A stretch of 64,000 nt of DNA. It comes from Halorientalis marina. Lineage in GTDB: Archaea; Halobacteriota; Halobacteria; Halobacteriales; Haloarculaceae. Positions 1-64,000 of this stretch are shown one piece after another. Position 1 is the first letter of the stretch. The number at the start of each line of letters is the position of its first letter. The notes below the pieces were generated by a model that saw only the letters and a program-made list of their open reading frames with translations, did no database searches and was not told the DNA's origin. The stretch is taken from NCBI RefSeq assembly GCF_023028345.1, contig NZ_CP095487.1:372001-436000 (forward strand). The letters run 5' to 3'. Both the position numbers and the translations under genes were made by a program.

Positions 1-3
1 AGT

Positions 4-1428
4 TCAGGAGCGTGTCACTCCGAGGACGACGGCGATGCCGACCACGGCGAGGACGCCGCCGAGCGCGATGGCGCCGAGGCCGCTGGCGAACTGCTGACCG
101 CCGACGCCATCGGTCGGCTCGACCGACGGGCTCGCCCGCGGCGTGGTGGCGTTCGACCCGTTCGTCTTCAGGACCTGGAGTGCGCCCACGTCGTCGCCGT
201 CGCCGTCGCCCGTCGTGCTCGTCCCGTTCCAGACCGTGATGTCGTACGTCTCGGCGGGAAGCGGGCTGGTGCGGTCGGTCTCCCGCGAGACGGTTACGCT
301 GTCGGCGTCGCTGACCGCCACCGTCGGTGCCGACGTGCCGGCGTTGTGCGGATAAAAGAGGAGCGCGATTCGGTCGTCACCGTTCTCGTCGCGGACCGTC
401 GCTTCGAGGCGGTAGCCCTGCGCCTCGGTCCCGACGGCGACGGTCGCCGCGTCCCGGACGTTCAGCGGAATCCGTGCCGCCCCGCCCGGTCGCGCTCGCA
501 CGACGGGTCGTGCCAGGAGCGACTCGTCGTCGGGCCAGTCCGGCGTCCCGGTCGCGGGGTCGTCCTCGCCGCCGGCGTCGTCGCCGCTCGGACAGGCCGT
601 GCACTCCCGGACGACGAGCGTCCCGACGTCGACCTCCGGCGCGTTCGGCCCCGTCCCGTCGGTGACGCTCATGTCGTAGTCCGCCGGGCCGAGGCGACCG
701 TCGACGGTTTCCTCCGCGCGGACCGTCGCCTCGTCGTCCCCCACGGCGATGACCGGCGACCTGCCGGGGCCCGTGGCCGTGGTGTCGAGCAGGAACACGA
801 CCCGGCCGTCGCCGTTCTCGTCCCGGCCGGTCACGGTCACGCGGTACCCGGCCCCCTCGATGGAGAGCGTGACCGGGCCATCGTCGGGGACGGCCACCGG
901 GACGCGTGCGGTCTCACCCTCGGTCGTCATGACGATGGCGTCCGTGAGCCACTCGTCGCCGGTCGCCGGGTCGTCGTCCCCGGGCGTCGGCGTCCCTTCA
1001 CAGTCGCGGTCACACTCCCCGACGACGCCGACCGTGGACGCGAGGTCGGTCCCGTTGTGCAACAGCGTCGCCTCGAACGTCGACCCGGGGGGCACCTCGC
1101 TCAGGTCGACGAGCGCGGTGGCCTCGCCGTCGGGACCGACCGTCGCCTGCGGCGAGCGCAGGAACGGGCTACTCCCGGTGGACCTGATCCGGAGCGTGAC
1201 GACCGCACCCTGGGACAGCGAGGTGTCGACGACGACTTCCTGGCTCGCGCTCGCGTCGAGCGACAGGCGCTCGCCCGCCGTCACGAAGGAGGCGTTGGTC
1301 GAGTTGTCCGCGACGGCCACTGCGTTCCCCGACGCGATGGCCGTCAGCGCCACGACCGCGACGGCGACCGCCACGACCCCCGCGAGCGCCCGCCCAGGCC
1401 GGCTGCCGCCGTCGTCCACTCGTGTCAT
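4..1428 (-). CDS. Secreted BGTF/S-layer-like surface protein
   Basis: A 474-residue exported protein. Residues about 14-41 form a hydrophobic Ala/Val signal sequence, and the last 25 residues are one membrane helix followed by a short basic end, so the body lies outside the cell and is anchored at its C terminus. The segment after the signal resembles the BGTF domain of haloarchaeal surface glycoproteins. Two later modules repeat each other, each with a DENGD motif, and are separated by Asp/Pro/Gly linkers holding Cys pairs (CDRDC, CTAC). Several N-x-S/T sequons are present. The stop codon lies at the very edge of the window. A structural or adhesion role is inferred; no catalytic motif is seen. 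Confidence 0.8.
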   Translation of the reverse strand: MTRVDDGGSRPGRALAGVVAVAVAVVALTAIASGNAVAVADNSTNASFVTAGERLSLDASASQEVVVDTSLSQGAVVTLRIRSTGSSPFLRSPQATVGPDGEATALVDLSEVPPGSTFEATLLHNGTDLASTVGVVGECDRDCEGTPTPGDDDPATGDEWLTDAIVMTTEGETARVPVAVPDDGPVTLSIEGAGYRVTVTGRDENGDGRVVFLLDTTATGPGRSPVIAVGDDEATVRAEETVDGRLGPADYDMSVTDGTGPNAPEVDVGTLVVRECTACPSGDDAGGEDDPATGTPDWPDDESLLARPVVRARPGGAARIPLNVRDAATVAVGTEAQGYRLEATVRDENGDDRIALLFYPHNAGTSAPTVAVSDADSVTVSRETDRTSPLPAETYDITVWNGTSTTGDGDGDDVGALQVLKTNGSNATTPRASPSVEPTDGVGGQQFASGLGAIALGGVLAVVGIAVVLGVTRS

Positions 1429-1557
1429 CTACCGGTCAGTCGAACACCGAGTACAAAAGCCCCACCGGACGCTGAAATCGCGCCTGAAGCTACCGGCCCG
1501 GAAAAGATTAAGTACCGATACCGTGAACCTTGCGCACGATTCACACGGTGAGCGTGG

Positions 1558-1995
1558 ATGGCACAGGTCACACAGCTCGCGGGTTCGGTCGTACTGGGGA
1601 TACTGGTGGTCGCCATCGTGATCCTGACGGCACGGTGGCGCACGCGTGGCTACGCGCCCGACAGCGGGACGGAGCAGGGGACGGAGGGGTCCCTGCTGGG
1701 GCGGGCCGCCTCGAACGAGACGGTCTGGATCGTCGCGTTCCTCGCGCTCGTCGGCGTCGCGCTCGGCGGCGCCGTGTTCTACGTGAGCGGCGCGTCGGTG
1801 CCGATTCCGGGCGGTGCGGGCCTCGTCCTCGCGGCCCTGCTCGGGACCATCGTCCTCGCGTACCTCTTCTGGGGCGTGTACCACTCCTCGCGGTACAAGG
1901 GCCTGCACCGCCCGGCCGCGCTGGCGGTCACCGCCTGGACGGTCGGGATGGCCGTCGTCGCCCTCGTCGTCCTGCGACTGGTCGGCGTGGTCTGA
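1558..1995 (+). CDS. Small polytopic membrane protein upstream of the cox region
   Basis: 145 residues with about four hydrophobic helices (about 8-25, 58-78, 86-107 and 122-143) and a hydrophilic loop between the first two. It is followed at 58 bases by another membrane gene on the same strand, and the pair lies close to the cytochrome oxidase operon. The family is not recognised with certainty; similar small proteins accompany haloarchaeal respiratory genes. The ATG was chosen because it directly precedes the first helix. Function unknown. Confidence 0.7.
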   Translation: MAQVTQLAGSVVLGILVVAIVILTARWRTRGYAPDSGTEQGTEGSLLGRAASNETVWIVAFLALVGVALGGAVFYVSGASVPIPGGAGLVLAALLGTIVLAYLFWGVYHSSRYKGLHRPAALAVTAWTVGMAVVALVVLRLVGVV

Positions 1996-2053
1996 CCCCC
2001 GCGTGCCCCGCTCGCGCGAGCGACCGACCCCGTCGCCGCTCTTCCGCGCACCC

Positions 2054-3430
2054 GTGAACGGGCCGTCGAGTCGCCACGTCGCGCTTGCCGCCGCCGCGAG
2101 CGTCCTCCTCGCCCGCCCGGCCGCCGCCCACGCCGGTTCGCTGAGCGGGACCTACCGGAGCGCGCCGATCCCCTCCTGGCTCGTCACGCTGACGGGTGCG
2201 GCGATCATCGGCGTCTCCTTTCTCCTGACGAGCTTCGTCACCGACCACGCGACGATCCGCGGACTCACGGGCTGGCGAGCGGTCGTTCCGTCGGCCGGGG
2301 CCCTCCGCCGTGCGACCGTCGTCGTCGCACGCGCGGTCGGCGTCCTCGCGCTCGTCGGTATCGTCGTCGTCGGCATCGCCGGCCCACAGACGGGGGCCGC
2401 GAACGCCGCCGTCCTGTTCGTCTGGGCGGGCTGGTGGGCCGGGTACACGATGACGACCTACCTCGTGGCGAACACCTGGCCTCTCGTGAACCCCTGGCGG
2501 ACGCTCGCGGCCGCACTGCCCGCGCCGCGGCGGGCCTACCCCGACCGACCGGGTGCCTGGCCCGCCGTCGCCGGCCTGCTCGGACTCGTCTTCGTCGAGG
2601 TGGTCACGCCGGTCGCACAGGACCCGACCCTCCTCGCCGTCGTCGTCGTCGCCTACTCGGTCGCGACGCTCGCCGGCGCCGCCCTCGTCGGCGCCGACGA
2701 CTGGTTCGACAACGTGGACCCCATCGCGGCAGTCTTCCGGTACTACGGCCGACTCGCCCCGGTCCAGCGGACGGCCGACGGCCTCGAACTCCGCCCGCCC
2801 GGCGGCGCGATCTCGGCCCAGCGTGCCTCGGAGACGGCCTCGGGGACGGCCTTCGTCGTCGCGCTCCTGTGGGCGACGACCTTCGACGGGCTCGTGACCA
2901 CCGACGCGTGGGCGCGCCTGCTCGACCCCCTGCTCGCCGCCGGCGTCCCCGGCCTGCCGGTCTACCTCCTCGCCCTGCTCGCTGGGTTCGGGCTCTTTCT
3001 CGGGGCGTACCGCCTCGTCGCGCGCTGGGCGCGCCGGACTGCCGACTCCTACGTCACCGCCGACTACGTCGGGGGCTGGTTCGCGCCCGCCCTGTTACCC
3101 ATCGCCGCCGGCTACCACCTCGCGCACTTCCTCGGGTACTTCCTCTCGCTCGCCCCCTCGTTTCTGGCCGTCGTCGGCCAGCCGTTCGCCGCGCCCGTGA
3201 CCGTCCCCGTCGCGGTCCTGCCGGGGTGGTTCGGCGCGCTCCAGCTCGCGTTCGTCGTCGTCGGCCACCTCGTCGCGGTCTGGGTCGCCCACGCCCTCTC
3301 CTTCGAGCTCTTCACCGGCCGGCTCCAGCCCCTGCGGAGCCAGTACCCCTTCGTCCTCGTGATGATCGCGTACACCGCCGTCAGTATGTGGATCGTCTCC
3401 CAGCCGTTCACGACACCACCAGGACTATGA
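2054..3430 (+). CDS. Large polytopic membrane protein with signal peptide
   Basis: 458 residues starting at a GTG. This start gives a clean signal-like N terminus (basic, then Ala/Val-rich, then an AHA cleavage-like site), whereas upstream extension reads only shadow sequence. About ten hydrophobic segments follow, with conserved-looking loop motifs such as NTWPLVNPW and WFDNVDPIAAVFRYYG. It overlaps the next gene through ATGA, so the two are probably translationally coupled. Comparable haloarchaeal membrane proteins sit beside cytochrome oxidase genes, so a role in oxidase assembly or electron transport is possible but unproven. Confidence 0.72.
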   Translation: MNGPSSRHVALAAAASVLLARPAAAHAGSLSGTYRSAPIPSWLVTLTGAAIIGVSFLLTSFVTDHATIRGLTGWRAVVPSAGALRRATVVVARAVGVLALVGIVVVGIAGPQTGAANAAVLFVWAGWWAGYTMTTYLVANTWPLVNPWRTLAAALPAPRRAYPDRPGAWPAVAGLLGLVFVEVVTPVAQDPTLLAVVVVAYSVATLAGAALVGADDWFDNVDPIAAVFRYYGRLAPVQRTADGLELRPPGGAISAQRASETASGTAFVVALLWATTFDGLVTTDAWARLLDPLLAAGVPGLPVYLLALLAGFGLFLGAYRLVARWARRTADSYVTADYVGGWFAPALLPIAAGYHLAHFLGYFLSLAPSFLAVVGQPFAAPVTVPVAVLPGWFGALQLAFVVVGHLVAVWVAHALSFELFTGRLQPLRSQYPFVLVMIAYTAVSMWIVSQPFTTPPGL

Positions 3431-3762
3431 CGGACACACCGCCCGCACCCGACGCGACAGCCACCGACCGCGCCACGGACGACCCGAGCGACCGCGTTCG
3501 TCCCGAGACCAGGGTCCCCGAGGGGGAGACCCCTACGGCGACCTGCCCGTACTGCGAGCGGCCGTTCACCGAGCGCCGGCTCCGGGACCTCCACGTCGGC
3601 GCGAGCCACGACGACATCACGGCCGAGGAGCGCGAGTCGTACGAGGCGGCTCGCGACGACGAGGGGGACGACCTGTTCGTCTATCACCTCATGATGATCG
3701 GCGCGCTCGTGGCGGTCTACGCCGCGCTCGTCATCCTCTACATGATCGTGCTGGCGCAGTGA
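3427..3762 (+). CDS. C2H2-type zinc-finger membrane protein
   Basis: 111 residues, start overlapping the stop of the preceding membrane gene (ATGA). Residues about 40-61 form a zinc-finger-like motif, CPYCERPF then 13 residues to H and another H (CxxC...HxxxxxH). The N-terminal part is acidic and Thr/Pro-rich, and the C terminus is one membrane helix (about 89-109). It resembles haloarchaeal DUF7410 proteins. Coupling to the polytopic partner suggests a joint membrane complex. Metal binding is inferred from the motif only. Confidence 0.75.
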   Translation: MTDTPPAPDATATDRATDDPSDRVRPETRVPEGETPTATCPYCERPFTERRLRDLHVGASHDDITAEERESYEAARDDEGDDLFVYHLMMIGALVAVYAALVILYMIVLAQ

Positions 3763-3805
3763 GGGCTGTGGCGGTCGCGGTGCGGGTACGGGGCCGTGGC
3801 GGTGG

Positions 3806-3835
3806 GCATCCGCGGCGCTTCGCGCCGCGGTTCAC
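3806..3835 (+). repeat. Dispersed GC-rich palindromic repeat, copy 1
   Basis: A 30-base inverted repeat with arms CCGCGGCGC and GCGCCGCGG. It matches a second copy at 19107-19136 in the opposite orientation at 29 of 30 positions. Similarity continues weakly to about 3890, including two T5 runs (about 3866-3870 and 3876-3880) that may serve as a terminator for the convergent neighbours. It lies in a 184-base gap between convergent genes. Confidence 0.7.
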
Positions 3836-3946
3836 TCCGCGCGACCAGCGGGAGCGCGGAGGGAGTTTTTCCCCAAGTTTTTCTGACCGAGCGGTGCCCG
3901 CAGGTCGCCGCAGGCGACCGAGGACACCCGAGGGAGGAAAAAGTGG

Positions 3947-4216
3947 TTAGAGTATGGAGTAGCTCGCCGCCATCGTGAGCGCGAGCGCGGCGAGGGTGCC
4001 GATAGCCATCAGATAGGACAGCGACCGGGGCTCCCAGCGGAGGTGCTGGTAGTAGCCGGCGACGGCCAGCGCCTTCACGACCGAGAGGACGGCGATGAGG
4101 CCGAAGGCGAGCCAGTAGGCGCTGTCGAGCAGCCCCATCGATTCGACCCCGGCCTGGACGGTCGCGAGGACGAACAGTGCCACGTACATCGCGGTGTAGA
4201 GTTTGAGCCTTGCCAT
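3947..4216 (-). CDS. coxD: Cytochrome c oxidase subunit IV-type small membrane protein
   Basis: 89 residues with three predicted membrane helices and the short motif KALAVAGYYQHLRWEPRS between helices two and three, typical of the prokaryotic subunit IV family (caa3/bo3 type). It begins two bases after the stop of the fused subunit I+III gene on the same strand, so it is the last gene of the oxidase operon. The subunit is usually an assembly or stability factor without redox centres. Confidence 0.85.
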   Translation of the reverse strand: MARLKLYTAMYVALFVLATVQAGVESMGLLDSAYWLAFGLIAVLSVVKALAVAGYYQHLRWEPRSLSYLMAIGTLAALALTMAASYSIL

Positions 4217-4218
4217 GG

Positions 4219-6894
4219 TTACAGGATGTAGAAGAGGGGGAACAGGAACAGCCAGACGATGTCGACGAAGTGCCAGTACAGCCCGAAGTACTCGATGGGC
4301 GTGTCGTTGCCGTCGTAGGCGCCGTACGCGGCCCGGATTATCATGTAGGTGACGATGATGAGGCCAATCGTGACGTGGAGGCCGTGCAGGCCAGTGGTGA
4401 GGTAGAACGTCGAGGACGCGACGTTCGTCGAGAGGCCCCAGCCGTTGGGGAACGCCTCCGAGTGGATGTGGAACAGGTGCTGCCACTCGATGCCCTTGTT
4501 GATGAGGAAGCCGATGCCGAGCAGGTAGGTGGTCGCGAGGCTCGCGACGACCCCCTTCGTGTTCTCGCGTTTGGAGAAGACCATCGCGAGGACGACGGCG
4601 AAACTACTCGTCAGCAGGAGGTAGGTGTTGATCAGCCCCGGCAGGACGACGTGGGCCTCGGGGATCATGTGGTGCCAGCTCTGCCAGCCCTGGGCGACCC
4701 GCAGGAAGACGTGGGAGCCGATGAACGCGCCAAAGAGCACCACGTCGGAGGCGAGGAACACCCAGATGCCGAGTTTCATGTTCGAGACGCCGGCGAAGGG
4801 CCAGCTCTCGCCGAACGGCCCCGCGGGACCGGCGAACTTCTCGCGCGTGAGTCCGAGCAGGGTGCCGCCGAACGCGATACCGCCGACGACGGTCAGGCTG
4901 ACGTACAGCATCGAGCCGGTCGTGATCCCCGAGACCCCGAGCAGGAGGACGAAAGATGCAAGCGACATGAGGAACGGCCACCAGGAAGCGTGACTCTCGG
5001 CGTGTTCCTCCGCGTGGGCGTCGGCGGCCGTGGCGACGCCGCCGTCGCTCGCGGTGCCCCCGTCGGTCGCGCCCGCCCCGCTACTTTCGCCCGTGCCGGC
5101 GGGTGAGGGGTCGAGGAACTCCAGTTTCCCGGAGGCGTAGCTGACGACGCCGTCGAAGTTCTCCAGCGGCGGCGGCGACCCCATGGCCCACTCGGCGGTG
5201 CTGCCGAACTCCCAGGGGTTGTCGTCGGCCTCCTCGCCGGCAGTGAGGCTCTTGAACAGGTTGTAGAACATGACGAGAAACGAGAAGCCGAGGACGAACG
5301 CGCCGACGGTAGCCAGTTGGTGCCACGTCGTGAACACGGGGTCGTACTGGAAGACGCGCCGCGGGGTCTGCCAGGCCATGAACATCGGGAAGTAGAGGAG
5401 ATTGAAGCCGATGAAGTAGAGCGCGAAGTGGAGTTTCCCGAGGAACTCGTCGTACATCTTCCCGGTCATCTTCGGGAACCAGTAGTAGAGGCCCCCGAAG
5501 AGGGCGGTGGCGCCCCCGACCATCACGTAGTGGAAGTGGGCGACGACCCAGTAGGTGCCCCGGAACTCGTAGTCGAGCACGACCGCGCCGAGGAAGACGC
5601 CGGTGATGCCGCCGATGATGAACAGCAGGAGGGCGCCGAAGCTAAACAGGAAGGGCGTGGTGAACTTGATGCGCCCTTTGATCATCGTGTAGATGAGCGA
5701 GAAGACCATCAGGTCGAACGGCAGGGAGATGCCGATGGTCGTCGCCATGAACAGCGTCTTGATCTCGAGGTTGATGGCCGTCAGGAACATGTGGTGCATC
5801 CAGACGACGAAGCTCTGGAGCGCGACGAGCACCATGGCGATGATGAACCACTTGCGGCCGACGAGCCGGTGGCCGGTGAACGTCTGGAAGCACTCGGCCA
5901 TCACCCCGAGCGCGGGGAAGAAGACGATGTAGACCTCGGGATGGCCGAAGAACCAGAACAGGTGGGTCCACAGAAGCGAGCCGCCGACCTCGGTCATGAA
6001 GTAGGTGGTCCCGAGCAGGCGGTCGGCGGTGAGGATCATCAGCGCGGCCAGCAGTGCGGCGAAGGCGAACAGCATCATCCACACCGTCAGGAGGATGGTC
6101 CAGGAGAAGATGGGCATGCGCCGGAGGGTCAGCCCCTCCGCGCGCATACGATGCATGGTGGTGATGAAGTTCACCCCGGAGACGGTGACGGAGACGACGA
6201 ACAGCGCCAGCGCCAGTATCGCGGTGGTCGCGCCGATCTCGGGGGTGTAGGCCGGAATGTTCAGCGGGGCATAGAGCGTCCAGCCGCCGGAGAAGGTCGC
6301 TTCCTGGAAGAACGAGGCGCCAAAGAGCAGTCCGGAGAAGAGATAGAGCCAGTAGCTCAGCGCGTTGAGTCGCGGGAAGGCGAGGTCCTTCGCGCCCAGT
6401 TGGAGGGGCACGAGGTAGTTGGCGATGCCGAAGGCGAACGGCGAGATGAAGAAAAAGACCATCAGCAGGCCGTGAGCGGAGACGGCCTGGTTGTAGGCCG
6501 TCGCGCTCAACAGCCCCTCGCCGGGGGCCGTCGAGGTCCACAGTTGCAGGCGCATCAGCAGGGCGAGGACGCCGCCGAAGATGAAGAAAAACAGTGAGGT
6601 GACGATGTAGAGGACGCCGATGTCCTTGTGGTTCGTCGTGACGAACCAGCGTTTCAGTTCGTCTTTCGCGGGGAAGGCGTGGCCGTGGCCCGATTCGAGT
6701 CCCGGCACGTCACCGGTCACCGTTCCACCGTCGGACCGCCGGTCCGACGAGGACCCGCTCGCGTCGCTCACCGTTCCGCCGTCGGGGTGGCCGCTGGCCC
6801 CCTCCTCGGGATGTCCCCCGTCGGTCGCGGCGTCCGCTCCGCTGTCGGTGGTTGCGTCCCTATCCGCCGCCGTGTCGGTGTCCTCGTCGGTCAT
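4219..6894 (-). CDS. coxA: Cytochrome c oxidase, fused subunits I and III
   Basis: 891 residues. An acidic 70-residue N-terminal extension precedes a heme-copper oxidase subunit I core (about 75-560), then a Ser/Ala/Gly-rich linker, then a seven-helix subunit III module (about 625-891). Active-site residues are visible: H318-P-E320-V-Y322 (CuB His, proton-gating Glu, cross-linked Tyr) and H453-F-H455 (heme a3 and heme a ligands). The D-channel Asp and Asn are kept (AKDLAFPRLN). This is the A1 pattern, but the K-channel Lys position reads Met396. It reduces O2 to water and pumps protons across the cytoplasmic membrane. It overlaps coxB by four bases. Confidence 0.96.
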   Translation of the reverse strand: MTDEDTDTAADRDATTDSGADAATDGGHPEEGASGHPDGGTVSDASGSSSDRRSDGGTVTGDVPGLESGHGHAFPAKDELKRWFVTTNHKDIGVLYIVTSLFFFIFGGVLALLMRLQLWTSTAPGEGLLSATAYNQAVSAHGLLMVFFFISPFAFGIANYLVPLQLGAKDLAFPRLNALSYWLYLFSGLLFGASFFQEATFSGGWTLYAPLNIPAYTPEIGATTAILALALFVVSVTVSGVNFITTMHRMRAEGLTLRRMPIFSWTILLTVWMMLFAFAALLAALMILTADRLLGTTYFMTEVGGSLLWTHLFWFFGHPEVYIVFFPALGVMAECFQTFTGHRLVGRKWFIIAMVLVALQSFVVWMHHMFLTAINLEIKTLFMATTIGISLPFDLMVFSLIYTMIKGRIKFTTPFLFSFGALLLFIIGGITGVFLGAVVLDYEFRGTYWVVAHFHYVMVGGATALFGGLYYWFPKMTGKMYDEFLGKLHFALYFIGFNLLYFPMFMAWQTPRRVFQYDPVFTTWHQLATVGAFVLGFSFLVMFYNLFKSLTAGEEADDNPWEFGSTAEWAMGSPPPLENFDGVVSYASGKLEFLDPSPAGTGESSGAGATDGGTASDGGVATAADAHAEEHAESHASWWPFLMSLASFVLLLGVSGITTGSMLYVSLTVVGGIAFGGTLLGLTREKFAGPAGPFGESWPFAGVSNMKLGIWVFLASDVVLFGAFIGSHVFLRVAQGWQSWHHMIPEAHVVLPGLINTYLLLTSSFAVVLAMVFSKRENTKGVVASLATTYLLGIGFLINKGIEWQHLFHIHSEAFPNGWGLSTNVASSTFYLTTGLHGLHVTIGLIIVTYMIIRAAYGAYDGNDTPIEYFGLYWHFVDIVWLFLFPLFYIL

Positions 6895-7676
6895 GGCTCG
6901 ACCCTCGCTTGCGTGTTGTTACCGCTCGTCATGTTCGCGGACACGTTGCTGTACCACTCGCGGTACTCGTCCTGTGGCATGACCTCCACGTCGGCCACCA
7001 TGTAGGAGTGGCCGGCGCCACAGAGTTCGTAACACTGTGCCTGGTAGGTACCCGACTCGTTCGCCACGAACCAGGTGTAGGTGTGTTGCCCCGGGATGGC
7101 GTCGCTTTTCGCCCGGAAGGCGGGGATGCCGAAGTTGTGGATCACGTCCCGGGAGGTGACGTTCAACTGTATCCGCCTGTCCTCGGGTATCCGCAGCGTC
7201 GTGCTGTTGTACCCGTTGGGGTAGGTGAACTCCCAGCCGAACTGGTATCCCTCGACGTGAACCATCAGGGCGTCGTCACCGGCCGCGTCGGCGTCACTCG
7301 CGTTCCCGGTCGCCTGTGCCTCCACGTCGCTGCCGTCGCCGGCTTCGACGTACAGCAACATCGCGTAGGTCCAGACGATGAGCGAGATGACGATGATCGC
7401 GCTCAACGCGAACGAGAGGAACAGTTTCTTGCCTTTGCCCCCACCCTCCGGGAGTTCCCCGAGCGTCGGCCGGTCGACGTCGTCCTCGCCCTCCCAGCCG
7501 GCGTCGCGGTACTTGTACGCGTTGTACAGCATGTAGCTGATGACCACGACCCCGACCAGCGTCCCGACGAGCAGGAACGCCCAGTAGATTTCCCTGAACA
7601 CGTCCACCCGTGTCCCGCCCGGGAGCAACTGATCCAGTTGCAACGGTACCGCCCAGACGCCACCTATCAGTGTCAT
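6891..7676 (-). CDS. coxB: Cytochrome c oxidase subunit II (CuA)
   Basis: 261 residues from the ATG at 7676. Two membrane helices (about 32-54 and 89-110) precede the extracytoplasmic cupredoxin domain. The CuA site is complete: H180, C215, E217, C219, H223 and M226 (CYELCGAGHSYM). It takes electrons from a blue-copper or cytochrome donor and passes them to subunit I. First gene of coxB-coxA-coxD. An in-frame ATG at 7706 would add ten residues, but a TATA-like box lies only 8 bases before it, so the inner start is preferred; annotation pipelines may pick the longer form. Confidence 0.94.
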   Translation of the reverse strand: MTLIGGVWAVPLQLDQLLPGGTRVDVFREIYWAFLLVGTLVGVVVISYMLYNAYKYRDAGWEGEDDVDRPTLGELPEGGGKGKKLFLSFALSAIIVISLIVWTYAMLLYVEAGDGSDVEAQATGNASDADAAGDDALMVHVEGYQFGWEFTYPNGYNSTTLRIPEDRRIQLNVTSRDVIHNFGIPAFRAKSDAIPGQHTYTWFVANESGTYQAQCYELCGAGHSYMVADVEVMPQDEYREWYSNVSANMTSGNNTQARVEP

Positions 7677-7710
7677 CGGAGTATGTTGGTTGTTGTCGTG
7701 AATCATGGTA

Positions 7711-7718
7711 CTTATATG
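7711..7718 (-). promoter_or_regulatory. TATA-like box for the cox operon
   Basis: Read on the minus strand the sequence is CATATAAG, centred about 38 bases before the ATG at 7676. This predicts a leader of about 11 bases and argues against the ATG at 7706. Confidence 0.5.
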
Positions 7719-7792
7719 TTACCCGGCCCCGGATGAACCACCACCCGAACACGTGGGGCAAGTTTTACTTCCGGGGCGTGTTAGGGCAAGCC

Positions 7793-8332
7793 ATGGCAGA
7801 GAATGACACTCAGGCCGAGGAACTGGAGCCGGAGGTCACCGAGATCGAGGGTGCGGAGCCGGACTTCGACACCTTCGCCGGGATCGTCACGGACGGGCTG
7901 ATCGGGATGGTCGGCGGGATGGTCGGGACGGCGGCGATGTCGGTCGGGCTGTTCATCGCCGCGGCGCTCGGCGTCTTCGAGTTCCAGGCGTTCGCGATCC
8001 TCGCGGACCTGTCGGGGATCGCGGTCCTGTTCCCGGGGAACGCACTTGCCATCGGCTACCTGATCTTCCTCGCCGGCGGGATGATCACCTGGCCGCTCCT
8101 CTTTGCCTCCATCGGGCGGTACCTCCCCGGCGACACGTTCGCGCTCCAGGGGCTGCCCTTCGGGTTCGTCCTCTGGACGGGGTTCGTGCTCGCGTTCGTC
8201 GAGGGCGTCCCCGGTGACACGTTCTCGCTGGCGCTGTACGCCGTGTTGACGCTCATCGCCCACTTCGCGTACGGCTTCACGCTCGGGGCCGTCTTCGACT
8301 ACCTCTCGGACCGGCCGGACACGCTGGTCTGA
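7793..8332 (+). CDS. DUF6789-like membrane protein divergent from cox
   Basis: 179 residues. An acidic 30-residue cytoplasmic head is followed by about five hydrophobic segments rich in Gly, including a GMVGGMVGTAAMS stretch. It is transcribed divergently from coxB. A TATA-like GTTTTACT centred 28 bases before the ATG suggests a leaderless transcript beginning at or near this start. Haloarchaeal homologues next to oxidase genes are usually annotated DUF6789. A part in oxidase biogenesis is inferred from position only. Confidence 0.75.
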   Translation: MAENDTQAEELEPEVTEIEGAEPDFDTFAGIVTDGLIGMVGGMVGTAAMSVGLFIAAALGVFEFQAFAILADLSGIAVLFPGNALAIGYLIFLAGGMITWPLLFASIGRYLPGDTFALQGLPFGFVLWTGFVLAFVEGVPGDTFSLALYAVLTLIAHFAYGFTLGAVFDYLSDRPDTLV

Positions 8333-8369
8333 GCGCCATCGTTTAGCCGCCGCGGGGCCCACCCTCGGT

Positions 8370-8756
8370 ATGGACGAACGCCGAGCGCTCGCGACCGACG
8401 GCGTGGTCGTCGTCGACGGCGAGGTCGTCCTGCTGGAACGAAATCATCCACCACACGAGGGCGCGTGGGTACTGCCGGGCGGGATGGTGGAACGGGACGA
8501 ACGCGCACGCGAGGCGTGCGCCCGCGAGGTCCGAGAGGAAGTCGGGCTGTCGGTCCGTCCGGTCGCGTTCGTCGGCCTCTACGACGCGCCCGACCGCGAC
8601 GAGCGGGGGAACGTCAGCGCCGCGTACCTGTGTGTCCCGACCGGCGCGGGCGAGCCGACGGCACGCGCGGAGGCCGCCCGCGTCGACACGTTCCCGCCCG
8701 ACGACCTGCCGCCCCTCGGATTCGACCACGCGCGCATCGTCGCCGACGCCCTCTAG
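8370..8756 (+). CDS. Nudix hydrolase
   Basis: 128 residues with a perfect Nudix box: the G-x5-E-x7-REUxEExGU pattern runs from GGMVERDE through REVREEVGL. Such enzymes hydrolyse nucleoside diphosphates linked to another group using Mg2+. The HPPHEGAWVLPGG lead-in resembles the ADP-ribose pyrophosphatase/MutT-like group, but the substrate cannot be read from sequence. A TATA-like CGTTTAG centred 27 bases upstream supports this start. Confidence 0.93.
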   Translation: MDERRALATDGVVVVDGEVVLLERNHPPHEGAWVLPGGMVERDERAREACAREVREEVGLSVRPVAFVGLYDAPDRDERGNVSAAYLCVPTGAGEPTARAEAARVDTFPPDDLPPLGFDHARIVADAL

Positions 8757-8793
8757 CGGAACGCCTATTCGCCTCCCGGTCCCAGAGCCGGGT

Positions 8794-9882
8794 ATGCACA
8801 GGCGCCGGTTCCTCCGCCTCGGCGTCGCCGCTGCCGCCCTGGCTGCCGGCTGTTCGACGCCCGACGACAGCACGACGACCACCGCCCGCTCCACGCGAAC
8901 GGCGACCGCGACGGCTACCGACTCGGACGCCGGGTCCGACGACGGGGGCGTCTACGTCCAGTCGTTCGTCGAGGGAATGACCACTCCCGGCCGGACGACG
9001 GCCGGCGAGTACGCGGTCGCCCTCCACGCGACCGTCCCCCACCGGTTCTGGACGGTCACCGGCGACGACCGCTCGGTCGTCCCCCGGGAAGACGCCGACA
9101 CGCTCCACCTGATGGCCGCCGTCTGGGACCCCGAAACGGGAGTCGTCCTGCCCGAGACGGGTCTCTCCGTCGAGATCACTCGGGACGGGACCCTCGTCTC
9201 CGAGGAAGTCATCTACCCCATGCTCTCCCAGCGGATGGGCGTCCACTACGGCGGGAACTTCGGCCTCGACGGCGACGGGACCTACACGACGGCGGTCTCG
9301 GTCGGTGGCACGAGCATCCGCCGCACCGGCGCGTTTCGGGGCCGCTTCGGCGACCCCGCGACCGCCGAGATCGACGTCACGCTCGACGACGCGCTCCGCC
9401 GCGAGATCGACACCCGAGAGGTGGACCAGGCCGGCGACCCCGGCGCCGTCGCGCCGATGGACACCGACTTCCCCATCGGCCGCGCGCCCACGGAATCAGA
9501 ACTCCCGGGCGACGTTCGCGGGACGGCGACCAGCGGGGACGCGAACTTCGTCGTCACGGTGCTGGAGGAGCCGCCGGCCGGCGTCGACGCCGCCGGCCCC
9601 TACCTCGCCGTCTCCGCACGCACCCCGTACAATCGGCTCGTCCTGCCGGCGATGTCGCTGTCGGCGACGGTGTCGCGGGACGGCGAGACGCGCCACGAGG
9701 GGGAACTGACGCGGACGCTCGACCCGGACCTGCACTACCACTACGGGACGGCACTGAACGGGACCGGGGTGGCGTCGGGTGACCGCCTCGAACTGACCGT
9801 CGAGACGCCGCCGCAGGTCGCCCGCCACGAGGGCTACGAGACCGCCTTCCTGACCATGCCGCCGGCGACGCTCACGCTGTAA
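8794..9882 (+). CDS. P19-like Tat lipoprotein (iron transport type), copy 1
   Basis: 362 residues. The twin-arginine motif RRRFLRLG and lipobox LAAGC (Cys20) predict Tat export and lipid anchoring; a Thr/Asp-rich linker follows. The core has the signatures LHLMAAVWDP and MGVHYGGN, reminiscent of the periplasmic iron-binding P19/Tp34 family, in which Met and His residues bind metal; haloarchaeal members carry the DUF7350 name. It is paralogous to the gene at 10910. The C-terminal 125 residues are almost identical between the two at DNA level while the N-terminal halves have diverged. First of four exported proteins in a row. Confidence 0.8.
   Translation: MHRRRFLRLGVAAAALAAGCSTPDDSTTTTARSTRTATATATDSDAGSDDGGVYVQSFVEGMTTPGRTTAGEYAVALHATVPHRFWTVTGDDRSVVPREDADTLHLMAAVWDPETGVVLPETGLSVEITRDGTLVSEEVIYPMLSQRMGVHYGGNFGLDGDGTYTTAVSVGGTSIRRTGAFRGRFGDPATAEIDVTLDDALRREIDTREVDQAGDPGAVAPMDTDFPIGRAPTESELPGDVRGTATSGDANFVVTVLEEPPAGVDAAGPYLAVSARTPYNRLVLPAMSLSATVSRDGETRHEGELTRTLDPDLHYHYGTALNGTGVASGDRLELTVETPPQVARHEGYETAFLTMPPATLTL
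9502..9626 (+). repeat. 125-base exact repeat shared by the two P19-like genes, copy 1
   Basis: Identical to 11597-11721. High identity continues to near the gene end, whereas the 5' portions of the genes differ widely. This is the pattern left by gene conversion between tandem paralogues. Confidence 0.9.
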
Positions 9883-9884
9883 CC

Positions 9885-10841
9885 ATGTCCCGACGTGTGC
9901 CACTCCTCGTTGCCCTCCTCGCGGCCGCGGCGGTCGCGTTCGCCGGCGTCGCCGTCGCCCACGGCAACCACGCGAGCGCCAGCCCGCAGGTCTCGGCCAA
10001 CGGCTCCGTCGTCGTCGACCAGGTCTTCCTCTCGGAACCCGGCTACCTCGTAGTCACGACCGACCCCGCCGAGGGCGAGGGGCGAGTCCTCGGTCACCGG
10101 CCGCTCGGCGTCGGCCCCCACAGCGGCGTCCGCGTCGGCGTCGACAGCGATTACTGGCAGTCGGTCGCGGGCAACACCACCCTCCGGATCAGGCTCTACG
10201 GCGACGACGGGGACGGCGAGTTCGACCACGAGGCCGACCCGGTCCTGGAGTGGCTCGGCCAGCCCGCGGGCGGCCCCGTCACCGTCCGGAAGGGGCCGGC
10301 CCCGGTCTATCTCGTCCCGAGCGGGAACGGGACGGTCGCCGCCGACGGGACGCTCTCGGTCGACCGCGTCGCGCTCGCCGAGCGCGGCCACGTCGTCGTC
10401 CACGACGGCACCGACGCGTCCGGGTCGTCGCTCGGCCACCGGACGCTCGACGCCGGCGAGTACGCCGACCTCGCCGTCCCGGTCGATTCTGGCGTCGGGA
10501 ACCGCTCGGCGACGGTCGCCGTCCACCGCGACGACGGGGACGGCGAGTTCGACCCCGACGCCGACCCGGTCGTCCGGGTCGGCGCCGACCCGGTCGCGAG
10601 CACGCTCTCGCTGTCGGTGACCGGCGACGACCCGATCCGGGTCAACACTCCCACGCCCACCGTCGCGGGGTCGACCGAGACGGGGACGACCGACCAGCCG
10701 CCCCGGTCCCCGACCGTGACGGCCGCAGGACCGACCGACGAGGGGATCACGACCGCGACCGGTCCCGGTGTTGGCCTCCTCGGTGCCGCCGTCGCGGCCC
10801 TCGCGGGAGCACTCCTCGTGGCCCGGCGTGCGGGGGTGTAG
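9885..10841 (+). CDS. Secreted DUF7282-type protein with PGF-CTERM-like anchor
   Basis: 318 residues. A signal peptide ends near AVAHG (about 26). Two repeated domains follow, each holding an SVxVDxVxL start, an LGHRxL motif and a DDGDGEFD Asp-rich motif, as in haloarchaeal DUF7282 domains. A Thr/Pro-rich stalk leads to a C-terminal GPGV motif, a hydrophobic stretch and ARR, which resembles a PGF-CTERM signal for archaeosortase with Val in place of Phe. It starts two bases after the stop of the first P19-like gene, so it is probably cotranscribed. Function unknown; the acidic loops may bind Ca2+. Confidence 0.82.
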   Translation: MSRRVPLLVALLAAAAVAFAGVAVAHGNHASASPQVSANGSVVVDQVFLSEPGYLVVTTDPAEGEGRVLGHRPLGVGPHSGVRVGVDSDYWQSVAGNTTLRIRLYGDDGDGEFDHEADPVLEWLGQPAGGPVTVRKGPAPVYLVPSGNGTVAADGTLSVDRVALAERGHVVVHDGTDASGSSLGHRTLDAGEYADLAVPVDSGVGNRSATVAVHRDDGDGEFDPDADPVVRVGADPVASTLSLSVTGDDPIRVNTPTPTVAGSTETGTTDQPPRSPTVTAAGPTDEGITTATGPGVGLLGAAVAALAGALLVARRAGV

Positions 10842-10909
10842 CACGGGAAGGTACCGATTCGAGGATCGAACCAGAACGCGCTTTTACGCCCGCGGCCTAC
10901 GACCACGAT

Positions 10910-11977
10910 ATGAAGCGCCGCTCCGTCCTCCGTGCCGGCCTGGCCCTCGCCGGCACCGCGGCCGCGGGCTGTCTCCAGACCGAACAGCAGTCGGTCCGCT
11001 CGCCGCCGCTCCCCGAGAACCGCCCCGACGCGGTGTACTACCCCAGCCACGTCGAGGGGATGACGATGGTCGGCACGGGGACGACCGGCGACTACCGGGT
11101 CGCCGCCATGTACAGCTACCCCCACCGGTTCTGGGAGGTGGTGGGCGCCGAGACGACGAAACACGAACTGACCGGCGAGCACGCCATGCACCTCATGGCG
11201 ACCGTCTGGGACCCCGACACGGGGCTGGTGCTACCCGAGACGGGCCTCTCCATCGAACTGAACGCGGACGGCTCGCTCGTCTCCGAGGAGGTCATCTACC
11301 CCATGCTCTCCCAGCCGATGGGCTTTCACTACGGGAGCAACGTCCAGGGGGACGGCGACGGGACCTACACCGCCGACGTGAGCGTCGGCGCCATCCCCGG
11401 CGACGGCGTCCGCACGACGGGCGACTTCCGGGGGAAGTTCACCGACCCCGGCACTGTCTCGCTCGATTTCGAGTTCTCGCAGGACCGCCTCCAGGACATC
11501 TCCTTCGAGCGCCTCGACAACGCCGGCGAGCGGGGCGCGCTCGAACCCATGGAGATGGAGATGCTCCCGAACTCCACCGCGCCCGCAGAGGCCGACCTCC
11601 CGGGCGACGTTCGCGGGACGGCGACCAGCGGGGACGCGAACTTCGTCGTCACGGTGCTGGAGGAGCCGCCGGCCGGCGTCGACGCCGCCGGCCCCTACCT
11701 CGCCGTCTCCGCACGCACCCCCTACAACCGGATGATCGTCCCCGCGATGTCGCTGTCGGCGACGGTGTCGCGGGACGGCGAGACGCGCCACGAGGGGGAA
11801 CTGACGCGGACGCTCGACCCGGACCTCTACTACCACTACGGGACGGCGCTCGACGGGACTGGGGTGGCGTCGGGTGACACCCTGGAGCTGACCGTCGGAA
11901 CGCCGCCACAGGTCGCCCGCCACGAGGGCTACGAGACCGCCTTCCTCGAGATGGACCCGATGGAGGTGACGCTGTGA
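10910..11977 (+). CDS. P19-like Tat lipoprotein (iron transport type), copy 2
   Basis: 355 residues. Tat-like KRRSVLRAG and lipobox AAAGC (Cys21) give an exported lipid-anchored protein. Core signatures MHLMATVWDP and MGFHYGSN parallel copy 1 and the P19 family of iron-binding proteins. A TATA-like CTTTTACG centred 25 bases before the ATG suggests its own leaderless transcript. Its end overlaps the DyP-like gene start by four bases (GTGA), so these two are coupled. No permease is encoded nearby, so transport itself must rely on genes elsewhere, or the pair only store or hand over metal. Confidence 0.8.
   Translation: MKRRSVLRAGLALAGTAAAGCLQTEQQSVRSPPLPENRPDAVYYPSHVEGMTMVGTGTTGDYRVAAMYSYPHRFWEVVGAETTKHELTGEHAMHLMATVWDPDTGLVLPETGLSIELNADGSLVSEEVIYPMLSQPMGFHYGSNVQGDGDGTYTADVSVGAIPGDGVRTTGDFRGKFTDPGTVSLDFEFSQDRLQDISFERLDNAGERGALEPMEMEMLPNSTAPAEADLPGDVRGTATSGDANFVVTVLEEPPAGVDAAGPYLAVSARTPYNRMIVPAMSLSATVSRDGETRHEGELTRTLDPDLYYHYGTALDGTGVASGDTLELTVGTPPQVARHEGYETAFLEMDPMEVTL
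11597..11721 (+). repeat. 125-base exact repeat shared by the two P19-like genes, copy 2
   Basis: Exact copy of 9502-9626, offset 2095 bases, inside the C-terminal coding half. Confidence 0.9.
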
Positions 11978-13260
11978 TCGACCCGGACCTGCCTCGCCGG
12001 GCGTTCCTGAAGGCCGCCGTCGCCACGGGCGGCGCGGGCGCGCTGTCGGCCTGTCTCGGCCGCGCGCCGCGGGCCGGGAACCCCGTCCCGACCGGGCCGG
12101 ACGACCTCTCGACGCTCCCGGACCGCCAGCACGCCTGGAACGAGCGCGTGCGCACGGACGAACACGGCAACACCGAACTCCCGCGCCACCAGGTCCTCCT
12201 CTATCTGACTCTGGACGGGCAGGGTCCGCCCGGCGAGGATCAGCGCGAGACCGTCGCGGGCGCCCTGCGGACGCTCGACCGCGCCTACGAGCGAAACAAC
12301 GAGGGCCTGCTCCACTCCATCGCGTACTCGCCGGCCTACTTCGAGCGGTACGACACGCGACTCCCCGCCGACATCGACCTGCCGGGGCCGCGTGCGCTCT
12401 CCTCGTTCGAGGAGCCGACGCTCGACACGCAGGACGCCCTGCTCCACCTCGCGAGCGACCGCGCGGACGTGGTACTCGAAGCGGAGGAGGCCGTCACTGG
12501 CGAGCGGAGCGAGGCAAACGGCGTCGCGGTCGAGGCGACGCTGACGGACGCGATGACCGTCGACTCCCGCCGGACGGGCTTCGTCGGGGCCGGGATGCCC
12601 GCGGACCGTCAGGACGTGGCGGGCATCCCGGACTCGAACCCGGTGCCCGAGGCGTCGCCGCTGTTCATGGGGTTCAAAGCGGGCTTCCGCGGGAACCAGG
12701 CGACCGAAGAGTACGTGACCCTCGACTCGGGGCCGTTCGCCGGCGGGACGACGAAACACGTCTCGAACATCCGCCAGCGACTGCGCGACTGGTACGACGA
12801 GCAGACCTTCGAGCAGCGCGTGATGGAGATGTTCAGCCCCGGCCACGCCGAGGCGGATCTCGTCGACGGCATCGGCGCGAACCTCGGTGCCGACAGCGGA
12901 ATCGAGGAGTTCCTCGACGATCTCACCGACCACGCGAGCGAGTTCGGGCGCGTCGGCCACGCACAGAAGGCCGCCCGCGCCAACCGTGACGACGCGGGGA
13001 ACGTCCGCCTCCTCCGCCGCCATTTCGAGTCGACCGACGACGACATCGCCAGTCTCCACTTCCCGTCGCTCCAGCGGGGCATCACCGCCTTCGAGGAGGT
13101 CCGGCGGGCCATGAACGGGCAGGACCTCACCGACAACCCCGCCATCCGCCAGCGGGTCAACAACGGCATCCTGGAGTACATCTTCACGGAACACCGCGGG
13201 AACTTCCTCGTGCCGCCCCGCCGCCACCGCGCGCTCCCGACCCCTCGACCGACCGCGTGA
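11974..13260 (+). CDS. DyP/EfeB-like Tat lipoprotein lacking the distal Asp
   Basis: 428 residues starting with GTG that overlaps the P19-like stop. The Tat motif PRRAFLKAA and lipobox LSAC (Cys27) predict export. The fold signatures match dye-decolourising peroxidases of the EfeB group: a FAGGTTKHVSNIRQRLRDW segment and a proximal-heme region with H329 followed by a conserved ANRDD and LLRRHF. In the GxxDG motif, however, the catalytic Asp is Ala236 (GFKAG). Pairing with P19-like proteins mirrors bacterial iron systems where EfeB acts with a periplasmic metal carrier. It could bind heme without normal peroxidase chemistry. Confidence 0.72.
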   Translation: MIDPDLPRRAFLKAAVATGGAGALSACLGRAPRAGNPVPTGPDDLSTLPDRQHAWNERVRTDEHGNTELPRHQVLLYLTLDGQGPPGEDQRETVAGALRTLDRAYERNNEGLLHSIAYSPAYFERYDTRLPADIDLPGPRALSSFEEPTLDTQDALLHLASDRADVVLEAEEAVTGERSEANGVAVEATLTDAMTVDSRRTGFVGAGMPADRQDVAGIPDSNPVPEASPLFMGFKAGFRGNQATEEYVTLDSGPFAGGTTKHVSNIRQRLRDWYDEQTFEQRVMEMFSPGHAEADLVDGIGANLGADSGIEEFLDDLTDHASEFGRVGHAQKAARANRDDAGNVRLLRRHFESTDDDIASLHFPSLQRGITAFEEVRRAMNGQDLTDNPAIRQRVNNGILEYIFTEHRGNFLVPPRRHRALPTPRPTA

Positions 13261-13335
13261 CGTCGAGCGCGTCGTGTGCTGTGGTACCGTCTCTGCCGCG
13301 CCGTTTAGGTGGCTCCAGCCCCTACATCGGTTACA

Positions 13336-13590
13336 ATGCGGAAGGACGAACTCCTGTATCTCCACCAGTTGCTCGCGACGGTCAAACGGGACCTCGAAGA
13401 GCGGGGTGGAGTCTCGCCGGCGGACGTGGACGCGTACGAGTCGGTGACGGTGTCGCCGGTCGCCGCGTACGCACAGAAAGGTGATCACGAGGCGGCGGTG
13501 ATGGCACTCGCTAGGGACCTGACGACGGCCGTCGGTCCCGAGGCCGACGAGGACGGCAGCGACGAGCAGCCACAGCCGGTGTCTCCCTGA
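13336..13590 (+). CDS. UPF0058 family protein
   Basis: 84 residues beginning MRKDELLYLHQLL, the characteristic opening of the archaeal UPF0058 family (helical, His-containing). The C-terminal tail is acidic. A TATA-like CGTTTAG lies about 30 bases upstream. Function of the family is not established. Confidence 0.85.
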   Translation: MRKDELLYLHQLLATVKRDLEERGGVSPADVDAYESVTVSPVAAYAQKGDHEAAVMALARDLTTAVGPEADEDGSDEQPQPVSP

Positions 13591-13666
13591 GAGCCGTTCT
13601 CTCCGTCGGCCGCACGGTCGAAGCCGAAAGGTAACGATTAAAACCTGCGCTACCATCGCTCCGAGT

Positions 13667-14560
13667 ATGCAACGACGAGCCGCGGCGATTTACTTCGTCT
13701 TCTTCCTCGTCATCGGTGTCGGGGCGTACACCTACATCGGGATGGTGCAGGCGCCCCACGTGTCCATCGACGCGCCGATCGAGGGCGGGGCGAACAGTTC
13801 CTTCACTGTGGACGGACAGGAGTACACGATCTCCACCATCGAAGAGGAGTCCGGTGGCGGCGGCGGTCACGGCGGCGGTGGCGGCGCATCCATCGTCGGT
13901 GAACTGACCTGGACCAACGAGTCGGCTCGCTCGACCGCCGACATCGAGAACGGCTCGAACGTCTCCTATCAGGACCGTACCTGGCAGGTCGGCATCGAGA
14001 ACGCGAGCGAAATCACCGAGTTCACGCTCCACGAGCAGGTCAACGCCACGCGGGTCCTCCTGAACGACCCCGCGGTCGAAAACGAGACGGCCAACTACCA
14101 GGGCGAGCAGTGGGTCGTCTGGGCCGAAAACGAGACGCTCCGCGAACCGCTGGCCGACTACCTCCCCGAGCCCGAAACCGAGACCATCGCACTCGGCGAC
14201 ACGTTCCCGTACGAGGGCAACGAGGACGCCGAAGTCGTCTCGATCACGGCCTCCGCGGCGACCGTCGCCTGGACCGAGGCTTCCGACAACACCGCCGAAC
14301 TCTCCGAGGGCGGCAACGTGACCATCCAGGGCCAGACCTACTTCGTCCACTTCCCGGACAACAGCACCGCCCAGCTCGCGCCGGTCTACGCCTCCGGGCA
14401 GGAGACCGAGCGCTCCGACGCGTTCGCCAGCTACCGCAACACCCTCGACCGCCAGGACTACTTCAGCGAGCGGAAAAACGGCCTCTGGGGCATCACGCTC
14501 ATCAGCCTGACCGCCGCCGTGATCCTGCTCGGCGCCGCCTACATGCCGGTCAAGGACTGA
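13667..14560 (+). CDS. Double-anchored extracellular hypothetical protein
   Basis: 297 residues with one membrane helix at each end (about 8-27 and 272-292) and a large acidic extracellular part with many N-x-S/T sequons. A Gly-rich segment with a single His lies near residues 62-74. Three similar beta-type segments (for example VSYQDRTWQVG, ANYQGEQWVVW and VTIQGQTYFVH) suggest a repeated small domain. A TATA-like box centred 27 bases before the ATG supports the start. A T5 run at about 14585-14589 may end transcription. Family not recognised. Confidence 0.75.
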   Translation: MQRRAAAIYFVFFLVIGVGAYTYIGMVQAPHVSIDAPIEGGANSSFTVDGQEYTISTIEEESGGGGGHGGGGGASIVGELTWTNESARSTADIENGSNVSYQDRTWQVGIENASEITEFTLHEQVNATRVLLNDPAVENETANYQGEQWVVWAENETLREPLADYLPEPETETIALGDTFPYEGNEDAEVVSITASAATVAWTEASDNTAELSEGGNVTIQGQTYFVHFPDNSTAQLAPVYASGQETERSDAFASYRNTLDRQDYFSERKNGLWGITLISLTAAVILLGAAYMPVKD

Positions 14561-14688
14561 GAACCCCACAGAGCAGTCGCCCGTCTTTTTCGTGCTGTCA
14601 TTCGCCGTTCTGTACCGTCACCGCGTCCAGTCGCTGGTCTCGTCCGTCGCTGGCGGGGGACTCCGGGACGGCCCGAATCGGCTCGGAC

Positions 14689-14901
14689 TCAGAAGGGAAG
14701 TTCGTCGTCGCGGCTGAGCAGGACCAGCAGGACGCCGATCCCGATGGCGACCAGCGCGCCGAGTATCTGTACGCCCGCCACGCCCACGTTCGACACCCGT
14801 GCCCAGGGCTGACCGACGACCGTCCCCAGGCCGACCAGCACCAGGAAGACACCGACGACGAGACCGAGTAGCTCCCGTCGATCCGATATGTCCATGTTCA
14901 T
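14689..14901 (-). CDS. Small two-helix membrane protein
   Basis: 70 residues: a short acidic and basic head, then two hydrophobic helices (about 13-30 and 42-62) and a charged tail. A TATA-like GTTTTACT on the minus strand about 27 bases before the ATG supports expression. Hypothetical; no family recognised. Confidence 0.62.
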   Translation of the reverse strand: MNMDISDRRELLGLVVGVFLVLVGLGTVVGQPWARVSNVGVAGVQILGALVAIGIGVLLVLLSRDDELPF

Positions 14902-14949
14902 ACTGCACGCCTCTCGATTCTCGATAGTAAAACGACCGGTTCGAACTGA

Positions 14950-15171
14950 TTACGGCCCCACCGCCACGACGAGGCCGAACACGACCGTCAGCACGCCCGC
15001 GATTCGCGTGAGCCGGACGTTCCACGTCGTCGGCTCGATGGTCACCCAACTCCGCCGGCTCCCGATCGCGTCCAACCGCTCCCCCAGCCGGGCGGCGTTG
15101 TACGGCGCTAACGTCGGGTACAACCCGAGCGCCGCGACCACGAGCCCGACGAGGATGCGCCCGATCTCCAC
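14950..15171 (-). CDS. Small membrane protein
   Basis: 73 residues from a GTG at 15171, with two hydrophobic segments separated by a polar loop (APYNAARLGERLDAIGSRRSW). A longer frame runs upstream to 15291, but there it reads low-quality sequence continuing into the tRNA-derived repeats, so the inner GTG is preferred; a TATA-like GATTCATT lies about 28 bases before it. The start is uncertain. Function unknown. Confidence 0.55.
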   Translation of the reverse strand: MEIGRILVGLVVAALGLYPTLAPYNAARLGERLDAIGSRRSWVTIEPTTWNVRLTRIAGVLTVVFGLVVAVGP

Positions 15172-15240
15172 AGTGGTTCTGATAACTCCGTCCGAATGAA
15201 TCTTGGGCCCTCCCCGTCGCTCGGTACGCTTCACGGAAAC

Positions 15241-15327
15241 GGGCCGAGAGGGAATTGAACCGAGTGGAGACGGACCGCTCGCTTCGCTCACGGTTGCGCC
15301 TCCCCGGGTTCAATCCCTTCCTGCCGG
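15241..15327 (-). repeat. tRNA-Lys 3'-end remnant with inverted partner, unit 1
   Basis: Positions 15241-15260 match the acceptor/T-arm end of the tRNA-Lys at 15491 with one change in the first 20 bases (GGGCCGAGAGG for GGGCCGGGAGG). An inverted copy of the same segment lies at 15306-15327, so the unit could fold as a hairpin. No anticodon arm is present. Confidence 0.7.
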
Positions 15328-15366
15328 TTCACTCACCGACTCGCGTTGCTCGTCGGTTCACTGTAC

Positions 15367-15451
15367 GGGCCGGGAGGGAATTGAACCCCGGTCGCTCCCG
15401 TTCACTCACTCCGTTCGTTCACCTCCCGCTCCCCGCTTCAATTCCCTCCGG
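15367..15451 (-). repeat. tRNA-Lys 3'-end remnant with inverted partner, unit 2
   Basis: Positions 15367-15389 are identical to the last 23 bases of the tRNA-Lys gene, in the same orientation. An inverted copy lies at 15432-15451. The starts of unit 1, unit 2 and the tRNA are 126 and 124 bases apart. Apart from these two units, the 318 bases between the small membrane gene and the tRNA hold nothing recognisable. Confidence 0.75.
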
Positions 15452-15489
15452 CGACGCTTTTCGCCGCTCACTGTCGTTCGCAGGAAAAG

Positions 15490-15563
<74 letters not shown>

Positions 15564-15597
15564 ACGGGGAAATCTCCGGGAGTCGGGAGGTAAACAG

Positions 15598-16278
15598 TTA
15601 CGATCCGTGACGCTCGTCGAGGTGGTCGTCGAGGGCTTCGGCGACGAGTTCGCCGGGCGCGACCCCCTCCAGCGTGGCCTGTCGTCGGAGCCGACAGTAG
15701 ACGCCGCGAGGGAGACCGAGCGTGAGCTCGCCCAGCGCGATGCCCTCCGCGGCGAGCGCGTCGGCGACGTCGGTGTCGTCGTTGATCGCGCTGGCGACCG
15801 TGCGGACGGTCCGGACGGTCATGTCGTGATCGAGAGCGGCGAAGGCGAGCAGCAGGCGCGCCTCGCCGCCGACGCGGGCGATGTGCTTTGCGGCGGTGGG
15901 GGCAATCGCGCCCATGGCGACGTGGCGCCGGATCGCCCGCGGGAGGTCGTGGACTCGTGACCATTTCCGGATGAACGCGACCGTGGCCTCCCCGCCGGCG
16001 CGCTCGGCGGCGGCCTTGTACGACCCCTCGCCGCGGACCAGCGCCGCACAGGCCGCGGCCCCGCGGAGCATGTAGACGTTGTCCTCTGCGCCGGCTGTGT
16101 TCTCCGAGAAGCGTCTGACCGTCTCCGCCGCACGCTCCAGGCTCTCCGGGTCGTCGGGATCGAACGACACCGCACGCTCGGCGTGGTCCCCAGTGAGGGA
16201 TGGATCGCCGCGGATGACCGGTCGCCCCACCGGCGACTCCCGGTCGGTCGGTGGCGACCGCTCTGACTCGTCGGTCAT
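15598..16278 (-). CDS. DUF7119-like protein, predicted nucleic-acid binding
   Basis: 226 residues, soluble, with no membrane segment. The N-terminal 40 residues are disordered and acidic; the rest is helical with Arg-rich stretches (for example PRAIRRHVAMG and YCRLRRQATLEG). The pattern fits the haloarchaeal DUF7119 family. A TATA-like box (CCTTTTAG on the minus strand) lies 28 bases before the ATG. It sits directly upstream of tRNA-Lys on the same strand. Regulatory or DNA-binding function is only a guess from composition. Confidence 0.72.
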   Translation of the reverse strand: MTDESERSPPTDRESPVGRPVIRGDPSLTGDHAERAVSFDPDDPESLERAAETVRRFSENTAGAEDNVYMLRGAAACAALVRGEGSYKAAAERAGGEATVAFIRKWSRVHDLPRAIRRHVAMGAIAPTAAKHIARVGGEARLLLAFAALDHDMTVRTVRTVASAINDDTDVADALAAEGIALGELTLGLPRGVYCRLRRQATLEGVAPGELVAEALDDHLDERHGS

Positions 16279-16329
16279 CAGTACCTGATAGGAAGTGACT
16301 CCCTAAAAGGCTCTCCGTCCGTGGGGCCC

Positions 16330-16485
16330 TCAGTCGTCGGCAGCGTCCTCGCGCCGCTCCGACATGTGCTCCCACACCTCGGCACAGCCACACCCGTCTT
16401 CCATGTCGTCGAGGTGGTCCGTCGAAACGTCCTGTTCGTCGTCGCGCTGCGCGTCGGTCTCCTGTTTGTGTTCTTGCTCTGTCAT
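16330..16485 (-). CDS. Small Cys-containing acidic protein
   Basis: 51 residues, highly charged, with a CGC pair (GCGCAEVWEHM) and a His nearby that could bind a metal. It overlaps the preceding 33-residue frame through ATGA, so the two are probably coupled. No family recognised. The short length and good acidic codon pattern support it moderately. Confidence 0.6.
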   Translation of the reverse strand: MTEQEHKQETDAQRDDEQDVSTDHLDDMEDGCGCAEVWEHMSERREDAADD

Positions 16486-16583
16486 CGATTGCTCGACTCC
16501 TGGTCGAGTTCGTACAGCTCCGGCGCGGCGTCTGCCGGGGCGTGCTGACGCGCGCCCGCCGTCACACCGTCGCTGTGTCTCAT
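16482..16583 (-). CDS. 33-residue small protein, first gene of a mini-operon
   Basis: A short frame (34 codons) that begins MRHSDGVTAGARQH and ends ELDQESSNR. A TATA-like CCTTATAC is centred 28 bases before its ATG, exactly where a haloarchaeal leaderless promoter would be, and its stop overlaps the ATG of the next small gene. These two facts support translation; no homologue is recognised. Confidence 0.5.
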   Translation of the reverse strand: MRHSDGVTAGARQHAPADAAPELYELDQESSNR

Positions 16584-16607
16584 CACTCCCTCGTAAGAGT
16601 CCACCCC

Positions 16608-16615
16608 GTATAAGG
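16608..16615 (-). promoter_or_regulatory. TATA-like box for the small-protein mini-operon
   Basis: Minus-strand CCTTATAC, centred 28 bases upstream of the ATG at 16583. Confidence 0.5.
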
Positions 16616-16810
16616 CCACGTCCCCCCGTAAACCATACCCGTACTCCCGCGTACCGGCAACACATGCCCCCTATCTCTGACGGACCTGTTCGTCTCCGGG
16701 AGTGTGCTGTACGCGCCTTGAACCGACGTTCCGTGGCCGTCTCCGGTCGGCACCGGCGAGTTTTGTCCGGGACGAACGACTCAGGTGTCGGGGCCCCATA
16801 GCTCGCTCGA

Positions 16811-17152
16811 ATGCCCACTGACGTGCACCAGCTCGACGACGGCGCCTGGATCAGCGTCAACGACTCCCGGGAAGTCAACGTCAGTGACCTCTGGCTGCTC
16901 GCCCGGCACGACTTCTGTGCCTGCGAGATGGCCGACCTCCTGGTCGAGGGTGTCGTCGAAGTGGGCGTCGACCACCCCGACATCGAGGCCCGCTTCGCCG
17001 GCCAGTGTATCCAGTGTGGGACGAGCGGCGTCACCGACTGGCTCGCCGTCGGCCGCGTCATCGACCCCGAGACGGGCGAGTTCTACGGTGTCGTCCCCGA
17101 GAGCGTCCACGTACCGCGGAAACGGACCCGGCTCGCCTCGCCCGGAGAGTAG
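16811..17152 (+). CDS. Hypothetical protein with CxC and CxxC motifs
   Basis: 113 residues, soluble. Two Cys pairs (FCACEM at about 36-38 and CIQCG at about 66-69) separated by about 28 residues suggest a metal site. The rest is acidic with a basic C terminus. It lies 83 bases upstream of the siroheme reductase on the same strand, but that gene has its own TATA-like box, so a shared operon is not certain. No family recognised. Confidence 0.7.
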   Translation: MPTDVHQLDDGAWISVNDSREVNVSDLWLLARHDFCACEMADLLVEGVVEVGVDHPDIEARFAGQCIQCGTSGVTDWLAVGRVIDPETGEFYGVVPESVHVPRKRTRLASPGE

Positions 17153-17206
17153 GCAACAATCTCTGGTATCCCGAAGAGGTGGGGAGGTTTGTCGGGGTAC
17201 GTGTGC

Positions 17207-17212
17207 GTATAT
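17207..17212 (+). promoter_or_regulatory. TATA-like box for the siroheme reductase
   Basis: GTATAT centred about 26 bases before the ATG at 17236, consistent with a leaderless transcript. Confidence 0.5.
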
Positions 17213-17235
17213 GGGTGCGTGACTAGGGAGTGGAT

Positions 17236-19002
17236 ATGCCGAGCAAAGTCGAGAACTGGAAATCCGAGGTGTACGGGAACGAGATCCGTGAGCACCTTCT
17301 GGAGTTCGCCGAGGAAGGGTGGGATTCCATCCCTGAAGACGAACACGACGCGTGGTTCGAGCGGTTCAAGTGGTGGGGCCTGTACCACCAGCGGTCCGGG
17401 CAGGAGAGCTACTTCATGATGCGTATCGGGACGCCCAACGGCGTCATCGAGCCGGGCCAGCTCCGGGTCATCGGCGAGGTCGCGAAGGAGTACGCGACCG
17501 GCCCCGCCGACAACCCCGAGTTCGGCGCCGCGTACTGTGACTGGACCACCCGCCAGTCCATCCAGCTCCACTGGATCAAACTCGAGGACATCCCCGAAAT
17601 CTTCGAGAAGCTCGAATCTGTCGGTCTCTCTACCCAGCAGGCCTGTGGCGACTCCTGGCGGAACATCGTCGGCTGTCCCGTCGCCGGCAAGGACAAGCAC
17701 GAACACATCGACGCCTGGCCCGTCGCCGAGAACCTCCACGAGACGTTCAAGGGCGACGACGACCACGCCAACCTCCCCCGGAAGTGGAAGGTCTCCGTCA
17801 CCGGCTGTGACGAGGGCTGTGGGCAGGGCGACATCAACGACCTCGCCTTCGAGCCCGCCGAGAAGGACGGCGAACTCGGGTTCAACGTCCGCGTCGGCGG
17901 CGGCCTCTCCCGCAAGGAGGCCCGCCTCGCCCGCGACATCGACGTGTGGGTCCCCGAGGAGAAAGTCCCCGACGTGGCCGGCGGCCTCTCCGCGCTGTTC
18001 CGCGAGTACGGCGACCGCGACGACCGCTTCAACGCCCGCATCAAGTTCCTCGTCGACGAGTGGGGCCCCGAGAAGCTCCGCCGCGTCCTCCAGGAGGAGT
18101 TCGTCGACTTCGAGCTCCCCACCGCGGGCGAGGACATGCGCGACCAGTACACGTACAACTCCGGCGGCCAGGTCGGTCACGACGACCACGTCGGCGTCCA
18201 CGAACAGCCCGACGGGAAGTACTACGTCGGCCTGAACGTCCTCGTCGGCCGACAGGGCGCCGACGACGTGCTGGAACTGGCCGACCTCGCCGACGAGTAC
18301 GGCTCCGGCGAGGTCCGCCTGACCCAGCGACAGAACATCATCGTCACGGACGTCCCCGAGGAGAACCTCGACGCCTTCCTCGACGAGCCGCTGCTCGAGG
18401 AGTACTCGCCCGACCCGACCCCGTTCAAGCGCGGCTCCATCGCCTGTACCGGCACCGAGTTCTGTTCGCTCTCCATCGTCGAGACGAAAAACCGGCAGGT
18501 CCGCTACGCCCGCTGGCTGGAGTCGAACGTCGAGCTCCCCGCGGACCACGAGGACTTCCACATCCACCTCTCGGGCTGTACCGCCTCGTGTGCCCAGCCA
18601 CAGATCGCTGACGTGTCCCTGCGCGGGATGAAGACGCGCAAGGACGGCGAACCCGTCGAGGCGCTGGACATCGGCCTCGGCGGCGGCCTCGGCGAGGACC
18701 CGCGCTTCGCCGACTGGGTCGAGATGCGCGTCCCCGCCGACGAGGTGCCCGGCGCCATCAGCAACCTCGTCGAGAACTTCAAGGACCTGCGCGAGGACGG
18801 CGAGACCTTCCGTGACTTCGTGGAGGCCCGCGACGAGGAGACCCTCGCGGAACTGGTCGAACCGGAGGAGACCGATTACGAGGACCCCTACATGCACAAC
18901 ACGAAGACCACGTGGTACCCCTACGCCGAGGACGACGACTCGATGGACGCCTCGCCCGCGCCGACCGACGGTGCCGGCCAGCCGATCACCTCCGACGACT
19001 AA
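17236..19002 (+). CDS. Ferredoxin-dependent nitrite/sulfite reductase
   Basis: 588 residues with the duplicated ferredoxin-like plus siroheme architecture. The 4Fe-4S/siroheme cysteines are C404, C410 (CTGTEFC) and C448, C452 (SGCTASC). The first half has the matching pseudo-repeat (NIVGCPVAG and VTGCDEGCGQGDIND). It reduces nitrite to ammonia, or sulfite to sulfide, with six electrons from ferredoxin in the cytoplasm; sequence alone does not decide which. No nitrate reductase or transporter gene is nearby. The C-terminal 25 residues are a low-complexity acidic tail. The ATG is preferred over a GTG two codons upstream. Confidence 0.92.
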   Translation: MPSKVENWKSEVYGNEIREHLLEFAEEGWDSIPEDEHDAWFERFKWWGLYHQRSGQESYFMMRIGTPNGVIEPGQLRVIGEVAKEYATGPADNPEFGAAYCDWTTRQSIQLHWIKLEDIPEIFEKLESVGLSTQQACGDSWRNIVGCPVAGKDKHEHIDAWPVAENLHETFKGDDDHANLPRKWKVSVTGCDEGCGQGDINDLAFEPAEKDGELGFNVRVGGGLSRKEARLARDIDVWVPEEKVPDVAGGLSALFREYGDRDDRFNARIKFLVDEWGPEKLRRVLQEEFVDFELPTAGEDMRDQYTYNSGGQVGHDDHVGVHEQPDGKYYVGLNVLVGRQGADDVLELADLADEYGSGEVRLTQRQNIIVTDVPEENLDAFLDEPLLEEYSPDPTPFKRGSIACTGTEFCSLSIVETKNRQVRYARWLESNVELPADHEDFHIHLSGCTASCAQPQIADVSLRGMKTRKDGEPVEALDIGLGGGLGEDPRFADWVEMRVPADEVPGAISNLVENFKDLREDGETFRDFVEARDEETLAELVEPEETDYEDPYMHNTKTTWYPYAEDDDSMDASPAPTDGAGQPITSDD

Positions 19003-19349
19003 CGGCACCCACCTTTTTCCCGCTCGGGTTCGGGCTTCGCGCGAACCACTCGCGGCAAAAACGTGGGCGAAAAAGGCTGCGCGCTCGGTCTTCGACCTCG
19101 CGCACAGTGAACCGCGGCGCAAAGCGCCGCGGATGCTCTACGCCATAGCAACCGCTCGCGAGTATTCGAGTAGACGGGGTAGGTCGGCCGGTAATGACAC
19201 ACGTGCAGAGCACGCGCGCTGAAAGGTAACTGGCCGACCGTGCCGTCCTCTTCCTCTCTCCGCCGTCGCTACAAAACACCTCCGATTGGGAGGGGATCGG
19301 CCTTCGGCCGGGACGAGTCTTTCAAGTCCATCTCGGGCGTACCCCGAAT
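19003..19349 (+). other. Intergenic region with a repeat copy
   Basis: A 347-base gap without a convincing gene. It holds a T5 run just after the reductase stop (about 19014-19018), which may be a terminator, and copy 2 of the dispersed palindrome with its degenerate flank (about 19035-19136). The remainder shows nothing recognisable apart from a weak AT-richer stretch about 30 bases before the next ATG. Confidence 0.6.
19107..19136 (-). repeat. Dispersed GC-rich palindromic repeat, copy 2
   Basis: Reverse complement of 3806-3835 with one mismatch at the loop. The flanking 70 bases also resemble the flank of copy 1, with two T5-type runs in the same relative places. Confidence 0.7.
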
Positions 19350-19634
19350 ATGGCAGACCGCATCCTGACCGTCAACGCGTACACCACCTTCGACCTGCTC
19401 GACGGCCGCGTCGAGGGCCACGGCTTCGAGGAGGAAGCGATGGCCGTCCTGAACGTCACCGCGCCCCGGCAGGACCCTGACCACGTCGACCTCCAGCTGG
19501 AACTCGACAACACCCAGCTGTCGGACGTGAAACCCCACGCCGACCACGTCACGCTCTCGGCCGCCGAAGCCCGCGAACTCGCCGCCGAACTCGAAGAATA
19601 CGCCGAGAAAGTCGAGAACGCACAGTCGGAGTGA
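19350..19634 (+). CDS. DUF6360-like small protein
   Basis: 94 residues, soluble and acidic. It begins MADRILTVNAYTTFDLLDG and ends in a helix rich in Ala/Glu (about 67-91). The pattern matches the haloarchaeal DUF6360 family. Function unknown. Confidence 0.72.
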   Translation: MADRILTVNAYTTFDLLDGRVEGHGFEEEAMAVLNVTAPRQDPDHVDLQLELDNTQLSDVKPHADHVTLSAAEARELAAELEEYAEKVENAQSE

Positions 19635-19704
19635 CTACCCAGTCGGATGACCGCGCGGGCGGTGCAGACCGCCACCGCCCGCCCCGACGGCACAACTATG
19701 GTCG

Positions 19705-20028
19705 ATGAGAACAGATGTCACGCTAATGGACCTCGACGGGAATCCGGCCTCGCGCGAACTCGGTTTCTGTCCGTGCTGTGGCTACCGGACGCTCTCGGCC
19801 GATCAGCCCGGCTCCTACGAAGTCTGTCCGGTCTGTGACTGGATGGACGACCCGGTGCAGTTCCACAACGACGACTACGTCGGTGATACGAACCACGTCT
19901 CGCTGGCGACGGCCCGCGAGAACTTCACGGAACACGGCGCTTGCGCGCCTGAGGCCGTGCCGGACACCCGCGACCCCGCCGACGACGAGGAGCGGGACCC
20001 CAACTGGCCGTACGACGCCGAGGCGTAG
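19705..20028 (+). CDS. CPCC-type cysteine-rich protein
   Basis: 107 residues. The N-terminal half has FCPCCGYRTL followed by CPVCDWMDDPVQ, the hallmark of the Cys-rich CPCC family, probably a zinc ribbon. The start at 19705 is the longest; an inner ATG at 19726 is possible. Function unknown. Confidence 0.85.
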   Translation: MRTDVTLMDLDGNPASRELGFCPCCGYRTLSADQPGSYEVCPVCDWMDDPVQFHNDDYVGDTNHVSLATARENFTEHGACAPEAVPDTRDPADDEERDPNWPYDAEA

Positions 20029-20100
20029 TCACCTCGTACCGTGCCGCGGCCGGTGACTGGACCGTGTGATTGACAGGTATGCCCTCCGAAACGTGATTCG

Positions 20101-20730
20101 ATGCGCCTCCGGCGTCCGTGGACCGACGAGAACGCCTTCGCGTCGCTCGTCGGGATTCTCCTTCTCGTTGCAGTGCTGGTAATCGTCGCCGCGACCGTCG
20201 CCGTCGTCGCGTTCGGGTTCGGCGAGTCGGTGACCGAGGTCGCACCGAGTGCGAGTATCGCGATTCAGGAGGACAACTTCGGTGACGGCGTCCCGCGCAA
20301 CGACTCCCTGACGTTCGTCCACCGGGCCGGCGACACGCTCGACCGGTCACGACTGGAGATCAGAATCGACGGCGTGCCGGTCTACAACGACACGAGCGAC
20401 AGCGAGAGCAACAGCGATACGAACGAAGTCCGCGGACTGATCGTCGAAGTCGACGACGACGAGTTCAACGACCTGAACAAACCCGGGCGGCTGTCCCCCG
20501 CCGACACGGTCGGTGGCCCCCCGGGTGACGCCGACGGGTCCGACCCCGGTGTCGTCCTCGAGTGGGAGGCGGAGGTTCGAGCCGGGCAGCGCCTCGTCGT
20601 TCAGGAGCGCAACGCCACGAAAGCCGCCGACGTGATCCAGCCCGGCGACCGCGTCGTGGTCGTCTGGCGTGGCGAGGAGACGAGCGCGATAATCACGGAG
20701 TCGACCGTCGCCCCGGAGTACGCACCCTGA
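20101..20730 (+). CDS. Type IV pilin-like protein
   Basis: 209 residues. A short charged leader (to about residue 10) is followed by a strongly hydrophobic segment (about 13-42), as in archaeal type IV pilin N-terminal domains. The leader lacks the usual Ser-Pro after the cleavage site. The outer part is acidic with an Asp/Asn/Ser-rich loop. No pilus assembly genes are adjacent, so it may be one of many solitary pilin-like proteins assembled by a distant Pil system. Confidence 0.75.
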   Translation: MRLRRPWTDENAFASLVGILLLVAVLVIVAATVAVVAFGFGESVTEVAPSASIAIQEDNFGDGVPRNDSLTFVHRAGDTLDRSRLEIRIDGVPVYNDTSDSESNSDTNEVRGLIVEVDDDEFNDLNKPGRLSPADTVGGPPGDADGSDPGVVLEWEAEVRAGQRLVVQERNATKAADVIQPGDRVVVVWRGEETSAIITESTVAPEYAP

Positions 20731-20803
20731 CGGGCTGCTCCCGGCCCCTCACCTCGTACGACGGACCGGGCGTTTTTGTGTTCGTACCGCGTCACGAACG
20801 CCA

Positions 20804-21820
20804 ATGGCTGGCAAGTGGACGGTCGACCGGATGCCCGACCAGTCCGGTCGAACGGTGGTCGTGACGGGGGCGAACAGCGGGCTGGGCTACTGGGCGACGG
20901 CGGCCTTCGCCCGGGCGGGCGCGACGGTGGTCATGGCCTGTCGGAGCGAGCAACGCGGCGCGGACGCCGCCGACGACATCCGCGCGGACGTGCCCGACGC
21001 CGACCTCGACGTGCGCCGACTCGACCTCGCCGATCTCGACTCCGTCGCGGCGTTCGCCGCGGACTTCGGGGCCGACTACGACGCTCTCGATGCACTCTGT
21101 AACAACGCGGGCGTGATGGCGATTCCCTATCGGGAGACCACCGATGGCTTCGAGACGCAGTTCGGCGTCAACCACCTCGGGCACTTCGCGCTGACCGGCC
21201 ACCTGCTGAACCGTCTGCGGGAGGCGAACGGCGAGAGCCGCGTCGTCACCCAGTCCAGCGGCCTCCACGAGCGTGGCGAGATCGACTTTGCGAGCGTGGC
21301 GCCCCGCGCCACGGGTACCGCGAGCGGAGAAGCCGCGGGCGGGGATCTGCAGGGGGAGGAACAGTACGACAAGTGGGACGCCTACGCCCAGAGTAAACTC
21401 GCGAACCTCCTCTTCGCCTTCGAGCTGGACCGCCGCCTCGACGCCGCGGGGATCGACGACGTGACGAGCGTCGGCTGTCACCCGGGCTACGCGGACACGA
21501 ACCTCCAGCGCCGCGGCCCCGAGCAATCGGGGTCGACGCTCCGGCTCTACATGATGAAAATCGCGAACGCGGTCTTCGCACAGGACCCCGAACAGGGCGC
21601 GCTGCCGATGCTTTACGCGGCGACCGCCGATGGGATCGAGGGCGGCGAGTACGTCGGCCCCGGCGGGTTCATGGACATGCGGGGCTACCCGACGGAGGCG
21701 ACGCCGAGCGACCGCGCCCGCGACCTCGACGCCGCCGCGCGGCTCTGGGGCATCTCGGAAGAGCTGACCGGCGTCGAGTACGACCTCGACGCGCCGCGGG
21801 CCGAACCGGCCGAGAAGTAG
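20804..21820 (+). CDS. Short-chain dehydrogenase/reductase
   Basis: 338 residues with a Rossmann fold. The NAD(P)-binding TGANSGLG is at 21-28, NNAG at 100-103, and catalytic Tyr194 and Lys198 lie in YAQSK. The domain order resembles the retinol dehydrogenase/WWOX-like group. Length exceeds the usual 250 because of a C-terminal extension. Substrate unknown. A TATA-like CGTTTTTG about 29 bases before the ATG supports the start. Confidence 0.92.
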   Translation: MAGKWTVDRMPDQSGRTVVVTGANSGLGYWATAAFARAGATVVMACRSEQRGADAADDIRADVPDADLDVRRLDLADLDSVAAFAADFGADYDALDALCNNAGVMAIPYRETTDGFETQFGVNHLGHFALTGHLLNRLREANGESRVVTQSSGLHERGEIDFASVAPRATGTASGEAAGGDLQGEEQYDKWDAYAQSKLANLLFAFELDRRLDAAGIDDVTSVGCHPGYADTNLQRRGPEQSGSTLRLYMMKIANAVFAQDPEQGALPMLYAATADGIEGGEYVGPGGFMDMRGYPTEATPSDRARDLDAAARLWGISEELTGVEYDLDAPRAEPAEK

Positions 21821-21824
21821 CCGC

Positions 21825-22478
21825 TCAGTAGCCCAGTTTGTCCCGGACGAGGACGACCGTCGTTCGACCTTCCTCCAGTTCCTGCCGGAAGATCAGCTGT
21901 TTGGCGATGGCGCTCTCGACGCCGTAGGCCTCCTTCGCGCGCTCGTTTTCGAGCGGGTAGGCGACGGATTCGAGGCGGTCGAGGGCGGCGTCGAGGTCGT
22001 CGACGATCTTGTTGACGCCGCTGACGATGGTGACGTTCGCGGCGGCGAAGGGGTAGGCGCCGATCCGACTGCCCGAGCGGTCGGCGGCGACGAGTTCGCC
22101 GGTCTTCGCGATGGCGTTGACGCTCCCGAGGAAGTGGTCGGCGGTCTGGGCCTCGCGGCGGGCGGCCTGGCGCTCGGCGTCGTCGTCGATACCCCAGATC
22201 TCGTTGGGCAGTGCCTCCCACTCGTGGTCGCCCTCGGTCAGGTACTCGTCGAAGCCGATCTCCTCCAGGGTCGTCGAGTGGCCGTTCATCACCGACGCAC
22301 CCGCCGGCACGTGGTCTTTGAGCGTCGCCAGCGCCTCCTCGGCGGAGTCGACGACGACGACCTCGAACCCGTTCGCTTCGAGGTTCTCGACCGTCTCCGC
22401 GATGGTCTCCTCGTCGGGGAGTTCGTCCAGCGTCGCGTCGATCTCGGTGTCGTCGGCGTACTCGGACTTCTGTGACAT
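21825..22478 (-). CDS. LUD-domain (LutC-like) protein
   Basis: 217 residues from the ATG at 22478. The features GFEVVVVDSAEEALATLKDH, GHSTTLEEIGF and ANVTIVSGVNKIV are typical of the LUD domain found in lactate-utilisation protein LutC. No lutA or lutB lies next to it, so it is a solitary member. It is convergent with the SDR gene, four bases apart. An upstream in-frame ATG at 22511 would add 11 residues. Biochemical role not determined. Confidence 0.85.
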   Translation of the reverse strand: MSQKSEYADDTEIDATLDELPDEETIAETVENLEANGFEVVVVDSAEEALATLKDHVPAGASVMNGHSTTLEEIGFDEYLTEGDHEWEALPNEIWGIDDDAERQAARREAQTADHFLGSVNAIAKTGELVAADRSGSRIGAYPFAAANVTIVSGVNKIVDDLDAALDRLESVAYPLENERAKEAYGVESAIAKQLIFRQELEEGRTTVVLVRDKLGY

Positions 22479-22592
22479 CGTGTGGATAGTGGGTACGACC
22501 GTCGGGGGCATAAGCGCTCTCGGACGCCGGTGTTAGCGGGTGACACCGGTGTTACCGGCCGAATCGGCGCGCGCCGGCGACCGGGGACTCAC

Positions 22593-23006
22593 TCAGCCCG
22601 CGGCCCGCCGCCCCGGCAGGTCGGTCAGGAAGACGATGCAGGCGGCGGCCGTCGTCAGGTGCATGACGCCGAGGACGACCGCGCCGAGCGTCGTCGCGCC
22701 GGGCAACTGAGGGACGAAAACGACGTCTGGAATCAACGACACGAGGGCGACGGCGACCGCGACGATCGCGAACGTCCGGTCCGGGCTGTCGCTGAGCCGA
22801 TCGAGCGCGGCGTAGACGACCGTCGCGCCGATCACGCCGACCGACGTGAACAGGACGACCGGGCCGTAGTTCAGCGGGTCGAGGTCGGGCGCGATCCCGG
22901 CGACCCCGCTGACGAACACCAGCGCGGCGTTCGCGGCGAGGGCGACCGCGAGCGAGAGCATCCCCTGGCGGACGAGCGTTCGTGCGTCGAGTGACTGGAC
23001 GGCCAT
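22593..23006 (-). CDS. DUF6069-like membrane protein
   Basis: 137 residues with four hydrophobic helices and the arrangement typical of the DUF6069 family, ending in a His-containing helix (VMHLTTAAACIVFL). Function unknown. Confidence 0.75.
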   Translation of the reverse strand: MAVQSLDARTLVRQGMLSLAVALAANAALVFVSGVAGIAPDLDPLNYGPVVLFTSVGVIGATVVYAALDRLSDSPDRTFAIVAVAVALVSLIPDVVFVPQLPGATTLGAVVLGVMHLTTAAACIVFLTDLPGRRAAG

Positions 23007-23083
23007 CGTCGATTCGGTTCGATACGGCGGCGTAAATAAGTGGTCGCGCCGGCGGCCTCGCGGCGTCGCGACGGTCTCGCGGT

Positions 23084-24508
23084 TCAGAGTCGGCCGTGCA
23101 GGACCTTCGCCGCGACCAGCACCGGGTCCCAGACGGGGCTGAACGGCGGCGCGTACGCCAGGTCGGTCCGCTCCAGTTCGCCGACGGTCATGTCCCCTTC
23201 CAGCGCGGTGGCGAGGATGTCGATGCGGACGGCCGCGCGGTCGGTGCCGACGATGGTGCCCCCGAGCAGGCGCTCGCTCTCGCGGTCGGCGACGAGCGTG
23301 ACCGTCGTCTCGGCCGCGCCGGGGTAGTAGCCCGAGCGCGACCCCGCCGTGATCGTCTCGCTGACGGGGTCGAACCCCGCCTCGGCGGCCGCCTCGGGGA
23401 GCAGTCCCGCGCGGCCACACTCCTGTTCGAAGGCCTTGACGACGGCGGTGCCCGCGATATCGCCGGTCGGCGTCGGGTCGCCCGCGACGGTCGCGCCGAT
23501 GGCCCGGCCCGCGCGGTTCGCGGTCAGTCCCAGCGGGACCCACGCCGGTTCGCCGGTGACGGTGTGGCGATCCTCCGCGCAGTCGCCGGCGGCGTAGACG
23601 CCCTCGGTCGACGTTCGTCCGCGGTCGTCGGTCGAGATCGCGCCGCTCTCGCCGGTATCGATGTCGGTTCCCTCGACCAGGTTCGTGTTCGGCTCGACGC
23701 CCACGCCGACGACGGCCATGTCGATCTCCAGTTCCGTGCCGTCAGTGCACTCCAGGGCGGCGACCCGCCCGTCCGCGCCCCGGAGGCGGGCGACCTCGGT
23801 GTTCAGGTGGAGCGCCACGCCCTGCTCGCGGAGGTGGTCTTCGACGACCCCGGCGACGGCCTCGCCGAAGGGCGTGAGGACGTGTTCGGAACGCTGGAAG
23901 AGGTGGACGTCGAGGTCGTGGGCGGTGAGGGCTTCGGCCATCTCGACGCCGACGTAGCCGCCGCCGACGATGGCGACCGTTTCCGGGGGCTCCATCGCGC
24001 CGTACCGTTCGACCCGTTCGGCGTCGACGAACGCTTCGCCACCCACGTCCGCGAGCGCGTCCTCGGCGGGGTCGAGCAGGTACGCCCGCGCCGCGGCCGC
24101 CGCGTCGAGGCCGTGGATCGCGAATGCGCCGTCGCGGTCGCTCCCCTCGATCGGATCGGTCAGCGCGCGGGCGCCGGTCGCCAGCAGGAGGTCGCCGTAC
24201 GGCTGCTCGTAGCGCTCGTCGTCCCCCTCGACGGTCACCGTCTCGGCATCGGTGTCGACGGCGACGACCTCGTGGCCGCGGTGCAGGTCGATGTCCCGCT
24301 CCGCGATATCCTCGGGCGTCAGCGAGAGCAGGTCCTCCAGCTTGTCCACCTCGCCTTTGACGAAGTACGGTTCCCCGCAGTGGGCGTAGGAGACCCACTG
24401 CCCCTTCTCGAAGACGACGACCTCGCGGTCGGGGGCCTCGCGTTTGCACTTGCTCGCGGCGCTCAGGCCGGCCGCGTCACCGCCGACGACGACGAACGGG
24501 TCGGGCAT
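23084..24508 (-). CDS. FAD-dependent pyridine nucleotide-disulfide oxidoreductase (CoA-disulfide reductase/NADH oxidase group)
   Basis: 474 residues. An N-terminal FAD-binding VVVGGDAAGLSAASK is followed by the single active-site Cys44 in SYAHCGEPYF, which marks the CoA-disulfide reductase/NADH oxidase/NADH peroxidase group. A second dinucleotide motif (IVGGGYVGVEMAE) binds NAD(P)H, the FAD ribityl motif GVYAAGDCAE is present, and the C terminus holds the dimerisation domain. It may reduce a low-molecular-weight disulfide or oxygen; the exact substrate is not decided by sequence. Confidence 0.9.
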   Translation of the reverse strand: MPDPFVVVGGDAAGLSAASKCKREAPDREVVVFEKGQWVSYAHCGEPYFVKGEVDKLEDLLSLTPEDIAERDIDLHRGHEVVAVDTDAETVTVEGDDERYEQPYGDLLLATGARALTDPIEGSDRDGAFAIHGLDAAAAARAYLLDPAEDALADVGGEAFVDAERVERYGAMEPPETVAIVGGGYVGVEMAEALTAHDLDVHLFQRSEHVLTPFGEAVAGVVEDHLREQGVALHLNTEVARLRGADGRVAALECTDGTELEIDMAVVGVGVEPNTNLVEGTDIDTGESGAISTDDRGRTSTEGVYAAGDCAEDRHTVTGEPAWVPLGLTANRAGRAIGATVAGDPTPTGDIAGTAVVKAFEQECGRAGLLPEAAAEAGFDPVSETITAGSRSGYYPGAAETTVTLVADRESERLLGGTIVGTDRAAVRIDILATALEGDMTVGELERTDLAYAPPFSPVWDPVLVAAKVLHGRL

Positions 24509-24603
24509 GGCTCCCACGTCGTCGCCCAGTCCTAAAGGTCTCACCTGAGTCGGGGGTAACCCCGCGGGAGCGGGGGGCCGAGCGAACCGTCGGCCCGCCC
24601 GCC

Positions 24604-25287
24604 TCACACCCCGAGTTCCTCGGCGAGGTCGTAGAAGGTCTCGACGGTGAGGTCGGGTTCGGGACCGAACGGTTCCCACGGACTCGCCTTCCGGTCGACC
24701 CACGCGGCCTGCATCCCGGCGTGCTGGGCGCCGACGACGTCGAACCACCCGGCGGTGACGTGGACGATCTCGTCGATGGGCGTCCCCGTCCGGGCGGCGG
24801 CGTGCCGATAGATTTCGGCGTCGGGCTTGAACGTCTCCACCTCGTCGGCGCTGATCGTGTCCTCGATGATGTCGCCGATGTCGGCGTGGTCGACCATCGA
24901 ATCGAGCATCGCTGGGTTGCCGTTTGAGACGACGTAGCAGTCGTAGCCGCCCTCGCGGAGTCGCTCGATGCCGTCACGCACGTCGTCGAACACGTCGAGT
25001 TCGTGGTAGACAGCCAGTATCTCGTCGCGTTCCTCGGTCGAGACGTCGACGCCGTGGGCGTCGAGCGCGTACTGGAGCGCGTCGCGGTTCATCTCGTAGA
25101 ACGGCTGGTAGGCGTCGATGGCGTTGGCGACGAACGTGTAGGCCAGCGACCGCGACCGCCACAACCGCGACACCGGTTCGGGGTCGTCGACGCGGTCCGC
25201 GAGCGCTTTCTCGGCCGCGTCCACGTCCACCAGCGTACTGTACGAGTCGAAGGTGACGGTCGTCACGCGGTCCGGATCGAAAGGCAT
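24604..25287 (-). CDS. HAD-superfamily hydrolase, haloacid dehalogenase type II-like
   Basis: 227 residues. The nucleophile Asp14 lies in TFDSYSTLVD, motif II is VVSNGN, motif III Lys is in ETFKPDAEIY, and the acidic end is VTAGWFDVVGAQHAG. The order and size match L-2-haloacid dehalogenase-type HADs, although many members are phosphatases. The start was chosen at the ATG with the shortest lead into motif I. Confidence 0.88.
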   Translation of the reverse strand: MPFDPDRVTTVTFDSYSTLVDVDAAEKALADRVDDPEPVSRLWRSRSLAYTFVANAIDAYQPFYEMNRDALQYALDAHGVDVSTEERDEILAVYHELDVFDDVRDGIERLREGGYDCYVVSNGNPAMLDSMVDHADIGDIIEDTISADEVETFKPDAEIYRHAAARTGTPIDEIVHVTAGWFDVVGAQHAGMQAAWVDRKASPWEPFGPEPDLTVETFYDLAEELGV

Positions 25288-25455
25288 CGTCCCCTGACCA
25301 CGACCGACAGCCACCTAAACGCTTGCCCCGCTCGCGACCTCCCTGGACGGACGGTCTTTTCAGCCCGTGAAAGAGCCTATATAAACCCCGCTTCAGGCGA
25401 TGAAAAGACTGGTCCGTGTTTATGTGGGTGTCGCGCTACCGTCGCAGTAGCACTC

Positions 25456-25668
25456 ATGACTGACCCCAAGTCGCGTGATACCGAGGCCGTACCGACGACG
25501 GCGTTCCTGCCGGACCACCTGGTCGCCGGCGGGAACGCCGGCATCGAGGCGGCCGCGGCCGACGAGCCGACGGACGACGAATCGGACGACGAGACCGACG
25601 CCACGAGCGAGTTCTGTCGCTCCTGGCGGAGCCACCTCTCCGGGTCGGACCGGAAGACCCCGTTCTGA
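25456..25668 (+). CDS. Small acidic hypothetical protein
   Basis: 70 residues, very rich in Asp/Glu/Ala with one Cys near the C terminus (SEFCRSW). Two AT-rich boxes precede it: a strong TATATAAA at 25378-25385, which would give a leader of about 50 bases, and GTTTATG about 26 bases before the ATG. No family recognised. A CT-rich stretch (25681-25710) follows the gene. Confidence 0.6.
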   Translation: MTDPKSRDTEAVPTTAFLPDHLVAGGNAGIEAAAADEPTDDESDDETDATSEFCRSWRSHLSGSDRKTPF

Positions 25669-25716
25669 CCTGCCCGGCCACTCTCTCTCTCACTTTCTCT
25701 CTCGCCTCGCTGCCGC

Positions 25717-26964
25717 TCACCAGGCCGCGTCGAGGACCCGTTCTATCGCGTCCGTGTCCGGATCGTAGCCCGGCGGCCCGTTCGCCATGAAACTGTCCTC
25801 GACGACTGCCGTCGCAACCTCGGGGAGCGCGTCGCGGTCGGTTCCCTCGACGTCACGGAGCCGCGCGGGGAGGCCGAGCGCGTCGCGGACCTCGGCCACC
25901 GCGTCGACGACGGCCGCCGCCGGGTCGTCGGCGTCGTCCACGCCGAGCGCCGCCGCGAGCAGGTCCCGTCGCCCGTCGACCGCCTCGAAGATGTGCTTGA
26001 GGACGTGGGGGACCATCACGGCGTGGGCCGTCCCCTGTTGCATCCCGAACGCGTGTCTGAGACCGTGGCCGAAGGCGTGGACGACCGAGACGGTCATCTC
26101 GTCCGGCCGGGAGATACCGTACTGGACGAGGAGGTACCCCTCGACGACGCGGTCGAGTGCGGCGTCGGGGTCGCGCTCGTCGCGCCCGCTTCCGTCGGCG
26201 CTCTCGTCGTCCCCGCCCTCGCCGGCCCAGGCGAGCAGCCCCTCGCGCATGACTCCGAGCCCTCGCATCGCGGTGGCGTCGGTGACGGGCGTCGCCGTCG
26301 CGGCGTAGAGCGTCTCGACTCCCTTGTCGAAGCCGTTCAGTGCCGACCCGGCGAGGACGCCGGCGGGCGTGGTCGCGAACAGGTCGGCGTCGAAGACGAC
26401 CGTCGCCGGCATCAGCCGCTGGTCGTAGCAGGCGCCGCCGACCTCGGTTTCGACGAACCCCTCGTCGGGCGTCGCGGTGATGCCGGCAATCGTCGAGAGG
26501 TCCGCGCCGGCCAGCGTCGTCGGCACGGCCACGAGCGGCGGCGTCGATCCCGCCACCGGCAGCAGGCCGCTGGCCTCGAACTCCGCGGCCATCGTCTCGG
26601 GGTCGTCGTCGGCCGCGGCCAGTGCGGCGATTCCCTTCGCGATGTCCAGACTGCTCCCGCCGCCGACGGCCACCAGCGCGTCCGCGTCGGCGGCCTCCAT
26701 CGCCCGCAGACCGTCCACGGCCGTCGAGAACCGCTTCTCGGGCGTCGTCTCCGCGAACACGTCGGCGAGGCGGTCGCCCAGGCCCGCCCGGACCGGGTCC
26801 ATCACGGCGTCGGTCGTCCCGACGGTTCGGCCGGTGACGACGAGCGCGCGGTCACAGCCCAGCGTCGCCACCTCCGACCCGAGGTCGGCGGTCCGGCCGC
26901 GGCCACAGGTCAGCACGGGTGAGTCGTAGTCGAAGCGAAACGAACGGTCGCGGTCCCCTGTCAT
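25717..26964 (-). CDS. Iron-type alcohol dehydrogenase-like protein with altered metal ligands
   Basis: 415 residues, group III alcohol dehydrogenase fold. The NAD-binding GGGSSLD is at 101-107 and PTTLAGAD follows. Compared with the usual Asp-His-His-His metal set, the aligned residues are Asp213, Glu217, His296 and Gln310, so two of four ligands differ. A low-complexity acidic insertion (about 249-267) interrupts the helical domain. It may use another metal, or none. Maleylacetate reductase-like activity is an alternative. Confidence 0.82.
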   Translation of the reverse strand: MTGDRDRSFRFDYDSPVLTCGRGRTADLGSEVATLGCDRALVVTGRTVGTTDAVMDPVRAGLGDRLADVFAETTPEKRFSTAVDGLRAMEAADADALVAVGGGSSLDIAKGIAALAAADDDPETMAAEFEASGLLPVAGSTPPLVAVPTTLAGADLSTIAGITATPDEGFVETEVGGACYDQRLMPATVVFDADLFATTPAGVLAGSALNGFDKGVETLYAATATPVTDATAMRGLGVMREGLLAWAGEGGDDESADGSGRDERDPDAALDRVVEGYLLVQYGISRPDEMTVSVVHAFGHGLRHAFGMQQGTAHAVMVPHVLKHIFEAVDGRRDLLAAALGVDDADDPAAAVVDAVAEVRDALGLPARLRDVEGTDRDALPEVATAVVEDSFMANGPPGYDPDTDAIERVLDAAW

Positions 26965-27063
26965 GCAGACGGGGTCGGGCGCCGACCACTTAGCGCTGGC
27001 GCGGGGCCGAGCGCGCCCGTCCACCCCTCGTCGGCGCTCCTCGGTTCGACCGCGCTCCGCCCG

Positions 27064-27453
27064 TCACCCGTCGTCCGGCTCGTATGGCTGGGCGTCGTCG
27101 ACCGAGGGGGCACCCATCGCCAGCGCCCGGACGGGCTCGTCGGCGTCCGCGGGATTGTACGCCCGCTGTGGATTGCCCGGCTCGACCACGAACGCCTGGT
27201 CTCTCTCGACGACGAACTCCTCGTCGGGCGTCTCGACGTGGAGTCGCCCGTCGAGGACGTAGAAAACCTCGACCTGCTCGTCGTGGAAGTGGTAGCTGAG
27301 ACCGAACTGCTCGCCGGGGTCGGCCTCGTAGACGCGCAGGCCGAGCGGCGAGTCCTGGTAGTCCAGGCCCGCGGCGGTACTGATCGAGCGCACGTCCACG
27401 GGGCGGTCGTCCCACTGTTCGAGGTCGGCCGGGTCGATGCGGTGATAGCCCAT
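27064..27453 (-). CDS. Cupin-domain protein
   Basis: 129 residues with one cupin barrel. Motif 1 reads LSYHFHDEQVEVFYVLDG and motif 2 is PGNPQRAYN, in which the usual His is Asn. A metal site with the two His and one Glu of motif 1 is possible. Likely an isomerase, dioxygenase or binding protein of unknown substrate. Confidence 0.85.
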   Translation of the reverse strand: MGYHRIDPADLEQWDDRPVDVRSISTAAGLDYQDSPLGLRVYEADPGEQFGLSYHFHDEQVEVFYVLDGRLHVETPDEEFVVERDQAFVVEPGNPQRAYNPADADEPVRALAMGAPSVDDAQPYEPDDG

Positions 27454-27563
27454 ACCACGGCCAAGGCGTCCCTGCCACGTCAGCCTTTGCCGTCCGGGTG
27501 TGGCGCGCCTCGGCCCGCGCCGAACCGACGGACCCAAACGGGCCGCCCCGATAGGGTGTGACG

Positions 27564-28907
27564 ATGGATATCCGGTTTCTGGGCGGCGCGGGCGAGGTCG
27601 GTCGCAGCGCGATCCTCGTCGACGACCGACTCCTGCTCGACTACGGCACGAAGACGGCCACGCCACCCCAGTTTCCGGTGGACTCGGTCGACCCCGAGGC
27701 GGTCGTGGTCTCTCACGGCCACCTCGACCACGCCGGGTCGGTCCCCTCCCTCCTGTCGGGCGACCGCCGCCCGCCGATTCACTGGACGCCGCCGACCCGC
27801 GAGCTGACGCTCACGCTGGCACGGGACACGCTCAAACTCCACGGCGTCTCCGGGAGCGGAGCGACCGGAGGCTCGCGGCGGCGAAGCCGACGCGGCGGCA
27901 CCTACGATTGCCCGTTCACGGAGGAAGAGGTCCGCCGAGTCACGCAGGTCTCCGAGACCCACGGTTATCGGGAGCCGTTCGAGGCGGCCGGCTACGAGGT
28001 CACGTTCTACGACGCCGGCCACATCCCGGGCAGCACCCATGTGCTCGTCGACGATGGGGAGACCCGTCTGCTCTACACCGCCGATTACCACACCGACGAC
28101 CACCGCGGGAGTGACGCTCCCGCGAGCCGCACGGATCGGCACGGGGAGCCGATCCGTGGACAGCGCCTCGTCGCGGGCACCACCGCCCGTCCGGACGCCG
28201 ACGTGGTCATCACGGAGAGCACGTACAGCGACGTGGACCACGAGCCCCGCGAGACCGTCGAGGAGCAGTTCGCCGAGAGTGTGAAGACGACTCTCTGGGA
28301 GGGCGGGACGGTGGTCGTCCCAGCTTTCGCCATCGGCCGGACCCAGGAGATGCTCCTGATCTGTGCGGCCCACGACATCCCCTGCTACGTCGACGGAATG
28401 GGAACCGACGTGACGAAGATGCTGCTGCGCCACCCCGAGTTCGTCCGCGACGCAGACGCCCTCCAGCGGGCCAAGTCCCATGCCCGCTTCGTGACGGGCC
28501 GGGACGGCCAGCGGAAACGCATCGCGGAACAGAACGCCGCCATCGTCACCACGAGCGGGATGCTCTCCGGAGGTCCTGCGATGACGTACGTGCCCGAAAT
28601 CAGGGACCGGCCGGTGAACAAGATCACGATGACCGGCTACCAGGTCGAGGGCACGCCCGGCCGGGAACTGCTCGACACCGGCAGCGCCGAGATCGACGGC
28701 CGCGTCATGCCCGTCGCCGCCCAGGTCGAGAGCTACGACTTCTCCGCCCACGCCGACCGCGACGGTCTCCGGGCGTTCCTCGCCTCTTACCGGGAGACAC
28801 CCGTCCTCGTCAACCACGGCGACCGCTGTGGGGACTTCGCCGACGAACTCGTGGCCGAGGGGTACGACGCCACCGCGCCCGACCTCGGCGAGACGGTCTC
28901 GATCTGA
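27564..28907 (+). CDS. Beta-CASP ribonuclease of the aCPSF2/RNase J class
   Basis: 447 residues from the ATG at 27564 (a GTG lies two codons earlier). The metallo-beta-lactamase signature HGHLDH is at about 51-56, GHIPGSTH and TADYH follow, then beta-CASP motifs with VVPAFAIGRTQEM, TTSGMLSGGP and a final FSAHAD. These zinc enzymes cut or trim RNA. Two insertions not expected in the family break the catalytic domain, a Gly/Ser/Arg stretch near 97-112 and an Arg/Asp-rich stretch near 181-200; the second is built from two DNA palindromes. Confidence 0.88.
   Translation: MDIRFLGGAGEVGRSAILVDDRLLLDYGTKTATPPQFPVDSVDPEAVVVSHGHLDHAGSVPSLLSGDRRPPIHWTPPTRELTLTLARDTLKLHGVSGSGATGGSRRRSRRGGTYDCPFTEEEVRRVTQVSETHGYREPFEAAGYEVTFYDAGHIPGSTHVLVDDGETRLLYTADYHTDDHRGSDAPASRTDRHGEPIRGQRLVAGTTARPDADVVITESTYSDVDHEPRETVEEQFAESVKTTLWEGGTVVVPAFAIGRTQEMLLICAAHDIPCYVDGMGTDVTKMLLRHPEFVRDADALQRAKSHARFVTGRDGQRKRIAEQNAAIVTTSGMLSGGPAMTYVPEIRDRPVNKITMTGYQVEGTPGRELLDTGSAEIDGRVMPVAAQVESYDFSAHADRDGLRAFLASYRETPVLVNHGDRCGDFADELVAEGYDATAPDLGETVSI
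28104..28157 (+). repeat. Two adjacent palindromes inside the ribonuclease gene
   Basis: Inverted repeats with 8-base arms (28104-28111 and 28117-28124) and perfect 10-base arms (28131-28140 and 28148-28157, ACGGATCGGC and its complement). Both fall within the unusual in-frame insertion. Confidence 0.75.
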
Positions 28908-28908
28908 C

Positions 28909-29586
28909 TCACTCGATGGACGTGGGTCGTCCCGTCGTCGACTCGAACCGGGGGCTGTAGTGGAACGTCGGCGGGCCGTCCGGCTCGGGGAGGCCGGCGG
29001 CCGCCGGGAGCGTGTTCGTCCGGAGTTCGGCTTCGGCGTCGGCGAGTCGCCACGGGTCGCGTTCGATCTCGCCGACCGCGAGGCCCCCCTCGCGCTCGAC
29101 GTAGTAGCGGTGGCGTTCGATCAGGAAGTCCGCGAGCGAGCCCGGTTCGGCGGGCGAGGGGTCGCCCGCGGGCCGGTACCGGACGTCGAAGCGGGCCCCG
29201 TCGCGCCGCCGTCGCGACCGGACGACGACCGTCTCCCCGCGGCGGCGCACCTCGCTGTCGGCGGCGTGGAAGGGGAGCGACCAGACCCGCGCGCCGGCGC
29301 GGGCGGCGAGCGCGTCGCCGGCGTCCAGCGAGTGGAAGTAGACGCCGAGGTCACCGTCGTGGGTCACGTACGTCCGGAGATTGATCTGCGCGAACGGGCG
29401 TGTGGGCGACCGGACCGGCCCGAGTTCGACGCCGGTCATCTCCAGCACGACGACGGTGAGCCACGCGCGCCCGTCGTGGGTCGCGACCGAGAGGCCGTCG
29501 GGGACGACTGAATCGACGGCGGCAGGGGCCACGGGCCAGTGAGCGAACAGCACGTCGCGGGCGGTGACGGCGAGCGGACCGCGCAT
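28909..29586 (-). CDS. YqjF/DUF2071 family protein
   Basis: 225 residues. It opens with VLFAHWPV and has LTVVVLEMTGVEL, NLRTYV and VYFHSLDAG, the conserved line of DUF2071 (YqjF) proteins, which share the acetoacetate decarboxylase-like fold. It is convergent with the ribonuclease gene, one base apart. Function unknown. Confidence 0.87.
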   Translation of the reverse strand: MRGPLAVTARDVLFAHWPVAPAAVDSVVPDGLSVATHDGRAWLTVVVLEMTGVELGPVRSPTRPFAQINLRTYVTHDGDLGVYFHSLDAGDALAARAGARVWSLPFHAADSEVRRRGETVVVRSRRRRDGARFDVRYRPAGDPSPAEPGSLADFLIERHRYYVEREGGLAVGEIERDPWRLADAEAELRTNTLPAAAGLPEPDGPPTFHYSPRFESTTGRPTSIE

Positions 29587-29674
29587 CGTCCTCGCCAGGG
29601 GTTCGACGGGCTTCAATCCCGCGCGTCGGTCCCGGGCACAACGGATAAGCGGCCGTCGCCCGTACCGCGGTGGC

Positions 29675-30655
29675 ATGGTCGACGAGTCGGTGGTGCGTGC
29701 CGCACTCGCCGGGATTCTGCCCGACGCCACGGCGGCCGACATCGAGGCCGCGCCCTGGGGCAACACGAAACGGACGGCGCTGGTGACGCTTTCCGACGGC
29801 CGCGAGGTGGTCGTCCAGTACCGCGCCAGCGACCGCGGCGGACTGGCGACGGAGGCCGAACTCACCCGCGCCATCGGCGAGCGGACGGACGTTCCCACCC
29901 CCGTCGTCCTCGGGTGCCAGCGGGTCGACGAGTACGCGGCCGTCGTGACCGCGCGGGTTCCCGGCCGCGATCTCCACGAGCGGTTCGAGGTCTTGCCGCC
30001 CGACCGCCGGGCGGCGCTGGTCCGTACGCTCGGCCGGCACCTCGCGGCCGTCCACGATGCCTTCCGGTTCTCGGGATACGGGCCGGTCACGTCCCGGGAC
30101 GAGGGGTTCGCCGTGGCCGACCCCGAGCGTGACTGGCGGGCCTGGCTGAGCGACTTCCTCGGGCGCGCGCTCGGCCGGCTCGACGGGCCGCTCGCGCCCC
30201 TCGCCGCGCCCATACAGAGGGCGTTCGACCGACACCGCGACCGCCTGCCGGCGGCGCCGCCGGCCCACCTGTTCCCGTGGGATTTCCGGCCGGGGAACGT
30301 CATCGTGGCCGGCGTGGACTCGGCGATCACGGCCGTCCTCGACTGGGGCGACCCGCTCGCCGCCGCACGCGGCCTCTCGGTGGCGAAAGCCGCCTTCCTC
30401 GTCGCGGACTGGTACGCCGACGACCACGCGGCCGACCGACTCCGCGAGGCCTTCCACGCCGGCTACCGGGCACGGCTGTCGCTCCCCGACGACTTCGAGC
30501 GCACGCGCCCGCTCTACCGCCTCGTCGCCGTCGTGGCCGCCGCGGTCGACTCCCGCGGACAGGTCACCCGCCCCCGCTTCCCGATGGTCCCCGACGAGGA
30601 AGCCGTGACCTTCCACCGACGACACCTCCGGGCCGTCCTCGACCGCCTGGACTGA
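29675..30655 (+). CDS. Aminoglycoside phosphotransferase-like (APH/ChoK) protein
   Basis: 326 residues with a protein-kinase-like small-molecule kinase fold. The catalytic loop is HLFPWDFRPGNV (D plus downstream N) and the metal-binding Asp is in VLDWGDP. Such enzymes phosphorylate small alcohols or sugars; the substrate is not evident. A TATA-like GGATAAG is centred 28 bases before the ATG. Confidence 0.87.
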   Translation: MVDESVVRAALAGILPDATAADIEAAPWGNTKRTALVTLSDGREVVVQYRASDRGGLATEAELTRAIGERTDVPTPVVLGCQRVDEYAAVVTARVPGRDLHERFEVLPPDRRAALVRTLGRHLAAVHDAFRFSGYGPVTSRDEGFAVADPERDWRAWLSDFLGRALGRLDGPLAPLAAPIQRAFDRHRDRLPAAPPAHLFPWDFRPGNVIVAGVDSAITAVLDWGDPLAAARGLSVAKAAFLVADWYADDHAADRLREAFHAGYRARLSLPDDFERTRPLYRLVAVVAAAVDSRGQVTRPRFPMVPDEEAVTFHRRHLRAVLDRLD

Positions 30656-30769
30656 CCGGCGACGGACCGTGACGACAGTGGCAGGCAGTACCATGGACGC
30701 GCTCGAACGCTCCGCCGCAGTTATACCCCTGCGCTAATTACGAGGAAGCGAATATCCGATCTCCGATAC

Positions 30770-32569
30770 ATGGCATCTGCCTCTCTCGCCCTCCCGCTCG
30801 GTCTGCTCGGTCTGCTCGCGCTCGTTCCCCTGATCGTGCTGTACCTGATCCAGCCCGATCCCCGGCGGGTCGAACTGCCGACGATGCAGTTCCTCGCCGA
30901 GGACCCCGACGAGGGCGGCGCGAACCCAATCGTCGAGCGCCTCCGCCGGAACCTCCTTTTCCTGTTGCAGGTGCTCGCCATCGTCCTGCTGGCGCTTTCG
31001 CTGGCCTCGCCGTACGTGTTGACGACACAGGCCGCGAGCGCCCAGCAGACGGTCGTCGTGGTCGACGCGAGCGCGAGCATGGCGACCGAGAGTGGCGACG
31101 GCGCGCGGTTCGCGGCGGCACGCGAGCGCGCGAAGGATAACGTCGGGACGCCGACGACGGTCGTCGTCGCCGGCGCGAACACGCGAACCGCGGCGACCGA
31201 CGTACAACCCGGCGAGGCACGGAGCGTCATCGACGACCTCTCGCCGACGGACGCGCCGGCCGACCTGCGCGGTGCCATCGCCCGCGCGTCGTCGCTGACC
31301 GGCTCCCAGGGACGGGTCGTCGTCGTCAGCGACTTCGCGACCGACGACGACTGGCAGTCGGCCGTCCAGGCCGCTCGCGCCCGCGGTGTCGACGTGGCCC
31401 TCGAACAGGTCGGGCAGGGTGCCACGTCGAACGTCGGCATCGTCGACCGTCGGTTCGCGAACGAGCGGGTGCTTCTCTCGGTGCGGAACACCGGCCCGTC
31501 GGCCGCCGAACGGACGGTTTCACTCGGCGGCGCGTCGCGGTCGGTGTCGCTCCAGCCCGGCGACGTGACCACAGTGGCTTTCCCCATGCCGGCCGAGAGC
31601 ACGACGGCCGAACTCTCGCCGGGGGACGGCTTCCGGGCCGACGACGTGGCCCACGTCACCGTCCCCGAGAAACAGCGGTTGCGGGTGCTCCTCCTGACGA
31701 ACCGCGAGGATCGGTACCTGCGCACCGCGCTGTCGGTCAACCCCGCCGTTGAGCTGACCGTCGCGCGCCCGCCGGCCCCCAACGTCGGGCGCGACTTCGA
31801 CGTGGTCCTGTTCAGCGGCGTCGACCGCTCGCGGCTCCTCCAGACGACCATCGACAAGAGCCGCGACGTGCTGGAGTCGGGCGGCGGCGTCGGCATCCAG
31901 GCCCAGTCGGACCTCGGGCGGGTCGGCTACGGCGACCTCCTGCCGGTCCAGCCCCGCGGGGTCACGAACACCTCCGGCATCGGTCGCATCGGGCAGGACC
32001 GACTGACCCGTGGGTTCGACTTCCCGGCACCGGACCGGCACCTCCGGGCCAACGTGACCCGGGGGACGGCGCTGGTGGAGACCGAGGACGGCTCGCCGCT
32101 TTTGGCGACCGCCCGCCGGTCCGGCGGCCGCGTCCTCTACTACGGCTACCTGCCCGACGAGCCGGCCTTCCGGTACGGCTACCGCTACCCGGTCTTCTGG
32201 AAGACGGCGACGGACTGGCTCGGCGGGCGCGCCTCGCTGTCGGACCTCAACAGCCGGACCGGCGAGACCTTCGAGCTGTCGAACCGGACGACCGTCCAGA
32301 CGCCGACGGGCGAACGGACGGGGGCCGAGATCCGGCTCGACGCCGTCGGGGTCTACACCGCCGGTGACCGGCGGACCAGCGCGAGCCTGCTCGACGCCCG
32401 CGAGTCGAACGTGACGGCGCCGGTCCTCGACGTGGCGCCGGGCGGGCGCAACGAGAGCGCGACCGCCGGCTTCCAGGTCCGCCAGGACCTCACGCCCGTC
32501 GCCCTCCTGCTCGTGCTCGCGATCGTCCTCGGTGAGATCGGCTACCTCTACTACAGGGGTGACGTGTGA
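30770..32569 (+). CDS. BatA-like membrane protein with VWA domain
   Basis: 599 residues. The N-terminal BatA-type region has two membrane helices (about 8-25 and 62-86) around a cytoplasmic loop, then a von Willebrand A-like domain with a MIDAS start VVVDASASM, and a large extracytoplasmic part, closed by a membrane helix near the C terminus. A TATA-like TTATAC at 30721-30726 predicts a leader of about 19 bases. First gene of a tight six-gene operon with overlapping starts that includes MoxR and DUF58. Probably part of a membrane complex for metal- or fold-dependent maturation of cell-surface proteins. Confidence 0.85.
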   Translation: MASASLALPLGLLGLLALVPLIVLYLIQPDPRRVELPTMQFLAEDPDEGGANPIVERLRRNLLFLLQVLAIVLLALSLASPYVLTTQAASAQQTVVVVDASASMATESGDGARFAAARERAKDNVGTPTTVVVAGANTRTAATDVQPGEARSVIDDLSPTDAPADLRGAIARASSLTGSQGRVVVVSDFATDDDWQSAVQAARARGVDVALEQVGQGATSNVGIVDRRFANERVLLSVRNTGPSAAERTVSLGGASRSVSLQPGDVTTVAFPMPAESTTAELSPGDGFRADDVAHVTVPEKQRLRVLLLTNREDRYLRTALSVNPAVELTVARPPAPNVGRDFDVVLFSGVDRSRLLQTTIDKSRDVLESGGGVGIQAQSDLGRVGYGDLLPVQPRGVTNTSGIGRIGQDRLTRGFDFPAPDRHLRANVTRGTALVETEDGSPLLATARRSGGRVLYYGYLPDEPAFRYGYRYPVFWKTATDWLGGRASLSDLNSRTGETFELSNRTTVQTPTGERTGAEIRLDAVGVYTAGDRRTSASLLDARESNVTAPVLDVAPGGRNESATAGFQVRQDLTPVALLLVLAIVLGEIGYLYYRGDV

Positions 32570-34902
32570 TGGCGGTCGAGTTCGCCGTCGCCGGCCTGCG
32601 CGCGGGCCTCGAACGGCCGCTGGTCCTGCTCGCGTGGCCCGTGCTCGTGGGACTGCTCGGCTACCTGCTCCTGCGGTCCCGCGAGCGCGCCACCTTCGAC
32701 CGCCGGAAGCGGACGCTCGTGTTCGCCGGCCGGGTGGTCGTGGTCACGCTGCTGGTGTTCGGCGCTGCCGGGCCGTTCACGGTCGCCGAGCGGGAGGTGA
32801 CGGGCGACCCGACGGTGACGATGCTCGTCGACCGCTCGGCGAGCATGGCGGTCACGGACAACGTCTCCGGACAGCTGACCTCGGCCATCGAAGAGGAGGG
32901 CCTGACGGTCGACACGCGACAGATCGGGTCGGGGCCGCGCTCACCCGTCGGCGACGGCGTCGCGAGCGCGCTCCGGGAGAACGGGAGCGTCCTCGTCGTC
33001 TCGGACGGGCGGGTGACGCGCGGCCGCTCGCTCGACGAGGCGACGACCATCGCGACCCAGGTCAACGCCACGGTCAACGCCGTCCAGCTGGAGACGACCG
33101 AGACCGAGCGGGCGGTCCGCATCCAGGGGCCGGCCAAGACCAGCACCGGCGTCGACAACACCTTCCTGGTCGCCGTCACCGGGACGGAACTGGACGACAG
33201 CAACGCCACGGTCACCGTCTCCGTCGACGGCGAGGAGGTGGCGACACGCGAAATCGCGGGGAGCGGCGCCGTCGGCATCAATCGCTCGTTCGCCGAGACC
33301 GGGAGCCACCGCATCACCGCCCGGATCGGCGGCGGGGACACCTTCGCGCGCAACGACGTGTACCGGAAGACGGTGCGGGTGGTCGAGCCGCCCGAAGTCC
33401 TCTACGTCGCCCGCGGCGACTACCCCCTGGAGGACTACCTCCGGCGGCTGTACGACGTGGACCGCGTCGACTCGGTTCCCGACGACCTCTCGGGCTACTA
33501 CGCCGTCGTCATGCAGGACGTGGCCGCCGAGGACGTGGGCAACACGGCCGCGCTCCAGCGCGCGGTCATCAACGGAACGGGGCTGGTGACCGTCGGCGGC
33601 CCCAACGCCTACGAGTTCGGCGGCTACCGCGGCAGTTCGCTGGAGGGGATGTTGCCGGTCACGGTCGGCGAGGGCGGGCGGACCGCCCGGATCGTCTTCG
33701 CCATCGACATCTCCGGGAGTACCCGGGGGACGCTGTCGGTCCAGCAGGCGCTCGCGCTCGACGCGCTCGACCAGCTCGACGACCGCAATCAGGTCGGCGT
33801 GGTCGCGTTCAACCGGAACGCCTACGCCATCTCGCCGCTCCAGGGGCTCGACTCCGCCCGGCCCGACCTCATCCGGCAGATCCGCCGCCTCAACAACGAG
33901 GGCGGGACCGACGTGAGCGCCGGCATCGAGGGCGGGATGCAGATGCTCGGCAACAGCGACGGGACGGTCGTCTTGCTCACCGACGGGCAGACGCAGGTGG
34001 GCGACCCCGTCGCGGCCGCCCAGCGGGCTGCGAACCGGAACGTCCGCGTCATCCCCATCGGCGTCGGCCGGGACGTCAACGGTCGCCTGCTCCGGGAAGT
34101 CGCCCGCGCCGGCGACGGGACGTACCTCCAGGCCGACGAGACGAACAAGCTCCGCATCTTCTTCGGCGGCGAGTCCCGCCAGTACCAGGGCGGCGGCCTC
34201 ACCGTCGTCGACGGGAACCAGTTCATCACCCGCGGGGTCACTCTCGAATCCACGCCCGGTGCCGTCAACGCCGTGGCGACGAAAGACCGCGCGGACTTCC
34301 TCGTAGCCGGCCCGACCGGCACCCCGGCCATCGCCGCCTGGCGGTTCGGACTCGGGCGCTCGGTGTCGATCACCGCCTACGACCAGGACGGGACGCTCGG
34401 CGGCCTCCTCTCCCCGCCGGACTCGCTGGCGGTCACGAAATCGGTCAACTGGGCCATCGGTGACCCCGAGCGCCTCGAATCCGGCGTCACGGAGGTCTCG
34501 GACGGCCGCGTCGGGGAGCCCCTGGAAATCACCTACGACGGGACCGACCGCCCGAGCGGCGACGGCGTCGCCTTCTCCCGGGTCGGCGAGGAGACCTTCC
34601 GCGCGACGCTCGTCCCCGACGAACCGGGCTACCGGACGGTGCTCGACGCCACCTTCGCCGTCAACTATCCGGCAGAGTATGCCGGATTCGGGCCCTCCTC
34701 GTCGTTGCGGGACGTCGTCGCGGCCACGAACGGGACGGTCTACGCGCCGGACCAGGCCGCGGAAATCGCCGAGGAAGTCCGTCGGCGGGCCGACGAGGTG
34801 CGGACGGTCCGGGACGGCTGGACGTGGTTGGCCCTGACTCTGGGGCTTCTCGTCTACCTGACGGAGGTCTGTCTCCGTCGCTACGACAGGATCAAAGCAT
34901 GA
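32569..34902 (+). CDS. Large VWA-domain membrane protein
   Basis: 777 residues; its ATG shares one base with the preceding stop. Two N-terminal helices are followed by a first degenerate VWA (MIDAS-like VDRSASM near 87-93), a region resembling the glutamine-amidotransferase-like fold (VMQDVAAEDVG, VTVGGPNAYEFGGY), then a full VWA with AIDISGST near 382 and LLTDGQTQ, and a C-terminal helix. The product is largely extracytoplasmic with several N-x-S/T sequons. It is probably the principal substrate-facing subunit of the MoxR system. Confidence 0.88.
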   Translation: MAVEFAVAGLRAGLERPLVLLAWPVLVGLLGYLLLRSRERATFDRRKRTLVFAGRVVVVTLLVFGAAGPFTVAEREVTGDPTVTMLVDRSASMAVTDNVSGQLTSAIEEEGLTVDTRQIGSGPRSPVGDGVASALRENGSVLVVSDGRVTRGRSLDEATTIATQVNATVNAVQLETTETERAVRIQGPAKTSTGVDNTFLVAVTGTELDDSNATVTVSVDGEEVATREIAGSGAVGINRSFAETGSHRITARIGGGDTFARNDVYRKTVRVVEPPEVLYVARGDYPLEDYLRRLYDVDRVDSVPDDLSGYYAVVMQDVAAEDVGNTAALQRAVINGTGLVTVGGPNAYEFGGYRGSSLEGMLPVTVGEGGRTARIVFAIDISGSTRGTLSVQQALALDALDQLDDRNQVGVVAFNRNAYAISPLQGLDSARPDLIRQIRRLNNEGGTDVSAGIEGGMQMLGNSDGTVVLLTDGQTQVGDPVAAAQRAANRNVRVIPIGVGRDVNGRLLREVARAGDGTYLQADETNKLRIFFGGESRQYQGGGLTVVDGNQFITRGVTLESTPGAVNAVATKDRADFLVAGPTGTPAIAAWRFGLGRSVSITAYDQDGTLGGLLSPPDSLAVTKSVNWAIGDPERLESGVTEVSDGRVGEPLEITYDGTDRPSGDGVAFSRVGEETFRATLVPDEPGYRTVLDATFAVNYPAEYAGFGPSSSLRDVVAATNGTVYAPDQAAEIAEEVRRRADEVRTVRDGWTWLALTLGLLVYLTEVCLRRYDRIKA

Positions 34903-35561
34903 TCGGAACGAGACTCAACACGGCGCTCGTGGTGCTCGTCGGGCTGGCGGTCGTCGGGACCGCCGGCGCGACGCTGTTCTACGAGCAACGCGTCGACAGT
35001 GCTCGCCAGCAGACCGAAGCGGTCCGCGAGGAGAAACAGGAACTCAACGCGACCCTCCAGCAGACCCGCCAGGAGCTGGAAGCCAGCCGCGAACGGCTTC
35101 GGGAGATCAATTCGAGCTCGCAGACGCGCCAGACCGACCTCTCCGATCTCGCGGAGTCTCTGAACACGACGGAGTCGCGACTGGAGGGGCTCCAGGAGAA
35201 CCTGACGGAGACGCGCTCGGCCCTCGCCGACGCCCGGGAGCGCGTCGACGAACTCGAAGGGGAGAACGAACAGCTCTCCTCGACGGTCAGCGACCTGCGC
35301 GAGGAGAACCGACAGCTCCAGAGCCAGACCTCCGACTTCCGTGAGCGCGTCCGGGACCTCCAGCGGCGCAACGAGGCGCTGAACGACGCCCTGGACCAGC
35401 GTTCGGCCCTGCTTACCGAGAAAAACGGGACGATAGCCGATCTCGAAGGCGACCGGGAGGTAGCCACGGACGACGTGAACTACTTCTGTACACAGGTCGA
35501 CGCGCAAAACAAGACGGAGCGGATGGACACCATCTGCGACCGCCCACTCTACGATGACTGA
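34899..35561 (+). CDS. Membrane-anchored coiled-coil protein
   Basis: 220 residues; ATGA overlap with the VWA gene. One N-terminal membrane helix (about 8-28) is followed by a long heptad-rich coiled coil (about 35-190) full of Gln, Glu, Leu and Arg, and a Cys-containing tail with two cysteines (YFCTQ and TICDR). It may act as a spacer or scaffold between membrane and cell wall within the MoxR/VWA complex. Family not recognised. Confidence 0.78.
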   Translation: MIGTRLNTALVVLVGLAVVGTAGATLFYEQRVDSARQQTEAVREEKQELNATLQQTRQELEASRERLREINSSSQTRQTDLSDLAESLNTTESRLEGLQENLTETRSALADARERVDELEGENEQLSSTVSDLREENRQLQSQTSDFRERVRDLQRRNEALNDALDQRSALLTEKNGTIADLEGDREVATDDVNYFCTQVDAQNKTERMDTICDRPLYDD

Positions 35562-36393
35562 CGACACCGACGACATCGGCCGGGTCGAAGCGGCGGTCAG
35601 AGAGATCCGCCGCGAGGGGTACAAGGCCGCCGCCCTCCACGCGACCGTCGACGGCGTGGCCGCGTTCCTCCTCGTCGAACTCGCCGGGATCGTCGCGCCA
35701 GTCGAACCGCCGGCCGTCGGCCCCGTCACGGTCGCGACCGTCGCCGCCGCCGTCGTCGGCCTGGCGGTCGTCGTCGGCGAGTTCTGGACGCGGACCCGGT
35801 TTTATACTGTCGAGCGGTTCGAGGCGGACAACCCGGCCGTGGCGGGCGCGCTCCGGACCGCCCGGGACGCCGCCGAGGCCGGCAACGAATCGCCGATGGC
35901 CCGCCGGCTCTACGAGGACGTGACCGACCGGCTCTCGGAAACCTCCAGCCTCGGGTTCGTCCAGATCCCCTGGCTCGCGGTGAGCGTCGTCCTCGTGTTC
36001 GCCGTCGGCTTCGCCGTCGTCAACGCGGCGGCGGTCGGCTTCGTCATCGGCGGCGTCGGCGAGAACGCGACCGACGACGGCTCGACGCCCTTTGGCGGCG
36101 ACCCGAACGCCGGCGAGAACGACACGACGGAACTCCAGGACGGGAGCGACGTGCTCGGCCGGGTCAAACCCGTCAACTCGGGGGAGAAAGAGATCGGCGC
36201 GAACGTCTCCGGCGCGAGCGGCGGCGACCAGGGCGACGACACGGACAACGACTACGCCAACCGCGGTCTACCCGAGGATGCAGACGGCATCGGTGCCGAG
36301 CGGGCGGGCTTCTCGGAAGGCGACGAGGTCGACGACGCCGACCTCATCCGCGAGTACAATCTGCGCCTCCAGGCGCGTGACGACGATGAGTGA
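35554..36393 (+). CDS. DUF7502-like membrane protein
   Basis: 279 residues; overlaps the previous gene by 8 bases. Three or four hydrophobic segments (about 27-48, 57-78 and 137-166) are followed by a long acidic, disordered C-terminal tail. The arrangement resembles haloarchaeal DUF7502 proteins encoded with MoxR. Likely a membrane partner of the ATPase; function unknown. Confidence 0.7.
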   Translation: MTDDTDDIGRVEAAVREIRREGYKAAALHATVDGVAAFLLVELAGIVAPVEPPAVGPVTVATVAAAVVGLAVVVGEFWTRTRFYTVERFEADNPAVAGALRTARDAAEAGNESPMARRLYEDVTDRLSETSSLGFVQIPWLAVSVVLVFAVGFAVVNAAAVGFVIGGVGENATDDGSTPFGGDPNAGENDTTELQDGSDVLGRVKPVNSGEKEIGANVSGASGGDQGDDTDNDYANRGLPEDADGIGAERAGFSEGDEVDDADLIREYNLRLQARDDDE

Positions 36394-37342
36394 TGACCAA
36401 CTCGATACCGACCAGGTGGACCAGATTCAAGACAGGATCGCGGCGGCCCGCGAGCAGGTACAACGCCGGATCGTCGGCCAGGACGCCGTCATGGACCAGG
36501 TGCTCGCGGTGATGCTCGCCGACGGCAACGCCCTGCTCGAGAGCACGCCCGGCCTCGGGAAGACCATGCTCGTCCGCACCCTCGCGGACGTGACCGACCT
36601 CTCGTTCAAACGCATCCAGAACACGCCGGACCTGATGCCAAGCGACATCACCGGCACCGAAATCATCCGCGAGACGCCCGACGGCGGCCGCGAGTTCGTC
36701 TTCGAGAAAGGCCCCGTCTTCGCCAACGTCGTGCTGGCCGACGAGATCAACCGCGCGACGCCGAAGACCCAGGCCGCGCTGCTGGAGGCGATGCAGGAAC
36801 GCCAGGTCACCGCCGGCGGCGAGACGCGGAAGCTCCCGGACCCCTTCTTCGTGCTGGCGACGCAGAACCCCATCGAACAGGAGGGAACCTATCAGTTACC
36901 TGAGGCTCAACAGGACCGCTTCCTGGCGAAGGTGCTCGTCGATTTCCCCGACCGCGATGCCGAGCGCGAGATCGTCGACCGCTACACGGGGCGGCTGGAC
37001 GACGACATCCCGGTCGAGCGGGCGCTGTCCCGCGACGCGCTGGTCCGTGCCCAGGAACTCGTCCGGCAGGTCCCCATCGCCGAGGACCTGCGGGACTACG
37101 CCATCGACGTGGTGCGCTCGACGCGGGAGGCCGACCGCCTGGAGTACGGCGCCAGCCCGCGGGCGAGCATGGGCCTGGTCGTCACCGCGAAAGCCCGCGC
37201 GTTCATGGAGGGGCGCAACCACGTCGCCGAGGAGGACATCGAGGCGATGGCCCGGCCGGTCCTCCGGCACCGCGTCATCGTCGACTTCCGGGCCGAACGC
37301 GAGGGCGTCACCGCGGACGACGTGGTCGGCGACCTGCTATGA
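36386..37342 (+). CDS. moxR: MoxR-family AAA+ ATPase
   Basis: 318 residues; overlaps the previous gene by 8 bases and the DUF58 gene by four. Walker A STPGLGKT is at 53-60 and Walker B VVLADEIN near 117-124. Sensor 1 ATQNPIEQEGTYQLPEAQ, typical of MoxR, and a C-terminal lid domain follow. MoxR ATPases act as chaperones with VWA proteins to mature or activate partner complexes. Here it sits fifth in the operon, not first as in many bacteria. Confidence 0.95.
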   Translation: MSDDQLDTDQVDQIQDRIAAAREQVQRRIVGQDAVMDQVLAVMLADGNALLESTPGLGKTMLVRTLADVTDLSFKRIQNTPDLMPSDITGTEIIRETPDGGREFVFEKGPVFANVVLADEINRATPKTQAALLEAMQERQVTAGGETRKLPDPFFVLATQNPIEQEGTYQLPEAQQDRFLAKVLVDFPDRDAEREIVDRYTGRLDDDIPVERALSRDALVRAQELVRQVPIAEDLRDYAIDVVRSTREADRLEYGASPRASMGLVVTAKARAFMEGRNHVAEEDIEAMARPVLRHRVIVDFRAEREGVTADDVVGDLL

Positions 37343-38226
37343 TCGACCCCGGCTTCCTCGACGAGCTGGCACGCTTCGACGCGTCGCTCCAGCGTCGGGT
37401 GAACGCCGAGTTGCAGGGCGAACAGCGGTCGACGGAGGTCGGGGAGGGGCTCACGTTCAGCGACCACCGGCGCTACTCGCCGGGCGACGACACGCGCCTG
37501 CTCGACTGGCGCGTCTACGCTCGCACCGACGAACTCTACATCAAGCAGTTCGAGGCCGAGCGCAACCTCACCGTCCACGTGCTGCTGGACGCGAGCGCGT
37601 CGATGGACTACGGCGCCCGCGGCGGCACCGAGGACGCCGAAGAGCGCGGCCCGACACACAAGTTCGAGTACGGCGCGAAACTCGGCCTGGGCTTCGCGGC
37701 GCTGGCGGCCGACGAACACAACGACTTCCGCTTCTCGCTGTTCCGGGACACCCACGAGCGCATCGACCGGAACCGCTCGACACAGGGGGAGGTGCTGGCG
37801 CTGATCGACCGCCTCAACGAGACGGAGCCCGACGGCGAGACGGACTTCCAGCGGGCGCTCGAGGACTACGCCACGACCATCGACTCGAAGTCGCTGGTGC
37901 TGGTCGTCAGTGACTTTCTCGGGGACCCCGACGCCATCGAGGCGGGGCTGGCGGCGCTGTCGCGCAACGACGTGACGCTCGGCCACGTCGTCGAGCCGAC
38001 CGAGCGCGACCCGGACGTACGCGGCGAGGCCATCGTCACCGACCCCGAGCGGGACGCGCGCTTCCGGACCTACTTCGGGTCGCGACTGGTCGACCGGTAC
38101 AACGACCGGCTGACCGACCACATCGGGGCCATCGAGGCGGCGGCCGAACGCCTCGCACTCCGCCACGAACTGGTCGACACCGGCCAGGACTTCTTCGACT
38201 CCTTCGGCCAGGTCTGGGTCGAGTAG
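37339..38226 (+). CDS. DUF58 domain protein (VWA-like)
   Basis: 295 residues; ATGA overlap with moxR. The DUF58 signature is present: GEGLTFSDHRRYSPGDDTRLLDWRVYAR, with a VWA-like VLLDASASMD following. Such proteins are the usual MoxR partners. It is soluble here. Last gene of the operon; it is convergent with the ABC1 kinase gene with no spacer. Confidence 0.93.
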   Translation: MIDPGFLDELARFDASLQRRVNAELQGEQRSTEVGEGLTFSDHRRYSPGDDTRLLDWRVYARTDELYIKQFEAERNLTVHVLLDASASMDYGARGGTEDAEERGPTHKFEYGAKLGLGFAALAADEHNDFRFSLFRDTHERIDRNRSTQGEVLALIDRLNETEPDGETDFQRALEDYATTIDSKSLVLVVSDFLGDPDAIEAGLAALSRNDVTLGHVVEPTERDPDVRGEAIVTDPERDARFRTYFGSRLVDRYNDRLTDHIGAIEAAAERLALRHELVDTGQDFFDSFGQVWVE

Positions 38227-40116
38227 TCAGTCGCGTACGCTCCCGGGCGAGGCGTCCCGGTCGGGGCCGTCGCCGGTCCCGAAGCCGCTCTCGAGGTCCA
38301 CCTCGCCGACGGCACTGCCCTCGCTGTTTGCCGGGCGTTCGTCGCCCTCGCGTGCCCGGAGGTTCTGTCGCGTGAACTGCGGTTCCGCGCGGATGCCCGA
38401 CCGCCGGCGGAGCGAGCGGGCGGCGAGCAACAGTGAGAGGGGGGCACCGAGCGCGGCGGCGGCCGCGGCCGTCGGCTCGCCCCCGACGAACAGCACGAGC
38501 GCGGCGAAGACGAACGCGACGAACGCCAGCCCGTAGACGATCTGGCCGGTCAGCGCGTCGACGATGCCGTCCTCGTCGGCGATGGCCGTCCGGACGGTGA
38601 CCGACTCCCGCTCGAAGCGGTCGAGGACGGCCTCCAGTTTCGGCGGCGTCCGCACCAGCGCGCCCACGGCCGCCCCGAGTTCGTCGCCTACGGACTCGAC
38701 GGCCTGCCGGACCCCTTCCTGTGCGTGGCCCTGCTCGCGGACGTACTCGGTGATGACCTCGATGAGGTCCATCTCCGGGTCGAGGGTCCGGGCGACCCCT
38801 TCCAGAACCGTCGTCACGCGGACGATGAGCGCGAGGTCCTGGGGGAGCCGGAGGGGGAACTCGTACAGCTCCCGCTGGAACTGGGCGACCAGCTGCTGGA
38901 CGCGGTACTCGTCGACGCCCTGCCCGCGGAAGCTCTCGAAGACGACCTCGAACAACTCGCGCATCAGCTCGCGGTCGGCGGTCGGGTCGAGCGCCCCCAT
39001 CGCGGTGAAGGCGTCGATGACGCCGTCGATGTCGTTGCGGGCGATGGCGACGTAGAAGTCGAAGATCTGGTCTTGCAGGCGGTCGTCGATGGTTCCCGTG
39101 ATGCCGAAGTCGTAGAAAACGAGCGTGCCGTCGTCCTGCACCGCGAGGTTCCCGGGGTGGGGGTCGGCGTGGAACACGCCGTGTTCGAGCACCATCTCGA
39201 TGTAGGCCTCCTGGAGGCGCTCGACCAGCGCCACCCGGTCGACCCCCTTCGCGTCGAGGGTCTCGACGTCGGTTATCTTCGTCCCGCCGACGTACTCCAT
39301 GGTGAGCACTCGCTCGCCCGAGTAGGCGTCGAGCGCGCGGGGAATCCGGATCATCGGGTCGTCGGCGAAGTTCTCGCGGACGGTGTGGAGCATCCGGCGC
39401 TCGTGGACGTAGTCCATCTCCTCGCGGATGGTGGCGGCGAACTCGTCGGCGAGGTTCTCCAGGGTGAACGCCTGTCCCGGCTTGGCTCCCCGAATCAAGA
39501 GTGGGGTGAGCGCCTCGATCACCCGGAGGTCGGCCTCGACGCGCTTCCGGATGTTCGGCCGGAGGACCTTCACCGCCACCTGCTCGCCGTCGACCTCGGC
39601 GGTGTAGACCTGCCCGAGGCTCGCGCCGCTGATCGGCTCGGTGTCGAACCCGTCGAAGACGTCGTCGACTGGGCCGAGCTCCGCCTCGACGATGGGACGA
39701 ACCCGCTCCCAGTCGGCCGGCGGGACCCGGTCCTGTAACCGCGAGAGGACGGCGATGTACGGCCCCGGGAGCACGTCCGGCCGGGTCGAGAGGATCTGTC
39801 CGACCTTGATAAACGTCGGCCCGAGGGCGATGAGGGTATCGAGCAGGCGCTGGGCGCGGGCGACCTGCCCTTCGGTGTCGACCTCGCGGGAACGTCCGAA
39901 GAGGAGAAACCGGCGCCGGTCCCGCAGGTAGGTCAGGGAAAGCGGCAGGAAGCGCGCGACGACGACGAGAAGCCGCCAGGCAACCCGGAGGCGGAGCCAG
40001 GACACGTCGGCGCCCGGGGACGGGGCCGCGGCCCCGGCCGACCCCGCGCGGCCCGTCGTCTCGACGACCGGTTCGGTCCCCGCTTCCGGTCCGTCCGCCC
40101 GCTGCGTATCGGCCAT
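38227..40116 (-). CDS. ABC1/UbiB/AarF family atypical kinase
   Basis: 629 residues. The KxGQ motif is KVGQ at 104-107, the Ala-rich loop reads SGASLGQVY, the catalytic loop VFHADPHPGN, and the metal-binding motif YDFGITG. Two membrane helices lie near the C terminus (about 535-585), then a charged tail. Members act on quinone or membrane lipid biosynthesis as atypical kinases or ATPases; in haloarchaea the partner could be menaquinone metabolism. The start is the ATG at 40116; upstream frames read shadow sequence. Confidence 0.93.
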   Translation of the reverse strand: MADTQRADGPEAGTEPVVETTGRAGSAGAAAPSPGADVSWLRLRVAWRLLVVVARFLPLSLTYLRDRRRFLLFGRSREVDTEGQVARAQRLLDTLIALGPTFIKVGQILSTRPDVLPGPYIAVLSRLQDRVPPADWERVRPIVEAELGPVDDVFDGFDTEPISGASLGQVYTAEVDGEQVAVKVLRPNIRKRVEADLRVIEALTPLLIRGAKPGQAFTLENLADEFAATIREEMDYVHERRMLHTVRENFADDPMIRIPRALDAYSGERVLTMEYVGGTKITDVETLDAKGVDRVALVERLQEAYIEMVLEHGVFHADPHPGNLAVQDDGTLVFYDFGITGTIDDRLQDQIFDFYVAIARNDIDGVIDAFTAMGALDPTADRELMRELFEVVFESFRGQGVDEYRVQQLVAQFQRELYEFPLRLPQDLALIVRVTTVLEGVARTLDPEMDLIEVITEYVREQGHAQEGVRQAVESVGDELGAAVGALVRTPPKLEAVLDRFERESVTVRTAIADEDGIVDALTGQIVYGLAFVAFVFAALVLFVGGEPTAAAAAALGAPLSLLLAARSLRRRSGIRAEPQFTRQNLRAREGDERPANSEGSAVGEVDLESGFGTGDGPDRDASPGSVRD

Positions 40117-40157
40117 CGACGCCGAGTAGGGGCGCGGAACGGATGGGCGTGGTGGTT

Positions 40158-40484
40158 CTACTCGGACTCCTCGACGGCGTCGGGGCGGACCCGGAAGCGG
40201 TTGTACCCGCCGTGGGAGAGTTCGAGGGAACTGAGCCACCAGTTCCACCGCTCGATGACGGTGTGGTCCTCGGGGGCGTCGGCCATGTTCTCGATCACGT
40301 CCTCGACGGTCAACTCGAAGTCCAGGTCGTCCGCGATGTGCCCGGCGTCCGCGAGGTCCCGCGCCTGTCGGGCGACGACGCGACGTTCCCGTTCGCTCCC
40401 GCCGAATGCGACTTCCAGCTCGCGTTCCAACGTCCGTTTGTCCACACGCCCGCTGTGTGTTCGACGTACTTGACCGTCCCGCAT
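40158..40484 (-). CDS. Hypothetical helical protein
   Basis: 108 residues, soluble, acidic and Arg-rich. It opens MRDGQVRRTHSGRVDKRTLE, has FGGSERERRVVARQARDLADAGH in the middle, and ends with conserved-looking WNWWLSSLELSHGGYNRFRV. The stop lies 41 bases downstream of the ABC1 kinase start on the same strand, so they may be cotranscribed. Not recognised. Confidence 0.7.
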   Translation of the reverse strand: MRDGQVRRTHSGRVDKRTLERELEVAFGGSERERRVVARQARDLADAGHIADDLDFELTVEDVIENMADAPEDHTVIERWNWWLSSLELSHGGYNRFRVRPDAVEESE

Positions 40485-40492
40485 CGGAGCCG

Positions 40493-42283
40493 CTAGAGGA
40501 CGGCGTGGGTCGCCGTCCCCGCCACCAGGAACCACGCGAGCAGGAGGGCGTTGACGAACGCCCCCGTCCAGACCCGCCCGGTCCGGTGGTAGAAGTACGT
40601 CGAGATGACGGCGACGGCCGCCAGCACCGGGACGAACGAGAGCGAGACGATGGCGTACAGCGCCAGCTGCGGGAGCAGGAGCGCGTTCCCGGTAAACAGC
40701 GGGACGTACTGGACCGCCACCAGCAGCACGAACCCGCCGGCGACGAGCAGCGTATTCGTCGCCATCGCCCGCCGCAGGGAGTCGGTGGTCGCCCCCGTTC
40801 GGAGCCGCCCGTGCAGGAGTACGCCCAGCACGACCGTGAAGGCGGTGAGGACGGGCAGGGCCGCGAGGAAGGGGAGGACGTGCCACGGCGCGAGCAGTTT
40901 CAGCGCGATAAACCAGATCCGGAAGTCGACGTTGAACGCCGCGTCGACGACGACCAGGAGGAGATAGAGGCTCCCGACGACCGCCAGCGCGACGGCGGCG
41001 GCACGCGTCACCGCGCCGTAGCCGTCGCCGGTGTCGAGGCCGTAGCGTGCGAGGGCGTCGCCGCCACTGTCACGGCGGTAGTGCCAGATGCCGACGAGCA
41101 GGGCCGCGACGACGGTGTTGACGAGCGCCCACAGCAGGACGCCGTTCGTAATCTGCTGGGTGAACGGCGGCGTCGCCGGGACCGCGTTGTCCCCGATCAC
41201 CATCGCCGGGTAGTAAGTCAGGATCGGGACGAGCGCGGCCAGCAGGGCGTTGCCGTACCAGCCCATCCCTTTCTCGGTGACGGGCGCGCCCACGTCGGCC
41301 ACGGCGCCGGCGAGCGCGTCACGGCCGAGCAGGAGTTTCCCCGCGGGGAAGACGAACAGCACGGCCCCGAGCAGTGCGAGGAAGGTGCCGATCTCCTTGA
41401 GGTACCACAGCTGGTTCGACGGCGCGAGCTGTGTGTCGGTCGGGACCGTCCGGCCGAGCCAGTCGACCGAATCGGCGACCGCGGCCGCCGAGATGTGGTC
41501 GCCGGGGTGGGTCGTCGCCGGCGTGTAGAGCTTGCGGGCCGAGCCCGCCGAAACGTCGCCGTAGACGCGGTCGGTGCTGACTGGCTCGTCGGTCCCGAAC
41601 TGTCCCCGCATCTTCTCGGAGTTCGGCGCGGCCGCCGCGGTCTCGGCGCCCCACATCAGCCAGTGGAACTCGTCGTACTCGCTGAACACGACGCCCATGT
41701 TCCGCGGGTAGGTCGCACTGCCGTTGGGCGCGGTGGCGTCGGGAATCGCCGAGAACCCCGGAATCGGGCCGGGCGCCGACCCCTGGTAGAGCGACGCCGA
41801 GTACTTCCGTGGGTGGACGCCCGCGGCCGCGGTGATGGCCCAGCCCCCCATCGAGTGGCCGGTGATCGCGACGGAATCGTTGTCGACGACCGCCCGGGAG
41901 TGGAGGTATGCCAGCCCGTCGGGGCCGCCGAAGGCGTTACTGAACGCCGGCGGCTCGGAGTAGCCGTGGCCGGTCTGGTCCATCGCCAGCACCACGTACC
42001 CCCGCCGGGCGTACTCGGTGGCGAAGGGCGCCTGCACCTGCTTCGTGTTGATGTATCCGTGGACTGCCAGCACACCTGGCGCCGGGTCCTCGGCGGAGGC
42101 GCCCTGCGGGACGTAGAGGTGGCCCGCCATCGCCGTCCCGTTCGTCCCCTCGAACTGTACGTCCCTGACCTCGACCTGCCCGCCGGCGGTGTTGCCCCAC
42201 CAGCCGAGCGCGCCACCGCCCAGGATCAACACCAGCGCGACGCCGAGCAAAACTGCCGATCTGTCAGCCCCTCCGTCGAGCAT
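40493..42283 (-). CDS. Membrane-embedded alpha/beta hydrolase
   Basis: 596 residues. One N-terminal helix is followed by an extracytoplasmic alpha/beta-hydrolase domain (about 45-275) with the oxyanion lead HGYINTKQ, nucleophile elbow GHSMGG and a downstream Asp/His region, then seven to eight membrane helices. The hydrolase part resembles dienelactone/dipeptidyl-type serine hydrolases; activity on an ester or peptide outside the membrane is inferred. An ATG at 42283 was chosen over a GTG at 42295. The fusion to a polytopic domain is unusual. Confidence 0.82.
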   Translation of the reverse strand: MLDGGADRSAVLLGVALVLILGGGALGWWGNTAGGQVEVRDVQFEGTNGTAMAGHLYVPQGASAEDPAPGVLAVHGYINTKQVQAPFATEYARRGYVVLAMDQTGHGYSEPPAFSNAFGGPDGLAYLHSRAVVDNDSVAITGHSMGGWAITAAAGVHPRKYSASLYQGSAPGPIPGFSAIPDATAPNGSATYPRNMGVVFSEYDEFHWLMWGAETAAAAPNSEKMRGQFGTDEPVSTDRVYGDVSAGSARKLYTPATTHPGDHISAAAVADSVDWLGRTVPTDTQLAPSNQLWYLKEIGTFLALLGAVLFVFPAGKLLLGRDALAGAVADVGAPVTEKGMGWYGNALLAALVPILTYYPAMVIGDNAVPATPPFTQQITNGVLLWALVNTVVAALLVGIWHYRRDSGGDALARYGLDTGDGYGAVTRAAAVALAVVGSLYLLLVVVDAAFNVDFRIWFIALKLLAPWHVLPFLAALPVLTAFTVVLGVLLHGRLRTGATTDSLRRAMATNTLLVAGGFVLLVAVQYVPLFTGNALLLPQLALYAIVSLSFVPVLAAVAVISTYFYHRTGRVWTGAFVNALLLAWFLVAGTATHAVL

Positions 42284-42613
42284 AGTTACCGTCACCCCCC
42301 GCAGTAGTGAAAAATCTTTTCCACTATTTCGGCATTCGGCCGCGAAAACTTCCGCTGTAAGGCATTTGGCCGGCGCGGAATCGCGATTTCGACCGTTCGT
42401 TCAGTCTGGGTGCCCGGCGGCGGTAAAGAAACGAGGCGTGATCGGAGCACTCCGTCGCGGTAGCTGGCACGTTGTCGTCGCACGCGCAGCGCGGCGCGAG
42501 GCCGACCGACGGGAGGCCGGTCGCGCGAACGGGGAGCGGACGCGACCCGTGAGCGGCGGAGCCGCGCGAGCGCACGCGACGAGCGACCACCGGGAGCGAG
42601 TCGCGATTTTATA

Positions 42614-42688
42614 CTAAATTTTTGCCCGACCCTGTGAGCGGTCGCCGCATTGCGCCGACCGCGAACACGGGAGGTGCCAAAAATTTAG
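42614..42688 (+). repeat. Long inverted repeat upstream of rps6e
   Basis: Perfect 11-base arms CTAAATTTTTG (42614-42624) and CAAAAATTTAG (42678-42688) enclose 53 bases that hold an inner inverted pair, GCGGTCG and CGACCGC. The stem could form a 75-base structure. It ends 10 bases before the TATA-like box of rps6e. Confidence 0.75.
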
Positions 42689-42698
42689 TTCGACAGTG

Positions 42699-42706
42699 TT
42701 TTTATG
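42699..42706 (+). promoter_or_regulatory. TATA-like box for rps6e
   Basis: TTTTTATG centred 29 bases before the ATG at 42732, fitting a leaderless transcript. Confidence 0.6.
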
Positions 42707-42731
42707 CGTGACCGACTGTTCTCGGCCACGA

Positions 42732-43124
42732 ATGGCAGATTTCACCGTGGTCGTCGCGGACCCCGAAGACGGCGCGACGTACCAACTCGACGCGACGGAA
42801 CAGGACGCAAACCGGTTCATCGGCCGTGAACTCGGCGAAGAGGTCGACGGGAGCGCCGTCGGCCTCGACGGGTACTCCCTGGAACTGACCGGCGGCTCGG
42901 ACACGGCCGGGCGGCCGATGCGCGGTGACGTTCGCGGCGCCGACCTGACGGAGATCCTGACGGCCGGCGGGACGGGCTACAACCCGGACCGCGAGGGCGA
43001 GCGCCGCCGCGTGACGGTCCGTGGTCGCGAGGTCAGCGAGGAGACCCGCCAGATCAACGCCAAGATCGTCGAGCGCGGCTCGACCGACGTGGCGGACCTG
43101 GTCGGCGAGGACGACGACGAATAG
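42732..43124 (+). CDS. rps6e: Ribosomal protein S6e
   Basis: 130 residues, the standard length for archaeal S6e, which lacks the long eukaryotic tail. The motifs [27 protein letters not shown] and [24 protein letters not shown] are characteristic. Component of the small ribosomal subunit. Its stop shares one base with the GTG of the next gene. Confidence 0.97.
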
Positions 43125-43561
43125 TGCCGGCGCGCGTCCCGAGCGATCACGGTTCTATCGAGACGCTCCGTGCGACTGTCGAGTCCGTCGGCCGGACCGA
43201 CCGGCCGAAGGTCGTCCTCCCCGAGGATGCGGGTGAGGCCCTCGACGCGGACGAGGTGGTCCGGCTGGTCGTCGACGGCCGGACCTACCACACGCGGGTC
43301 GACACGGCCCTCGGCGGCGGCCGGGAGTTCCGGGGTGCCTTCCGCTCCCCGACGCTCGCTCGCGACCCCGGCACCGGGGAGGACCACCTCGCGACCTGGC
43401 TCGCGGAGACGGGCATCGAGATCGGAAGTTCCGTCCTCGTCGACGTCGTGTCCGAGGAGTTCCAGTACGGGCTCCGGGAGCCGGGCGCGCGGGCGGTCTA
43501 CGAGGTGGCCGAGAAACCCGACGACGGGCTCGCGTCTATCGCGCGGGACCTCGAGGAGTGA
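43124..43561 (+). CDS. DUF7112-like conserved protein
   Basis: 145 residues, GTG start overlapping the S6e stop, so the two are translationally coupled. Acidic soluble protein with a beta-rich core (KVVLPEDAGEALDADEVVRLVVDG) and an RxFRGAFRSPTLARDP segment typical of the haloarchaeal DUF7112 family. Function unknown; coupling to S6e suggests a housekeeping role. Confidence 0.75.
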   Translation: MPARVPSDHGSIETLRATVESVGRTDRPKVVLPEDAGEALDADEVVRLVVDGRTYHTRVDTALGGGREFRGAFRSPTLARDPGTGEDHLATWLAETGIEIGSSVLVDVVSEEFQYGLREPGARAVYEVAEKPDDGLASIARDLEE

Positions 43562-43682
43562 CTTCCGCGTTCGATACCGGCGAACGGTTTTTGTGACTGA
43601 CACACCGATATCAGCAGGAATACTGGGCACGAAACGCTCAAATCGCCCCCGTCCGTAATCGATATATCGCCTGCCGTCCACC

Positions 43683-44561
43683 ATGTCGGAATCAGTCATC
43701 GCGGACTTCGTCGCGGGCTTCAACGCGAGCACCGTTGACCGTGGCGAACCCAAAAAAGGCCGGGTCGTTCTCAGTCAGAAGCGGCTGGTGCTGGCGACGA
43801 AGGCCAGCGACGGCGGCAAGGTGACGATTCCTCTCTCGAACATCTTCGACGTGGCCGTCGGGCACGTCCCCGAGGACCTGGGGAAGTTCTTCAAGTCGAC
43901 GGTAACCATCGCGTACAAGCAGGGCAATCAGCGCCACGTCGCGGCCGTCGAGGCCGACGACGAGAAGATCACGAAGTTCTCGACGGTCCTGTTCAAGGCG
44001 CTGCTCAACGGGACGCCGATGACGGTCAAACACCCCGCGAGGGTCGGGGGGCGCGTGACCGGCGAGGAGTTCCGCCCGGCCCGGCTCTCGCTGAAGCCGA
44101 AGGCCGTCGCTCTCAAGACCGACGGTTCCTCGTTCGAGATCGACCTCTCGACGGTGACGGACGTCGAACAGACCCAGCGCGAGATCAGGGGGGCGACCCG
44201 GCAGACGCTCTCGATTCGGCACATGGGGAACGGACAGGCCACGACCACTCTCTTGGCGACCGACTCGAACCGGGAGATGAGCCTGCTGGGTCGGTACCTT
44301 CGCCTGGAGTACAGCGACATCGTCGAGGACCTCGACGACGTGGAACTCACCGAGGACAAGACCGAACTCCTCGTCGCGGTGTACTCCACCGGCGACGGCG
44401 TCTCGCTGGCGAACGTCCTCGACGCCGAACCGAGTCAGGTCACGATGTTGCTCAACGACCTCGAAGCCGACGGGCTGATCACGACCGGCGAGGGCGGGAC
44501 GGACCTCACCCCGAAGGGCCGCATCGTCGTCAGCGACCGGCTGGAAGACGTCAACGCCTAG
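43683..44561 (+). CDS. cheF: Archaeal taxis adaptor CheF (copy 1)
   Basis: 292 residues of the CheF-arch family (formerly DUF439). In Halobacterium, CheF proteins bind phosphorylated CheY and link it to the archaellum motor. The sequence has the duplicated PH-like beta domains (GRVVLSQKRLVLATKA and PARLSLKPKAVALKTDG) and a C-terminal winged-helix-like segment (VTMLLNDLEADGLI). It faces the other CheF gene across a small membrane gene. A CGATATATCG palindrome lies shortly upstream. Confidence 0.93.
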   Translation: MSESVIADFVAGFNASTVDRGEPKKGRVVLSQKRLVLATKASDGGKVTIPLSNIFDVAVGHVPEDLGKFFKSTVTIAYKQGNQRHVAAVEADDEKITKFSTVLFKALLNGTPMTVKHPARVGGRVTGEEFRPARLSLKPKAVALKTDGSSFEIDLSTVTDVEQTQREIRGATRQTLSIRHMGNGQATTTLLATDSNREMSLLGRYLRLEYSDIVEDLDDVELTEDKTELLVAVYSTGDGVSLANVLDAEPSQVTMLLNDLEADGLITTGEGGTDLTPKGRIVVSDRLEDVNA

Positions 44562-44965
44562 TCCCCCTCGGCCGCGACCGCCGACGACACCAGTTCCCGG
44601 TAGCCGCGCCCGGTCGCGTGGCCGGCACCTGCGACGAGGGCGGCGACGAGGACGCCGCTCGCGACCCCGGCCGCGACGCCGGTCACCGGGTCCAGTGCCC
44701 GTCCGAACGTGTAGAGGGTGTACGCCACCGACGGGCCGGCGACGAGGAGCCAGTTCGACCGGAACCGCGCCCCGTCGAAGGCCCTGACCATTGCCGTGGC
44801 GGTGAGCAGGATCGGCGCCGCTCTGAGGAGCGTCCCGTAGATAGACGGCGGAAGGGAGACCGCGCCGGTCTCGACGGCGTGGAGGGCGCCGAGCGTACAC
44901 ACGAAGGTACCGAGCGTGACGGCGCCGACGGCGCCCTCGCGTGGCCTGTCGCCGCGGCCGAGCAT
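44558..44965 (-). CDS. Small polytopic membrane protein
   Basis: 135 residues with about four hydrophobic segments rich in Ala, Gly and Val. It overlaps the 3' end of cheF1 by four bases on the opposite strand. A minus-strand TATA-like TTTATACG lies 25 bases before the ATG, in the narrow gap to cheF2. No family recognised; its place among taxis genes is the only hint of function. Confidence 0.65.
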   Translation of the reverse strand: MLGRGDRPREGAVGAVTLGTFVCTLGALHAVETGAVSLPPSIYGTLLRAAPILLTATAMVRAFDGARFRSNWLLVAGPSVAYTLYTFGRALDPVTGVAAGVASGVLVAALVAGAGHATGRGYRELVSSAVAAEGD

Positions 44966-44995
44966 AGTGAAGTCCCGTCGTGGGCGTATAAATCG

Positions 44996-45862
44996 CTACC
45001 GCTCGTCGATTGCCTCGCTGGCGATGTTGCGCCCGCGGGCCTTGAGCGTGACCTCCTTGCGGGTCCGGACCTCCTCCAGGATTTCGAGTTCGATGAGGCG
45101 GTCGTAGACTTCCTCGACTTTCTCGACGTCCATCCCGACGAAACTGGGAATCTCGAAGGGCGAGACGCCGGAGTACAGCGCCATGAGCACCTCACGCTCA
45201 CGCTCGGAGAGGTCGGCCTCGACCTCGGCGCGTTGCTCGCCTTCACGGAGGAGGCTCCCGAGGAACGCACAGGTCCGGGCGGTCCCCGAGAGGTACGTCT
45301 GGACGCTGGTCCCCTCGTCCTCGGTGTGTTCGACCTCCAGCACCGTCCGCTGTTCGTCCATGACGGTGCGTTCGTCCTGCTCGACGCCGCCGATGTCGTC
45401 GAGTTCGATCTCGACGAACTGGCCGTCCGAGATGGCGAGATCGACGGTCTCGTCGCCGATCTTCAGCCGCCCCTTCTGCCACCCGGTGTCCTGAACGACG
45501 CCGCCCTCGACGGCGGGGTGTTTCGCGAGGATGATCTGCTGGTCGAGCAGGGCGCTGTACAGCCGGGTTTTGAACTGCTCGGTCTCGTTTGGCGCGACCA
45601 GCATCACGTCCTTGCCGAGTTGTAAAGAGAGGTAGCCGGAGACGCGCGCGACGGCCTGGTTGACGTCCATTCTGCCTTTCAGGCCGTCGAGGTCCGAGAG
45701 GGGGATCGCCCGCTTGCCGTCGTTGCTGATGAGGATGAGCCGCTTGTTCGAGAGGATGATCCGCCCGCTTTGCCACTCGATGTCGTTGAGCTTGCGGCCG
45801 TCCTTGACGACCTGTGCGAACTTGCCCTGCGTGTCCGCCAGTTTCGTTTCGCCCTCGCCCAT
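44996..45862 (-). CDS. cheF: Archaeal taxis adaptor CheF (copy 2)
   Basis: 288 residues, same family and domain order as copy 1: beta repeats GRIILSNKRLILISNDG and GRLKIGDETVDLAISDG, then a helix-turn-helix-like C terminus (LMALYSGVSPFEIPSFVGMDVEKVEEVYDRL in outline). Two CheF paralogues beside the che genes are the norm in haloarchaea. A 21-base palindrome sits in its promoter region. Confidence 0.93.
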   Translation of the reverse strand: MGEGETKLADTQGKFAQVVKDGRKLNDIEWQSGRIILSNKRLILISNDGKRAIPLSDLDGLKGRMDVNQAVARVSGYLSLQLGKDVMLVAPNETEQFKTRLYSALLDQQIILAKHPAVEGGVVQDTGWQKGRLKIGDETVDLAISDGQFVEIELDDIGGVEQDERTVMDEQRTVLEVEHTEDEGTSVQTYLSGTARTCAFLGSLLREGEQRAEVEADLSEREREVLMALYSGVSPFEIPSFVGMDVEKVEEVYDRLIELEILEEVRTRKEVTLKARGRNIASEAIDER

Positions 45863-45882
45863 ACGTGTGGTTAGTGTGCCGG

Positions 45883-45903
45883 AATACGCCTTTGAGGCGT
45901 ATT
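45883..45903 (-). promoter_or_regulatory. 21-base perfect palindrome in the cheF2 promoter
   Basis: Arms AATACGCCT and AGGCGTATT with a 3-base loop. It lies 21-41 bases before the cheF2 ATG and overlaps the expected TATA-box position, so a DNA-binding regulator could block or recruit the transcription machinery here. Confidence 0.5.
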
Positions 45904-45939
45904 AACTTTCGTTCGATTACGGTACGGAGAGCAACCCAT

Positions 45940-47187
45940 TCACTCCACGCTCCGGCCGCCGAGTTTCGAGATGGCCGAGAAGGCCTTCTTCCGTAGCTGT
46001 TCGTTCTCGGTGTTGTCGATGAGGTCGTCCAGGCGCTTGCGACTGCGCTCGCTGCCGACTTTCCCGAGCGTGAACACGGCCTGTCCCCGCACGTCAGTCG
46101 GCCGACCTTCGTCGTCGAGGACGTTCAGCAGGCGCGTCTCGACCTGCGTGCCGCCGATCTCGGCGAGGCTCGTCGCGGCGAACTGCTGGGTCATCTGGTC
46201 CTCGTCTTCCAGGGTCTCGACCAGCGCCTTGACGATGCGGCCGTAGCCGTCGCTGTCCTGGCCGACGACCCGCCCCAGCAGCCACGCCGTGTTACGTCGC
46301 TGGCGGTTCTGGGTGCTCTCTTCCAGGATGTCGACCATCGGGACCACGACGCTCGCGTCGTCGGTCTCGGAGAGCTTGTCGACGACCGTCTCCCGGATCT
46401 CGTGGCTCTGGTCGGTGGGGACGTTCGAGAGGAGTTCGATGATCGAGTAGACGGCCGTCCGCCGGACAGAGGGGTCCTCGTCGGAGAGGGCCTCGATCAG
46501 GCCGTCGACGGGCCGGGCGTTCCCGAAGTTGCCCATCGCGCCGACGGCGATCCGTCTGACCACCGGCCGCTCGTCGTCGAACATCCCGAGCAGGGCGTTC
46601 AGCGCCTGCCGGTTCCCGATCTGTCCGAGCGCGTTCGCGGCCTCGCGGCGGACCTCGCCGCTGGGGTCTTCCAGCCGGTCGATCAGCGCGTCGCAGGCCC
46701 GCGCGTCGTCGAGTTTCCCGGCGGCGCGGGCGACTCGTGCCCGGACCCGCGGGTCCCCGTCCGTCGTGGCCTCCAGCAACTGGGGGAGCACGTCGGTATT
46801 CCCGAGCGAGCCCAGCGCGTTGGCCGCGGCCATCCGCAGTTCCGGCAGGTCGGCGTTCAGTGCCTTCGAGAAGGCCTTCGCCTTCGCCCAGTCTGCCTGC
46901 TGGTCTTCGCCGAGTTCGATGCCGGCCATCTCGGCGATCAGTTCCTCGATGGCCGCCTGCCCGATGCGGTCGAGGGCGTCGACGGCGGCCGCCGTCACCT
47001 CGGCCTCGTCGGTCTCGGACGCGAGGGTCACGAGCGGCGTCACCACGTCGTGGTCCGCGCGGGTCTCCTCGTCCAGTTCGCCGAGCATCTCGGCCGCCCG
47101 GGCCTTGATCTCGGGGTTGTCGCTGGTCCGGAGGGCGCTCACTAGCCCGTCGACGTCGCCCGCGCGTTCGAGTTCGTACAGTGACAT
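45940..47187 (-). CDS. HEAT/PBS-lyase-repeat taxis protein
   Basis: 415 residues made almost entirely of HEAT-like helical repeats with regular motifs such as EVRREAANALGQIG, VVRRIAVGAMGNFG and SVRRTAVYSI. In Halobacterium a HEAT_PBS protein encoded next to cheF interacts with CheF and CheY, and this gene has the same neighbourhood. Its ATG shares one base with the cheR stop, so it is the last gene of cheB-cheA-cheR-HEAT. Confidence 0.9.
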   Translation of the reverse strand: MSLYELERAGDVDGLVSALRTSDNPEIKARAAEMLGELDEETRADHDVVTPLVTLASETDEAEVTAAAVDALDRIGQAAIEELIAEMAGIELGEDQQADWAKAKAFSKALNADLPELRMAAANALGSLGNTDVLPQLLEATTDGDPRVRARVARAAGKLDDARACDALIDRLEDPSGEVRREAANALGQIGNRQALNALLGMFDDERPVVRRIAVGAMGNFGNARPVDGLIEALSDEDPSVRRTAVYSIIELLSNVPTDQSHEIRETVVDKLSETDDASVVVPMVDILEESTQNRQRRNTAWLLGRVVGQDSDGYGRIVKALVETLEDEDQMTQQFAATSLAEIGGTQVETRLLNVLDDEGRPTDVRGQAVFTLGKVGSERSRKRLDDLIDNTENEQLRKKAFSAISKLGGRSVE

Positions 47188-48005
47188 CAGGCTTTGCGGT
47201 AGATACGGTGACGTTTGTCGACTGCGCTGAACGCCTCCCGGCACTCGTGGGGCAGTGTCTCGGTCATCCCGATAACGAGGTAGCCGTCCTCGCGCAGCGA
47301 CCCCTCGATGGTCTCGAAGATGGGGACCTTGTACTCCGAATCGATGTAGATGAGGAGGTTCCGACAGAGCACGAGGTCGAAGTCCCGTTTTGGCTCCCCG
47401 CGGATGAGGTCGTGGTTCTCGAACTCGACGAGGGACTTCACCTCGTCGCGGACCCGGAAGTTGTCGCCGTCCTGCTCGACGTACCGCGCCGAGTCCGCGA
47501 GCGGTTCGAGTTCCTCGGCGATGTCCGTCGTCTGTGAGGTCTCGTAGACGCCCTCGCGGGCGACCGCCAGCGCGTCGTCGCTGATGTCGGTCCCGAGGAC
47601 GGAGACGCGCCGGCTCTCGATCTCGTCGTCGTCGAGCGCCAGCATCCCGACGGAGTACGGTTCCCGACCGTCGGCACAGGGGGCGCTCCAGACCCGAACC
47701 GACCGGCGCTCGGCGGTCAGGGTCCGCAGCACGGATCGGATCCCCTCCCAGGCGTCGGGGTTGCGGAAGAAGCCGGTGACGTTGATCGACAGCGAGTCGA
47801 GCAGGTCCGCCTCCTCCGCGTCGCTCCCGCGCAACTGGTCGAGGTACTCGTCGTAGCTGTCGGCGTCGGTCCGGCGCATCCGGGCGGTGATCCGGCGGTC
47901 GAGGTAGGCGTCGTTGTAGAAGCCGGTCTCGAAGCCCACGTCGGACTGGATGTAGTCGAGGAGGCGGTCGAACGCGGCGCGGGAGTCCTGGCGGCTGTCG
48001 GTCAT
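47187..48005 (-). CDS. cheR: Chemoreceptor glutamate methyltransferase CheR
   Basis: 272 residues. The N-terminal helical CheR domain (GFYNDAYLDRRITARMRR in outline) is followed by a SAM-dependent Rossmann domain with VWSAPCADGREPYS (variant of the usual SxGxxxGEEPYS), GTDIS and LCRNLLIYID. It methylates glutamates of methyl-accepting receptors to adapt signalling. Sits between cheA and the HEAT gene. Confidence 0.95.
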   Translation of the reverse strand: MTDSRQDSRAAFDRLLDYIQSDVGFETGFYNDAYLDRRITARMRRTDADSYDEYLDQLRGSDAEEADLLDSLSINVTGFFRNPDAWEGIRSVLRTLTAERRSVRVWSAPCADGREPYSVGMLALDDDEIESRRVSVLGTDISDDALAVAREGVYETSQTTDIAEELEPLADSARYVEQDGDNFRVRDEVKSLVEFENHDLIRGEPKRDFDLVLCRNLLIYIDSEYKVPIFETIEGSLREDGYLVIGMTETLPHECREAFSAVDKRHRIYRKA

Positions 48006-48063
48006 GATGTCGTATCTCCGGTCTGCAGTGCGGTCGGCGGGTCGATGCGGGCGGCCGTGCCGG

Positions 48064-50094
48064 TCACAGTGTCACCACGTCGAGGATGTGGACGATGTCG
48101 CCGTCGCCTAAGACGGCCGTCCCGCTGAGGCCGGGCGTGCCGCTGAGGATGCCCTCCAGGGGCTTGACGACGACCTCCTCCTGCTGGGTGACCGCGTCAC
48201 ACTGGAGGGCGACCTGCCGCTCGGACTCGCGGATGCGCACGAGCATTCCGTTGCCGTTCGTCTTCGCGTCGGGCACGTCGAAGGCGTCCGCGAGGTCGAC
48301 GATGGGATAGATCTCGTCGTCGTGTTCGATGACTTCCTCGCCGTTGACGGTCTCGACGCCGTTGCGCTGGCTGATCTCGTCGATGTTCTTGATGGGGATG
48401 CCGTACTGCTCGTCGCCGACCTGGACGAACAGGACCTTGACGATAGCCATCGTCACCGGCAGGCGCAGGGAGACGGTCGTGCCCTCGCCGGGCGTGGAGT
48501 CGACGCTGACCGAGCCGTCGAGTTGCGTGACGGTATCGTGGACCACGTCCATCCCGACGCCGCGGCCGCTGGTGTCGGTCACTTCGTCCTTGGTGGAGAG
48601 ACCGGGGTGGAAAGCGAGGTCGTAGATGTCGCTTTCCTCCATGGCCTCGAGTTCGTCCTCGGACCGGACCCCGTGCTCGATTGCCTGTGCGCGGAGGTCG
48701 TCGGCGTCGAGGCCCCGGCCGTCGTCTTTCACCTCGATGATGACGTGGTCGCGCTCCCGGGTCGCCCGGAGCAGGATCGTTCCCTCGGGGGGTTTGCCCG
48801 CGGCCTCGCGCTCTTCGGGGGATTCGATCCCGTGGTCGACGGAGTTCCGCAGGATGTGCATCAGGGGGTCCGAGATCTCGGTGAGGATGGTCCGGTCGAG
48901 TTCGATGTCCTCGCCCTCGATCTCGAAGCTCACCTCCTTGTCCAGGTCGCGTGCGAGGTCACGGACCAGCCGCGGGAACTTCCCGACGACCTTCTTCAGC
49001 GGGATGAGCCGCATGTCCATGACCGTGTTCTGGAGGCTCGCCGAGATCTTGTCGAGTTCGTTGAGGTTCTCGCTCGCGTCGTCGAGGTTCCCCTCTTCGA
49101 CGGCCCGCCGGAGCTTGATCCGGCTCGTGACCAGCTGTTCGACCTGGCCGTGGAGGTCGTCGAGCTGGTCGACGTCGACCCGGACGGACTTGATTTCGTC
49201 CACGCCGGAGGTGTCGACCGACGCCTCGGCCGCGTCGTCGTCCTCGCTCTCGTCCTCGGTGTCGTCGCCGAACTCCGTCACCGTCGAGACGGTGACGGCG
49301 TCGATCTTCGTGACCGAGTCGAGCTCGTCAGCGACCGCGGCCTCGTCCTCGGCGTGGATCAGGAGGTCGAAGCCGTCCGCGTAGTCGCCGTCCTCGATGG
49401 CCTCCCGGCCGGGTTCGGCCGCGAGCAGCGCGAAGGACTCGGCGACGGCCTCGACGATCAACATCCCGTCGACGCCTTTCATGCTGCTGTCGCCGACCTC
49501 GATTCGGGCGTGGTACCCCTCGTCCACGTCCGCGTCGACCGTCGCGCCGGCGAAGACGTCCTCGTCGACGGCGGGGCCGGCCTCGGTGTCGCCGACTGCC
49601 TGGCCGTCGTCGGCCGCCGCGTCGTCACTGCCCGCGTCCGCGTCGCCGGCCGCGTCCTCGTCGCCGCTCGTCTCCGGATCGTCGGCCGCCGACTCCGCCC
49701 CGTCGTCGGGGGCACCGTCCTGGAGGACGCCCCGGATCTCCTCGACCATCTCGTCGGTCTCGATCGAAGAGTCGCCCTCTTCTTCGATTTCGGTGACGAT
49801 CATCTCGATCCGGTCGACGCCGGCGAAGATCATGTCCATGATCTCCGGGGTGACCGCCAGGTTGCCCTCCCGCATCTCGTCGAGGAGGTCCTCGATGGCG
49901 TGGGCGAGGTTCGAGGCGTCCTCGAACCCCATCGCGCCGAAGTTCCCCTTCAGCGTGTGGGCCGTCCGGAAGATCGAGTCCATCGCGGCCTCGTTCTCGG
50001 GGTCGCCCTCCAGCTCCAGCAGGGAGTTGTTCAGTTCGGTGATCGCTTCCTCGCTCTCTCGGATGAACGCGTCGAGATATTGATCGTCAACCAT
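48064..50094 (-). CDS. cheA: Chemotaxis histidine kinase CheA
   Basis: 676 residues. The Hpt domain carries the phospho-acceptor His46 (FRTAHTLKGNFGAMGF); an acidic Asp/Ala linker and a CheY/CheB-binding region follow, then dimerisation helices, the ATP domain with N box (HILRNSVDHG), G1 (DDGRGLD) and G2 (GRGVGMD), and a C-terminal CheW-like domain (about 545-676). It phosphorylates CheY and CheB in response to receptor state. It overlaps cheB by 8 bases. Confidence 0.97.
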   Translation of the reverse strand: MVDDQYLDAFIRESEEAITELNNSLLELEGDPENEAAMDSIFRTAHTLKGNFGAMGFEDASNLAHAIEDLLDEMREGNLAVTPEIMDMIFAGVDRIEMIVTEIEEEGDSSIETDEMVEEIRGVLQDGAPDDGAESAADDPETSGDEDAAGDADAGSDDAAADDGQAVGDTEAGPAVDEDVFAGATVDADVDEGYHARIEVGDSSMKGVDGMLIVEAVAESFALLAAEPGREAIEDGDYADGFDLLIHAEDEAAVADELDSVTKIDAVTVSTVTEFGDDTEDESEDDDAAEASVDTSGVDEIKSVRVDVDQLDDLHGQVEQLVTSRIKLRRAVEEGNLDDASENLNELDKISASLQNTVMDMRLIPLKKVVGKFPRLVRDLARDLDKEVSFEIEGEDIELDRTILTEISDPLMHILRNSVDHGIESPEEREAAGKPPEGTILLRATRERDHVIIEVKDDGRGLDADDLRAQAIEHGVRSEDELEAMEESDIYDLAFHPGLSTKDEVTDTSGRGVGMDVVHDTVTQLDGSVSVDSTPGEGTTVSLRLPVTMAIVKVLFVQVGDEQYGIPIKNIDEISQRNGVETVNGEEVIEHDDEIYPIVDLADAFDVPDAKTNGNGMLVRIRESERQVALQCDAVTQQEEVVVKPLEGILSGTPGLSGTAVLGDGDIVHILDVVTL

Positions 50095-51271
50095 CGTTGC
50101 CCTCCGTTATCGAACGCAAGACGCCGTCGGCGATCTCCTCCAGCGGGAGGACCTCGTCGACGACGCCGGTTTCGACGGCACGTTTCGGCATCCCGTAGAC
50201 CGCCGAACTCGCTTCGTCCTGTGCGACGACGGTGCCGCCGGCGGCCGCGACGGCACGGACGCCGTCGGCGCCGTCCGTGCCCATCCCGGTGAGGACGACG
50301 GCCGTCAGCGGGTCGTCGACCGTCTCGGCCGCCGTCTGCATCGTCACGTCCACCGACGGCCGGACGCTGTTGACCGGGTCGCTCTCGGTCAGTTTCACGC
50401 GGAGCCGCCCGCCGCCGTAGTTCGAGACCTCCATGTGTTTGCCGCCGGGTGCGACCAGTGCCTCGCCGCCGCCGATGCGGTCGCCGTCGCTCGCCTCGCG
50501 AACGTCGTAGGCGCTTTTCCCGTCGAGGCGCGCCGCGAACCGCTCGGTGAACCCATCGGGCATGTGCTGGACGACGAGGACGCGGAAGTCCGCGTCCCGC
50601 GGGAGGTCCGCGAGGACCCGCTCGACGACGGTCGGACCGCCGGTCGAGGAGCCGATGAGGAGCGTCGGCCTGGCGGCGTACTCGGCCGTCGGTTCGGCGA
50701 CGGCCGTTCCGCCCGCCGTGTCGGTATCGGCCGCCGTCGCGTCCGGGCTCGTCGTCCCGGCCGCTCCCCCGGTGCTCGCGGTACTCTCCGTCGCGGTCTC
50801 GGCGGCTTCGACGGCCTCGGCGTAGGCGTCGGCCGGCGAACTCTCGCCGCCCGGGCCGACGGAGACGTCGACGCTGGCGACCGAGTCGACCATGTCCACG
50901 AGCTGGTCCTCCAGCCGTGACATCTCCATGGACACCTCGCCGCCGGGCTTGGTGAAGAAGTCGACCGCGCCCTTCTCCAGGGCCTCGAAGGTCACGTCGG
51001 CGTTCTCGTCGGTGTGAGCCGAGAGCATGAGCACGGGTGTCGGCGTGTCGGCCATGATCCGCTCGACGGCCTCGATCCCGTTCATCTCCGGCATCTCCAC
51101 GTCCATCGTCACGACGTCCGGTCGGTGTTCGGCGGCGGCCTCGACGGCCTCCCGACCGTTCCGTGCCTCGGCGACGACGTCGACGCCGCCGGTCTCCAGG
51201 ATATCGGAGATGACACTGCGCATGAAATGGGAGTCGTCGGTCACGATGGCCCGCGTCCGTCCGTCCGACAT
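50087..51271 (-). CDS. cheB: Chemotaxis methylesterase CheB
   Basis: 394 residues. The receiver domain has phospho-acceptor Asp57 (TMDVEMPEMNG), then an Ala/Thr/Asp-rich linker (about 135-200), then the esterase with catalytic Ser209 (SSTGG), His236 (QHMPDGF) and Asp333 (GMGTDGA). It removes methyl groups from receptors. First gene of the cheB-cheA-cheR-HEAT operon, divergent from cheW with 223 bases between. Confidence 0.97.
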   Translation of the reverse strand: MSDGRTRAIVTDDSHFMRSVISDILETGGVDVVAEARNGREAVEAAAEHRPDVVTMDVEMPEMNGIEAVERIMADTPTPVLMLSAHTDENADVTFEALEKGAVDFFTKPGGEVSMEMSRLEDQLVDMVDSVASVDVSVGPGGESSPADAYAEAVEAAETATESTASTGGAAGTTSPDATAADTDTAGGTAVAEPTAEYAARPTLLIGSSTGGPTVVERVLADLPRDADFRVLVVQHMPDGFTERFAARLDGKSAYDVREASDGDRIGGGEALVAPGGKHMEVSNYGGGRLRVKLTESDPVNSVRPSVDVTMQTAAETVDDPLTAVVLTGMGTDGADGVRAVAAAGGTVVAQDEASSAVYGMPKRAVETGVVDEVLPLEEIADGVLRSITEGNDG

Positions 51272-51410
51272 GCTATCGAATCGTCACCCCCTGCCGGTCA
51301 CGGCACCGGCTCGTTCGGCGTGTGGTCCGGCGACCGGAACTGGATGGGGCTCGCGGCATCTGTCCTGCCAGTCCGTACCCGAGTTCCGCAAATAAATACA
51401 CCGCCCCCGT

Positions 51411-51424
51411 AATCAAATGTGATA
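51411..51424 (+). promoter_or_regulatory. AATC-N6-GATA element between cheB and cheW
   Basis: AATC, then AAATGT, then GATA. It differs from the TATC-N6-GATA elements upstream of cheY and arlCE only at the first base. It lies in the divergent cheB/cheW promoter region. Confidence 0.4.
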
Positions 51425-51494
51425 GCACAGGGGTCAGGATTAAGTTCGCGTCTTGGTTCCGTCCGGGTACGAGCGGCTTTCGCGGGTGAAACAT

Positions 51495-51956
51495 ATGGCA
51501 AAGGCATCCACGCGGTCGGCGGCGGAGGCGACGGGACAGGTACTCGAGTTCAAACTCGGCACGGAGACCTACTGTGTCGACATCGACTACGTGACGGAGA
51601 TCGTCGACGTCGGGGAGTTGACGGGCCTCCCGAACGCGCCGGAGTACATCGAGGGCGTGATGGACCTGCGCGGGCGGACGACGGCCATCGTCGACCCCAA
51701 GGAGGTATTCGACATTGAGGCCGTCGAGACGGACGACCGGCGGATCATCGTGTTCGACCCGGAGATCATCGCCGACCGGAAGGCCGCGGGATGGCTCGTC
51801 GACGAGGTGTACCAGGTGCTCCGTCTCGACGAGGAAACCGTCGAGGAGGCCCCCGAGGGCGGCCGAGAGGCCGTCCGCGGCGTTATCAAACACGACGACG
51901 ACGACGCGGACGACGGGTTCGTCATCTGGGTCGACCCACAGGCCGTCCACCGCTGA
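51495..51956 (+). CDS. cheW: Chemotaxis coupling protein CheW
   Basis: 153 residues, a single CheW domain with the SH3-like pattern VLEFKLGTETYCVDIDYVTEIV, then GVMDLRGRTTAIVDPKEVF and an acidic end. It couples receptors to CheA. Faces away from cheB. The ATG at 51495 gives the normal family start; an upstream in-frame ATG reads non-homologous sequence. Confidence 0.95.
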   Translation: MAKASTRSAAEATGQVLEFKLGTETYCVDIDYVTEIVDVGELTGLPNAPEYIEGVMDLRGRTTAIVDPKEVFDIEAVETDDRRIIVFDPEIIADRKAAGWLVDEVYQVLRLDEETVEEAPEGGREAVRGVIKHDDDDADDGFVIWVDPQAVHR

Positions 51957-52018
51957 TCGGCCGTCGCGGGTTCCGCGGTCGGTGCCGTCGGCGGCTACCG
52001 CGAGCCGGGGGACAACAC

Positions 52019-52024
52019 TTTTTT
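52019..52024 (+). terminator. T-run terminator candidate after cheW
   Basis: Six T residues about 60 bases after the cheW stop. Archaeal termination often occurs at such runs. Confidence 0.35.
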
Positions 52025-52080
52025 GCCAAGGTGTCGGATACTTTTTCAATTCGTGGCGCGTACGCGTCACTATCAGACCG

Positions 52081-52806
52081 ATGATCGAGCTCACCAAAAC
52101 CGGAATCGACGGGCTGGACGACATTCTCAACGGCGGCATCGTCAAGAACTCCACGACGCTGGTCAGCGGGAATCCGGGGGCCGGAAAGAGCATTCTGGGG
52201 CTGCAGTACATCTACAACGGCGTCCGGATGTTCGACGAGAAGGGCATCTACCTCTCCTTCGAGGAGAACGAGGAGGACATTCAGGAGGCGGCCGAGTCCA
52301 TCGGGTTCGACGACTGGGGCGAGTACGTCGAGTCCGGCGATATCAAGGTGTTCGACAAGCAGGTCCTGCTTCGAGAGAACGATTTCACCTCCTCGCTCGA
52401 CCTCCTGCTCGAGGACCTCCAGGACGAGGAGTACGAACGGCTCGTGCTCGACTCGCTGACGATGTTCCAGCTCTTTTTCGAGAACGAACAGGAGAAACGG
52501 ACCTACCTCCTGAAGTTCACCGACATCCTTCGGAAGAACGGACTGACGACGCTGATGACGAACGAGCAGGGCGCCGTCTTCCCGGAGACCGACATCGGGC
52601 TGGAGAACTACCTCACTGACGGGAACATCTACCTCATCCAGACGCCGACCGAGTCCGGCGTGAACCGCTACGTCTGGGTCGCGAAGATGCGCAAACAGAA
52701 CATCGAGACCGACATCTTCCCGATGGAGATCGAACACGGTGGCATCCGCGTCCACCAGAACGCCTCCGCGTTCTCGATGATGAGCGAAGAGGAATCCCCG
52801 ATGTAA
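52081..52806 (+). CDS. Single-domain KaiC/RecA-like ATPase
   Basis: 241 residues. Walker A GNPGAGKS is at 30-37, the catalytic Glu pair is in YLSFEENEED, and Walker B is RLVLDSLTMF. It resembles the KaiC-like proteins of haloarchaea, relatives of ArlH and of the circadian-type Cir proteins that affect motility in Haloferax. The Ser/Met-rich C terminus may be a regulatory tail. It lies between cheW and the winged-helix gene, all on the plus strand. Confidence 0.9.
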   Translation: MIELTKTGIDGLDDILNGGIVKNSTTLVSGNPGAGKSILGLQYIYNGVRMFDEKGIYLSFEENEEDIQEAAESIGFDDWGEYVESGDIKVFDKQVLLRENDFTSSLDLLLEDLQDEEYERLVLDSLTMFQLFFENEQEKRTYLLKFTDILRKNGLTTLMTNEQGAVFPETDIGLENYLTDGNIYLIQTPTESGVNRYVWVAKMRKQNIETDIFPMEIEHGGIRVHQNASAFSMMSEEESPM

Positions 52807-52808
52807 CG

Positions 52809-52826
52809 GTTATTGGGCTCAATAAC
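52809..52826 (+). promoter_or_regulatory. Hairpin downstream of the KaiC-like gene
   Basis: GTTATTG and CAATAAC around a 4-base loop, three bases after the stop codon. The right arm is part of TCAATAACGAT (52819-52829), which recurs exactly upstream of cheY (56910-56920). It could be a terminator or a binding site. Confidence 0.45.
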
Positions 52827-52920
52827 GATTGTAACCACTCCATACGGCGTTCACACGTTCGATAACTGCCGTCGAGACCGCCCGCTCTCGTCCGTTCTCC
52901 GCTCCCGGTACTCCCGCCAG

Positions 52921-52927
52921 TTTTATA
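52921..52927 (+). promoter_or_regulatory. TATA box of the winged-helix gene
   Basis: TTTTATA centred about 32 bases before the ATG at 52956; the start site would fall at about 52950, over the palindrome at 52941. Confidence 0.6.
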
Positions 52928-52940
52928 CTGACGAAAATTC

Positions 52941-52953
52941 ATTATCTGATAAT
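52941..52953 (+). promoter_or_regulatory. Perfect palindrome ATTATC-T-GATAAT, candidate auto-operator
   Basis: A 13-base palindrome located between the TATA box and the ATG of the winged-helix gene, overlapping the expected transcription start. This is the classic place for a repressor that controls its own gene. Half-sites GATA/TATC recur in the neighbouring promoters. Confidence 0.55.
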
Positions 52954-52955
52954 AG

Positions 52956-53291
52956 ATGGCACCGACCGACATCCTGCGGACGCTGGGGAACAAGTACAGC
53001 GCGGAGATACTGGAGGCAACCGACGAGCCACAGTCCGCACAGGGGCTCAGCGAGGAACTCGACATCCCGATCGCGACCTGTTACCGCCGGATCGACGAAC
53101 TGACCGAGCACGACCTGCTGGAGCTCCACGACAACATCCTCTCGGACGACCGCCGGCGCATCAAGGTCTACCGTCGCAACGTCGACGAGGTGACCGTCGA
53201 CTTCTCGGGGGAGATGTCGGTGGTCGTCGAGGAGCGGTCCGAGGTCACCAACAAACTGGACGAGGCCTGGCGGACCCTCTCGGAGAGTTAG
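52956..53291 (+). CDS. Small winged-helix transcription regulator
   Basis: 111 residues. The first 65 form a winged helix: TLGNKYSAEILEATDEPQSA then QGLSEELDIPIATCYRRIDELTEHDLL in outline, with recognition helix around IATCYRRIDEL; a basic wing (SDDRRRIKVYRRN) and a C-terminal helix follow. This is the ArsR/TrmB-like HTH type common in haloarchaea. It sits in the centre of the motility island with a palindrome at its own start. A role in controlling arl/che expression is inferred. Confidence 0.87.
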   Translation: MAPTDILRTLGNKYSAEILEATDEPQSAQGLSEELDIPIATCYRRIDELTEHDLLELHDNILSDDRRRIKVYRRNVDEVTVDFSGEMSVVVEERSEVTNKLDEAWRTLSES

Positions 53292-53417
53292 TAGTCTGCG
53301 CGCGTGCGCGCGCTGTCACGCCGGTCGCTGCCTCCGACCGCGACACGTGCCCGTCGGTCCCCATCTGCGTACCCGATTGCCGTCCTCCGCTTCCGTTCCC
53401 GCGCTGTAACGAGGCGT

Positions 53418-53431
53418 TATCAGCCGAGATA
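53418..53431 (+). promoter_or_regulatory. TATC-N6-GATA element upstream of the DUF7521-like gene
   Basis: TATC, AGCCGA, GATA. It lies 52 bases before the ATG and just upstream of a TATA-like GATTTAAG (53444-53451). Confidence 0.45.
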
Positions 53432-53482
53432 TTTTCAAGCATGGATTTAAGAGGGGAAACTCCGTAGCGATCGGCAGGGAAG

Positions 53483-53767
53483 ATGGCAATGGCCGTAGAA
53501 ATCCTCTATGCGATCTCGACCCTGGTCTTCGTCGTGGCCGGGCTCACCATGGTTGGGATGGCGATACGCGCGTACGTACAAACGTCACGACAGGCGATGT
53601 TGCACCTCTCGCTGGGGTTCTCGTTGGCGGTCGCCGGCGCGGCGGCGACGATGATCAGTGCCTTCCTCAACGACTTCGAGGGCGCCCGGTCGCTGTTGCT
53701 GGTCAACAGCGGTCTCACGACTTTCGGCTACCTGTTCGTGATGTACAGCCTGGTGACTTACGAGTAA
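53483..53767 (+). CDS. DUF7521-like membrane protein in the motility island
   Basis: 94 residues with three hydrophobic segments (about 5-28, 40-62 and 70-90). The pattern matches the small haloarchaeal DUF7521 proteins. It stands between the winged-helix regulator and the archaellins, all on the plus strand. A role linked to motility or sensing is inferred from position. Confidence 0.75.
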   Translation: MAMAVEILYAISTLVFVVAGLTMVGMAIRAYVQTSRQAMLHLSLGFSLAVAGAAATMISAFLNDFEGARSLLLVNSGLTTFGYLFVMYSLVTYE

Positions 53768-53930
53768 TACGGCCGGTCCCGAAAGAACCGCCGGACGGCA
53801 TCGGTTCGTTATTGCCCGTTACGCCGGTTTTCGGAGCTGAATATCGGCTACCGGCCGTCTGGTTCTCGATACCAGTAGCGATAATAACAGCGTAACCGTC
53901 TGTTTTCACTGCTGATAACCAGCGAGTCAG

Positions 53931-53940
53931 GTTTATATCC
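53931..53940 (+). promoter_or_regulatory. TATA box of the archaellin operon
   Basis: GTTTATATCC, centred about 72 bases before the first archaellin ATG, predicting a leader of about 45-50 bases. GATA half-sites lie upstream at 53868, 53880 and 53914. Confidence 0.55.
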
Positions 53941-54007
53941 CGTGAGTCGGACGTTTCGGGTAGAGTCCGGGGCGACCCTCACGGTCACTCGGGCACATGT
54001 GATAGCC

Positions 54008-54751
54008 ATGTTCGATAACGAAAACAACGATTCCGAACGAGGGCAGGTCGGGATCGGGACGCTCATCGTGTTCATCGCGATGGTGCTGGTCGCGGCGATC
54101 GCGGCCGGGGTCCTGATCAACACGGCCGGGTTCCTCCAGAGTCAGAGCGAAGAGACGGGACAACAGAGCAGTCAGCAGGTGACCAACCGACTGCAGGTCC
54201 AGACAGCGACGGGCCTGGTGACGAGCGCTGACGCCGACAACACGATCGGTGCAGTCGAACTGATCGCGACGAAGGCCCCCGGCGCTGAAGACATCGACCT
54301 CACTGGTGTCACGATCCAGTGGGTCGACGACACCGGGACGTACGATATCGCCCACGACAAGGCATTCGACAACCAGGACGGTGCGTTCGATCACATTCCG
54401 GTGAAGGACGAAGATGGCTCGCTGGACGATCAGGACTCCGCACCGGTGATCAACAGCCCCGACGACCGGGCTCGCCTGATCTTCGACATCAACAGCGACG
54501 ATACCTCATCATCTGGTGGCGCGTTCTACGACGACGGTAGCCCAGTTGAACGGGTCGAAGATGATGGTAATGTGAGGCTCTTTGACACCTCTAGAACTGA
54601 CCATACCTTCCGTACCGGCACTGACGGAAACAAGGGTATCGAAGAAGGCGGTACCGCGCGACTTCGGATCACCACCCAGTCCGGCGCCACGTCGACGGTC
54701 CGGCTGACGGTGCCCACGTCGCTCAGTGGCAGTTCCGCGGCACAGCTCTAA
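54008..54751 (+). CDS. arlA1: Archaellin (major filament protein), copy 1
   Basis: 247 residues. The class III leader ends SERG and the mature protein starts [14 protein letters not shown], the classic archaellin N terminus cut by the prepilin peptidase. The first 160 residues and the last 22 codons are nearly identical to copy 2 at DNA level; the middle (about 161-217) is unrelated, AT-richer and shorter here. The mature protein has no N-x-S/T sequon. A longer frame starts at a GTG (53942) but the ATG matches copy 2. The archaellins form the rotating filament. Confidence 0.97.
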
Positions 54752-54765
54752 ACTGGTGAGAATAC

Positions 54766-55578
54766 ATGTTCGATAACGAAAACAACGATTCCGAACGAGG
54801 GCAGGTCGGGATCGGGACGCTCATCGTGTTCATCGCGATGGTGCTGGTCGCGGCGATCGCGGCTGGGGTCCTGATCAACACGGCCGGGTTCCTCCAAAGT
54901 CAGAGCGAAGAGACGGGACAGCAGAGCAGTCAGCAGGTAACCAATCGGCTGCAGGTCCAGACCGCAACCGGGCTGGTGACGGGTGCTGACGCCGACAACA
55001 CGGTCGGTGCAGTCGAACTGATCGCGACGAAGGCCCCCGGCGCTGAAGACATCGACCTCACTGGCGTCTCGATTCAGTGGGTCGACGACACCGGGACGTA
55101 CGATATCGTCCACGACAAGGCATTCGACAACCAGGACGGTGCGTTCGATCACATTCCGGTAAAGGACGAAGATGACTCACTGGACGATCAGGACTCCGCA
55201 CCGGTGATCAACAGCCCCGACGACCGGGCTCGCCTGATCTTCGACATTGGGGAGAGCGATGTCGCCGACAGTAACAATGGCGATTTCGTTGATACCGATG
55301 GTAGCATCATTGTTAGGGCTGAACAGGGTACCGACCAAGCTCTCTGGAACGACGCTAACCCCGGGTATTCGGGCAGCGGTGACAGTCCATCCAGCACACT
55401 CAGTGACCTCAACGAGCATACCTTCCGCCCCGATGAGAACGGCGAGGCCCCCCCCAACGAGGGTATGCAAGAAGGTGCCACCGCGAGGCTCCGCATCACC
55501 ACGCAGTCCGGTGCCACGTCGACGGTCCGGCTGACGGTGCCCACGTCGCTCAGTGGCAGTTCCGCGGCACAGCTCTAA
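54766..55578 (+). CDS. arlA2: Archaellin (major filament protein), copy 2
   Basis: 270 residues, 15 bases after copy 1, with GGTGAG before the ATG acting as ribosome-binding site. Leader and mature N terminus are the same as copy 1. The first 482 bases are near-identical to copy 1 and the last 66 bases exact; the variable central segment (about residues 161-240) is Gly/Asn/Ser-rich and longer. No sequon in the mature part. Together the pair suggest cassette-like exchange of the exposed domain. Confidence 0.97.
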
Positions 55579-55689
55579 GCTAGCGCGATTTTCGTTTTCC
55601 GTTCTTTCACGCCGACCAGCGGCGCCGCCGCCGTATCGACCGCCGCGAGCGGCCAAGGAGTTATACTCGCTCGTGACGGAGACGTAGAT

Positions 55690-56337
55690 ATGCCGGGGTC
55701 AGACGACGAGCCGACCGGCGGCGATCCCGAGGAGGGGCCGGTCCTCTCGCCGGAGGAGATCGACATCACCGACGACGAGCGCGTCCGCGAACTCGAAGAA
55801 GGGCGATACGTCGTCTCCTCGGGCGACCCTATCGCCGAACCCGACGACGAACCGGCGGGACAGATCGAGGGCGAGCAGCGGGCCACGCCGGACCGCCCCG
55901 CCGAGCAGGAGACGGAGCCGACGCCGGCGCCCGACCCGACGCCCGAGCGGGGCGCCACTGACACTGCGCCGGCGGGCGAGCCCGATCTCACGGCCCGCAG
56001 CGTCCACCGGTGGCTCTCGGACGACCTCGCGGCCTCGAACTCCCGCTACGGATTCGACATCACGGCCTCCTTCGACGGCGCCGTCTCCCAGCAGCGGATG
56101 GTCAGCAACGACGTGGTGACCATCTTCGAGACGCTCGTGATGTGGTACGCCCAGCAGATCGACCGCAACACGCCCATCGAGGAGGTGCTCGGCATCCTCC
56201 TCACGGAGGCGAACGTCCCCGTCGAGGTGCCGCCCGAGTCGATCCGGCGCGCGCTCGCATCGAGCGACCTCTCGCCCGAGGACTCCATCGCCGACTTCAT
56301 GACGGCCGTCAAGGACAACGACGGCCTGGAACTGTGA
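55690..56337 (+). CDS. DUF7500-like protein in the motility island
   Basis: 215 residues. The N-terminal half is disordered, acidic and Pro-rich (EETEPTPAPDP-like composition). The C-terminal half (about 105-215) is a helical domain with WLSDDLAASNSRYGFD and IFETLVMWYAQQ. It matches haloarchaeal DUF7500 proteins encoded beside archaellins. Function unknown. The stop overlaps the next start (GTGA). Confidence 0.75.
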   Translation: MPGSDDEPTGGDPEEGPVLSPEEIDITDDERVRELEEGRYVVSSGDPIAEPDDEPAGQIEGEQRATPDRPAEQETEPTPAPDPTPERGATDTAPAGEPDLTARSVHRWLSDDLAASNSRYGFDITASFDGAVSQQRMVSNDVVTIFETLVMWYAQQIDRNTPIEEVLGILLTEANVPVEVPPESIRRALASSDLSPEDSIADFMTAVKDNDGLEL

Positions 56338-56873
56338 GCCGCCGGGACCGCCTCGTCGAACGCCTCGCCGCCGTCCCGGTCCGGCAGGTCCAGCTCGCCG
56401 TCGTGGGTCTCGTCCTGTTCGTCCTCGTCCTGTCCAGCCCCGTACTCGGCGCGGTCGATCTCACGCCCGAGACGCGCGACCGGCTGGGCGACGGGACGGC
56501 CGCGGCCACGCTCGCCTCGTCGCCGGCCGAGGACCTCCGCATCGACCGCGGCCGCTTCGGCACCGGCGTCTTCTACCTCCGAATCCCGCCTGCCGCCGTC
56601 GACGTCGAGTCGGTCACCGGCCGCCCGCGGGTGGTCTACCGGGTGGCAGTCCCGGGTCTGGGATTCGAGCGGACGGCGACGGCCCGCGTGGCCGAATCCG
56701 GCCGCGTCCGCGTTCCCATGGACGCGCGAGCGTTCACCCTCGCCGCGGTCGACAACGAGACGTACCGAGCAGCGGTCAGTGTCCGCGTTCAGAGTTTCGA
56801 AACCGACCGCGTCGTCGCTCGCCGGACCGCCACAGTTCCGGTCGAAAACACGACGACGTGGAGCGGGCGCTGA
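56334..56873 (+). CDS. Membrane-anchored hypothetical protein in the motility island
   Basis: 179 residues, GTG start overlapping the preceding stop. One N-terminal membrane helix (about 20-42) is followed by an extracytoplasmic beta-rich domain with SVTGRPRVVYRVAVPGLGF. It is coupled to the DUF7500-like gene. No family recognised with confidence; a partner in the archaellum or taxis system is possible. Confidence 0.7.
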   Translation: MSRRDRLVERLAAVPVRQVQLAVVGLVLFVLVLSSPVLGAVDLTPETRDRLGDGTAAATLASSPAEDLRIDRGRFGTGVFYLRIPPAAVDVESVTGRPRVVYRVAVPGLGFERTATARVAESGRVRVPMDARAFTLAAVDNETYRAAVSVRVQSFETDRVVARRTATVPVENTTTWSGR

Positions 56874-56907
56874 CGCCATTGCCCGTTCTCTTCCGCCGAG
56901 AATATGC

Positions 56908-56921
56908 TATCAATAACGATA
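56908..56921 (+). promoter_or_regulatory. TATC-N6-GATA element upstream of cheY
   Basis: TATC, AATAAC, GATA. It lies about 15 bases before a TATA-like CTTATTTGG (56936-56944). It shares TATCAAT at the left end and A-N-GATA at the right end with the arlCE element. Confidence 0.5.
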
Positions 56922-56973
56922 ATCTGGAGGACACGCTTATTTGGATATTCCGGATAGAAGGAGGTGAGCGAGT

Positions 56974-57333
56974 ATGTCAGAGGTACTGATCGCGGACGAT
57001 TCGGAGTTCATGCGGAACCTCCTCCGGGAGATCCTGGAGGAGGACCACCAGATAGTCGGGGAAGTAGAGAACGGCGTCGAGGCCGTCGAAGTCTACAAGG
57101 AGGAGGTACCGGACCTCGTCATGATGGACATCGTGATGCCGATCCGGGACGGGATCGAGGCCACCGACGAGATCAAGAGCGCGGACCCGGAGGCAACGGT
57201 GATCATGTGTACGAGCGTCGGCCAGGAGGAGAAGATGAAGGAAGCGGTCAAGGCCGGCGCCGACGGGTACATCACGAAACCCTTCCAGAAACCGAGCGTG
57301 ATCGAGGCCATCGAGGACGCCGTCGGGGCCTGA
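56974..57333 (+). CDS. cheY: Chemotaxis response regulator CheY
   Basis: 119 residues, one receiver domain. Acidic pair Asp8/Asp9, phospho-acceptor Asp52 (MMDIVMP), Thr80 (MCTS) and Lys102 (YITKPF) are all present. A strong ribosome-binding site GGAGGTGA lies 8 bases before the ATG. CheY-P binds CheF, which signals the archaellum motor. First gene of cheY-cheC-cheD. Confidence 0.97.
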   Translation: MSEVLIADDSEFMRNLLREILEEDHQIVGEVENGVEAVEVYKEEVPDLVMMDIVMPIRDGIEATDEIKSADPEATVIMCTSVGQEEKMKEAVKAGADGYITKPFQKPSVIEAIEDAVGA

Positions 57334-57340
57334 CCGCGCG

Positions 57341-58555
57341 ATGAGGGTCGATATACAGTCGCTGGAGACGTTCAATCGGCTTGCCTACGAGGGTGCCGAG
57401 CAGGCCACGGCCATGTTGACACAGATGACGGGCATCGAGGCCGACGTGGCCGTGACGAAGATGGCCCTGATGGACCGGGCCGACGTGGGCGAGGAGCTTG
57501 CCGGCCGCGACCACGTCGGGGTCCAGTTCGGGTTCGAGGGGCCGCTGACCGGCGACACGACGCTGGTTTTCGACGAGGCGTGTACCGACTCCATCGTGGA
57601 AGCGCTCCCCGGCGGTGCCGCCGAGGGCGCGATGAAGGAGAGCAGCGTCAAAGAGATCGGCAACATCATGATGAGCGGGTTCATCGACGGCTGGGCCGAC
57701 TTCCTCGGCACGACCATCGAACACACCCCGCCCGAGTACATCGCGGCCAGTGGCGCCGACGTCCTCCCGGCGGCCGACGGCCGTGGCGAGCAGGTGTTCG
57801 TGTTCCGGAGCCACGTCGCCTGGCCCGGGGAGTCCGAGGACCTGGACTTCTACATCTACATGCTGCCGGAGTACGCGGAACTGGCCGAACTGATGGCCGA
57901 CACCGCCGGCGCTGGCGACGACGCCATCCCCATCGACAAGCTCTCCGTGTTCAACGAGATGACGCGGGCGGGTACGCAAACGGCTGCCGAGAACGTCACG
58001 GCGATGACCGGCATCGAGACGAAGGCGGAGGTCACCCGGATCAGTTTCGCCCCCGTCGAGGACGTGCCCAAACAGGTCGACAACCGGTCCTACGTGGGGA
58101 CCGTCGTCGAGTTCGAGGGCAAGCCCAGCGGCTACCTCATGATCCTGTTCGACGAGGAGTCGGCGCTGAACGTCGCCGAGGCGCTCATGCCGATGGAACC
58201 CGACGGCGAGGGGTTCACCGATATGCACGAGAGCGCTATCCAGGAAATGGGTAACATCATGACCTCCGGGTTCATCGACGGCTGGGCGAACGTCCTGCAG
58301 ACGGGCGTCGAACACACCCCGCCACAGGTCGTCCACGATATGGGACGGGCGATCATGGACCCGCTGGCCGCCAAGGTCGGACAGACACAGGAACACGCCT
58401 TCATCATCGAGTCGACGATGCGGACGGCGGACCTGGAGTTCGAGAGCGAGATTCACGCGCTGCCCGACGACGAGGAACTGAAAACGGCCCTGGAGGAGCT
58501 GGACGTCGACCGGGCCGACGAGACAGAGGCGAGCGTCGAGAAAATATTCGAATGA
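57341..58555 (+). CDS. cheC: CheC phosphatase with two tandem CheC domains
   Basis: 404 residues: two CheC units in one chain (about 1-200 and 201-400). Each has the phosphatase-type S-x3-E-x2-N motif (SSVKEIGN and SAIQEMGN) followed by SGFIDGWA. The usual single-domain CheC is half this length. It removes phosphate from CheY and also partners CheD. Eight bases downstream of cheY. Confidence 0.94.
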   Translation: MRVDIQSLETFNRLAYEGAEQATAMLTQMTGIEADVAVTKMALMDRADVGEELAGRDHVGVQFGFEGPLTGDTTLVFDEACTDSIVEALPGGAAEGAMKESSVKEIGNIMMSGFIDGWADFLGTTIEHTPPEYIAASGADVLPAADGRGEQVFVFRSHVAWPGESEDLDFYIYMLPEYAELAELMADTAGAGDDAIPIDKLSVFNEMTRAGTQTAAENVTAMTGIETKAEVTRISFAPVEDVPKQVDNRSYVGTVVEFEGKPSGYLMILFDEESALNVAEALMPMEPDGEGFTDMHESAIQEMGNIMTSGFIDGWANVLQTGVEHTPPQVVHDMGRAIMDPLAAKVGQTQEHAFIIESTMRTADLEFESEIHALPDDEELKTALEELDVDRADETEASVEKIFE

Positions 58556-59070
58556 AGGTCTACGACGGATCGAGCGAGGGGTCGGCCGAGCCACGCAAGG
58601 ACCGTGTCAAAGTGGGCATCGCGGAGTACGACGTGACGACCGACGGTGCCGCACTCACCACGAGCGGCCTCGGCTCGTGTCTCGGGGTCGCGATGTACGA
58701 CGAGCGCGCCGGCGTCGCCGGCCTCGTCCACGTCATGCTCCCCTCGGCCGACGAAGTCGACGGCTCGAACCCGGCCAAGTTCGCCGACAGCGGCATCGAG
58801 GAGCTTCTCGATGCGATGGAACGGGAGGGCGCCGACCCGGGCCACGTCCGGGCGAAAGTCGCCGGCGGCAGCGACATGCTCGATTTCTCCGAGAACGGTT
58901 CGGGGATCGGCGTCCGGAACATCGAACAGGTCGAACGGACCCTCGACGACCTCGGGATTCCAATCGAGGAGAAAGACGTCGGCGGCGACCACGGTCGCTC
59001 GCTCCGGCTCGAGGGGGCCTCCGGTCGGCTCGTCGTCAGGAGCGCGAACAAAGGCGAGCAGACGATCTGA
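58552..59070 (+). CDS. cheD: Chemoreceptor glutamine deamidase CheD
   Basis: 172 residues; ATGA overlap with cheC. The Cys43 nucleophile in GSCLGV, His60 in GLVHVMLP and Thr37 match the Cys-His-Thr triad of the family. It deamidates receptor glutamines and is modulated by CheC. The C terminus is slightly longer than bacterial CheD. Confidence 0.95.
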   Translation: MKVYDGSSEGSAEPRKDRVKVGIAEYDVTTDGAALTTSGLGSCLGVAMYDERAGVAGLVHVMLPSADEVDGSNPAKFADSGIEELLDAMEREGADPGHVRAKVAGGSDMLDFSENGSGIGVRNIEQVERTLDDLGIPIEEKDVGGDHGRSLRLEGASGRLVVRSANKGEQTI

Positions 59071-59230
59071 CCCACCGCGGGCCGTCCCTGCGACGCGCCC
59101 GGACCCCCCCTGTTCCCCACCTTTTCCACCCCTTCTCAGTACCGAGAATTGAAACCGTCGCCCGTGGACCATAATTGCGGGTTCAGAAGTGCGAAAAATG
59201 GCGAAATCTCCACTTGAAGCGTCTGACGAT

Positions 59231-59244
59231 TATCAATTATGATA
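59231..59244 (+). promoter_or_regulatory. TATC-N6-GATA element upstream of arlCE
   Basis: TATC, AATTAT, GATA. It lies about 10 bases before a TATA-like CATATT (59255-59260). Compared with the cheY element, 12 of 14 positions agree. Confidence 0.5.
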
Positions 59245-59280
59245 CCAGAAACGTCATATTGAAGGACGTGAGCAAGCAAT

Positions 59281-61203
59281 ATGACTGTGATGAGCAGTGT
59301 CGCCACAGGAGTGACGGCCGGGTTCGGACTCGCCGCCGGGGGCGGGCAGGCGGTGCTCCCCGAAGGCGTCGTCCCGGTCGTGGTCCTGCTGGCGAGCGGT
59401 GCCGTCGGGATGAGTATAAAGAACATGTTCGATTCGATCCTCTCCGACGAGGAGGCCGACGACGACGGCAACGAGGAACTCAGTGGCGACGGCGGCGGCC
59501 TCATGGCAGAAGAGAGCAGTAGCGCCGGCGGCGGCGGTGGCGACGAACTCGGTGGGCTGGACGACGATCTGGGCGGACTCGACGACGACATCGGCGGCTT
59601 CGAGGACGAGGACGACGAGTTCGGCGACATGGGCGGTGGTGGCGGCGGTGCAGCCACCGACGAACTGGAAAACAGGCTCGAGGAAATGGAAAACGAGGTC
59701 GGGAGCCTCCAGTCGACGGTCAACACCGTCCGCAACGAGAACGAGCAGATCGGCGAGCAGGTCGACGACATCGAGGAGAACATCCGGAAGCTCCTCGACA
59801 TCTACGAGATGGTGACCCGCGGCGTCAACCCCTTCGCCGACGACATCCAGGGCGGTATGGGTGGCGGCGGCGGGATGGAGGGCGGGTTCGGCCTCTTCGA
59901 CGACGACGACGGTGGCGAGGAAGAGGAGGAACTCGACGACGAGATCGCCAACGCCGACGCTGAGGGCTTCTTCGACGAGGACCTCGTGGAGGACGACGGC
60001 GACGAGATCGGCGACGACGACATGGGTGGCATCCAGGACGTGGTCGACGAACCCGCCGGTGACGACCCCGGTTTCGAGGACGACGGCGGCACCTTCGACG
60101 ACGACGTGCTCGACGACGACCTCGGCGGCGACGACATGGGCGGCTTCGACGAGATGGACGAGGGTCTCGACGACGGCGGCGACGATTTCGACGATTTCGA
60201 CGATACGGGTGATGATATGCTCGAATCCGACGACGGCGGCGACGACGGTGGCGGCGACGGTGGCGGCGACGGCGACGGCGGCAAGTCGTTCCAGGAACTG
60301 AAAGAAGAGTACGAGTCCGGCGACGCCGAGTGGGCCGAGGGCGAGGAACCGGCCGACGCGGCCGCGGACGCCGACGCCGCCGCGGACGACGGCGGTGACG
60401 GGGACCTCCTCGGCGACGACTTCGGCGGCCTCGACGATGGCGCCGACGATGACCTCCTCGGTGAGGACGAGGCGACGGACGCGACGGCCGAAAACGGAAG
60501 CGACGAGGTCGTCGCGTCGGACGACGTGGACGACGTGTTGCCCTCGGCCGGCGACGGCGACGAGGACCCGTCCGCCGAGGACACCGAGGACGCTGCCGAG
60601 GCGGACGCGGCCGAGGCAGCGTCCGGGACCGTCGAACCCGACACCGAGGATGACGGCATCGACGAGACGGCCGCAGACGAGATGATCGCCGAACCCGAGT
60701 CCGAACCGACCGACAGCACGGTCGCCGAGGCTGACGGCACGGCGGCGACCGACGACGTGGCGGCCGAGACCGGCGGGACGGCACCGGCGGCCGAGACGGC
60801 GACCGGGTCGGTGGCCGAAACCGCGGCCGCGACCGGGACGACGGACGAGGCGGACGCGGGCGACGACGGGCCGAGCAAGCCGTACCTGGGCACGCTGCCC
60901 GACGGCTACGCGGCGGATCTGCTGGTGATGGAGTGGCTGGAGTACCTGATCGCGGAGTCGAGCGTTCGCGAGGCGTCGGAAGCCATCGCCTACTACGAGC
61001 GGATCGACTGGATCGACGACGCGGTGGCCGACGACCTGCGCTCGTATCTCGCGGGCTTCGACGAGGCCGGCACCGCGGAGGGAACGCTGACCATCGATCA
61101 CCACACGCAGAGCCTCCGCTACATCAGCCAGCTCGGCGGCGACACTGCCGACCAGATGGCGATGCAAATGCTCGGAGGTGGTGGTGATGGGCTTCAGCGT
61201 TAG
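59281..61203 (+). CDS. arlCE: Archaellum motor protein ArlCE (fused ArlC and ArlE)
   Basis: 640 residues. An N-terminal hydrophobic segment (about 24-44) is followed by a coiled coil (about 126-172) ending in LLDIYEMVTRGVNPF, the ArlC hallmark. A 340-residue linker of Asp, Gly, Glu and Ala follows (about 190-532). The C-terminal domain (533-640) has LGTLPDGYAADLLVMEWLEYL in outline and YYERIDWIDD, the ArlD/E signature. ArlCE forms the cytoplasmic ring that receives CheF/CheY-P signals. Its 3' end overlaps arlF1 by 17 bases. It is unusually long because of the linker. Confidence 0.93.
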   Translation: MTVMSSVATGVTAGFGLAAGGGQAVLPEGVVPVVVLLASGAVGMSIKNMFDSILSDEEADDDGNEELSGDGGGLMAEESSSAGGGGGDELGGLDDDLGGLDDDIGGFEDEDDEFGDMGGGGGGAATDELENRLEEMENEVGSLQSTVNTVRNENEQIGEQVDDIEENIRKLLDIYEMVTRGVNPFADDIQGGMGGGGGMEGGFGLFDDDDGGEEEEELDDEIANADAEGFFDEDLVEDDGDEIGDDDMGGIQDVVDEPAGDDPGFEDDGGTFDDDVLDDDLGGDDMGGFDEMDEGLDDGGDDFDDFDDTGDDMLESDDGGDDGGGDGGGDGDGGKSFQELKEEYESGDAEWAEGEEPADAAADADAAADDGGDGDLLGDDFGGLDDGADDDLLGEDEATDATAENGSDEVVASDDVDDVLPSAGDGDEDPSAEDTEDAAEADAAEAASGTVEPDTEDDGIDETAADEMIAEPESEPTDSTVAEADGTAATDDVAAETGGTAPAAETATGSVAETAAATGTTDEADAGDDGPSKPYLGTLPDGYAADLLVMEWLEYLIAESSVREASEAIAYYERIDWIDDAVADDLRSYLAGFDEAGTAEGTLTIDHHTQSLRYISQLGGDTADQMAMQMLGGGGDGLQR

Positions 61204-61618
61204 CGGCTCGGCGGCCATCGTTTTCGCCGGGATGTTCATCGGCTTCGGGATGTTCTACGCGGCCACCGCCAACAGCAGCGAGGCGGTGTCCGACGCCCGC
61301 GAGGACCGCATCGACGATGCCCTCGCGGAGAAAAACAGCGACATCGAGATCAAGTCGGTCGAGTACACGAACGACCGGCTGACGGTGCTGGTCAACAACA
61401 CCGGCGCGACGCCGCTGTCGGTCAACGACACGGATTTCCTCGTCAACAACACCTACGAGACCGACTGGGAGCGAAACGCCACCGTCGACGGGAGCGGCGG
61501 GACCGACCTCTGGCTCCCCGAAGAACAGCTCAACATCACGGTGTACCGCGACACCCTGCCGGCCCGCGTGAAGGTCGTCGCCGGCCAGGGCGTCGCGGAC
61601 ACGGCGGAGGTGTCCTGA
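61187..61618 (+). CDS. arlF: Archaellum stator protein ArlF, copy 1
   Basis: 143 residues. N-terminal membrane helix (MGFSVSGSAAIVFAGMF in outline) and a beta-sandwich outer domain with VNNTGATPLSVNDTDFLV. GGAGGTGG before the ATG is the ribosome-binding site. ArlF anchors the motor to the S-layer with ArlG. A second, similar gene follows directly. Confidence 0.9.
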   Translation: MGFSVSGSAAIVFAGMFIGFGMFYAATANSSEAVSDAREDRIDDALAEKNSDIEIKSVEYTNDRLTVLVNNTGATPLSVNDTDFLVNNTYETDWERNATVDGSGGTDLWLPEEQLNITVYRDTLPARVKVVAGQGVADTAEVS

Positions 61619-62077
61619 ATGGGCTTCAGCGTCAGCAGTTCGTTCGCGGTGATCGCCTTCGGCACGTTCGTCGCCATGACCGCTCTCTACACGGCGACGA
61701 CGAACGCCGCGGAGAGCCGCCAGGACGCCGTGGCCGAACAGCGCGAGCACCGCGAGGCCGTCGTCGAGACGGCCATCGACATCACGTCGACGGACGTGCA
61801 GACCGCGCCCTGCGGGATCGAGGTCGCGGTCAACAACACCGGCGCGACCGAGCTGTCGGTCAACGGGACCGACCTGCTGGTCGACGGCGAGTACCGCACC
61901 GGCTGGGAGGCCGACGCCACCGTCGACGGGGACGCCGACACCGACGTGTGGCTCCCGGGCGAACGGCTCGTCGTCACCGTCACCGACGGGATCGACACGG
62001 CGCCCGACCGGGTGAAGGTCGTCTCCGAGTCCGGCGTGGCGGCGACCGACCGCGTCACGGAGGGGGTAACGTGCTGA
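61619..62077 (+). CDS. arlF: ArlF-like protein, copy 2
   Basis: 152 residues starting right after the stop of copy 1. Same opening (MGFSVSSSFAVIAF) and beta domain (VNNTGATELSVNGTDLLV). The C terminus ends in Cys, with another Cys near residue 63, so a disulfide is possible. A tandem paralogue of copy 1; many species carry only one. Confidence 0.85.
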   Translation: MGFSVSSSFAVIAFGTFVAMTALYTATTNAAESRQDAVAEQREHREAVVETAIDITSTDVQTAPCGIEVAVNNTGATELSVNGTDLLVDGEYRTGWEADATVDGDADTDVWLPGERLVVTVTDGIDTAPDRVKVVSESGVAATDRVTEGVTC

Positions 62078-62159
62078 CCGCTTCCCGCCGGCGCGTCGCG
62101 GCACCGCGACCCCGCCCCGCCGGTCGCCCGACCGCACGGCAGACGGAGGTGAGCGCCTG

Positions 62160-62621
62160 ATGGCGAGCGTCTCCGTCTCCCACATGATCCTGTTCATCGC
62201 CTCGATCATCATCGCAGCGAGCGTTGCCGGGGTGTTCACCGACAGCATCAGCCGTGTGAGCCAGGCCATCGAGGACCGTGGCGGGTCGCTGAGCGAGAAG
62301 GTCCGGACCGACATCCAGGTCATCAGCGATAGCGGTTCGACGGCGGTCTACGACGAGGAGACGCAAAACATCACGCTCCACATCAAAAACACCGGTTCGG
62401 CGACGTTGCCGGCGAACGGCGACGGGATGGACGTGTTCGTCGACGGCGAGTACGAGACGGACGTGACGGTGACGCCCGTCGAGGACACGGACACGTGGCG
62501 GCCGGGCGGCGTCGTCCGGGCCGAGATCGAGCCAAACGACGGTGGCGGCCTCACGACGGGTGACCACCGCGTCAAGGTCATCATCAACGAGGACGAGGAG
62601 GTGTTCGAATTTAGAGTATGA
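62160..62621 (+). CDS. arlG: Archaellum stator protein ArlG
   Basis: 153 residues. N-terminal helix [21 protein letters not shown] in outline, then the [20 protein letters not shown] linker and a beta domain ([20 protein letters not shown]), the ArlG signature. A good ribosome-binding site GGAGGTGA precedes the ATG. It overlaps arlH by four bases. Confidence 0.92.
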
Positions 62622-63379
62622 GTATCGCAACACAAGATCTCTATTCGCTCGGACTGGACGATCACGACCGGCTCAACAAGGAACTCGGCGGCGGCATTCC
62701 GCCCGGGAGCATCGTCCTCATGGAGGGCGACTACGGGGCCGGCAAGAGCGCCATGAGCCAGCGGTTCACCTACGGCCTCTGCGAGGAGGGGTACTCGGTG
62801 ACGATGCTGTCGACCGAACTCACCGTCGGCTCCTTCATCGACCAGATGCACTCGCTGTCCTACGACATGGTCGAGCACATCCTCGACGAGCGGTGCCTGT
62901 TCCTCCACGCGGAGGTCGGCGACACGAACACGCTGACCGGCGGCGAGGACGACGAGGACCGCAAGGAACTGCTCAAGCGGCTGATGAACGCGGAGGTGAT
63001 GTGGTCGACGGACGTCATCATCGTCGACACGTTCGACGCCATCCTCCGGAACGACCCCAAGTTCGAGGCGCTGGTCAGACAGAACGAGGAACGCCAGGCC
63101 GCACTGGAGATCATCGGCTTCTTCCGCGATCTGATCTCCCGGGGGAAGGTCATCGTGCTCACCGTCGACCCCTCGACGCTCGACGAGGAGGCCATCGGCC
63201 CCTTCCGCTCCATCGCCGACGTGTTCATCGAACTGGAGATGATCGAGGTCGGCAACGACGTGCGCCGGCAGATCGCGGTCAAGCGGTTCGCCGGCATGGG
63301 CGAACAGGTCGGAGACACCATCGGCTACTCCGTCCGGTCGGGGACGGGCATCGTCATCGAGTCACGGAGCGTCGCATAG
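62618..63379 (+). CDS. arlH: Archaellum ATPase-like protein ArlH
   Basis: 253 residues, KaiC/RecA-like. Walker A GDYGAGKS is at 37-44 and Walker B ends at Asp137 (DVIIVDTFD). ArlH binds ATP and interacts with ArlI to regulate assembly and rotation. ATGA overlap with arlG; arlI starts two bases after its stop. Confidence 0.96.
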
Positions 63380-63380
63380 A

Positions 63381-64000
63381 ATGACAGAACACGGAACCGC
63401 CCAGCCGTCGGACGAACTCAGGCAGTACGCGGCCAGACGGCCACACCTGCAGGACCACCTCAAGAAGTTCAAGCAGATCACCGGCGAGTTCCCGCTGTTC
63501 ATCGAGGAGGCCGACGACGAGTACGAGACCGACCGCCCGAACGTCCTCTACCCCGTCGGTGGCCCCATCTTCTGTCACATCTACGGCGACGTGGGTCAGG
63601 ACATGAAGTACTACACCATCGAGCCGGAGCTCGACGATGCCGAGGCCGGCGTCTACCAGAAGGTCCGGGACCGTCTGCTCCAGAAATCGGTCAACAAGCC
63701 CGCCCCCGAGAACGAGGCCGAGTACGACGACCGCATCGAGGAACTCCTCCAGGAGACCACCCGGATCACGGATAGCGAGGACTCCGGCGTGATGAACACC
63801 ATCTCCTCGGTGATCAACATGGGCAAAGTGGAGGTCTCACAGGAGACCTACGAGGACATCCGCTACGTCCTCAATCGCGACATCGTCGGATTGGGACCGC
63901 TCGAGCCCATCATGCGCGACCCGGCGAACGAGGACATCCACGTCATCGGGCCCCACGAGACCTACGTCGACCACGGGGTCTACGGGATGCTGGAGACGAC
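63381..64000 (+). CDS. arlI: Archaellum assembly/rotation ATPase ArlI (5' part)
   Basis: The first 206 residues of a type II/IV secretion ATPase homologue; the gene runs off the window, so the Walker motifs are not visible. The N terminus has PHLQDHLKKFKQITGEFP, then YEDIRYVLNRDIVGLGPLEPIMRDPANEDIHV in outline, which is the conserved N-terminal domain of the family. ArlI powers filament assembly and rotation. Confidence 0.93.
   Translation, partial: MTEHGTAQPSDELRQYAARRPHLQDHLKKFKQITGEFPLFIEEADDEYETDRPNVLYPVGGPIFCHIYGDVGQDMKYYTIEPELDDAEAGVYQKVRDRLLQKSVNKPAPENEAEYDDRIEELLQETTRITDSEDSGVMNTISSVINMGKVEVSQETYEDIRYVLNRDIVGLGPLEPIMRDPANEDIHVIGPHETYVDHGVYGMLET

Follow-up and report, generated by a model that had tools for sequence, protein, structure and literature searches.

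TATC-N6-GATA elements before motility genes of Halorientalis marina are putative CsmR sites, and promoters of the same type precede a candidate small RNA family

We wondered why one short palindrome should stand before several motility genes of a haloarchaeon, and which protein might read it. The question arose from a window of 64,000 nucleotides of the Halorientalis marina genome, for which an original prediction had placed TATC-N6-GATA before a DUF7521-like gene, cheY and arlCE, and an AATC form before cheW. Scanning the window, we found the exact motif at precisely these three spots and the one-mismatch form at the fourth (Table 1). All four sites are intergenic by our reading of the genes, and the cheY and arlCE copies are indeed identical at 12 of 14 bases. 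A fifth site, of the TTTC form, had been overlooked before the first archaellin gene, where a TACC form is also present (53870-53883). The anticipated spacing upstream of a TATA-like box was borne out, as this element begins 14-15 nt past GATA at five of five window promoters. Such pairs had been expected to be rare by chance, and they are: dinucleotide shuffles average 0.06 exact matches against the three seen, none of 100 shuffles reaching three, and with up to one mismatch the window holds ten matches against 4.0 in shuffled sequence (0/100 shuffles reach ten).

Table 1. Putative sites and genes discussed in the text (positions are those of the window)
Feature	Position	Strand	Sequence or evidence
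Putative CsmR-type site, AATC form, cheW promoter	51411..51424	+	AATCAAATGTGATA; TATA-like TTAAG at 51440
cheW, predicted target	51495..51956	+	PF01584 E 1.7e-27
KaiC-like ATPase	52081..52806	+	PF06745 E 5.9e-50; no site in promoter
Probable csmR orthologue, proposed site binder	52956..53291	+	111-aa winged-helix protein; HTH_20 E 1.6e-11
Putative CsmR-type site, DUF7521 gene promoter	53418..53431	+	TATCAGCCGAGATA; TATA-like TTTAAG at 53446
DUF7521 protein, predicted regulon member	53483..53767	+	PF24365 E 5.9e-8; promoter site conservation
Putative CsmR-type site, TTTC form, first archaellin promoter	53904..53917	+	TTTCACTGCTGATA; TATA TTTATA at 53932
First archaellin gene (arlA), predicted target	54008..54751	+	PF01917 genome match C1:426041-426703 (window 54041-54703)
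Second archaellin gene (arlA), downstream of first	54766..55578	+	PF01917 E 1.1e-31
Putative CsmR-type site, cheY promoter	56908..56921	+	TATCAATAACGATA; TATA-like TTATTT at 56937
cheY, predicted target	56974..57333	+	PF00072 E 1.2e-31
Putative CsmR-type site, arlCE promoter	59231..59244	+	TATCAATTATGATA; weak TATA-like TTGAAG at 59259
arlCE, predicted target	59281..61203	+	PF05377 and PF04659

The bare eight-base motif occurs 33 times in the 4.75 Mb genome (four times for a reversed-pattern control). Since 16 of the 30 copies outside the window fall inside ORFs, as called by a crude ORF caller, we rejected it as a regulon finder. The clustering of three of the 33 copies within less than 6 kb is still strong (p about 1e-5, by post hoc arithmetic). 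The expectation that the motif would not be equally common elsewhere thus held in part: the bare motif lacks motility specificity, whereas a profile combining motif and TATA element is more specific. Window promoters account for five of the seven genome matches to this profile at E 0.05 or better, the same five promoters having been part of its training set. At E 0.01 or better the profile matched 12 of 28 relatives (window genome excluded), and csmR is present in all 12; the other 16 relatives have no profile match at 0.01, yet a csmR match was found in 7 of them.

The regulon had been thought undescribed, a notion that did not survive the literature. On 12 June 2026 PLoS Genetics carried a description of this regulon in Haloferax volcanii (PMC13286277). 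The main text of that article describes CsmR (HVO_1209), a winged-helix protein whose gene adjoins the Haloferax archaellin genes and which in ChIP-seq binds TATCA-N4-TGATA; the motif lies in 50 of 65 peaks, with archaellum and chemotaxis genes among the targets. The csmR deletion mutant is non-motile and overexpression raised motility, but transcripts of the target genes are higher, not lower, in the knock-out, which the authors term a paradox, and the most up-regulated genes are the motif-bearing ones (PMC13286277). The window has much in common with this account, namely the motif beside a TATA element, the same classes of targets, a winged-helix gene next to archaellin genes and a KaiC-like gene nearby. 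Indeed, the arlCE copy matches TATCA(N4)TGATA in full and the cheY copy departs from it only by the missing T of TGATA. The repeated element before the motility genes is therefore almost certainly a docking site of CsmR, as judged from sequence comparison with the published motif. In contrast to H. volcanii, the motif is looser here, with TTTC at some archaellin promoters. WATCA-N5-GATA appears to be a better consensus than TATC-N6-GATA. The T, the C and the next A of WATCA and the A, T and A of GATA are invariant in 68 aligned sites; of the 71 sites picked, three had been set aside before alignment, and two of these three would break the invariance.

We analyzed whether relatives keep the sites. 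Among loci of the Haloarculaceae type, the exact site was found at cheY in 39 of 43 and at arlCE in 36 of 38, the conservation that the original prediction had proposed as a check, while the DUF7521 site is exact in 32/36 of these loci and in 10/10 other haloarchaeal loci. At cheY, an ATTC left half with two mismatches is seen in L044, L045, L047 and L048, which are among the nearest relatives. The cheW site lies within one mismatch in all 30 relatives compared, 28 having AATC, one TATC (L063) and one another sequence (L057). At the best-matching archaellin copy the site is exact in 9 of 32 and within one mismatch in 24 of 32 (best spacing control 6/32). No site conservation was seen among relatives at cheC and cheD. 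Exact-match controls with other spacings or other palindromes gave 0 or 1 per Haloarculaceae-type set. One-mismatch spacing controls were unclean, the worst reaching 20/35 at csmR, 14/36 at DUF7521, 15/38 at arlCE and 12/43 at cheY. The near-constant gap to the TATA element recurs in relatives and across unrelated promoters, including that of arlCE with its weak TTGAAG.

The original prediction had also suggested the winged-helix product at 52956 as the single protein that might control these promoters. Its HTH_20 domain spans residues 10-57, and with 111 aa, an N-terminal winged helix and a gene adjoining the archaellins it fits the description of CsmR, a protein of about 13 kDa. A relative encoded beside KaiC-like and archaellin genes, at 78-95% identity, is present in 35 of 43 loci of the Haloarculaceae type, and one at 57-67% identity in 21 of 37 other loci; proteins in this lower range are encoded close to KaiC-like and archaellin genes in loci of Haloplanus, Halorubrum, Halobellus and Halohasta. 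In each of five csmR-bearing genomes of the family the best cheY has an exact site, whereas none of six csmR-less genomes has one within one mismatch, these six being of a single genus with archaellins demonstrated in G016 only. Because the presence or absence of csmR tracks the cheY site in these 11 genomes, and given neighbourhood and homology, the 52956 protein is likely the CsmR orthologue. Together with the published motif, these data support the proposed single binder well, if not the novelty of the regulon.

We consider it very probable that TATC-N6-GATA is the CsmR operator and that the same architecture precedes a set of candidate small RNAs. At the archaellin, cheY, arlCE, cheW and DUF7521 promoters, a CsmR dimer bound to the palindrome would stand immediately before the TFB/TATA site and assist in the recruitment of the basal factors. 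A similar role has been put forward for EarA of Methanococcus and Pyrococcus, a winged-helix regulator upstream of archaellum promoters that is thought to help recruit TFB (PMC13286277). CsmR would accordingly be expected to activate rather than to repress, although activation is unproven because the published knock-out raises transcripts of these genes. That result might instead reflect direct derepression by loss of a repressor, given that the motif-bearing genes respond most. Consistent with this, 15 of 35 csmR promoters from Haloarculaceae-type loci carry an exact site just 2-3 nt ahead of the TATA-like element, at the place of TFB and hence in a repressor-like position. At the motility promoters, in contrast, the sites precede the TFB place by a nearly fixed distance, the arlCE TATA element is poor, as expected of an activator target, and csmR overexpression increased motility (PMC13286277). 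We thus regard repression at these sites as unlikely, though it deserves serious attention.

It is much less probable that another winged-helix paralogue of the genome binds the sites. The 52956 protein has 13 further matches in the genome (E 1.6e-4 or better), the best at 44% identity, whose products could recognize similar DNA, and neighbourhood by itself is no proof of binding. Yet the published ChIP-seq used the archaellin-adjoining protein (PMC13286277), and the cheY site is missing in the six genomes without csmR, a comparison that scored csmR itself. The reading that a short AT-rich palindrome has clustered by chance, to which the brevity of the motif and its 33 genomic copies, about half of them in ORFs by the crude caller, might lend colour, is refuted by the dozens of genomes that keep the sites near a fixed distance from TATA against exact-match controls of 0 or 1, and has practically no weight left.

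By a comparison of genomes that is independent of the ChIP-seq, these data extend the CsmR regulon of Haloferax to another family of haloarchaea. They add DUF7521, of which the main text of PMC13286277 makes no mention, as a predicted target, and the near-constant 14-15 nt to TATA together with the weak arlCE TATA element bears on whether CsmR activates or represses. Whereas the regulon itself has been known from H. volcanii since June 2026, the candidate small-RNA promoters are new here.

In 30 of 96 Haloarculaceae genomes, all with csmR, the same promoter type precedes a GGCAC hairpin with a C-rich tail, and the H. marina genome holds two candidate copies, at about C1:2295000 and C1:3570180. 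The copies were found by fixed-distance patterns, MAFFT having misaligned the hairpins. Outside the family the pattern is background: it matched 10 of 200 genomes and its reverse 12 of 200, and none of the ten has the hairpin in the stretch inspected. The elements look like undescribed small regulatory RNAs: no mention was found in open-access listings of the haloarchaeal small-RNA literature, in the main text of PMC13286277 or in Rfam 15. An Rfam family name was rejected, as covariance models gave no match to the candidate in eight loci, the sole match being a neighbouring tRNA (E up to 1). Folding z-scores over 40 nt are too weak as proof of an RNA because L165, a chance match that lacks the hairpin, scored -3.0.

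We tentatively propose that in Haloarculaceae CsmR drives this family (GGCACC-loop-GGUGCC and a C-rich single strand) as a post-transcriptional arm of the archaellum regulon, the C-rich strand pairing with G-rich stretches of mRNAs; this may well be so, while falling somewhat short of probable. The RNAs would be an archaeal counterpart of the small RNAs of bacterial flagellar regulons, such as the sigma28-dependent ones of E. coli and a Campylobacter pair (titles cited in PMC13286277), differing from them in being putative and without an Rfam match in the loci searched. If they are real, archaeal motility gains an RNA layer directly under its regulator. Since the pattern is confined to Haloarculaceae, it cannot alone explain the knock-out paradox of Haloferax; an equivalent RNA there could.

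Alternatively, hairpin and C-rich stretch may be a DNA operator, a pausing element just past the start site or an mRNA leader, and not an RNA gene. The stem is nearly invariant, like a protein operator, a quadruplex might form on the G-rich template strand, and L165 folds equally well without the hairpin. Moreover, four same-genus copies (L177, L178, L180, L145) are followed at 140-194 nt by the start of a trypsin/PDZ-type protease gene, and the element lies inside an ORF in 7 of 31 rows by the crude caller. Against this, the loops vary (GCAA and CAC/UAC among them), and the sixth stem pair, counted by hand in 38 copies, is C-G in 29, A-U in three, G-C in one and unpaired in five. Genomic context differs between genera, 16 of 31 rows have a convergent gene as the next one found, and an ATG stands near the expected start in only 5 of 34. 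We therefore hold these non-RNA explanations to be improbable, if by no means negligible. When targets of the C-rich tails were sought in the start regions of 21 genes in the window, comparison with plain shuffles revealed nothing clear; the largest excess, at the csmR start (-14.6, where shuffles averaged -8.5 with sd 3.6), can count as a lead at best.

The KaiC-like gene lacks a site within one mismatch in its promoter in all 35 Haloarculaceae-type loci compared. Its product is a possible counterpart of CirA, a naming by neighbourhood only, and the gene lies upstream of csmR here, whereas the main text of PMC13286277 places Haloferax hvo_1212 beyond arlA2, on the opposite side of csmR.

All three exact TATC-N6-GATA elements that the original prediction had placed in the window, as well as the AATC form at a fourth place, were recovered at their positions (see table). 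Their rarity by chance was borne out: shuffles gave 0.06 exact sites per window against the 3 observed, none of 100 shuffles reached 3, and at most one mismatch was found in 10 matches versus 4.0 expected. The site before the first archaellin, TTTCACTGCTGATA at 53904, carries one mismatch and had been overlooked. Another one-mismatch copy, TACCAGTAGCGATA, lies 20 nt upstream of it (53870-53883). A scan of the whole genome (4,754,137 bases, 4 contigs; the window corresponds to C1:372001-436000) cut both ways, as 33 exact sites stood against 4 for the reversed pattern, but the bare motif often lies in ORFs and away from archaellum genes. According to a crude ORF caller, 16 of the 30 exact sites outside the window are inside ORFs, and inspection of the other 14 by eye revealed no obvious archaellum gene; the bare motif therefore does not define the regulon.

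The regulon had been proposed as undescribed, yet PMC13286277 described it in another genus in June 2026. There, CsmR (hvo_1209) of Haloferax volcanii is described as a 13 kDa winged-helix protein encoded beside arlA1 and arlA2, and ChIP-seq found TATCA(N4)TGATA in 50 of 65 peaks. The csmR deletion is non-motile and overexpression raises motility; paradoxically, archaellum transcripts go up in the deletion (PMC13286277). The window gene at 52956 encodes a 111 aa HTH_20 protein with the same kinds of neighbours as CsmR. Among the best 80 of 354 loci from a CheY scan of haloarchaea, relatives of this protein occur in 35 of the 43 Haloarculaceae-type loci (L044-L086; 78-95% identity) and in 21 of the 37 others (L087-L123; 57-67%, including Haloplanus, Halorubrum, Halobellus and Halohasta), and the genome itself holds 13 additional, weaker matches. 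We are highly confident that these are genuine operators of CsmR, and activation by CsmR at these promoters is the favoured reading. The present analysis contributes a comparison across the family, DUF7521 as a predicted target and the small RNA candidates.

Sites were sought within 150 nt of gene starts or, for arlCE, in the 450 nt following cheD. The sites are conserved in relatives: in the Haloarculaceae-type loci among the best 80 of 354, exact sites precede cheY in 39/43, arlCE in 36/38, DUF7521 in 32/36 and csmR itself in 15/35. In the same set, the best-matching archaellin has an exact site in 9/32 and at most one mismatch in 24/32, cheW 1/30 and 30/30 (AATC in 28, TATC in 1 and an unlike sequence at L057) and DUF7500 0/27 and 3/27, while no site with up to one mismatch was found at KaiC (0/35), cheC (0/43) or cheD (0/43). 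Controls with spacings of 4, 5, 7 and 8 and four other half-site pairs each yielded at most one exact match; once a mismatch was allowed, the worst rose to 20/35 for csmR, 14/36 for DUF7521, 15/38 for arlCE, 12/43 for cheY, 6/32 for archaellin and 2/30 for cheW. The evidence is therefore the exact counts, plus the one-mismatch counts at cheW and archaellin. Counter-evidence comes from four near relatives (L044, L045, L047, L048) with an ATTC left half at cheY. In the other 37 of these best 80 loci, cheY has 5 exact sites and 21 with up to one mismatch, Halorubrum-type loci carrying TCTCA-N4-TGAGA in place of TATC-N6-GATA. Outside the Haloarculaceae type, arlCE gave 2/29 exact and 16/29 with up to one mismatch; the spacing 5 control also gave 2 exact, and in Halorussus-type loci the search region may miss the correct promoter. 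A cheY site with at most two mismatches persists in 11 loci of the Halorussus, Halomicrococcus, Haladaptatus and Halobacterium types (one from a MAG), and the flank examined there contained no csmR.

The idea that one protein, the 52956 product, acts at these promoters is supported by its CsmR-like neighbours and by the pairing of csmR with the cheY site, although the csmR-less genomes in that pairing come from one genus only. Of 15 family genomes queried, 11 had CheY at E 1e-30. An exact site precedes the best cheY in each of the five that carry csmR (a second cheY copy in one of them, L226, is without it), and the six csmR-less ones reach 2 or 3 mismatches at best, for best and more distant copies alike. 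Absence of both from this single genus may represent one evolutionary event. The best cheY promoters of the csmR-less loci (L220-L225) have another stretch in common, TTTCGANCGNTGA, with TTCACAT or TTGACGT after it. It lies some 55-65 nt upstream of cheY, and a regulator that took the place of CsmR may bind there. Archaellins were found in one of these six genomes (G016).

In an alignment of 68 sites, the last three bases of both WATCA (T, C, A) and GATA (A, T, A) never vary; 71 had been picked, and two of the three omitted (L057 cheW, L069 archaellin) would break this invariance. The TATA-like pattern TT[TAG]A[TAG] starts 14 nt past GATA in 40/43 cheY and 34/35 DUF7521 promoters, and at 14 or 15 nt in 27/30 cheW (both offsets summed), 19/38 arlCE and at most 11/29 archaellin promoters. 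The two shortfalls arise because TTCAAG (arlCE) and forms such as TATTAT (archaellin) fall outside the pattern, and the A+T peak keeps its position at both. Since the promoters are mutually unrelated, this near-constant distance points to contact with basal transcription factors. In the 15 of 35 csmR promoters with an exact site (Haloarcula, Halomicrobium and some others), only 2-3 nt separate it from the TATA-like element that follows, which suggests that CsmR represses itself there; the window csmR promoter has no such exact site close to its TATA-like element. Immediately before the window csmR start codon (52940-52955) is a TGATAA stretch, TTATCTGATAATAG, which recurs among the Haloarculaceae-type loci examined.

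A 42-position profile of site plus TATA, built on the 68 sites (five from the window), was used to score 150 of 383 first-look candidates and gave at least seven matches at E ≤ 0.05 in the genome, five being the window training sites. Twelve of 28 relatives had a match at E ≤ 0.01; csmR (E 1e-25) was present in all 12, and still in 7 of the 16 without a match. Among 20 matched stretches of relatives inspected, recurrent targets outside che/arl were a histidine kinase in five genomes of one genus (one checked in Pfam; counting the two in this genome, three of seven such proteins were checked), a DUF5658-type protein in two relatives (one checked), transducers in two and a non-coding-looking element. 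The transducer genes are of MCP type and lie shortly downstream of the profile matches (L141, L150; both checked in Pfam). Less surely, CsmR-type sites precede 7TM histidine kinase genes at C1:1222076 and C1:2682324.

The non-coding-looking element is a candidate small RNA gene family, judged from sequence: site, TATA and, after 30-33 nt, GGCAC-loop-GTGCC plus a run such as CCCCCACCCCACCCCC. Both copies in this genome have the CsmR-type site, TATA, GGCAC hairpin and C-rich tail. A first pattern, designed after 8 examples and comprising only GATA, TTTAT and CCCACCC (hairpin and left half-site excluded), matched 32 of 96 family genomes, the reversed pattern 5. By hand count, GGCAC stood at the expected place in 33 of the 39 matches listed (30 genomes); the second hairpin arm deviates in three same-genus copies (L175, L178, L180). 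Of 30 such loci retrieved, 28 have GGCAC; at the right spacing their left half-site was exact in 10, with one mismatch in 17 and two in 1 (7, 15 and 1 for the 23 left without L174-L178, first found via the site); the two loci lacking GGCAC had three and four mismatches. A second pattern, TATA plus hairpin without site or C-rich tail, found 20 places in 15 of 49 named genomes. The tail was present at 18 (14 genomes), with a site at 13-17 nt of at most one mismatch in 14, two mismatches in 2 and none in 2; seven were already known, and the 11 new ones split 7, 2 and 2. The two tailless places had no site. Among 243 genomes of the order, the small RNA pattern matched 26/43 inside the family (reversed pattern, 3) and 10/200 outside, all without the hairpin (reversed pattern, 12). 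All 32 matching family genomes carry csmR and none of 36 csmR-less genomes matches (Fisher 3.5e-9 by genome, too strong owing to relatedness; by genus 11/16 versus 0/6, 0.006; hairpin genera only, 10/16, 0.012). No Rfam family matched at 8 loci searched, and a target search at start regions of window genes gave nothing clear. Folding of 34 stretches of 40 nt gave a median z of -2.7, with same-genus copies L175, L176, L178 and L180 near zero and the chance match L165 at -3.0; for longer stretches of about 90-110 nt, z was -6.9 and -1.7 for the copies here and -0.8 and -1.4 for two from relatives. An ATG lies near the expected start in 5 of the 34 stretches. Among the named species with the element are Haloarcula vallismortis, Halomicrobium katesii and Halosimplex carlsbadense, as well as Halorientalis salina, which has it at four places.

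Positions of CsmR-type sites and candidate small RNA genes (C1, contig NZ_CP095487.1; L-numbers, loci; first five rows, window positions)
Feature	Position or loci	Remark
Site, cheW	51411-51424	AATC form
Site, DUF7521	53418-53431	exact
Site, first archaellin	53904-53917	one mismatch
Site, cheY	56908-56921	exact
Site, arlCE	59231-59244	exact
Candidate small RNA gene	C1:2294927-2295013 (L028, L177)	140 nt before trypsin/PDZ-type protease gene
Candidate small RNA gene	C1:3570119-3570207 (L134)	before convergent gene
Profile match outside window	C1:3570119	E ≤ 0.05
Profile match outside window	C1:1222076	E ≤ 0.05; 26 nt before 7TM histidine kinase
csmR promoters with exact site	L051, L053-L056, L059-L061, L064-L066, L068-L070, L073	
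CsmR-type site before 7TM histidine kinase	L140, L142, L146, L149, L153	same genus
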